DNA of 20,826 nt, from IMG/VR virus record IMGVR_UViG_3300042446_001816, positions 1 through 20,826 of that record. One strand, written 5' to 3'. Below the pieces are notes generated by a model that worked only from the letters and a program-made list of their open reading frames with translations, was not told the origin of the DNA and did not search any database. This document shows, piece by piece, positions 1 to 20,826 of the stretch. This DNA is from a virus. How positions within the stretch are numbered: position 1 is the first letter of the stretch; each line of letters begins with the position of its first letter. Made by a program: the position numbers and the translations under genes.

Positions 1-93
1 TTTGATAAGCTATGGGTCTGTGCTTGTAAGTGTAATGCGTCTTGGATCCCCAAGAACGTAACGGTCACAAGAAAATCAAAGGACACAAAATGA
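1..93 (+). CDS. C-terminal end of a cysteine-containing protein (5' cut by window)
   Basis: Frame 1 is open from the first base to a TGA at 91-93, giving 30 residues with a VCACKCNASW motif (three Cys in five residues), which suggests a metal-binding or disulfide tail. The stop overlaps the ATG of the next gene in an ATGA arrangement (90-93), the usual sign of translational coupling. The SD-like AAAGGA at 78-83 lies inside this frame. The bulk of the gene is outside the window, so no function can be given. Confidence 0.6.
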   Translation, partial: FDKLWVCACKCNASWIPKNVTVTRKSKDTK

Positions 94-335
94 ATAACGA
101 AATCGCAATGAACTTTTATAAAGAACTACTTGAAGCGATGTCCCACCCAGGGTATCGTCAAGAAGATCTCTACATCCTAGTCATGAAAAAGCTACAACGG
201 ATTGAAGATGATTTGGTTGATGAGCTAACGAAGATGATTAAGGATTGGGAGACCGAGGTGCCTGATGACTCGACTCTATACACCTTGGGACTACGACGGG
301 CGATTGATCTCATCCAAGGAACACCACCCCTTTAG
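90..335 (+). CDS. Hypothetical protein, 81 aa
   Basis: I choose the ATG at 90 rather than the in-frame ATG at 42, because AAAGGACAC at 78-86 gives an SD at normal spacing and the start forms an ATGA overlap with the preceding stop. The product (MNNEIAMNFYKELLEAMSHP...) is acidic and probably all-helical, ending in an Arg-Arg-Ala-Ile-Asp-Leu-Ile helix. There is no membrane segment, no Cys and no motif I recognise. It is probably co-transcribed with the gene before it. A 140-nt gap follows, holding a weak GAGG/CCTC hairpin near 385-405 and the likely promoter of the holin-like gene. Confidence 0.7.
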   Translation: MNNEIAMNFYKELLEAMSHPGYRQEDLYILVMKKLQRIEDDLVDELTKMIKDWETEVPDDSTLYTLGLRRAIDLIQGTPPL

Positions 336-431
336 AGAAGCAGTTTACCCGTACACTTACTTTCTGTTTCTACACAAAGCAGAAGCGAGGTTATCTCTCT
401 CCTCTTTCCCACACAACCTTTCCAACCTACG

Positions 432-470
432 GTAGAATTTCCCTTAGAGTCAACCCCGACTCGTAAGGAG
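432..470 (+). promoter_or_regulatory. Likely -10 (TAGAAT) and strong SD before the holin-like gene
   Basis: TAGAAT at 433-438 is a plausible -10, about 37 nt before the ATG at 476. The SD AAGGAGAT sits at 463-470. This differs from the TGnTATAAT/GAAAGGA module used by the genes after 2.7 kb. Confidence 0.4.
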
Positions 471-475
471 ATAAC

Positions 476-661
476 ATGACCAATGAACTAAAAGCAATGG
501 CAGCCTCATGGGCTCGCTCATTTCTAGCCGCGGGAATCGCGGTTTACATGGCAGGCGTGACAGATCCAGCGGATATCGCGAAGGCTGGCCTTGCGGCTAT
601 CCTTCCTGTTGTTCTACGCTACTTGAACCCAAGCGACACAGCATTTGGAAAGAAGAAGTAA
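476..661 (+). CDS. Putative holin / small membrane protein, 61 aa
   Basis: The 61-residue product has a hydrophobic segment at about residues 11-27 (WARSFLAAGIAVYMAGV), a DPADIAKAG turn, a second hydrophobic stretch at about 35-48 (AGLAAILPVVLRYL) and a short basic tail (GKKK). This two-segment layout, and the LxxxxxSWxRSFLAAxxAxYMAG pattern I associate with small phage holins, suggest an inner-membrane pore that times lysis. A strong SD (AAGGAGAT) fixes the ATG. It stands alone between a likely promoter and a clear terminator. The CHAP-like gene two genes downstream could be a partner. It could instead be another phage membrane protein, since holins are poorly conserved. Confidence 0.55.
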   Translation: MTNELKAMAASWARSFLAAGIAVYMAGVTDPADIAKAGLAAILPVVLRYLNPSDTAFGKKK

Positions 662-686
662 TTAACTTCTAACTCCAAAAAAGAAC

Positions 687-740
687 GAGGCAGACTCCGT
701 AACTAGACCTCTCCCCATGTTGCGGAGTCTGTCTCCTTTT
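687..740 (+). terminator. Rho-independent terminator after the holin-like gene
   Basis: GAGGCAGACTCCG (687-699) pairs with CGGAGTCTGTCTC (723-735): 13 pairs, one a G.U, with a 23-nt loop. The right arm is followed by CTTTT. Confidence 0.7.
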
Positions 741-751
741 AGAGACGTATG

Positions 752-763
752 TACAATTGAACA
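752..763 (+). promoter_or_regulatory. Leaderless promoter for the terminase-small-like gene
   Basis: TACAAT (752-757) lies 6 nt before the ATG at 764 and there is no SD. Initiation about 7 nt after the -10 would put +1 at or next to the A of the ATG. The same arrangement recurs before 3418, 16056, 19990 and 20715. Confidence 0.6.
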
Positions 764-1687
764 ATGACAACAGCTAATCTTTTCCCGGTCTCCGATGAGG
801 ACGACGATAATGATGCAACCCCCATCATTGAAGATCCTACCAACATCCGGCCAGATCTTGGCGCCCTGGGAATCCTAGAGCATTCCCGCGGTATCTGTGA
901 AGATACGTATGAGAACCGGAGTATACTCCGGTCCGCACAGATGGGTTGGGATACGGTCTACGCTTCTAACGGTGTGCCGACGGGTCTCATTCAGGCACGG
1001 TCAAAGGACATGGTCACGCAGCGACGGATCCTTTCCCTAGCTGAGAAGAAGCCGATCCTTGTAGATCCAAAGAACATGAACTCCGATTACCTCACCGGAT
1101 TAGACCTAGTAGCTGAGGCAGCCTCGGATAACATCGTTCCTCCCTGGGTCATCGGCGCGACACGGATGTGGATTAACGAGCAGGACAACCCGATTGCAAC
1201 CGAGAAGAGAAAGCCGACCGCTCTCCCTCATCGCTGCAGGCAGGTCAAGGACGACCAGATCCGCTGCATGCTCTGGTCATCGGGCCGGATCAAGGATGAC
1301 GGCCTATGCCGCGTCCACTTACGTCACGTCAAGAAGAATCCTAGCGATGATATAGAGCGGGCACGCAAGAAGCTTGTTCAGGCAGCTCCCTATGCGGTTG
1401 ACGTCTTAGAAGATCTCATGAACTCTGCGGTTTCAGAGCCTGTAAGATTAAAAGCATCTACGGAGATTCTAGATCGCGCGGGAGTACGAGGCGGTATAGA
1501 GTTAGACGGTAACATCAACGTCACGGACGGTCGTCCTGCGGCGGAGATTATTTCGGAGAGACTACAACGGCTTGCCTCCGGCGCGGTGAACGCGGCGGCT
1601 GTCCTATCGGCAGCGGGCATAGCCATTGAAACAAATGACGTTGTTGACGCAGACATCCAGCAGACGGGCACGGACACCAACGAATGA
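764..1687 (+). CDS. Terminase small subunit-like zinc-finger phage protein, 307 aa
   Basis: The N-terminus is acidic (EDDDNDAT). A middle section (residues about 158-188) has an HRCRQVxxxxIRCMLW...GLCRVHLRH pattern that looks like a Cys/His zinc site. The C-terminal half (about 198-270) contains ARKKLVQAAPYAVDVLEDL, then SEPVRLKASTEILDRAGVRGG and RPAAEIISERLQRL. That repeat-like helical domain is common in phage small-terminase and related DNA-binding proteins, so DNA recognition for packaging is a reasonable inference, not proof. TerL lies about 14 kb away instead of adjacent. The start is leaderless (TACAAT 6 nt upstream, no SD). The stop overlaps the next ATG (ATGA). Confidence 0.5.
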   Translation: MTTANLFPVSDEDDDNDATPIIEDPTNIRPDLGALGILEHSRGICEDTYENRSILRSAQMGWDTVYASNGVPTGLIQARSKDMVTQRRILSLAEKKPILVDPKNMNSDYLTGLDLVAEAASDNIVPPWVIGATRMWINEQDNPIATEKRKPTALPHRCRQVKDDQIRCMLWSSGRIKDDGLCRVHLRHVKKNPSDDIERARKKLVQAAPYAVDVLEDLMNSAVSEPVRLKASTEILDRAGVRGGIELDGNINVTDGRPAAEIISERLQRLASGAVNAAAVLSAAGIAIETNDVVDADIQQTGTDTNE

Positions 1688-1860
1688 TTCTCGAAGATAT
1701 TCTTTATGCGGCTCGCGAACACGCGGCCTCACTTCTTAACGACGTAGAGCTAGCCTCGACTCGTGAAGAGCACATCCGATTGACGGCAAGAGCTAACGAG
1801 GCTGAGCTTCTCGTAGCGGATCTACAATCCTTGTACCTCGCCGAGGTTACCGACAAGTAA
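1684..1860 (+). CDS. Small helical protein, 58 aa
   Basis: ATG at 1684 overlaps the TGA of the previous gene (ATGA) and the frame runs to TAA at 1858-1860, one base before the CHAP-like gene. The product (MILEDILYAAREHAASLLNDVELAST...) is acidic and Ala/Glu/Leu-rich, predicted fully helical, and could form a coiled coil in its second half (RLTARANEAELLVADLQSLYLAEV). It is probably translated by coupling from the terminase-small-like gene. I do not recognise the family. Confidence 0.75.
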   Translation: MILEDILYAAREHAASLLNDVELASTREEHIRLTARANEAELLVADLQSLYLAEVTDK

Positions 1861-1861
1861 C

Positions 1862-2623
1862 ATGCAGCCTGACACGGTTATTAAATCTGCCGAGGCCTGG
1901 CTTGGCTTCACGACCGCCGGGCTTAACGGGCGCACTCCCTTTGGAGAGAAGTCTGGGTATGACGTAAACTGGGCGGGCGCGTTTATTGACACGATTTTTC
2001 ACGACGCAGGCATGCGCATTCCTTCTTGTGTTTATTCAAGCTCAGGCCTGGCGGAGTTTATAAAACAAGGACGGGTGAAAGATAAACCCCAGCCTGGCGA
2101 CATAGTTTTCTTTGCATTCCCAACGGGCGATAATTTTGGCGTCTCACATGTAGGCCTGGTAGCTGACACGTCACGGTACAAGAGTGACGGCCTGGTAGGG
2201 ACGATTGAAGCCCAGGTGAACAGCGGCCTGCCTAAATCAGACCCCAGCCTGCGGGGTGTATTTCGTAGAATTCGCAGCGGGCATGAGATCATAGCTTTCG
2301 CTAGACCTGACTTTAAAAAGAAAGTTAAAGCCCAGCCTGCGACCAATAAATCAGAGACGGATCAACGGGCAGGCTTGACGCTAATTAACATCAGGCCTGG
2401 CCGTCGAAATAAAAGCATAGGCCTGGTACAGGTTGCGCTCATGAAGGTGACGGGTAGCCTGGGGAAAATTACCGTAGACATGTTTGACGGGCAGACCCAG
2501 CACGCGTACGCTAGATGGCAACGCCAAATCGGGTACGCCAACGATAGAGCTACGGGAATCCCTGACGCAATTAGCTTACAACTTCTTGGTGAGATCACGG
2601 GTGTCTTCAAGCTCCAAGCTTAA
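1862..2623 (+). CDS. CHAP/NlpC-P60-like lysin fold with peptidoglycan-binding C-terminus; catalytic Cys absent
   Basis: The 253-aa product has a CHAP-like N-terminal domain (residues about 5-150): AEAWLG at the start, GYDVNWAGAFIDTIFHDAG where the nucleophile normally lies, KPQPGDIVFF, and SHVGLV with the conserved His at 96. The C-terminal part (about 170-253), with GLVQVALMKVTG and YARWQRQIGY, resembles a peptidoglycan-binding repeat. Active CHAP enzymes have Cys after the Trp; here residue 38 is Ala (codon GCG), and the only nearby Cys is C56. It may be a binding-only wall protein, or the nucleophile may lie elsewhere. There is one base between the previous stop and this ATG. AGGCCTGG and GCCTG are strikingly repeated in this gene only. 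Confidence 0.65.
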   Translation: MQPDTVIKSAEAWLGFTTAGLNGRTPFGEKSGYDVNWAGAFIDTIFHDAGMRIPSCVYSSSGLAEFIKQGRVKDKPQPGDIVFFAFPTGDNFGVSHVGLVADTSRYKSDGLVGTIEAQVNSGLPKSDPSLRGVFRRIRSGHEIIAFARPDFKKKVKAQPATNKSETDQRAGLTLINIRPGRRNKSIGLVQVALMKVTGSLGKITVDMFDGQTQHAYARWQRQIGYANDRATGIPDAISLQLLGEITGVFKLQA

Positions 2624-2632
2624 CGGCATCCC

Positions 2633-2681
2633 ACTTCTTAGTGGGACCAGTACTAAGAAGTTAGCTGGCTAAAACTTTTTT
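2633..2681 (+). terminator. Hairpin and T-run after the CHAP-like gene
   Basis: ACTTCTTAGT (2633-2642) and ACTAAGAAGT (2652-2661) form a perfect 10-bp inverted repeat with a 9-nt loop. The T-run (2676-2681) is 14 nt beyond it. An alternative overlapping stem (AAGTTAGC with GCTAAAACTT, 2-nt bulge) would sit directly on the T-run. Confidence 0.55.
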
Positions 2682-2711
2682 CCGATCTGCCTGACCAAAT
2701 CGAAGGTTTCC

Positions 2712-2720
2712 TGTTATAAT
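2712..2720 (+). promoter_or_regulatory. Extended -10 promoter TGTTATAAT
   Basis: TGTTATAAT lies 34 nt before the ATG at 2755, followed by GGACGAAAGGA as SD. It is the first of the repeated TGnTATAAT modules. A further CCTGA lies exactly 20 bp upstream of this CCTGT. Confidence 0.75.
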
Positions 2721-2754
2721 TGATTCAGCAGGACAAAAGGACGAAAGGAATTAC

Positions 2755-3396
2755 ATGCCACAACTAAAACATCTGGCTCGGTTTACAACACCTGTAAACT
2801 TAAACGACGCAAAGGACACTCCAATCACATCAACAGTACAACCAACGCTTACATTCACCGAGACTGTTCGCTCCATACTAGGACGCCAGACTCAACCGCT
2901 TTCAGTAATCGAAATCACGGAGCTTGTCTCTCGTGAAACTAAACATGCCTACGATGAAACATACATCAGGCTTGCGCTTAAAGACCTTGTAAACTTAGGC
3001 AAGGCTTCATCTCGCAAGGAAACGCATGAAGAACGTCGCGTCCGTGCTCACGGAGAAGACGTTAGCTCTTTGCGGGCAACGCTGTTCTGGTCTCCTGCCG
3101 GAATCGTTCCAGCACGTACAGTTGCAGAAGCAGTGCCAGGCCTAGCCTTGTACAAGCCTGAAACCTTTACGGCACGCAAGATCTACAAGTACCCAACCAA
3201 GAAGGTTCAACGCGAGCATCTCGAGGCTCAGCTTGTCGAGGTCGCACCAGTTACGGTTGCGGCCAGCTCGAACCAGGTAGTAGACTACCTAATCGAGAAG
3301 ATGGTTACGGAGCGTACTGCGGACATCCAAGCTCAATTGGATGCGGCCAACGCGAAGCTTGCCAAACTCCAGGAACTTTTTAAGTCAGCTCTCTAA
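2755..3396 (+). CDS. Putative DNA-binding regulator (winged-helix-like plus coiled coil), 213 aa
   Basis: Residues about 31-85 (TFTETVRSILGRQTQPLSVIEITELVSRETKHAYDETYIRLALKDLVNLGKASSRKE; shown here as one stretch only in outline) read as a winged-helix-like fold: a helix, a short loop, a second helix, and a recognition helix followed by a basic wing. A central part contains LFWSPAGIVPARTVAEAVPG. The C-terminal 30 residues (heptad-like IQAQLDAANAKLAKLQELF) should form a coiled coil, so a dimer is likely. It has its own TGnTATAAT promoter and GGACGAAAGGA SD. Position at the head of the accessory block fits an early regulator, but this is inferred from fold alone and the target is unknown. Confidence 0.5.
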   Translation: MPQLKHLARFTTPVNLNDAKDTPITSTVQPTLTFTETVRSILGRQTQPLSVIEITELVSRETKHAYDETYIRLALKDLVNLGKASSRKETHEERRVRAHGEDVSSLRATLFWSPAGIVPARTVAEAVPGLALYKPETFTARKIYKYPTKKVQREHLEAQLVEVAPVTVAASSNQVVDYLIEKMVTERTADIQAQLDAANAKLAKLQELFKSAL

Positions 3397-3404
3397 CATC
3401 CGTT

Positions 3405-3417
3405 TATTGTCTCACCC
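3405..3417 (+). promoter_or_regulatory. Possible leaderless promoter
   Basis: TATTGT (3405-3410) lies 7 nt before the ATG at 3418 and no SD is present. It matches the TAnnnT-N6/7-ATG layout seen before four other genes, though the -10 is weak. Confidence 0.4.
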
Positions 3418-3645
3418 ATGGTGAGCATCCAACTGTATGTAGTAGAGACAGCCGAACAGGCAAAGCAAGCCGAGTCATTGGATCTCGCAGAATTCTTTGC
3501 GGACGATACAGTGTGTGAGAATTGTGATGTAGCTATAGGCTTCATTAACAACCGGTTCTCTCCCTGTGTCATCTGCGTTGAGGAAGAGGACGACATCTGG
3601 CTTGTTTGTATGGAATGTGCCGGTGGTGTTTTACTTACAGAGTAG
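3418..3645 (+). CDS. Zinc-ribbon-like small protein with three CxxC motifs, 75 aa
   Basis: An N-terminal beta-like segment (MVSIQLYVVETAEQA) is followed by CENC, CVIC and CMEC at about residues 33-36, 50-53 and 64-67. Four of these cysteines could hold one zinc, leaving one spare pair. Such one-zinc miniproteins in phages usually bind nucleic acid or a host protein, but nothing here says which. The start has no SD and is probably leaderless from TATTGT at 3405. The next promoter lies four bases after the stop. Confidence 0.7.
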   Translation: MVSIQLYVVETAEQAKQAESLDLAEFFADDTVCENCDVAIGFINNRFSPCVICVEEEDDIWLVCMECAGGVLLTE

Positions 3646-3649
3646 AACC

Positions 3650-3658
3650 TGTTATAAT
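3650..3658 (+). promoter_or_regulatory. Extended -10 promoter TGTTATAAT
   Basis: TGTTATAATAGTACC begins just after the stop of the zinc protein and drives the gene at 3717. There is no recognisable -35. Confidence 0.8.
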
Positions 3659-3666
3659 AGTACCAA

Positions 3667-3682
3667 CGCCGGAACACCGGCG
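3667..3682 (+). promoter_or_regulatory. 5' leader hairpin
   Basis: CGCCGG-aaca-CCGGCG is a perfect 6-bp GC stem with a tetraloop, starting about 3 nt after the expected +1 (about 3665). It probably protects the mRNA 5' end. The SD GACGAAAGGGA lies downstream and is free. Confidence 0.6.
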
Positions 3683-3716
3683 CCAAATGACAAAATGACG
3701 AAAGGGAAGTAACCAC

Positions 3717-4061
3717 ATGGTTAGCACCGTAATCACAGAGACTAAAGTCTCTACTGTAAAAAAGGTTACCGATAAGGTAGACCTTACAAACCAGGCTGCA
3801 GCCGCTGAAAAAGCATTAGCAGCATTCACATTCGCAAAAGATGCGATTAAGGCGTACGAAGAGAAGAAGGCGGAAGCAGAAGCTACCCTCCGCGAACTTC
3901 TAGGAGACGCAGATGTCGCAATCATTGGTGGTGTAGAGCGTTTCAAGCTTGCGCACTCAACTAATTCCAAGATCGACCGTAAGGTCCTGCAGGAGCTTTT
4001 CCCAGAAGCTTTCGAAGCAACTCTGGTCAAAACTCCATACACCTTCATCAAAACTATTTAA
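3717..4061 (+). CDS. Helical phage protein resembling the YqaJ-exonuclease-associated tail domain, 114 aa
   Basis: A Thr/Val/Lys-rich start is followed by a long charged helix (AAAAEKALAAFTFAKDAIKAYEEKKAEAEATLRELLGD, split here by Ala-rich and Glu/Lys-rich halves), then VAIIGGVERFKLAHSTNSKID and KVLQELFPEAFEATL, ending in TPYTFIKTI. The pattern of a helix, GD-A, a beta hairpin with a Ser/Lys-Ile-Asp turn, then a LxxxxPE-aa helix resembles a C-terminal segment found beside YqaJ-type recombination nucleases in phages. I see no nuclease domain here, so a stand-alone accessory piece is possible. The gene is monocistronic: its own promoter, a leader hairpin and a perfect terminator. Confidence 0.5.
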   Translation: MVSTVITETKVSTVKKVTDKVDLTNQAAAAEKALAAFTFAKDAIKAYEEKKAEAEATLRELLGDADVAIIGGVERFKLAHSTNSKIDRKVLQELFPEAFEATLVKTPYTFIKTI

Positions 4062-4071
4062 TAGTTAAAGG

Positions 4072-4103
4072 AACCCCTGGCAAACGCCAGGGGTTTCCTT
4101 TTT
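4072..4103 (+). terminator. Rho-independent terminator
   Basis: AACCCCTGGC-aaac-GCCAGGGGTT is a perfect 10-bp stem with a 4-nt loop, followed by TCCTTTTT. Confidence 0.9.
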
Positions 4104-4113
4104 ACCATCTACC

Positions 4114-4122
4114 TGATATAAT
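4114..4122 (+). promoter_or_regulatory. Extended -10 promoter TGATATAAT
   Basis: TGATATAATAGTACTAC lies between the terminator and the 55-aa gene; the SD AACGACGAAAGGA follows at about 4131-4143. Confidence 0.8.
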
Positions 4123-4149
4123 AGTACTACAACGACGAAAGGACACCTA

Positions 4150-4317
4150 ATGAAGCTCAACGTTGCAGACATCGAAACTCTTGATCACCTGCGTGAGTGG
4201 GTTGACGAACGACTACATGGTTCGGTTGTAGTGCTCGATGGAGATGAGGTAGTTATTCGCACAGGACTTGGAATTGACCTGGGCAATTATCTGTTCCCAT
4301 TGAACGAAAAAGAATAA
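4150..4317 (+). CDS. Small acidic hypothetical protein, 55 aa
   Basis: The ATG at 4150 is preceded by the consensus AACGACGAAAGGACACCTA element and the frame runs to TAA at 4315-4317. The product (MKLNVADIETLDHLREWVDERLHG...) has one amphipathic helix followed by beta-strand-like VVVLDGDEVVIRTGLGIDL. It has no Cys or membrane segment. It is the only gene between a terminator and the next promoter, so it is its own transcription unit. I do not recognise the family. Confidence 0.8.
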   Translation: MKLNVADIETLDHLREWVDERLHGSVVVLDGDEVVIRTGLGIDLGNYLFPLNEKE

Positions 4318-4338
4318 TTTTTATTTTCCTGACTTACC

Positions 4339-4347
4339 TGATATAAT
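4339..4347 (+). promoter_or_regulatory. Extended -10 promoter TGATATAAT
   Basis: TGATATAATAGTACTA precedes the 4384 gene, with AACGACGAAAGGA as SD. CCTGA occurs twice, at 4328-4332 and 4337-4341, 9 bp apart. Confidence 0.8.
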
Positions 4348-4383
4348 AGTACTATACACACCCAAACGACGAAAGGATACACA

Positions 4384-4839
4384 ATGGCAGACAAGGACAA
4401 GGTTGTAGGCAAAGCCCTATACCTAGAACTTCGCACTGGTGCTCAAACATACCAGATGCTGCTTACACCAGATGGGATCTCTTCCAATGGTCGCGCAGTA
4501 CCAGCAACAATGTACCGCCGACAGATTTCATCAGTGAAACCTCGACGCGCATGGAAGACTTATTCTCTTCCTGCACTACCACTTAACGCCTTCGGAACAT
4601 ACGAAATGGCTGACAAGGAAAAGGCGCTACAAAGTGCTGACTCACGAATTGGCTACATGGCAACTACATTCTCACAACTCAAGTCTTATGGATACACGCT
4701 TTACAAGCAACCTCTTCTCATTGAGGTATCGCAAGAAGATCTTGAGTCAATTCGTCTATCAAAGACTCCTTACAAGATTCTTGGACGTATCACCAGAGTG
4801 CGCCGCACTCTTGGTTTCGGCGAATTCATCATTTCCTAA
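4384..4839 (+). CDS. Hypothetical protein next to the MoxR gene, 151 aa
   Basis: The 151-residue product (MADKDKVVGKALYLELRTGAQTYQMLL...) is mixed alpha/beta and basic, with RxQISSVKPRRAWKTYSLPALPL in the middle and a C-terminal LGRITRVRRTLGFGEF strand pair. No catalytic motif or membrane segment is visible. It shares the promoter at 4339 with the MoxR-like ATPase 31 nt downstream, which has its own SD (AACGACAAAGGA) but no separate -10. A role with the ATPase/VWA system is possible from position only. Confidence 0.75.
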   Translation: MADKDKVVGKALYLELRTGAQTYQMLLTPDGISSNGRAVPATMYRRQISSVKPRRAWKTYSLPALPLNAFGTYEMADKEKALQSADSRIGYMATTFSQLKSYGYTLYKQPLLIEVSQEDLESIRLSKTPYKILGRITRVRRTLGFGEFIIS

Positions 4840-4870
4840 TACTCACACCCAAACGACAAAGGACAAGCAA

Positions 4871-5872
4871 ATGACTGCAACAATTGAAACAATGAAGGAG
4901 ACTTTCACAGCTCTTTCACCAGATATTGATTTATCTTCTACACTGGTAGATGCTCTTATCCAGAGCATTCACCCAGAGACTAGTTCAGCTCTAGACTCAC
5001 AGGTTCTCGCTCAGGGTAAAGTAAACGTACGACCAACCCCTAAAGCAAAGGTTATTCCTGTGGTATCAGCAGATGCACTCGTAGGCGACAACGTCTACAC
5101 TCGTCCTAATGGCGAGCAGTACCATGCACGCAAGTGGGGTGAGCACGATGACGTGCTAGTACTTCGCAAGGCACGTATGGATCAACAGTTTATTCTTCTC
5201 TACGGAGCTCCAGGTTGTGGTAAGACTGCACTTGTAGAAGCTGCATTTGAAAAGCTCTACACAATCATGGGAACAGGCGATACAGAACTTGCTGACTTCA
5301 TTGGTGGCTACGTACAAACTCCAACAGGAGGATTCGTCTGGGAAGATGGTCCACTTGTAAAAGCTGCAGAGCAAGGTGTACCTCTACTAATCGATGAGGT
5401 TGGTCTTATTGATCCTAAGGTTCTTTCAGGAGTCTATGGACTTATGGATGGACGTAAGGAACTAACAATTACTGCAAACCCAGAGCGCGGAACTATTAAG
5501 GCGAAGGATGGATTCTATGTCATCGCTGCAACTAATCCAAATGCACCTGGAGTTCGCTTATCTGAAGCGTTACTATCTCGCTTCATCGTTCAAACAGAGA
5601 TGACTACAGACTGGTCACTTGCTAAAAAGCTTGGCGCATCCACACAGATCGTTACAGTTGCACAAAACATCAATCGTCGCCAGGCTTCTGGCGAGTGTGG
5701 TTGGTGCCCACAGATGCGTGAACTTCTAGCGTTCCGCGACATCTCTAAATCGTTCGGCACAAAGTTCGCTATCGCGAACTTAATCGCTTGCGCTCCAGAG
5801 CTCGACCGCCCCGTCGTTGCGGACGTTCTCACAAGAGTGTATGGCGAAGAGTGCCGACCAGCCAAGATCTAA
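4871..5872 (+). CDS. MoxR-like AAA+ ATPase, 333 aa
   Basis: Walker A is GAPGCGKTA at residues 112-120, Walker B LLIDEVG at about 172-178, and a sensor-1 AATNPNAPG follows. The insert around GFVWEDGPLVKAAEQG is typical of the MoxR/AAA_5 group. Members of that group remodel proteins and act with a VWA-domain partner, which is exactly the next gene. The N-terminal 95 residues (helical, then PKAKVIPVVSADALVGDNVYTRP) probably contact substrate or partner. I choose ATG 4871 because AACGACAAAGGACAAGCA precedes it; the longer frame back to 4634 only overlaps the previous gene. A terminator-like hairpin separates it from the VWA gene, which has its own promoter. Confidence 0.85.
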   Translation: MTATIETMKETFTALSPDIDLSSTLVDALIQSIHPETSSALDSQVLAQGKVNVRPTPKAKVIPVVSADALVGDNVYTRPNGEQYHARKWGEHDDVLVLRKARMDQQFILLYGAPGCGKTALVEAAFEKLYTIMGTGDTELADFIGGYVQTPTGGFVWEDGPLVKAAEQGVPLLIDEVGLIDPKVLSGVYGLMDGRKELTITANPERGTIKAKDGFYVIAATNPNAPGVRLSEALLSRFIVQTEMTTDWSLAKKLGASTQIVTVAQNINRRQASGECGWCPQMRELLAFRDISKSFGTKFAIANLIACAPELDRPVVADVLTRVYGEECRPAKI

Positions 5873-5887
5873 TTCCCCTTGGCGTAA

Positions 5888-5925
5888 GGAAGGGGACTCC
5901 AGATGGGTGTCTGGAGTTTCCTTCT
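5888..5925 (+). terminator. Long hairpin after the MoxR gene
   Basis: ACTCCAGA-tgggtg-TCTGGAGT is a perfect 8-bp stem (5896-5917). It can be extended by about eight more pairs, some G.U, between GGAAGGGG and TTCCTTCT. The following sequence is T/C-rich with no pure T-run, so it may be a partial terminator. Confidence 0.6.
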
Positions 5926-5936
5926 CCTTACTTACC

Positions 5937-5945
5937 TGATATAAT
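5937..5945 (+). promoter_or_regulatory. Extended -10 promoter TGATATAAT
   Basis: TGATATAATAGTACTA precedes the VWA gene; the SD is AATGACGGAAGGA at about 5956-5968. Confidence 0.8.
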
Positions 5946-5978
5946 AGTACTATTCAATGACGGAAGGATAGAAAGAAC

Positions 5979-7775
5979 ATGGCACACTTAAAGGTTTCCA
6001 AAACCCGTGCGGAGCAAACTCCGCCGGAATGGCTAAAGGTCGGAGCCCAACTCGGCGAGCTAGTCAACACCTGGGCAGGACGCTCAGACATCGTTGCCTA
6101 CGTTGGCCCAGGCGCTGGTCAAGACGCACCTGCTTGTTTCAACCCACCAATGGCTGAGGTTGAGGTAGACGTTGCTATTGCCTTCGGCAAGGCAGTAACT
6201 CCAGAGACGATTGGCGACATTCGCAATCGCACAACACAATTCGATTATCCACGAGCATCTGGCGCTATCTTTCACGAGGCGTTGCACGCTCGCTACTCAC
6301 GCTACGATTTACTAAAAGCTATTGAAGATCTTTCAAAGAACGAGATGATGGCGCTTACGATTCTTGAAGAGACTCGTATCGAAGCTCTCGGTGTAGAGAA
6401 CTTCCCAGCTAATCGAGTCTTCCTACGCGCTTGCGCGATGGACATCATCCTTGATGATATTCGTGAGAACTTAGAACAGAACACCACAACTCGTGCAATG
6501 GCGCAGTTGGCAGCTCTTGTCTGCGCTCGCGTAGATGCGGGTTCTCTAGATGCGGAAGATGCTCTTGACGTTCAAGGTATGGTTTCAGACTTCTTCGGCG
6601 CAACTCGCTATGCGCAACTTCGCGACGTCTGGCTTCGATTCCAAAAGTACGAAGGACACTTCAATGCTCTACCACTTTACGAGCTTGCTCGCGAATGGGA
6701 AGCACTCATCAAGGACGTTTCAGATGAGAATGGCGAGACTGAAGATGAAGCTAACATGATTACTGCTGCTATGGCAGGTATCATCTCAGACATCATCGAG
6801 TCTCTTGAGGCAGCTGCAGAAGACATTGCAATTGCAATTGGCGATGAAGCTCAAGAACAAGAGCAAAAAGAAGAGTGGAAAGAAGTTGTTGACATTCGTG
6901 GCAAAGCTGCCAAGCAGCAAAAAGACCATGAAAAGATTTCCGAGGAAGTCTTTAACAAGTCTACAGGCGAAGCAGGCAATGGCAGTTACTCACGCATCAA
7001 GGAGACTCGTGCACCATCTGGCCCAGAGCGTGCGGCAGCAGTCAAGATTGCAAACATGCTTGAGCGTGCAAAGTATCGTGAGCGCGATGAGAAGGAAGTA
7101 ACTTCAATTCTTCCTCCAGGGCGTCTACGTTCTCGTGCGATGCTTCAAGAAGCCGCGTACAAAGCTCGTGGCTCAATGATGCATGCAGAGCCATGGAAGC
7201 GTACAGTGCGCAAGCACACAGATGACCCAACACTTAACGTTGGAGTTATGGTTGACATCTCTGGTTCAATGGCAGATGCAATGCAGCCAATGGCAGTTAC
7301 CGCTTGGGCAATGTCAGAAGCCGTGCGACGCGTTCAAGGTAAGTGTGCAATGGTTTATTACGGTTCAGGCGTGTTCCCTACACTAAAGCCAGGACAGCAT
7401 CTCGCAGAAGTAAATGTGTACTCTGCTCCTGATGGAACTGAAAAGTTCGACAGAGCATTCAAGGCACTCGATGGTTCTCTAAATCTTCTCAATGGAACTG
7501 GCGCTCGTCTACTCGTAGTAGTTAGTGATGGTTGCTACACTCCAGATGAGACTGAGAAAGCTAAGAAGTGGATTCAGGAATGTGAAAAGAACGGGGTTGC
7601 AGTCTTGTGGATTCCTTTCGCTCACGCTTACCAACTTGGATATGTTCGCGAGATTGTTAAGGGGACATCAGTTGCTCTTCTACAAGATGTAACAGATCCA
7701 GCAGACGCTGCACTCCAAATCGGAAAAGCTGCGGCAGACGCTCTAACAAAGATTGGCGCACGTAACGCTGCGTAA
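5979..7775 (+). CDS. Metallopeptidase-like plus VWA-domain protein (MoxR partner), 598 aa
   Basis: The N-terminal half carries AIFHEALHARYS, an HExxH zinc motif with H99, E100 and H103, and LTILEETRIEA at about 127-137 could give the third ligand. A central acidic, Gln/Glu/Lys-rich region (about 250-330) is probably a flexible or coiled linker. The C-terminal VWA domain has a complete MIDAS, VMVDISGSMADAM, with D426, S428 and S430, then a later VVVSDGCYTPDE. This layout matches the DUF2201/CobT-type partners of MoxR ATPases, and the ATPase lies immediately upstream. The pair probably unfolds or activates a client, perhaps with proteolysis by the HExxH domain; the client is unknown. A strong terminator follows. 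Confidence 0.8.
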   Translation: MAHLKVSKTRAEQTPPEWLKVGAQLGELVNTWAGRSDIVAYVGPGAGQDAPACFNPPMAEVEVDVAIAFGKAVTPETIGDIRNRTTQFDYPRASGAIFHEALHARYSRYDLLKAIEDLSKNEMMALTILEETRIEALGVENFPANRVFLRACAMDIILDDIRENLEQNTTTRAMAQLAALVCARVDAGSLDAEDALDVQGMVSDFFGATRYAQLRDVWLRFQKYEGHFNALPLYELAREWEALIKDVSDENGETEDEANMITAAMAGIISDIIESLEAAAEDIAIAIGDEAQEQEQKEEWKEVVDIRGKAAKQQKDHEKISEEVFNKSTGEAGNGSYSRIKETRAPSGPERAAAVKIANMLERAKYRERDEKEVTSILPPGRLRSRAMLQEAAYKARGSMMHAEPWKRTVRKHTDDPTLNVGVMVDISGSMADAMQPMAVTAWAMSEAVRRVQGKCAMVYYGSGVFPTLKPGQHLAEVNVYSAPDGTEKFDRAFKALDGSLNLLNGTGARLLVVVSDGCYTPDETEKAKKWIQECEKNGVAVLWIPFAHAYQLGYVREIVKGTSVALLQDVTDPADAALQIGKAAADALTKIGARNAA

Positions 7776-7781
7776 CAAGCT

Positions 7782-7833
7782 CCGGTGTGGGTAGACCTTC
7801 CGTCAGATTACTCTACCTGCACCGGTTATTTTT
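7782..7833 (+). terminator. Rho-independent terminator after the VWA gene
   Basis: CCGGTG-tg-GGTAGA pairs with TCTACC-tg-CACCGG (12 pairs around a 2x2 internal loop) and is followed by TTATTTTT. Confidence 0.8.
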
Positions 7834-7864
7834 AACCAACCAACAAAGACGAAAAGAGATAAAG

Positions 7865-8782
7865 ATGAAAACAAAAGTACTACTGATTGCGGCAGCCTTA
7901 GGTCTGTCACTGCTTGTAACACCGGCGCATGCGACAGGAGACAAAACTCTTGTCATCATCGACTCCGGTATCAACACAAATCTCGATTGGGTTAAGGCTG
8001 CAATCGTAGAAGAAGCTTGCTTCATCGAGTACGGCAAGTGCCCTAATGGACAAGCATCAATGACTGGTCCTGGTGCAGCTCACTTAGATCCAGCACTCGT
8101 TAAAGACAAAGCACTCAGCCACGGAACGCAGATGGCTTCAGTCGCGGTAGCTACTAATCCAAATGTAAAGATTGTGTTCGTTCGTATCGTTGGCATGTCT
8201 GCTAAAGGCTTTGCCAATTCGTACACGACTCGTGGTCTTGCAACAGCAATGGACTGGGTTTCAGCTAACGCGCAACGACTTAACGTTGGTGCGGTTTCAA
8301 TTTCACTAGGACGAGCATACGCCGAGGCGTCATGTCCTGTAGCGGCAGAGCCTCGACTACAATCTCAAATCGTCGGGCTAGCCTCAATGAACGTAGCGAC
8401 GGTAATTGCAACGGGCAACAACTCTAATCACAATAAGATTAACTACCCAGCTTGCATACCTGAGGCAATTGCGGTAGGCGCCACAGATCGTCCATACACT
8501 GTCAAAAATATTCAAGGCACGGTCTACCCCATCATGTTCATGTCCAACGGCGGACCTGACCTCGACCTCGTAGCCTTAGGGCGTTACACCGTCACCGATG
8601 TGAACGGCGTCAAAGCAGTCAGCCTTGGTACATCTAACGCCAACACTGCGGTGGCAACCAGACTGGCTCAGAGCCTCTCAGACGGTTCAACCTTAGCGTC
8701 GGTAATGGAAAGGGTTAACGGGTCTCTCCAGAACGCGTACCGAACCGTAACCAACTTCGTAAAAAAGTTCTACCAAACCTGA
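7865..8782 (+). CDS. Secreted subtilisin-like serine protease (S8), 305 aa
   Basis: A signal peptide is clear: MKTKVLLIAAALGLSLLVTPAHA, with cleavage likely after AHA (residue 23). The subtilase triad is complete: D33 in VIIDSGIN, H86 in SHGTQMAS and S267 in LGTSNANTA, with oxyanion-hole N185 in ATGNNSN. The mature chain starts almost directly at the catalytic Asp strand, so there is no room for the usual inhibitory propeptide. I start at ATG 7865, after AACAAAGACGAAAAGAGATAAAG; the frame upstream to 7787 crosses the terminator. No TGnTATAAT lies between that terminator and the ATG, so read-through or an unseen promoter is needed. Its stop TGA forms the TG of the next promoter. Confidence 0.85.
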   Translation: MKTKVLLIAAALGLSLLVTPAHATGDKTLVIIDSGINTNLDWVKAAIVEEACFIEYGKCPNGQASMTGPGAAHLDPALVKDKALSHGTQMASVAVATNPNVKIVFVRIVGMSAKGFANSYTTRGLATAMDWVSANAQRLNVGAVSISLGRAYAEASCPVAAEPRLQSQIVGLASMNVATVIATGNNSNHNKINYPACIPEAIAVGATDRPYTVKNIQGTVYPIMFMSNGGPDLDLVALGRYTVTDVNGVKAVSLGTSNANTAVATRLAQSLSDGSTLASVMERVNGSLQNAYRTVTNFVKKFYQT

Positions 8783-8788
8783 TATAAT
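8780..8788 (+). promoter_or_regulatory. Extended -10 promoter overlapping a stop codon
   Basis: TGATATAAT begins with the TGA stop of the protease gene. +1 should lie near 8795, giving an 85-nt structured leader before the ATG at 8880. Confidence 0.8.
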
Positions 8789-8794
8789 AGTACT

Positions 8795-8855
8795 ACGCAG
8801 CCAGCGGATATGAAACCGTAGGCGAGAGTCTACCAGACTTTCTTCCGCTGGCTGC
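8795..8855 (+). promoter_or_regulatory. Structured 5' leader RNA (possible cis-regulatory element)
   Basis: GCAGCCAGCGGA (8797-8808) pairs perfectly with TCCGCTGGCTGC (8844-8855), 12 bp. Inside is a second hairpin, GAGAGTCT-acc-AGACTTTC (8824-8842, one G.U). A 15-nt unpaired strand (8809-8823, with GAAACCGTAGGC) joins the two helices on one side and one base on the other. The SD (GACGAAAGGA) is outside the structure. It fits no riboswitch class I know. Confidence 0.6.
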
Positions 8856-8879
8856 CCACTAAATGACGAAAGGACAAAC

Positions 8880-9113
8880 ATGAAAGACATTTACATCGCC
8901 CATGAAGGCATGGATTCGTTCTTCGTAATGTCCGACACCGGATTTATCTTCTCCAGAGCCGATGCCGAACAAAACACAGAGCTGGTCGATGACTTAGAGA
9001 ATGGCTACTGCCGCACGTCTTGCGAAGAGATCGGTTATGAGATTACTCCAGGACTGGCGCAGATGTTCTACGAGCTAGCCAAGAGCTACTGGGAGTACGA
9101 GAACAAAAAATAA
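8880..9113 (+). CDS. Small acidic hypothetical protein, 77 aa
   Basis: The ATG follows AAATGACGAAAGGACAAAC. The product (MKDIYIAHEGMDSFFVMSDTGFIFSRADAEQ...) is acidic, with an N-terminal beta-rich part, one CRTSC motif at about residues 44-48 and a C-terminal helix (GLAQMFYELAKSYWEYEN). There is no membrane segment. It is expressed behind the structured leader at 8795-8855 and is the only gene before the next promoters, so whatever that leader senses or does should act on this protein. I do not recognise the family. Confidence 0.75.
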   Translation: MKDIYIAHEGMDSFFVMSDTGFIFSRADAEQNTELVDDLENGYCRTSCEEIGYEITPGLAQMFYELAKSYWEYENKK

Positions 9114-9122
9114 TTCCGGAAG

Positions 9123-9155
9123 GTGTTGTACTTTATAATAGATACATGTTATAAT
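9123..9155 (+). repeat. 33-bp promoter-bearing repeat, copy 1
   Basis: Positions 9123-9155 match 10756-10788 at 32 of 33 bases. This copy holds two -10 elements, TATAAT at 9134-9139 and TGTTATAAT at 9147-9155, 16 bp apart. In copy 2 the first has become TGTAAT. Confidence 0.8.
9147..9155 (+). promoter_or_regulatory. Extended -10 promoter TGTTATAAT
   Basis: TGTTATAATAGTACTAC precedes the 9183 gene, with AATGACGGAAGGA as SD. A second -10 lies 16 bp upstream within the 33-bp repeat. Confidence 0.8.
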
Positions 9156-9182
9156 AGTACTACAATGACGGAAGGATTGGAA

Positions 9183-9482
9183 ATGAATACAACTGTATGG
9201 ATGAGGGAAGCCCAAGGCTTCTCACTCCAAACTGCGGTCAACACAGGTTCCGAATGGACCTCAAGTGAAACCCGCCAGCTAGAGATTATGAAAGCCTCTG
9301 GCAAGTCTATCAAGGAGATAGCAAAAGTTTTAGGACGCTCCTACTACTCTGTCTCAACTAAGCTTATTAACATTGGTGCAACAAACCACCACAGACGCTC
9401 AAACAAACCACTCACCCCATCTCCGGTAGTCTGCGGTAACTGTTTCACAATTCCATCAAAGTCAGGGGTCTGCCTCTGCTGA
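9183..9482 (+). CDS. Helix-turn-helix protein with C-terminal cysteines, 99 aa
   Basis: Residues about 24-63 form a DNA-binding unit: EWTSSETRQLEIMKASGKS, then IKEIAKVLGRSYYSVSTKL, which is an HTH of Myb/SANT or homeodomain-like type with the recognition helix at about 52-63. The C-terminus has CGNC, then CLC at the very end, possibly a zinc site. I start at ATG 9183 because the SD AATGACGGAAGGATTGG precedes it; a longer frame from 9123 would overlap the promoter. It is probably a phage transcriptional regulator. Its target is unknown, but the repeated promoter elements nearby are candidates. Confidence 0.7.
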   Translation: MNTTVWMREAQGFSLQTAVNTGSEWTSSETRQLEIMKASGKSIKEIAKVLGRSYYSVSTKLINIGATNHHRRSNKPLTPSPVVCGNCFTIPSKSGVCLC

Positions 9483-9509
9483 GGCACCCTGTACTTCTTC
9501 CCTAAAACC

Positions 9510-9518
9510 TGTTATAAT
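9510..9518 (+). promoter_or_regulatory. Extended -10 promoter TGTTATAAT
   Basis: TGTTATAATTAAACCATACC precedes the 9549 gene; the SD is AACGACGGAAGGA. It should drive the four overlapping genes from 9549 to 10444. Confidence 0.8.
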
Positions 9519-9548
9519 TAAACCATACCAACGACGGAAGGATGCAAA

Positions 9549-9749
9549 ATGTCACAAGAACAAGACGTAGTTATCTACGACTCAAGCCTAACCCTTGAGC
9601 AACTCAAAGGTTTTTGGAATTACATGCGGGACGAAGAAGTAGACGAAGAGATTACCTTCACCCAAGAAGAAATTGATCAACTTGCCAATGACGTAAATGA
9701 TGCGATTCAAGCAGTCATTGAAGACTTCCTAAATCACCGAGGTGCCTAA
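9549..9749 (+). CDS. Very acidic small protein, 66 aa
   Basis: The product (MSQEQDVVIYDSSLTLEQLKGFWNYMRDEEVDEE...) is strongly negative (EEVDEEITFTQEEIDQLAND) and mostly helical, with no Cys or membrane segment. Such acidic miniproteins in phages often mimic DNA or bind host enzymes, but no specific family is visible. It is the first gene of a four-gene run; its TAA overlaps the next ATG (TAATG at 9747-9751), so the two are translationally coupled. Confidence 0.75.
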   Translation: MSQEQDVVIYDSSLTLEQLKGFWNYMRDEEVDEEITFTQEEIDQLANDVNDAIQAVIEDFLNHRGA

Positions 9750-10114
9750 TGAAAACAGCATTGCGAATTAACACAGACTTTACTACGGAGATCTTAGATC
9801 TTGAAGACGACACTCTTAAAAAGCTACAGGGTGCGGTGGGTGGTTGGGTACAAGCAATTGACCTACAGGAGAACTTAACTCTCTGGTGTAACGAAGAGGG
9901 CAAGCTTATTGGGTTGACACCAAACGTTATTGGAACCCATCTATGGGAAAAGTCTTTCGGTATGACAGATGTCATCATGGGAGACGTAGTCTTTACCGGT
10001 GGGACAGACGATGAAGGGGACAACCTGGGTCTGCCTCATGCGTGGCAAGTACAACTTGAAGAACTTGCTACTAAACTTCGTAGCGCATACGAAGGAGAAG
10101 TACATGTCTACTGA
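9749..10114 (+). CDS. DUF3846-like protein, 121 aa
   Basis: The segment LKKLQGAVGGWVQAIDL, then LTLWCNEEGKLIGLTPN and a DVIMGDVVFTGGTDDEGDNLGL strand-loop, matches the pattern of DUF3846, a domain common in actinobacterial phages and plasmids and of unknown function. The conserved core is the GxxGGxVxxxxL and NEEGKLxGLxxN segments at about residues 27-63. It starts by TAATG coupling with the acidic protein, and its own stop overlaps the next start by 11 nt. The C-terminal helix (AWQVQLEELATKLRSAY) may be specific to this phage. Confidence 0.75.
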   Translation: MKTALRINTDFTTEILDLEDDTLKKLQGAVGGWVQAIDLQENLTLWCNEEGKLIGLTPNVIGTHLWEKSFGMTDVIMGDVVFTGGTDDEGDNLGLPHAWQVQLEELATKLRSAYEGEVHVY

Positions 10115-10265
10115 TACAACTATTATCGAGTGTGCGGGCTGCAGTGCAGTCTTGTACTCACAAAAACAAACTATGGAGCCATACACTCACTATGATTCAC
10201 GTACCGGTGATCTTTGGCATCTACCCTGCTGGGAAGAGCACAAGAAGTTTATGGAGAGAATCTAA
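10104..10265 (+). CDS. Zinc-site miniprotein, 53 aa
   Basis: ATG 10104 has the SD GAAGGAGA at 10091-10098 and lies within the last codons of the DUF3846-like gene. The product (MSTDTTIIECAGCSAVLYSQ...) has CAGC at residues 10-13 and HLPCWEEH at about 39-46, giving a CxxC...H/C...H zinc site. YTHYDSRTGDLWHLPCW looks like a treble-clef or zinc-ribbon knuckle. Its stop overlaps the next ATG (TAATG). Function unknown; nucleic-acid or protein binding is likely. Confidence 0.75.
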   Translation: MSTDTTIIECAGCSAVLYSQKQTMEPYTHYDSRTGDLWHLPCWEEHKKFMERI

Positions 10266-10444
10266 TGGCGAGGAATGAGGCTGCGGGCATCTGGGAGATC
10301 CGTGATGTTCATACTGGAGAACGCATCTCTAAGTTTCGTGCCCGTAAACGTGCAGACGTTACTAGATACCTGGAGATGGCGCGGATTGGTCTAAAACGAC
10401 CAATAGAAGATTTCGAGGCAGTATTTATTACCGAATGGGAATAA
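10265..10444 (+). CDS. Basic hypothetical protein, 59 aa
   Basis: It starts in TAATG overlap with the zinc miniprotein. The product (MARNEAAGIWEIRDVHTGERI...) begins with a beta hairpin (IWEIRDVHTGERISKF), then a basic helix (RARKRADVTRYLEMARIG) and ends in FEAVFITEWE. The positive middle could contact nucleic acid. It is the last gene of the 9549 unit; the ncRNA promoter begins three bases after its stop. Family not recognised. Confidence 0.7.
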   Translation: MARNEAAGIWEIRDVHTGERISKFRARKRADVTRYLEMARIGLKRPIEDFEAVFITEWE

Positions 10445-10447
10445 ACC

Positions 10448-10456
10448 TGTTATAAT
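10448..10456 (+). promoter_or_regulatory. Extended -10 promoter of the non-coding RNA
   Basis: TGTTATAATAGGACTAAC matches the gene promoters, but no SD or reading frame follows. +1 should be near 10463. Confidence 0.75.
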
Positions 10457-10462
10457 AGGACT

Positions 10463-10753
10463 AACAACTTAATACTTAGGTTTGGACTTACTGAATCTTG
10501 GAGCGTAAGGGTATCCCATGGGGACACTACTCCCGATAAGCTGACACGGCACCGCGGGTAGGGGTAGCTTGGTTCAGGACAAAGACCGGAACAAAACTAA
10601 CTTAGGAAAGTTCGGAGTAAAACCTGATAGCAAGATCTACGTCAGGTACTGCGCAAAAAGTGAAGCGCGACTCAAAGCCTTCGTGCGTGAAAGTCTGTCC
10701 ACATGTTTGAGGCTGGTCGTATCCCGGAATGGTGCGACCAGTCTCATTCTTTT
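10463..10753 (+). ncRNA. Candidate structured phage small RNA, about 290 nt, unknown family
   Basis: The stretch lies between a TGnTATAAT promoter and a strong terminator and has no SD-led frame; the one long frame (TTG 10569 to 10787) runs through the terminator. It can fold into successive hairpins: GTATCCC-atg-GGGACAC (one mismatch), AAGCT with AGCTT, GTTCAGG with CCGGAAC (one mismatch), AACTT-agga-AAGTT, ACCTGATAG with CTA-cg-TCAGGT, and TGCGC with GCGCG. GGACTT near 10483 could close the fold with AAGTC near 10690. It matches no class I know; RNase P, tmRNA, 6S and group I intron signatures are lacking. The promoter, terminator and structure are seen; function is unknown. Confidence 0.6.
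10709..10753 (+). terminator. Rho-independent terminator of the non-coding RNA
   Basis: GAGGCTGGTCG (10709-10719) pairs with CGACCAGTCTC (10735-10745), 11 pairs with one G.U, followed by ATTCTTTT. Confidence 0.85.
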
Positions 10754-10755
10754 AT

Positions 10756-10788
10756 GTGTTGTACTTTGTAATAGATACATGTTATAAT
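10756..10788 (+). repeat. 33-bp promoter-bearing repeat, copy 2
   Basis: It matches 9123-9155 at 32 of 33 bases. Its last nine bases are the extended -10 TGTTATAAT. The sequence following continues identically (25 nt in all) with the promoter region at 11404-11428. Confidence 0.8.
10780..10788 (+). promoter_or_regulatory. Extended -10 promoter TGTTATAAT
   Basis: It drives the structured leader at 10797-10875 and the zinc protein at 10910. It lies 27 nt past the terminator of the non-coding RNA. Confidence 0.8.
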
Positions 10789-10793
10789 TAAAC

Positions 10794-10875
10794 CATAACG
10801 ATGAAGGGCCAGCCGCTGGTCACCTGAACGACTTCAACTTGCAAGGGTCGGAAACAATACGGCGCCTTCATCGTT
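10794..10875 (+). promoter_or_regulatory. Multi-branch structured 5' leader RNA
   Basis: AACGATGAAGG (10797-10807) pairs perfectly with CCTTCATCGTT (10865-10875). Inside are GCCAG-ccg-CTGGT (10809-10820) and CGAC (10829-10832) with GTCG (10847-10850), making a three-way or four-way junction, with GGAAACAATACGGCG unpaired before the closing helix. The closing helix buries a GATGAAGG that resembles the usual SD; the real SD, AACGACGGAAGGA, lies downstream and is free. Confidence 0.6.
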
Positions 10876-10909
10876 CTAAAATTAAAGACAAACGACGGAA
10901 GGATACAAA

Positions 10910-11152
10910 ATGTCAAGCAACTACCCACCAGGAGTCTCCGGGTTTGAACCACAGATTGCGGGCTCACTCGAGAGTGAGAGCATACAGGAACTCAACTGCG
11001 GCAATGACGAGTGTGACGCATGCTATGAGGTTCCAACAATTGAAGACTGGGCGCATGACACCGTAGTATGGTTTGCAGAGTGGGTGTGCATCAAATGTGG
11101 TGAGGAAAACTCCCGCGAAGGTTGGTACAACTCGCAACACACCAGTCTATAA
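10910..11152 (+). CDS. Zinc-finger-like protein, 80 aa
   Basis: The SD AACGACGGAAGGATAC fixes the ATG. The acidic product (MSSNYPPGVSGFEPQIAGSL...) has CGNDECDAC at about residues 30-38 and CIKC at about 59-62, fitting a C4 zinc site. The sequence between (VVWFAEWVCIKCGEEN) is aromatic and strand-like, as in zinc ribbons. It is expressed behind the structured leader at 10794-10875, which makes it the most likely target of any regulation there. Function unknown. Confidence 0.75.
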   Translation: MSSNYPPGVSGFEPQIAGSLESESIQELNCGNDECDACYEVPTIEDWAHDTVVWFAEWVCIKCGEENSREGWYNSQHTSL

Positions 11153-11186
11153 ACCAAGTATGATTAACTTAACTAAAGGAGTAGAC

Positions 11187-11402
11187 GTGGAGTCGACCAT
11201 TACCGAAGATGTAGTTGAAGAGACACCTACCGAGTCACATGGTTGGGTCCCTTGCGACTCTTGCCAGACTGCTCAAGCGATGTGGAAAGTTGTAGGACCC
11301 TCAGGTGAACTGTTCTTCTGCGGTCATCACAAAAACAAGATGGAAGCAGGACTTACCGGTTGGGCAAACGAATTCATCGAGCTTGTTTACTTTGACAAGT
11401 AA
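11187..11402 (+). CDS. Zinc protein of the FCGHH type (DUF7455-like), 71 aa
   Basis: I choose GTG 11187 because AAAGGAG at 11175-11181 gives correct spacing; ATG 11160 in the same frame has no SD and would add nine residues. The motifs CDSCQTAQAMWKV, GELFFCGHHKNK and a C-terminal helix match a small actinobacterial zinc protein in which CxxC plus CxHH bind one metal. A 20-residue acidic N-terminus precedes the domain. It shares the 10780 promoter with the gene upstream, 34 nt away. The biological role of this family is not known to me. Confidence 0.7.
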   Translation: MESTITEDVVEETPTESHGWVPCDSCQTAQAMWKVVGPSGELFFCGHHKNKMEAGLTGWANEFIELVYFDK

Positions 11403-11405
11403 ACA

Positions 11406-11414
11406 TGTTATAAT
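11406..11414 (+). promoter_or_regulatory. Extended -10 promoter TGTTATAAT
   Basis: TGTTATAATTAAACCATAACGA follows the stop codon at 11400-11402 directly; the SD is AACGACGAAAGGA before the ATG at 11451. Confidence 0.8.
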
Positions 11415-11450
11415 TAAACCATAACGACACAACGACGAAAGGAAAAGAAA

Positions 11451-11741
11451 ATGAGCGACATTGCAAACGGAACATCACTACAAGGGTATGTCACAACCAC
11501 CATGCGTGAGCTTAACTCAGTATTCGGTGAACCAACTTTTTACTACCCAGGCGAAAAAGTTACCGTTGAATGGACTCACAGATTCAGCGATGGAACAGTC
11601 GTCACAATCTATGACTGGAAGCGCTACGACGATGGAGTCCCTGAGATGGATGAAATCGTGGAGTACAACATCGGTGGATTTAACAAGGATGCAGCAGAAA
11701 AAGTCAAGATGGCTGTACTTATTGGAACAAGTAAGATATAA
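11451..11741 (+). CDS. Conserved phage protein with ATIYDWKR-type core, 96 aa
   Basis: The product begins MSDIANGTSLQGYVTTTMREL, followed by FGEPTFYYPGEKVTVEWTHRF, DGTVVTIYDWKRYDDG and a final YNIGGFNKDAAEKVKMAV helix. This LxGyi.tt..eL...FG.P...gEKVT.EW.....DGT..TIYDWKrY pattern is one I have met in many phages of aquatic and soil bacteria, always without known function. It should be a small alpha/beta fold with no metal site. The start follows AACGACGAAAGGAAAAGAAA. A variant -10 (TATAAT 11738-11743) overlaps its stop. Confidence 0.75.
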   Translation: MSDIANGTSLQGYVTTTMRELNSVFGEPTFYYPGEKVTVEWTHRFSDGTVVTIYDWKRYDDGVPEMDEIVEYNIGGFNKDAAEKVKMAVLIGTSKI

Positions 11742-11743
11742 TT
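11738..11743 (+). promoter_or_regulatory. -10 TATAAT without the TG extension, overlapping a stop codon
   Basis: AAGATATAATTAAC spans the TAA of the preceding gene. It is followed by AACGACGGAAGGA and the ATG at 11771. It lacks TGn, so it may be weaker than the other modules. Confidence 0.55.
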
Positions 11744-11770
11744 AACTTATCAACGACGGAAGGAACTAAA

Positions 11771-11926
11771 ATGAACATTGAACTTACCGACAAGGACATT
11801 GAAATTATTCTTCGTGCGCTTGGCAAAGAGAAAGCATCTAGTCAAGACCACGGATTCCATCACCTCGCCCACATGGTGTCAGACCTTCAGTCTCGCATCA
11901 AAAGTCAACTCCCATTGAGTGCATAA
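11771..11926 (+). CDS. Small helical protein, 51 aa
   Basis: ATG 11771 follows AACGACGGAAGGAACTAAA and the frame ends with TAA at 11924-11926. The product (MNIELTDKDIEIILRALGKE...) is a predicted two-helix protein with a His-rich turn (DHGFHHLAHM) that could bind metal. Its stop overlaps the next ATG (TAATG). It opens a long run of coupled genes reaching 13152. Family not recognised. Confidence 0.75.
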   Translation: MNIELTDKDIEIILRALGKEKASSQDHGFHHLAHMVSDLQSRIKSQLPLSA

Positions 11927-12129
11927 TGCTGGAAGAATACTGCGGCACGTGCGGTAGCCTTGAGTCTAACCACCAAGCAAACCAATCTGAGAGCTTGCGA
12001 TTTGTGTCTCTTGCTCAAGAAGTTATAGCGTCACTTCCCGATGATGAGTACTCAGCTATACTCGAACAAATTTTGTACGACTGGCGAACACACACGCTCC
12101 CAGCTTGCGACCCACTTTCAATAGATTAG
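11926..12129 (+). CDS. Small acidic protein with CGTCG motif, 67 aa
   Basis: It starts by TAATG overlap with the preceding gene. The product (MLEEYCGTCGSLESNHQANQ...) has CGTC at residues 6-9 and one distant Cys near the C-terminus, so a single complete zinc site is unlikely unless H16 contributes. The rest is helical (LRFVSLAQEVIASLPDDEYSA). There is no membrane segment. Function unknown; it lies 8 nt upstream of the HTH protein and is probably co-translated with it. Confidence 0.7.
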   Translation: MLEEYCGTCGSLESNHQANQSESLRFVSLAQEVIASLPDDEYSAILEQILYDWRTHTLPACDPLSID

Positions 12130-12137
12130 GAACACAA

Positions 12138-12737
12138 ATGGAAAAACGACCAAGAATTAAAAAGCAGATAGCAGTTACGCAACATCAAACCTTGCCGTTC
12201 ATTGCTACCGCTGCTGTCAACATTGTTGATGATCTGCCTACTCGTGCAGCTTACGTAAAAGCTCTTCGCATGAAGGGTTGGACTCTTCAGGCAATCGCTG
12301 GCGCATTAGGAGTTACACGCGAGCGTATTCGTCAAATCGAAGCTAAGGCTTCACCATCTCTTCTTGTTTACGTGCTGTCTAACCCTGGCAACTTCCCAGT
12401 CCCAGAGTTAGAGACAAAGGAAGTAGAGGTACCAGACACTACACCTGTAGTCCCAAGTGAAGTCACATTAAAACGATTACTAGAACTTAAACCATTCGCG
12501 CAGCAAGTCCGCTGGGACCAACCAGAGCATCGTGCAGCTGGAGAGGAATATACAGCTTTATTATGGCACGCTCATTCGGTTGAAGGTGTAACCCTCTACC
12601 GATTAGCTAAGTGCATCGGTGTTACCCATGGAGCTATTCGATTCCGTCTAGCTCGCTACGGGTATATTCAGCCTGTAACTGCAAAGAGTAAAGCCTATAC
12701 TCCAATCAAGGAGAAGAACAGAGCGGTTTTACTATGA
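12138..12737 (+). CDS. Regulator with a sigma-region-4.2-like helix-turn-helix, 199 aa
   Basis: Residues about 47-72 read GWTLQAIAGALGVTRERIRQ followed by IEAKA. This is very close to the -35-binding helix-turn-helix of sigma-70 family factors (GVTRERIRQIEAKA). No region 2 or 3 is present, so it is not a full sigma factor. A Val/Pro/Glu-rich linker (about 90-112) leads to a second HTH-like segment, GVTLYRLAKCIGVTHGAIRFRLARYGY (about 155-181, in outline). Two DNA-binding units suggest a regulator that bridges sites or docks on RNA polymerase. I start at ATG 12138, where GATTAGGAACACAAA gives a weak SD. Its TGA overlaps the next ATG. Confidence 0.75.
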   Translation: MEKRPRIKKQIAVTQHQTLPFIATAAVNIVDDLPTRAAYVKALRMKGWTLQAIAGALGVTRERIRQIEAKASPSLLVYVLSNPGNFPVPELETKEVEVPDTTPVVPSEVTLKRLLELKPFAQQVRWDQPEHRAAGEEYTALLWHAHSVEGVTLYRLAKCIGVTHGAIRFRLARYGYIQPVTAKSKAYTPIKEKNRAVLL

Positions 12738-12898
12738 GCGACTTGTATGATTTAGTTAACGTATTCGATGAGGCTGGAACCTGGATGGGACAGTTCATTG
12801 ACGAAGACACTGCAAAGGATTGGCTCAAGAAGCACGAGCTAGATTCTTCGAAGTACGAGATTTCGAAGAGACGACCAGAATGGGACAGAAAGAAGTGA
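12734..12898 (+). CDS. Small hypothetical protein, 54 aa
   Basis: ATG 12734 overlaps the stop of the regulator gene (ATGA) and the frame ends in TGA at 12896-12898. The product (MSDLYDLVNVFDEAGTWMGQ...) has an acidic, aromatic beginning (FDEAGTWMGQFIDEDTAKDWL) and a basic C-terminus (SKRRPEWDRKK). It resembles the short proteins that describe a strand, an EDTAKDWLKKH helix and a Lys/Arg tail, but I cannot name a family. It is coupled to the next gene through a GTGA overlap. Confidence 0.75.
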   Translation: MSDLYDLVNVFDEAGTWMGQFIDEDTAKDWLKKHELDSSKYEISKRRPEWDRKK

Positions 12899-13152
12899 AC
12901 GCCGACAAATTACAAATAATCGACTCTTCTCATCATCGCAATGGTGTAGCTGGAATGCCGTTCACTGTAGCTCTCGTTGACGACCCTGAACAGTCAGACG
13001 TAAAGCTTGTCATCATGTTCGAGGCCGAAGGATACACTGCGGTCTTGAGTTTAGACAAGCTCATCGAGGAAGACATCCATTTCGGATCTAACTCTTGGCG
13101 CGGTGACCAGTACGAAGAAGCTCTTCGCTCAAAGTTGTACGAAGACGCTTAA
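12895..13152 (+). CDS. Conserved phage protein with SSHHRNG and NSWRGD motifs, about 85 aa
   Basis: The recognisable core is IIDSSHHRNGVAGMPFTVALV, then VKLVIMFEAEG, AVLSLDKLIEEDIHFGSNSWRGDQYEEALR. This SHHRNG...FG.NSWRGD pattern recurs in many phages and is of unknown function; the paired His and Asp residues could form a metal site. I prefer GTG 12895, which overlaps the previous stop (GTGA), because the domain begins just after it. ATG 12880 in the same frame would add five residues and is the alternative. An inverted repeat without a T-run follows (13158-13187). Confidence 0.7.
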   Translation: MNADKLQIIDSSHHRNGVAGMPFTVALVDDPEQSDVKLVIMFEAEGYTAVLSLDKLIEEDIHFGSNSWRGDQYEEALRSKLYEDA

Positions 13153-13157
13153 TAGAT

Positions 13158-13187
13158 TTCTGTAGTGTATTCCAATCCGCTACAGAA
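13158..13187 (+). promoter_or_regulatory. Inverted repeat, 8-bp arms, 14-nt loop
   Basis: TTCTGTAG (13158-13165) and CTACAGAA (13180-13187) are perfect complements. There is no T-run, so it is not a classical terminator; it could be an mRNA processing site or an operator. No TATAAT lies between it and the ATG at 13240. Confidence 0.45.
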
Positions 13188-13239
13188 CGACCTGGGTACG
13201 TCATTAAACTGCCTACCTAACAATGTCGAAAGGACACCA

Positions 13240-13482
13240 ATGATAGTAGCAACATTGCATAAGAGCAAGGCACCAAACGCTGCCTGGTTAGTAGAGGTTA
13301 AGGACCTTGCGACTGGCGAAGCACGCCGAGGAGCATTCAAGTCTCTTGGACCTGCAAAGCGTGAGGCAGTTCTTTACGCTAGCTCGTTCTTGGACGCGGA
13401 GCGCAAGCGTCTACCTTGGGTAGAAGACCTAGCTCAGGCTGAGCAAGGTATCGGTTACTTCCGCGCGGAGATTGACGCTTAA
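13240..13482 (+). CDS. Basic hypothetical protein, 80 aa
   Basis: ATG 13240 follows AATGTCGAAAGGACACCA, a variant of the usual SD element. The product (MIVATLHKSKAPNAAWLVEV...) begins with beta strands (MIVATLHKSKAPNAAWLVEV, DLATGEARRGAFKSL), then a helix AKREAVLYASSFLDAERKR. It is a small alpha/beta fold with no metal site. No promoter is visible in the 87 nt upstream, which hold the inverted repeat, so it is probably transcribed with the run from 11771. Family not recognised. Confidence 0.75.
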   Translation: MIVATLHKSKAPNAAWLVEVKDLATGEARRGAFKSLGPAKREAVLYASSFLDAERKRLPWVEDLAQAEQGIGYFRAEIDA

Positions 13483-13509
13483 CCCTGATTTTACTTTCCT
13501 GACCAAACC

Positions 13510-13518
13510 TGTTATAAT
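13510..13518 (+). promoter_or_regulatory. Extended -10 promoter TGTTATAAT
   Basis: TGTTATAATAGTACTA precedes the 13549 gene; the SD is AACGACGGAAAGGA. CCTGA at 13498-13502 and CCTGT at 13508-13512 form a direct repeat 10 bp apart. Confidence 0.8.
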
Positions 13519-13548
13519 AGTACTATAACAACGACGGAAAGGACGAAC

Positions 13549-13884
13549 ATGAATATCGGAGAACTTACATCTGAAATCGAATCAGGAACATTTGATTCTG
13601 ATTTGATTAAGATAAAGGAAGCGGTAGACGCACGCCTAAAAGCCTCACGTACTTCGCGTACTCTTGCGGACTTTAACATCGGTGACACGGTAGTCTTCAA
13701 TGATCTAACTGCAACTCGCTACATGGTTGGCCAGAAGGCAACCATCACAGGGATGAAACAGAAGAAGGTCACTGTAAGACTGGAGACACCCGTTGGAAGG
13801 TTTGCCCACGTAAACCCAGTAACAGGCAGAGTTGAATCTTCCAACATTACGGTTCCTGTGGCTATAATTGATCTCGTAAAGTAA
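13549..13884 (+). CDS. SH3/KOW-like small-barrel protein, 111 aa
   Basis: An N-terminal helix pair (residues 1-40, ending in DARLKASRTSRTL) leads into FNIGDTVVFNDLTATRYMVGQKATITGMKQKKVTVRLETPVGRF, described here in outline. A short strand with GD, then a GxxATITGxxxKKVTVRL hairpin, is the signature of a KOW or SH3-like barrel, a fold that often binds RNA or ribosomal components. The final strands (NITVPVAIIDLV) close the barrel. A further TATAAT at 13863-13868 sits inside the last codons and may start transcription of the next gene. Confidence 0.65.
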   Translation: MNIGELTSEIESGTFDSDLIKIKEAVDARLKASRTSRTLADFNIGDTVVFNDLTATRYMVGQKATITGMKQKKVTVRLETPVGRFAHVNPVTGRVESSNITVPVAIIDLVK

Positions 13885-13892
13885 GACGTAGT

Positions 13893-13927
13893 CCAGGCGC
13901 TTAGGATACAGTTTACCTAGCGCCTGG
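13893..13927 (+). promoter_or_regulatory. Leader hairpin before the proteasome-like gene
   Basis: CCAGGCGC (13893-13900) pairs with GCGCCTGG (13920-13927), and TAGG with CCTA extends the stem after a 1-nt bulge. There is no T-run. A TATAAT at 13863-13868 would place +1 near 13875, so this may be the 5' leader of the gene at 13955, or a weak terminator. Confidence 0.5.
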
Positions 13928-13954
13928 ATAGGCGTCCTATGGGAGAAGGAATCT

Positions 13955-14521
13955 ATGACTACACTTGTGGCTATCCAAGGTGATGGCTGGTCTGTCATCG
14001 GTTGTGATTCGCGTTCGTCAGACGAAAGCGGTCGCTACTTAGAAATGGCTACTCATAAAGTTGTAGAGAACAATGGTATTCTCATTGCTGGTTCCGGTGC
14101 AGGACGCGGCTCAAACATACTTCAATTTGGTTGGAGAGCTCCTAAGCCTAAACCTGGACAAGACCTTGACGTATTCATGACGAAAACATTTATTCCGTCT
14201 ATGCGTAAGGTTTTTATCGAGTCCGGATACGACATGAAGGCTGATGGTGAAGCTGCGGCTCACGATTCAGAGTTCATTGTTTCAATACACGGAGTTCTTT
14301 ACCCAATTTACGAAGATTACTCCTGGGACAGAGAAGAACGAAACGTTTATCATTCAGGTAGCGGTTCGGATCTAGCTCTCGGCGTTCTTGAAGCTCTTAA
14401 CTATCAAAAGTGTAAGAGCGCAAAGGAAGCTGAGAAGATTGTTTATCGTGCAGTAGAAATTGCTATCAAGCATGACATCTACTCTGGCGGTAACATTCAC
14501 ACGTTTATACAAGAAGAGTAA
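13955..14521 (+). CDS. Proteasome beta/HslV-like Ntn-hydrolase, 188 aa
   Basis: After removal of Met1 the chain begins TTLVAIQGDGWSVIGCDSR, which aligns without gaps to HslV (TTIVSV...): catalytic Thr at position 1 and Asp at 17. Lys at 34 (ATHKVV) can serve as the active-site Lys (33 in HslV). GSGAGRGS and SGSGSDLALGVLEAL match the glycine loops and long helix of the fold. No propeptide is present, as in HslV. No ATPase partner of the HslU or Mpa type is next to it; the MoxR-like ATPase lies 8 kb upstream. It may be a self-compartmentalised phage protease. The SD GGAGAAGGA is canonical. Confidence 0.8.
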   Translation: MTTLVAIQGDGWSVIGCDSRSSDESGRYLEMATHKVVENNGILIAGSGAGRGSNILQFGWRAPKPKPGQDLDVFMTKTFIPSMRKVFIESGYDMKADGEAAAHDSEFIVSIHGVLYPIYEDYSWDREERNVYHSGSGSDLALGVLEALNYQKCKSAKEAEKIVYRAVEIAIKHDIYSGGNIHTFIQEE

Positions 14522-14540
14522 GTTACTGACAGGTAACTTA
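14519..14540 (+). promoter_or_regulatory. Perfect inverted repeat directly upstream of a promoter
   Basis: TAAGTTAC-tgacag-GTAACTTA has 8-bp arms; the left arm begins with the last two bases of the stop codon. It ends 6 bp before the TGTTATAAT -10, covering the -35 region. An operator for a dimeric regulator, or a short terminator without T-run, would explain it. Confidence 0.6.
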
Positions 14541-14543
14541 TCC

Positions 14544-14552
14544 TGTTATAAT
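14544..14552 (+). promoter_or_regulatory. Extended -10 promoter TGTTATAAT
   Basis: TGTTATAATAGTATTATT drives the phosphatase and deacetylase-like genes. The usual AACGACGAAAGGA element is degenerate here (AATGACAAAGAGACGAGAAAC). Confidence 0.8.
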
Positions 14553-14593
14553 AGTATTATTAAATGACAAATGACAAAGAGACGAGAAACAAC

Positions 14594-15118
14594 ATGGCAA
14601 AGATAGTTAACATCGAAACAGGCTACGCACCAGCTCATGAAATCGCTGACTGGGACTTCCCACTGTGGAGTGAGATCTTGCCTAACCTATGGGTTGGTGG
14701 TACAGATGACGATGACACAATCGAAGACTCTGCAAACATTCACACAAGCCGTAACATCACCAAGGATGAGTTCGATGCGGTTGTCACGCTTTACGCATGG
14801 GCGAATCCAGTTGACTGGATGGTTGAGGAACTACGTTTCGGATTCTACGATTCTGATATCTCTCACATTGATATGAAAGCTTTGCATCGCGCTGCTTCAT
14901 ACGCGGTTGACCAAGTTCAAAACGGCAATAAGGTTTTAATTCGTTGCCAGGCCGGGTTAAATCGTTCTGGTCTGACTGCTGCCTTGGCTCTAATCAAAAT
15001 GGGATACAAGCCAGAAGATGCAATTAACCTTCTACGTCAAAAGCGTAGTCGCTACGTTTTGATTAACAAAGAGTTCGAAGAATTTCTACTTGCGCTAGTA
15101 GATGATAACGATGAGTAA
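14594..15118 (+). CDS. Dual-specificity-type protein phosphatase, 174 aa
   Basis: The P-loop is VLIRCQAGLNRSG: nucleophile C118 and R124 in the Cx5R signature, with Arg in place of the usual His before the Cys. An acidic loop YDSDIS at about 85-90 supplies the general acid, and LPNLWVGGTDDDD near residue 30 matches the family's N-terminal NLWVGG strand. It should remove phosphate from proteins or from another phosphoester. I choose ATG 14594, as 14564 lies at most 12 nt from the -10. Its last codons overlap the next gene. Between the proteasome-like and deacetylase-like genes it looks like part of one functional set. Confidence 0.85.
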   Translation: MAKIVNIETGYAPAHEIADWDFPLWSEILPNLWVGGTDDDDTIEDSANIHTSRNITKDEFDAVVTLYAWANPVDWMVEELRFGFYDSDISHIDMKALHRAASYAVDQVQNGNKVLIRCQAGLNRSGLTAALALIKMGYKPEDAINLLRQKRSRYVLINKEFEEFLLALVDDNDE

Positions 15119-16025
15119 ACTTCATATTGCTTACGATGACATCTACCTAGATTGGCAGCTAGGAGCTGGCGATGGTAGCCATCCGACAAATCCAATGCGA
15201 GCTAAGCTTGCGGTAGAGCTTCTTGAAAAACTAGATCCAGTAATGGTAGATCCAGCTGCATCTGAATCTGATAGAGATCTGCTAAATCATGTTCACAGCG
15301 ATGAGTACATTTCTAAGGTTCTTGACCAAGGTCATTGCGGTGAATGGTACCCAGACCAGCAGCATTTAGGTGACGTAGCTCTCGAAATGGCTGCAGGGAC
15401 TATTCGTCTATACGAAAAGATTCTTAGCGGCGAAGCAAAGGTTGCGTTTAATCCGCAGGGAGCTAAGCACCACGCGCAGTACGACCACTCGTCTGGTTTT
15501 TGTGTATTCAATGACATGGCGTTAGTCGCTAAGCTATTTTCGGCTGCTGGGCTTAAGCCTATGTACATCGACTGGGATGCGCATCATGGCGATGGCGTAG
15601 AAAACATCCTGCGGGCATACCCAAATATAGTTACGGCAAGTATTCACGAGGATGGAATCTTCCCAGGCACTGGTCTTGCAAGCGAGCCAGAAAATGGAGC
15701 TTACAATTGGCCGTTGAGTAGCGAAGCTGGAGACGTAGACTTCTTAGATGCTATGAAGGAGATAGAAATCCTAGCTGATGAGTTTCAGCCAGATGTAGTC
15801 CTTCTGGCTACCGGAGCTGATGCACATCATTCAGATCCTTTATCTTCGTTAACGTTTGATTATCCTGGATACAGAGCAGCAGCTCGTATCGTTGCGGACA
15901 TCGCTAACAAGCATGCAAAGGGGCGAGTACTTATTGGAGGAGCCGGAGGCTATCAACCTCTTACCCATACTCCTAAAGTCTGGGCAACTGTTGTATCTGA
16001 GATTTACAACCACATCACCGTATAA
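15111..16025 (+). CDS. Histone-deacetylase-like amidohydrolase, 304 aa
   Basis: Motifs run in the family order: GAKHHAQYDHSSGFCVFNDMA (His pair and FND, about 119-139), YIDWDAHHGDGVE with zinc ligands D and H (about 155-165), LLATGADAHHSDPLSSL with the third zinc ligand Asp, and IGGAGGYQ with the catalytic Tyr. All catalytic positions of class I/II deacetylases and acetylpolyamine amidohydrolases are present. In phages the substrate could be acetyl-lysine on a host protein, acetylpolyamine or another acyl amide; sequence cannot tell. ATG 15111 (MSKLHIAYDD) is preferred over ATG 15102 and overlaps the phosphatase stop by 8 nt. TerL follows from its own leaderless promoter. Confidence 0.85.
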   Translation: MSKLHIAYDDIYLDWQLGAGDGSHPTNPMRAKLAVELLEKLDPVMVDPAASESDRDLLNHVHSDEYISKVLDQGHCGEWYPDQQHLGDVALEMAAGTIRLYEKILSGEAKVAFNPQGAKHHAQYDHSSGFCVFNDMALVAKLFSAAGLKPMYIDWDAHHGDGVENILRAYPNIVTASIHEDGIFPGTGLASEPENGAYNWPLSSEAGDVDFLDAMKEIEILADEFQPDVVLLATGADAHHSDPLSSLTFDYPGYRAAARIVADIANKHAKGRVLIGGAGGYQPLTHTPKVWATVVSEIYNHITV

Positions 16026-16042
16026 CATTTCCTTTTATAAGG

Positions 16043-16055
16043 TACTATAGTACAC
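16043..16055 (+). promoter_or_regulatory. Leaderless promoter of terL
   Basis: TACTAT (16043-16048) lies 7 nt before the ATG at 16056, and no SD is present. It resembles the -10/ATG layout before 764, 19990 and 20715. Confidence 0.65.
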
Positions 16056-17447
16056 ATGGGAAAAAGTCTAGCACAGCTCATTGCGGCCATGTCCGACGAA
16101 GAGAAGGCTCAGGTTCTAGCAGGTCTAGACCCTGAGGCTCTTCAATGGGACTGGTCGTTTTGGGGACGTCCCGAACAGCAACGTCCTGAAGGCGATGAGT
16201 GGAATATCTGGATGTACCTTGCAGGTCGCGGTGCTGGTAAAACTCGTACGGCAGCCGAGTGGGTGCGTGAAGAAGCTAAACATACAAATACCGGTCAACG
16301 CCGTTTCGCGTTGGTAGCTCGTACAGCTGCTGACGTACGTGACGTTATCGTTGAAGGTGAATCAGGAATCATTAACGTTACACCTCCAAGTGAGCGTCCG
16401 TTGTACGAGCCGTCAAAGCGAAGACTAACTTGGCCTAATGGAAATACGGCAACATGCTTCACAGCTGATGAACCAGATTCTCTTCGTGGTCCTCAGTTCA
16501 CACACGCTTGGGGAGATGAGGTTGCCGCTTGGCGTCAGACTCCAGATGGAGCTGGGCTTACGGCGTTTGAGAACTTGCGTATTGGCACTCGTCTTGGTAA
16601 GAATCCAAAAATTATGGTTACCACTACTCCAAAACGTGTACCGCTTCTTTATGAGCTACTTCGTGAGGCTGATGCGAATCCTGGCAAGGTAATCATTACA
16701 AAAGGTTCAACCATGGACAACACAGGAAACCTTTCACAAGCTTACATGGACGGAATCCTCGGAGTGTACGAAGGAACTCGTCTAGCTGCACAAGAGCTTT
16801 ACGGTGAGATGCTTTCAGACGTTGAAGGAGCTCTCTGGACTGTAGAGCTTATTGACAGGACTCGCCAAATGACAGCGATGAACGCACCGTTGCGTGTAAT
16901 CGGCGTCGACCCATCGGTTGCCGAGAATCCTCGAGATGAATGCGGAATCGTTGTTGTTTCATCAACAGCCGACAGAGATCTTTACAAGCGTCAGAGCTGG
17001 GTGCTTGAGGATGCTTCAATCTTAGGCTCACCGGATGTGTGGGCTAACCGTGTAGTTGCCATGGCTCGTAAATGGGGTTGCCCTGTCGTAGCCGAAGTAA
17101 ACCAAGGTGGTGCCTTGGTAAGAAACGCCATTAACACAATTGACCCATCTGTAAAGGTTCTTGAGGTCCACTCCAAGCACGGCAAGGCACTTCGCGCTGA
17201 GCCTATTACCTTGGCTTACGAACAGGACCGCGTCCACCACGTTGGCTACCTAGCGGACCTAGAGTCCCAGATGACTTCGTGGATTCCAGGCGAAGGCAAA
17301 TCCCCTGACCGCGTTGACGCGTTGGTCCACGCCCTTACTGCGTTACTCATTAAGCCGCCTGCGGGATTCGTGGGAGGGCGGATTACCGCCAAGTCACCTG
17401 CGGGCCGAAAGATCCCAAATATTAGAAACACCTTTAAGGTTAGATAG
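16056..17447 (+). CDS. terL: Terminase large subunit, 463 aa
   Basis: The ATPase domain has Walker A GRGAGKT (57-63), Walker B HAWGDE (150-155) with D154 and E155, and the VTTTPKR coupling segment at about 188-194. The nuclease domain has VIGVDPSVA with D285 and a final SPDRVDALVHAL, which supplies later acidic ligands. The protein is about as long as compact TerLs and appears complete. It drives DNA into the prohead and cuts it. The small-subunit-like gene is at 764, not adjacent, and TerL instead follows an accessory enzyme operon. Translation is leaderless, unlike its neighbours. Confidence 0.95.
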   Translation: MGKSLAQLIAAMSDEEKAQVLAGLDPEALQWDWSFWGRPEQQRPEGDEWNIWMYLAGRGAGKTRTAAEWVREEAKHTNTGQRRFALVARTAADVRDVIVEGESGIINVTPPSERPLYEPSKRRLTWPNGNTATCFTADEPDSLRGPQFTHAWGDEVAAWRQTPDGAGLTAFENLRIGTRLGKNPKIMVTTTPKRVPLLYELLREADANPGKVIITKGSTMDNTGNLSQAYMDGILGVYEGTRLAAQELYGEMLSDVEGALWTVELIDRTRQMTAMNAPLRVIGVDPSVAENPRDECGIVVVSSTADRDLYKRQSWVLEDASILGSPDVWANRVVAMARKWGCPVVAEVNQGGALVRNAINTIDPSVKVLEVHSKHGKALRAEPITLAYEQDRVHHVGYLADLESQMTSWIPGEGKSPDRVDALVHALTALLIKPPAGFVGGRITAKSPAGRKIPNIRNTFKVR

Positions 17448-17467
17448 TTACATTTTCCCAACCTTCC

Positions 17468-17476
17468 TGATATAAT
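17468..17476 (+). promoter_or_regulatory. Extended -10 promoter TGATATAAT
   Basis: TGATATAATTATCCTAAC precedes the 38-aa gene; the SD is AACGACGGAAGGA. Confidence 0.8.
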
Positions 17477-17504
17477 TATCCTAACAACGACGGAAGGAAA
17501 GAAA

Positions 17505-17621
17505 ATGAACCCATTCACAGCGGTAATCGATTGGCTAGACGAGTACGCAGACGTTGCGGGACCTGTTGGTGCCTTCGTAGGAGTGGCAATCGCAGTGGCA
17601 ATTGCTTTTATCTTAGGATAA
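17505..17621 (+). CDS. Single-pass membrane miniprotein, 38 aa
   Basis: ATG 17505 follows AACGACGGAAGGAAAGAAA and the frame runs to TAA at 17619-17621. The product starts MNPFTAVIDWLDEYADVAGP, then GAFVGVAIAVAIAFILG, one clear membrane helix, giving an acidic N-terminal head and a membrane anchor with no cytoplasmic tail. Its separate promoter and consensus SD make it a real gene despite the length. It could be a spanin-like or holin-regulating peptide, or a phage membrane miniprotein of other function. Confidence 0.75.
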   Translation: MNPFTAVIDWLDEYADVAGPVGAFVGVAIAVAIAFILG

Positions 17622-17643
17622 ACCTACATCTTCCTGATTTACC

Positions 17644-17652
17644 TGTTATAAT
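17644..17652 (+). promoter_or_regulatory. Extended -10 promoter TGTTATAAT
   Basis: TGTTATAATTATCTTG precedes the 93-aa membrane protein; the SD is AATGACGAAAGGA. CCTGA at 17633-17637 and CCTGT at 17642-17646 are 9 bp apart. Confidence 0.8.
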
Positions 17653-17687
17653 TATCTTGTACAACCCAATGACGAAAGGACAAGAAC

Positions 17688-17969
17688 ATGTCAACAGTAA
17701 AAGAGTATCGCCGTAAGGGATTCCAAGCTCGCCGAGTCTCATTCGCGCTTAAGGTAATCGCTGGTCTATGGTCAATCGCCATGATTGGTATCTTCGCAAC
17801 CTCACCTACACTTATCGGATTTCTAGCGATGGTCACAGGTGTAGTTGCCTTCGTCACTCCTTCAATACTTATCGCCTCGGTCTACGATGACCGTGCAGAG
17901 CGCTTCTTCAACCTTGCGGCTGCCCACAAGCAGGTAGCTCTTCTAGGAGTAGTTCAGCCTAGAAAGTAA
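17688..17969 (+). CDS. Two-helix membrane protein, 93 aa
   Basis: A basic N-terminus (MSTVKEYRRKGFQARRVSFALK) is followed by two membrane helices, about residues 23-40 (VIAGLWSIAMIGIFATS) and 43-65 (LIGFLAMVTGVVAFVTPSILIA), and a C-terminal amphipathic helix (DDRAERFFNLAAAHKQVALLG). The positive-inside rule puts both ends in the cytoplasm. It could be a holin or an inner-membrane accessory protein; two-helix holins have this topology, but a holin-like gene already exists at 476. It has its own promoter. Confidence 0.75.
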   Translation: MSTVKEYRRKGFQARRVSFALKVIAGLWSIAMIGIFATSPTLIGFLAMVTGVVAFVTPSILIASVYDDRAERFFNLAAAHKQVALLGVVQPRK

Positions 17970-17993
17970 GTGTACAAGTAAAGGAAAAAGGAT

Positions 17994-17999
17994 TATAGT
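17994..17999 (+). promoter_or_regulatory. -10 TATAGT without TG extension
   Basis: GATTATAGTTCTACC resembles the usual module but with TATAGT and no TGn. It is followed by ACGACAAATACGGAGG and the ATG at 18027. Confidence 0.5.
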
Positions 18000-18026
18000 T
18001 CTACCAACGACAAATACGGAGGAATA

Positions 18027-18479
18027 ATGACACAAGGTACAAGCCAACGAGAACACATCTATGTCTATGACACGTGTTCCGTATGTCAGGAATCCAACGT
18101 ACTTGTGTATGAGCTAAACGACAGCCTTCTCTGTGCTGAACATTACAGAGATAAAACAAGACTAATAAAGAGAGCTACGCCTTGCGACAAGTGTGGAGCT
18201 GACAACGCTGTCAGAGATCCATCACATCGCAGGAACGAGTATCTCTGCTGGTCCTGTCATCAAGAAAATGGATTCGTAGTTAATGACTCTGTAATCAAGC
18301 GGGCAATCGTCTCGCTCGTCAACAACTTCACTCGAGGTACAAAGATCAAGTGTGATGCGGCTGGCTACGGTAGTGACTGCGACAACAACATAAAACCTCG
18401 TGGCCCGTGGGGTGGGAGAGCCCTCTGCGACAAACATGGAAAAACTCCACCAAAGCCTCAAAAGGGCACAAAATCTTGA
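18027..18479 (+). CDS. Multi-zinc-site protein, 150 aa
   Basis: Three Cys/His clusters can be seen. First, CSVC with CAEHY at about residues 17-20 and 36-39. Second, CDKC with CWSC at about 53-56 and 74-77. Third, KIKCDAAGYGSDCD with ALCDKHGK at about 107-137. Each fits one zinc, giving three small knuckles in a row, with HTH-free linkers between. The basic tail (KTPPKPQKGTKS) suggests nucleic-acid contact. The SD ACGGAGGAATA is canonical and the SD/ATG spacing normal. It leads a run of three genes (18027, 18524, 18709). Confidence 0.75.
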   Translation: MTQGTSQREHIYVYDTCSVCQESNVLVYELNDSLLCAEHYRDKTRLIKRATPCDKCGADNAVRDPSHRRNEYLCWSCHQENGFVVNDSVIKRAIVSLVNNFTRGTKIKCDAAGYGSDCDNNIKPRGPWGGRALCDKHGKTPPKPQKGTKS

Positions 18480-18523
18480 GCAGTCACGTTTTTGCTCAAA
18501 AGTAAACCTACGAAAGGAAAGCA

Positions 18524-18709
18524 ATGACAACATCAACAGTAACTCCAAACCAGGCAGCTCAGCTTTACTCAGACGGGAAGTCTGTAGATGAGGTAGCTCA
18601 GGCACTAGGTATTACCTACGGCAAGGCTCGCAAGCTTATCGCCGAGTCTGGTACAGACATCCGCAACACGTCAGATCGACTCAAGGGCAAGACCCGAAAG
18701 ACTAAGTAA
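18524..18709 (+). CDS. Small actinobacterial-type helix-turn-helix protein, 61 aa
   Basis: The product (MTTSTVTPNQAAQLYSDGKS...) has an HTH at about residues 18-42: SVDEVAQALGITYGKARKLIAESG, with the recognition helix at TYGKARKLI, followed by TDIRNTSDRLKGKTRKTK. A single HTH with a YGxxxxL(I/L)xExG core and a basic tail is a widespread small actinobacterial protein type, thought to bind DNA. Ending in basic residues fits a DNA-binding tail. SD: TACGAAAGGAAAG. The TAA overlaps the next ATG (TAATG at 18707-18711). Confidence 0.8.
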   Translation: MTTSTVTPNQAAQLYSDGKSVDEVAQALGITYGKARKLIAESGTDIRNTSDRLKGKTRKTK

Positions 18710-18882
18710 TGCTGGACAGACTTATGCTGAGGCTGCAAAGCCTCATTTGGCCTGCGGTAATCGCTGCGGTCCTATCCTTCATTGCCGTACTCGTGAGCCT
18801 TCTATCCCCGGATAGAGGCACTTTGGTCCTAGCCCTAGGGTTATCCGCGGTGGCATGGGCGTGCCTAGCTCAAACGGTATAA
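18709..18882 (+). CDS. Two-helix membrane miniprotein, 57 aa
   Basis: It starts by TAATG overlap with the HTH gene and ends at TAA 18880-18882. The product begins MLDRLMLRLQSLIWPAVIAA, whose hydrophobic run continues through VLSFIAVLVSLL as a first membrane helix, then SPDRGTLVLALGLSAVAWACLAQTV as a second. Both termini are short, as in small class II holins, so a lysis role is possible, though any small membrane protein would look alike. A strong terminator follows 8 nt after the stop. Confidence 0.75.
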   Translation: MLDRLMLRLQSLIWPAVIAAVLSFIAVLVSLLSPDRGTLVLALGLSAVAWACLAQTV

Positions 18883-18889
18883 ACGTAGT

Positions 18890-18926
18890 CCCTCCCTGGG
18901 TTCGCCCTGGGGAGGGGTTTACTTTT
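18890..18926 (+). terminator. Rho-independent terminator
   Basis: CCTCCC with a T, then GGG-ttcg-CCC, T and GGGGAGG form an extended stem with a UUCG loop (one T.T mismatch and one bulged G). TTT-ACTTTT follows. Confidence 0.75.
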
Positions 18927-18940
18927 CCTGAAAATGGCGA

Positions 18941-18946
18941 TATAAT
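18941..18946 (+). promoter_or_regulatory. -10 TATAAT with degenerate upstream element
   Basis: GGCGATATAATTAAG has CGA in place of TGA. CCTGA at 18927-18931 lies 9 bp upstream of the position where the usual CCTGA would be. It precedes the 59-aa gene. Confidence 0.55.
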
Positions 18947-18977
18947 TAAGCCATCAACAGGAGAGGAGGTGGTGATA

Positions 18978-19157
18978 ATGCCACTACGCGGACTAGTACA
19001 CGACAGCCCGATTATTTACGCGGTGCAAAAGAGTACTCGACGTTCAAGGAGATTAGAGAAGTCAGATGACTTTACGTTCACTATCATCTTCGGTCGCCTG
19101 ATTGTCAAGCTGATCTACGCAACCATCAATTTAATCAAGAAGATAAAAAATAGCTAA
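18978..19157 (+). CDS. Basic membrane-associated miniprotein, 59 aa
   Basis: I start at ATG 18978, which has the canonical SD AGGAGG at 18964-18969, 8 nt upstream. A longer frame from 18855 would cross the terminator and promoter. The product begins MPLRGLVHDSPIIYAVQKST, followed by a basic RRSRRLEK patch, then DFTFTIIFGRLIVKLIYATINLIKKIKNS, a hydrophobic and basic C-terminal helix that could lie in or on the membrane. The composition recalls antimicrobial-like or membrane-active peptides, but function is unknown. A weak terminator follows. Confidence 0.65.
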   Translation: MPLRGLVHDSPIIYAVQKSTRRSRRLEKSDDFTFTIIFGRLIVKLIYATINLIKKIKNS

Positions 19158-19158
19158 C

Positions 19159-19187
19159 GGGCGCCTAATAGTGCCTGTTTTGCTTTT
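19159..19187 (+). terminator. Weak terminator
   Basis: GGGCGC-ctaata-GTGCCT forms six pairs, two of them G.U, and is followed by GTTTTGCTTTT. Confidence 0.45.
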
Positions 19188-19192
19188 CGGCG

Positions 19193-19201
19193 TGGTATAG
19201 T
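19193..19201 (+). promoter_or_regulatory. Extended -10 promoter TGGTATAGT
   Basis: TGGTATAGTTACGCC keeps the TGn extension with a TATAGT hexamer. GAGACGAAAGGA follows as SD for the ATG at 19249. Confidence 0.6.
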
Positions 19202-19248
19202 TACGCCTAGCAATAAAGCCAATTACGGAGAGACGAAAGGATACGACT

Positions 19249-19488
19249 ATGTCATCCCTTCTTATCTCCGGCCATACGCAAGCGGTAGAGGACAAGCGAA
19301 AGCTTGAGGAGCGTATCGGTAGCAAGAAGCTCAGTGAGCAGTTATCACTGGGTTGTCCCATCCCCGACCTAAGGAGGCGAACTAGCGTTGCTTACACTAC
19401 GTGGAATTGCAATGTCGACCGTAGCCTATATTACGGCAATCACAATCGGTATAGCTTCAATCACAGCTCTTTCGAGCAACGCGGTTGA
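19249..19488 (+). CDS. Small hypothetical protein overlapping the lysozyme gene, 79 aa
   Basis: ATG 19249 follows GAGACGAAAGGATACGACT, so translation is well supported. The product begins MSSLLISGHTQAVEDKRKLE; the first 43 residues are charged and helical (VEDKRKLEERIGSKKLSEQL). The last 35 (after PIPDLRRR) are unusual, with Tyr, Asn and Cys-rich sequence, and lie entirely inside the next gene in another frame (101-nt overlap). This tail may be an accident of overlap, or the two frames may be joined by +1 frameshifting at the tandem AGG-AGG codons, where the next gene's SD also lies. Family not recognised. Confidence 0.55.
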   Translation: MSSLLISGHTQAVEDKRKLEERIGSKKLSEQLSLGCPIPDLRRRTSVAYTTWNCNVDRSLYYGNHNRYSFNHSSFEQRG

Positions 19489-19969
19489 GCCTGTAACGCA
19501 AGCAGCACCATTGCATTTAGCAGAGGTTGAGCAAGTTATCAAGCTTGCAATCCTAGAGAATGCAAAACAACTGGACCCTTACGAGTTAATAGAAGTATTA
19601 ACTGCGGCAGGGTTTGAAGGCAAGGCTCTTAAAACAGCATGGGCAGTTGTCATGCGTGAGTCTCGTGGGCGCCCTGTTGCTCACAACAAGAACGCCAACA
19701 CCGGCGATAACTCATACGGCCTATTCCAAATCAACATGATCGGCGGACTAGGTGTTGACAGATTAGCTAAGTTCCAGGACAAGATTGGTATCGTAAAGGT
19801 TACCGATTTATTTGACCCTGTAGCAAATGCTAAGGCTGCCTACTACATGACAGCGGGTGGTAAGGACTGGGGCTCATGGGGTCTAGGTCCTAATGCATAC
19901 GACGGCGATTCGATCGAGCCTGCGGTGACCAAGTGGTACACTGAATTCCCAACAAAGTCAAAGTCCTAG
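19388..19969 (+). CDS. Lysozyme/transglycosylase-like wall enzyme with N-terminal membrane segment, 193 aa
   Basis: A TTG start at 19388 has a perfect SD AAGGAGG at 19371-19377, 10 nt upstream; ATG 19412 in frame is an alternative. Residues about 10-32 (STVAYITAITIGIASITALSS) form a signal or anchor segment. The catalytic domain has AWAVVMRESRGRP with the likely acid E91, and DNSYGLFQINMIGG, typical of lysozyme-like and SLT folds, then AKAAYYMTAGGKDWGSWG. It probably cleaves peptidoglycan during infection or release. The upstream gene overlaps by 101 nt, and the peptidoglycan-binding protein follows in 20 nt. GCCTG is again frequent near the end. Confidence 0.8.
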   Translation: MLTLRGIAMSTVAYITAITIGIASITALSSNAVEPVTQAAPLHLAEVEQVIKLAILENAKQLDPYELIEVLTAAGFEGKALKTAWAVVMRESRGRPVAHNKNANTGDNSYGLFQINMIGGLGVDRLAKFQDKIGIVKVTDLFDPVANAKAAYYMTAGGKDWGSWGLGPNAYDGDSIEPAVTKWYTEFPTKSKS

Positions 19970-19977
19970 GATACGGA

Positions 19978-19989
19978 TACTATTACACC
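19978..19989 (+). promoter_or_regulatory. Leaderless promoter
   Basis: TACTAT (19978-19983) lies 6 nt before the ATG at 19990 and no SD is present. It follows the lysozyme stop directly. Confidence 0.55.
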
Positions 19990-20469
19990 ATGGACGAATT
20001 AAATACTGAACACATCGAACCTGCGGTCATCGATGAGGCACCTGTCGTTAAGGCACCTGCTCCAATCGTTGAGCCTGAGGTTATCGTTGAACCTACACCT
20101 GCACCTGAGCCTGAGGTAATCCCTGAGGTTGTGCCTGAACCTGTACATGTCGAGGAGCCTAAGGCACACACGCCTAAGGCTAACCAGTCTGTCAGTGGCA
20201 ATGGCGTCGACGAGGTCCTCCTAGCAAATTGCATTTACAAAAATGTATATGCTCGCAAATCTCTATCTGTCCATCATCTACAACGTCGCCTCATTGAACT
20301 TGGTTTCAAGGACGCTGACGCTGACAAGGATGGTTGGCTAGGTGATGAGACTGTAGCTGCTATCAAGAACTTCCAAGCAAGCAAAGGCTTGGATGTAACT
20401 GGATCTGTTGATGCTACAACGTTGACTAAGATCTTTGAAGGAGATCACAACGTACAAGTAGTACTATAA
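19990..20469 (+). CDS. Peptidoglycan-binding protein with Pro/Glu/Val-rich repeat arm, 159 aa
   Basis: Residues about 8-60 are a low-complexity arm rich in Pro, Glu and Val (VEPEVIVEPTPAPEPEVIPE), extended and acidic, as in wall-spanning linkers. The C-terminal domain (about 88-152) is a PG_binding_1 repeat: SVHHLQRRLIELGF, then DADADKDGWLGDETVAAIKNF and KGLDVTGSVDATTLTKIF. The DADADKDGW loop resembles a calcium-binding EF-hand-type loop. There is no signal peptide and no catalytic motif. It may tether the lysozyme or a virion to the wall. It has a leaderless start and ends 16 nt before a strong terminator. Confidence 0.8.
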   Translation: MDELNTEHIEPAVIDEAPVVKAPAPIVEPEVIVEPTPAPEPEVIPEVVPEPVHVEEPKAHTPKANQSVSGNGVDEVLLANCIYKNVYARKSLSVHHLQRRLIELGFKDADADKDGWLGDETVAAIKNFQASKGLDVTGSVDATTLTKIFEGDHNVQVVL

Positions 20470-20485
20470 ACTCTTAAACAAAGGA

Positions 20486-20523
20486 AGGCTGGTCAGTGCT
20501 TAGGCATTGGCCAGTCTTTTTTT
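20486..20523 (+). terminator. Strong rho-independent terminator
   Basis: A 14-bp stem, AGGCTGGTCAGTGC with GCATTGGCCAGTCT (three G.U pairs), has a TTAG loop (20500-20503) and is followed by seven T. The outer CTGG/CCAG part resembles the terminator of the non-coding RNA. Confidence 0.95.
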
Positions 20524-20557
20524 ATCATTTTATAAATCTCGCACAGAAGATGAAAAA

Positions 20558-20593
20558 ATAGTTGGAGACGTTTTTGAAAGTGTCTCAAACTAT
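20558..20593 (+). promoter_or_regulatory. Inverted repeat in the AT-rich intergenic region
   Basis: ATAGTTGGAGAC (20558-20569) pairs with GTCTCAAACTAT (20582-20593), 11 of 12 positions, with a 12-nt loop. It is in the 191-nt stretch (20524-20714) that holds no gene, and could be an operator or a second terminator. Confidence 0.5.
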
Positions 20594-20650
20594 ACATAAC
20601 CCTTTCTCACGCCAAAGCCATTTTAACCAAAAGGCACTGTTTCTGCTCCG

Positions 20651-20685
20651 TTTGTACACAATACTATAAGCGCTTTTTGTACACA
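20651..20685 (+). repeat. Two 10-bp direct repeats TTTGTACACA, 25 bp apart
   Basis: TTTGTACACA occurs at 20651-20660 and 20676-20685. Each contains the palindrome TGTACA. The spacer holds ATACTATAAG, a possible -10. Together they look like paired operator sites upstream of the gene at 20715. Confidence 0.6.
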
Positions 20686-20702
20686 TTCGTCCTCGAAGGT
20701 GA

Positions 20703-20714
20703 TACAGTATTCTC
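20703..20714 (+). promoter_or_regulatory. Leaderless promoter
   Basis: TACAGT (20703-20708) lies 6 nt before the ATG at 20715, with no SD. The direct repeats end 17 bp upstream of this -10, placing the second repeat over the -35 region. Confidence 0.55.
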
Positions 20715-20826
20715 ATGGCGCATACACCCGAACTCCCAAAGAGCGAGGCCGAACTTCTAGCCTCCCTCTCCAAGGAGCAACTATGGCGTCGGGTAAAAGA
20801 CCTCAATGATGCAGGCTGGACCCTTC
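20715..20826 (+). CDS. N-terminal part of an HTH-like phage protein (3' cut by window)
   Basis: Thirty-seven residues are visible: MAHTPELPKSEAELLASLSK, then EQLWRRVKDLNDAGWTL. The final GWTL commonly opens a helix-turn-helix such as that at 12138, so a DNA-binding protein is likely. It has no SD and starts leaderless from TACAGT. It belongs to the next, probably late, transcription unit, behind the strong terminator and the paired operators. Confidence 0.55.
   Translation, partial: MAHTPELPKSEAELLASLSKEQLWRRVKDLNDAGWTL

Follow-up and report, generated by a model that had tools for sequence, protein, structure and literature searches.

To our knowledge, few structured phage RNAs combine strong covariation with membership in no known family, and GOLLD and ROOL, the best known of them, are still without a function. 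In bacteria, 6S RNA, RNase P RNA and tmRNA are stand-alone RNAs with a terminal closing stem. GOLLD is a non-coding, highly structured phage RNA of unknown function in which a conserved part is joined to a less conserved one; it is often longer than 800 nt and often located near tRNA islands (PMC12286853). ROOL is a structured RNA of phages or prophages with predicted pseudoknots, for which no partner has been identified (PMC12286853). Some large bacterial RNAs bind ribosomes or ribosomal proteins, as exemplified by the recovery of GOLLD in pull-downs and by the proposed link between OLE and RpsU (PMC12286853).

The locus described here lies in a 20.8-kb virus fragment, hereafter the window (the whole stretch of 20,826 nucleotides that was analysed), and we are highly confident that it is an RNA gene with the fold given below. 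A structured phage RNA of about 290 nt had been proposed at this place, and this holds: the stems covary beyond what phylogeny explains, as in a stand-alone structured non-coding RNA, and the promoter and terminator are kept at homologous loci.

Boundaries of the RNA Gene

10448-10753, plus strand: RNA gene, consisting of a promoter, a structure of about 240 nt closed by a stem between its 5' and 3' sides, and a 16-bp terminator, all contiguous
10448-10456, plus strand: extended -10 promoter TGTTATAAT, with the expected transcription start at about 10463
10708-10753, plus strand: intrinsic terminator, a 16-bp stem (10708-10746) followed by the U-rich tail TTCTTTT
2712, 3650, 9147, 9510, 10448, 10780, 11406, 13510, 14544 and 17644: examples of extended -10 sites (motif matches)

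Both boundaries named in the original prediction, an extended -10 promoter of the RNA's own at 10448-10456 and a strong terminator at 10709-10753, were found in place. The host RNA polymerase would thus be expected to start transcription at this promoter and to continue for about 290 nt, as far as the intrinsic terminator. Extended -10 matches with at most one mismatch occur 16 times in the window, 15 of them on the plus strand (3.95 expected; maximum of 12 in 100 shuffles), and sites of the form TG[TA]TATAAT stand ahead of many genes, at four times expectation and nearly all on the plus strand, which suggests that the phage gives single genes promoters of their own. Since TGTTATAAT is one of this set, it represents the phage's ordinary gene promoter and is not special to the RNA at 10448-10753. 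Among the related loci of the window's type (group A, see below), TG[AT]TATAAT was found 43-61 nt upstream of the core hairpin at 15 of the 17 checked and also at L038, which is the same contig as L007; L082 is the exception, in which a second RNA stands upstream instead. In the group A loci read, the closing stem is likewise followed by a terminator-like hairpin.

The region does not appear to encode a protein. As had been noticed, the sole long frame (10569-10787, TTG start) reads through the terminator, and the presumed absence of a coding frame is borne out by the homologues, throughout which no frame stays open and no reading frame is conserved.

Family Members and Their Distribution

The terminase encoded in the window shares 76% identity with its counterpart in the Actinomycetia phage DSL-LC01, from Dishui Lake, for which Actinomycetia are the predicted hosts (PMC10611076). 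Comparison of two flanking proteins with IMG/VR led to many relatives, and BLASTN located the RNA in the same neighbourhood of the nearer ones, where most of it aligns at 73-92% identity. A pattern scan of IMG/VR with the core hairpin returned 37 contig stretches, corresponding to 25 distinct sequences, to which additional scans contributed L119, L120, L122 and L123, bringing the number of distinct sequences to 29, drawn from about 41 contigs of phages. These fall into two groups, A (the window type, with subgroups A1-A4) and B (ten sequences). According to the model used, eight of ten long related records carry one copy of the RNA and the other two carry none; therefore, not all of these phages need it.

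Searches of 84,980 cellular genomes, of 50,697 named phages and of 72,556 plasmids did not recover the RNA at the sensitivity used. In the cellular species genomes the pattern matched twice, both times in sequence that was read as coding and that lacks the flanking stems, and DNA searches of the named phages and plasmids gave chance-level matches or none. Two other sets of candidates were also discarded, namely L121, the sole new match of a looser core pattern, which looks coding, and eight loci beyond the known members that were retrieved with domain II alone (TAGCANNATCNAC...TGCGCAAA) and were read as coding-looking chance matches.

Comparative Structure of the RNA

10483-10487, plus strand: P1 5' strand UGGAC (closing stem), pairing with 10697-10701; 100% of cells paired
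10491-10497, plus strand: P2 5' strand CUGAAUC, pairing with 10571-10577
10502-10542, plus strand: P3, AGC (10502-10504) with GCU (10540-10542), around the core hairpin
10509-10534, plus strand: core hairpin GGGUAUCCCAUGGGGACACUACUCCC with an asymmetric internal loop, near-invariant in the 29 distinct sequences
10571-10577, plus strand: P2 3' strand GGUUCAG, partner of 10491-10497
10583-10586, plus strand: P4 5' strand AGAC, pairing with 10693-10696
10601-10605, plus strand: P5 5' strand, a weak helix with 10679-10683; 72.7% of cells paired, the least certain helix
10615-10618, plus strand: P6 5' strand GAGU, with ACUC at 10670-10673; 100% paired, GAUU/AAUC in relatives
10622-10647, plus strand: P7 hairpin ACCUGAU...GUCAGGU with the conserved loop UAGCANNAUCNAC; several compensatory changes
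10650-10669, plus strand: P8 hairpin UGCGC...GCGCG, from the comparative structure
10693-10701, plus strand: P4 3' strand GUCU and P1 3' strand GUCCA, adjacent, from the comparative structure

The folding energy of 10463-10753 (-93.1 kcal/mol, z = -2.22, with 5 of 200 shuffles equally good) is suggestive only, and the terminator supplies part of it. Single-sequence folds were mutually inconsistent, so that the comparative structure alone was relied upon. In alignment A1, which comprises 11 close homologues, distinct in sequence and taken from uncultured phages, this structure is supported by 12 tree-independent compensatory double changes, counted on the tree, that keep pairing. When these columns were re-paired at random, the mean was 0.35 and the maximum 5, with none of 2000 trials reaching 12; data simulated on the tree (a simplified simulation of our own, not R-scape) gave a mean of 0.64 and a maximum of 5, with none of 500 reaching 12. 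The structure was drawn by hand with the data in view, a circumstance that a refolding control was meant to offset: the real alignment gave 14 double changes, against a mean of 1.07 and a maximum of 5 for the best structures of null alignments. Additionally, 93.6% of the A1 cells are paired, a value that falls to 26-41% when the 3' strands are slid by 1-3 columns. Thus, the strong evidence for the predicted structured RNA is comparative, with the anticipated compensatory changes in the stems across related phages lying far above all nulls.

The comparative structure also corrects the original picture of the hairpins, which rightly took the region to be structured and wrongly to contain at least six of them in a row. 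P1 closes the whole; beneath it, P2 encloses P3 and the core hairpin (domain I), and P4, P5 and P6 enclose the hairpins P7 and P8 (domain II), after which comes the terminator. P1 is written in other letters in other groups (UUGGAACA/UGUUCCAA and GUUGGGCAGAGGC/GCCUCUGUCCAAC), and P2 reads, depending on the subgroup, CUGAAUC/GGUUCAG, CUAAGUC/GACUUAG, CUAGACC/GGUCUAG, UCCAGC/GCUGGA or GAGUGG/CCACUC. P4, which reads GAGACAG/CUGUCUC in L007, has only 79.5% of its cells paired because the mechanical alignment is off by one base at this helix. When the best stems flanking the core were searched for, P1 and P2 emerged in the majority of members of group A as well as group B; the expected P2 was not the best stem in L048, L050, L082, L088, L102 and the A3 pair L011/L106, and P2 is ambiguous in A3.

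The core hairpin, whose 26-nt consensus is GGGUAUCCCAUGGGGAMAYUAMUCCC, is common to the more distant phages, where it lies inside the same nested stems. Its inner stem is UCYC/GRGA or CCAC/GUGG, and its outer stem GGG/CCC becomes AGG/CCU in L119. The AUG in its loop might start a short leader peptide, given that AAGGG precedes it and MG(K/T)L(L/I)P can be read in many members. However, codon positions 1 and 2 change while third positions stay fixed, one base is missing in subgroups A3 and A4, GUG occurs in two lineages, and the changes track pairing and not coding. With the codon-position pattern wrong in this way, the start codon was rejected and a leader peptide is very improbable.

Unpaired segments were considered as well, since the RNA, single-copy and stand-alone, could act as an antisense or sponge RNA by pairing with host or phage messages. 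Candidate segments are the conserved P7 loop UAGCANNAUCNAC, found again in L048, L050 and L122, and a GGAAA stretch after P2 in A1 and A2. Nevertheless, conservation is strongest in a hairpin that is paired, and a seed carrier would not need so elaborate a closed fold, which makes this reading unlikely.

Group B and the Search for Known Families

In group B, P1, P2 and P3 follow in the same order as in group A with different letters, and a different second half then forms an H-type pseudoknot, in which CACAC/GUGUG is replaced by GCGUUG/CAACGC in L095, L100 and L120, together with CCUCGG/CCGAGG. The group B structure has 96.3% of its cells paired and shows 11 double changes vs null means of 0.41-0.55, and its refolding control gave 15 vs 1.04 in nulls. 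In group B the model R1 finds no more than the core hairpin, and A and B are treated as one class because of this core and the common order of P1, P2 and P3. The comparison thus shows a domain I, P2 enclosing P3 and the near-invariant hairpin, that is kept, and a domain II (P4-P8 in the window) that varies by phage group. Just upstream of P1, group B carries another hairpin whose letters vary with pairing kept (GCCUGUAUAGA...UCUAUGCAGGC).

Neither group matches a described family. Covariance-model searches of Rfam 15 gave no match for the window or for nine loci at the gathering score, and none even at E<=10 for 10400-10920 or for the group B members L081, L095 and L090, in keeping with the family having been called unknown. 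Signatures of RNase P, tmRNA, 6S RNA and group I introns had been reported absent, which agrees with this result and with the lack of tRNA and tmRNA in the window. A multi-helix fold and, in group B, a covarying pseudoknot would also suit a ribozyme or an intron remnant, for instance a group I-like or self-cleaving one, and the group B strand CAGAGACUAAAUG presumably resembles a group I P7 strand. A group I intron was nonetheless rejected for group B, as RF00028 was not matched and the required GACU/AGUC pairing is broken in two members, L102 and L119; moreover, neither A nor B matches Rfam at E<=10, the RNA has its own promoter and terminator, and it splits no coding sequence. A ribozyme or intron remnant is therefore quite improbable.

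At group B loci a gene begins a short distance after the RNA and no terminator is apparent, and there the RNA may be co-transcribed or cis-acting. This placement directly upstream of a gene is what a cis-acting leader or riboswitch controlling that gene would lead one to expect. In group A, however, the RNA is followed by a terminator outside P1, whose stem does not overlap that of P1, and then by a separate promoter, present downstream at all 17 loci checked, so that the next gene has its own. In addition, the first downstream gene encodes about ten different proteins among the A loci while the RNA persists. That this gene differs between phages argues against a riboswitch for one gene and for action in trans rather than in cis, and makes the leader reading improbable.

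A Second RNA and Other Features of the Window

10797-10875: second structured RNA, just downstream, with its own promoter (10780-10788)

This RNA is unrelated to that at 10448-10753 and matches no Rfam family at E<=10. Its closing stem changes letters and keeps pairing, a third helix is present, and the loop of a CAG-NCG-CUG hairpin forms a pseudoknot with CGN' at 10860-10862 (paired in 10/10 sequences, with three pair types). Relatives were found in L042, L043, L047, L082, L125, L126, L133, L134 and L138; in L082 it lies directly ahead of the first RNA, in some loci just before a gene, and in L042, L043 and L047 before another terminator-like hairpin.

Several proteins of the window are also worth recording. 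These include a histone-deacetylase-family protein (15102-16022; PF00850, E 3.6e-58), a proteasome-subunit/HslV-like protease and a dual-specificity phosphatase-like protein (13955-14518 and 14564-15115), and a protein with a sigma-70 region 4-like helix-turn-helix (12129-12734; PF04545, E 4.2e-9), possibly a phage transcription regulator. At 4634-7775, an AAA_5 ATPase adjoins a 598-aa protein with the motif VDISGSM and no Pfam match; near the group B RNA of L088, an AAA-type ATPase similarly adjoins a VDRSGSM protein.

The von Willebrand-like character of the VDISGSM motif, together with an RNA size and closed stem of the right order, would fit a Y RNA of a Ro60 protein or the guide or scaffold RNA of a TnpB/IscB-type nuclease. 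Yet neither TROVE (PF05731) nor the TnpB zinc domain (PF07282) was found in ten related long records by a search that covered these two domains and whose controls worked, and the 598-aa protein itself lacks a Pfam match, so that an RNA of either type is hardly probable.

A Proposed Function in Trans

Taken together, these observations favour, as reasonably probable, the reading that the locus is a free-standing gene whose product, a structured non-coding RNA of a freshwater actinobacterial phage, acts in trans. The host polymerase would start the RNA at the extended -10 promoter that this phage commonly uses and the intrinsic terminator would end it about 290 nt later, the 5' and 3' ends would pair as P1 and hold the two domains, and the invariant hairpin would dock a conserved partner, presumed to be the ribosome or a protein of either host or phage. 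In this way the RNA would serve during infection as a ribonucleoprotein, a decoy or a scaffold. The docking idea derives from the letters of the hairpin being kept while its surroundings change, across groups with different second domains, a pattern that suggests a binding or tertiary-contact site. We give docking itself slightly less than an even chance, and a catalytic or solely structural role of the hairpin is just as possible. More tentative still is the possibility of a new functional class, that is, modular ribonucleoprotein RNAs that freshwater actinobacterial phages might use to take over host machines and in which the docking hairpin is invariant and the second domain exchangeable.

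The RNA is short, single-copy and clearly bounded, and one 26-nt hairpin, common to otherwise different RNAs, is directly usable as bait for the partner. Since the relatives are environmental phages, and the nearest named one is a lake phage with a predicted actinobacterial host, the RNA is also relevant to how phages take over hosts that have not been cultured.

Comparison with Known Structured RNAs

The terminal closing stem recalls 6S RNA, RNase P RNA and tmRNA, from which the present RNA differs in having no Rfam match at E<=10 and in its helix order, in which P2 encloses domain I only. Like GOLLD, it is phage-carried and structured and joins a conserved part to a less conserved part; unlike GOLLD, it measures about 290 nt, matches no Rfam model and has no tRNA nearby (none in 24 loci), bearing in mind that the tRNA-island setting of GOLLD and ROOL is frequent and not obligatory. 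With ROOL it shares the nature of a structured phage RNA with predicted pseudoknots, whereas its own promoter and terminator, its different core and, again, the absence of an Rfam match or nearby tRNA set it apart. The RNA thus resembles GOLLD and ROOL in kind, and not in sequence, size or setting.
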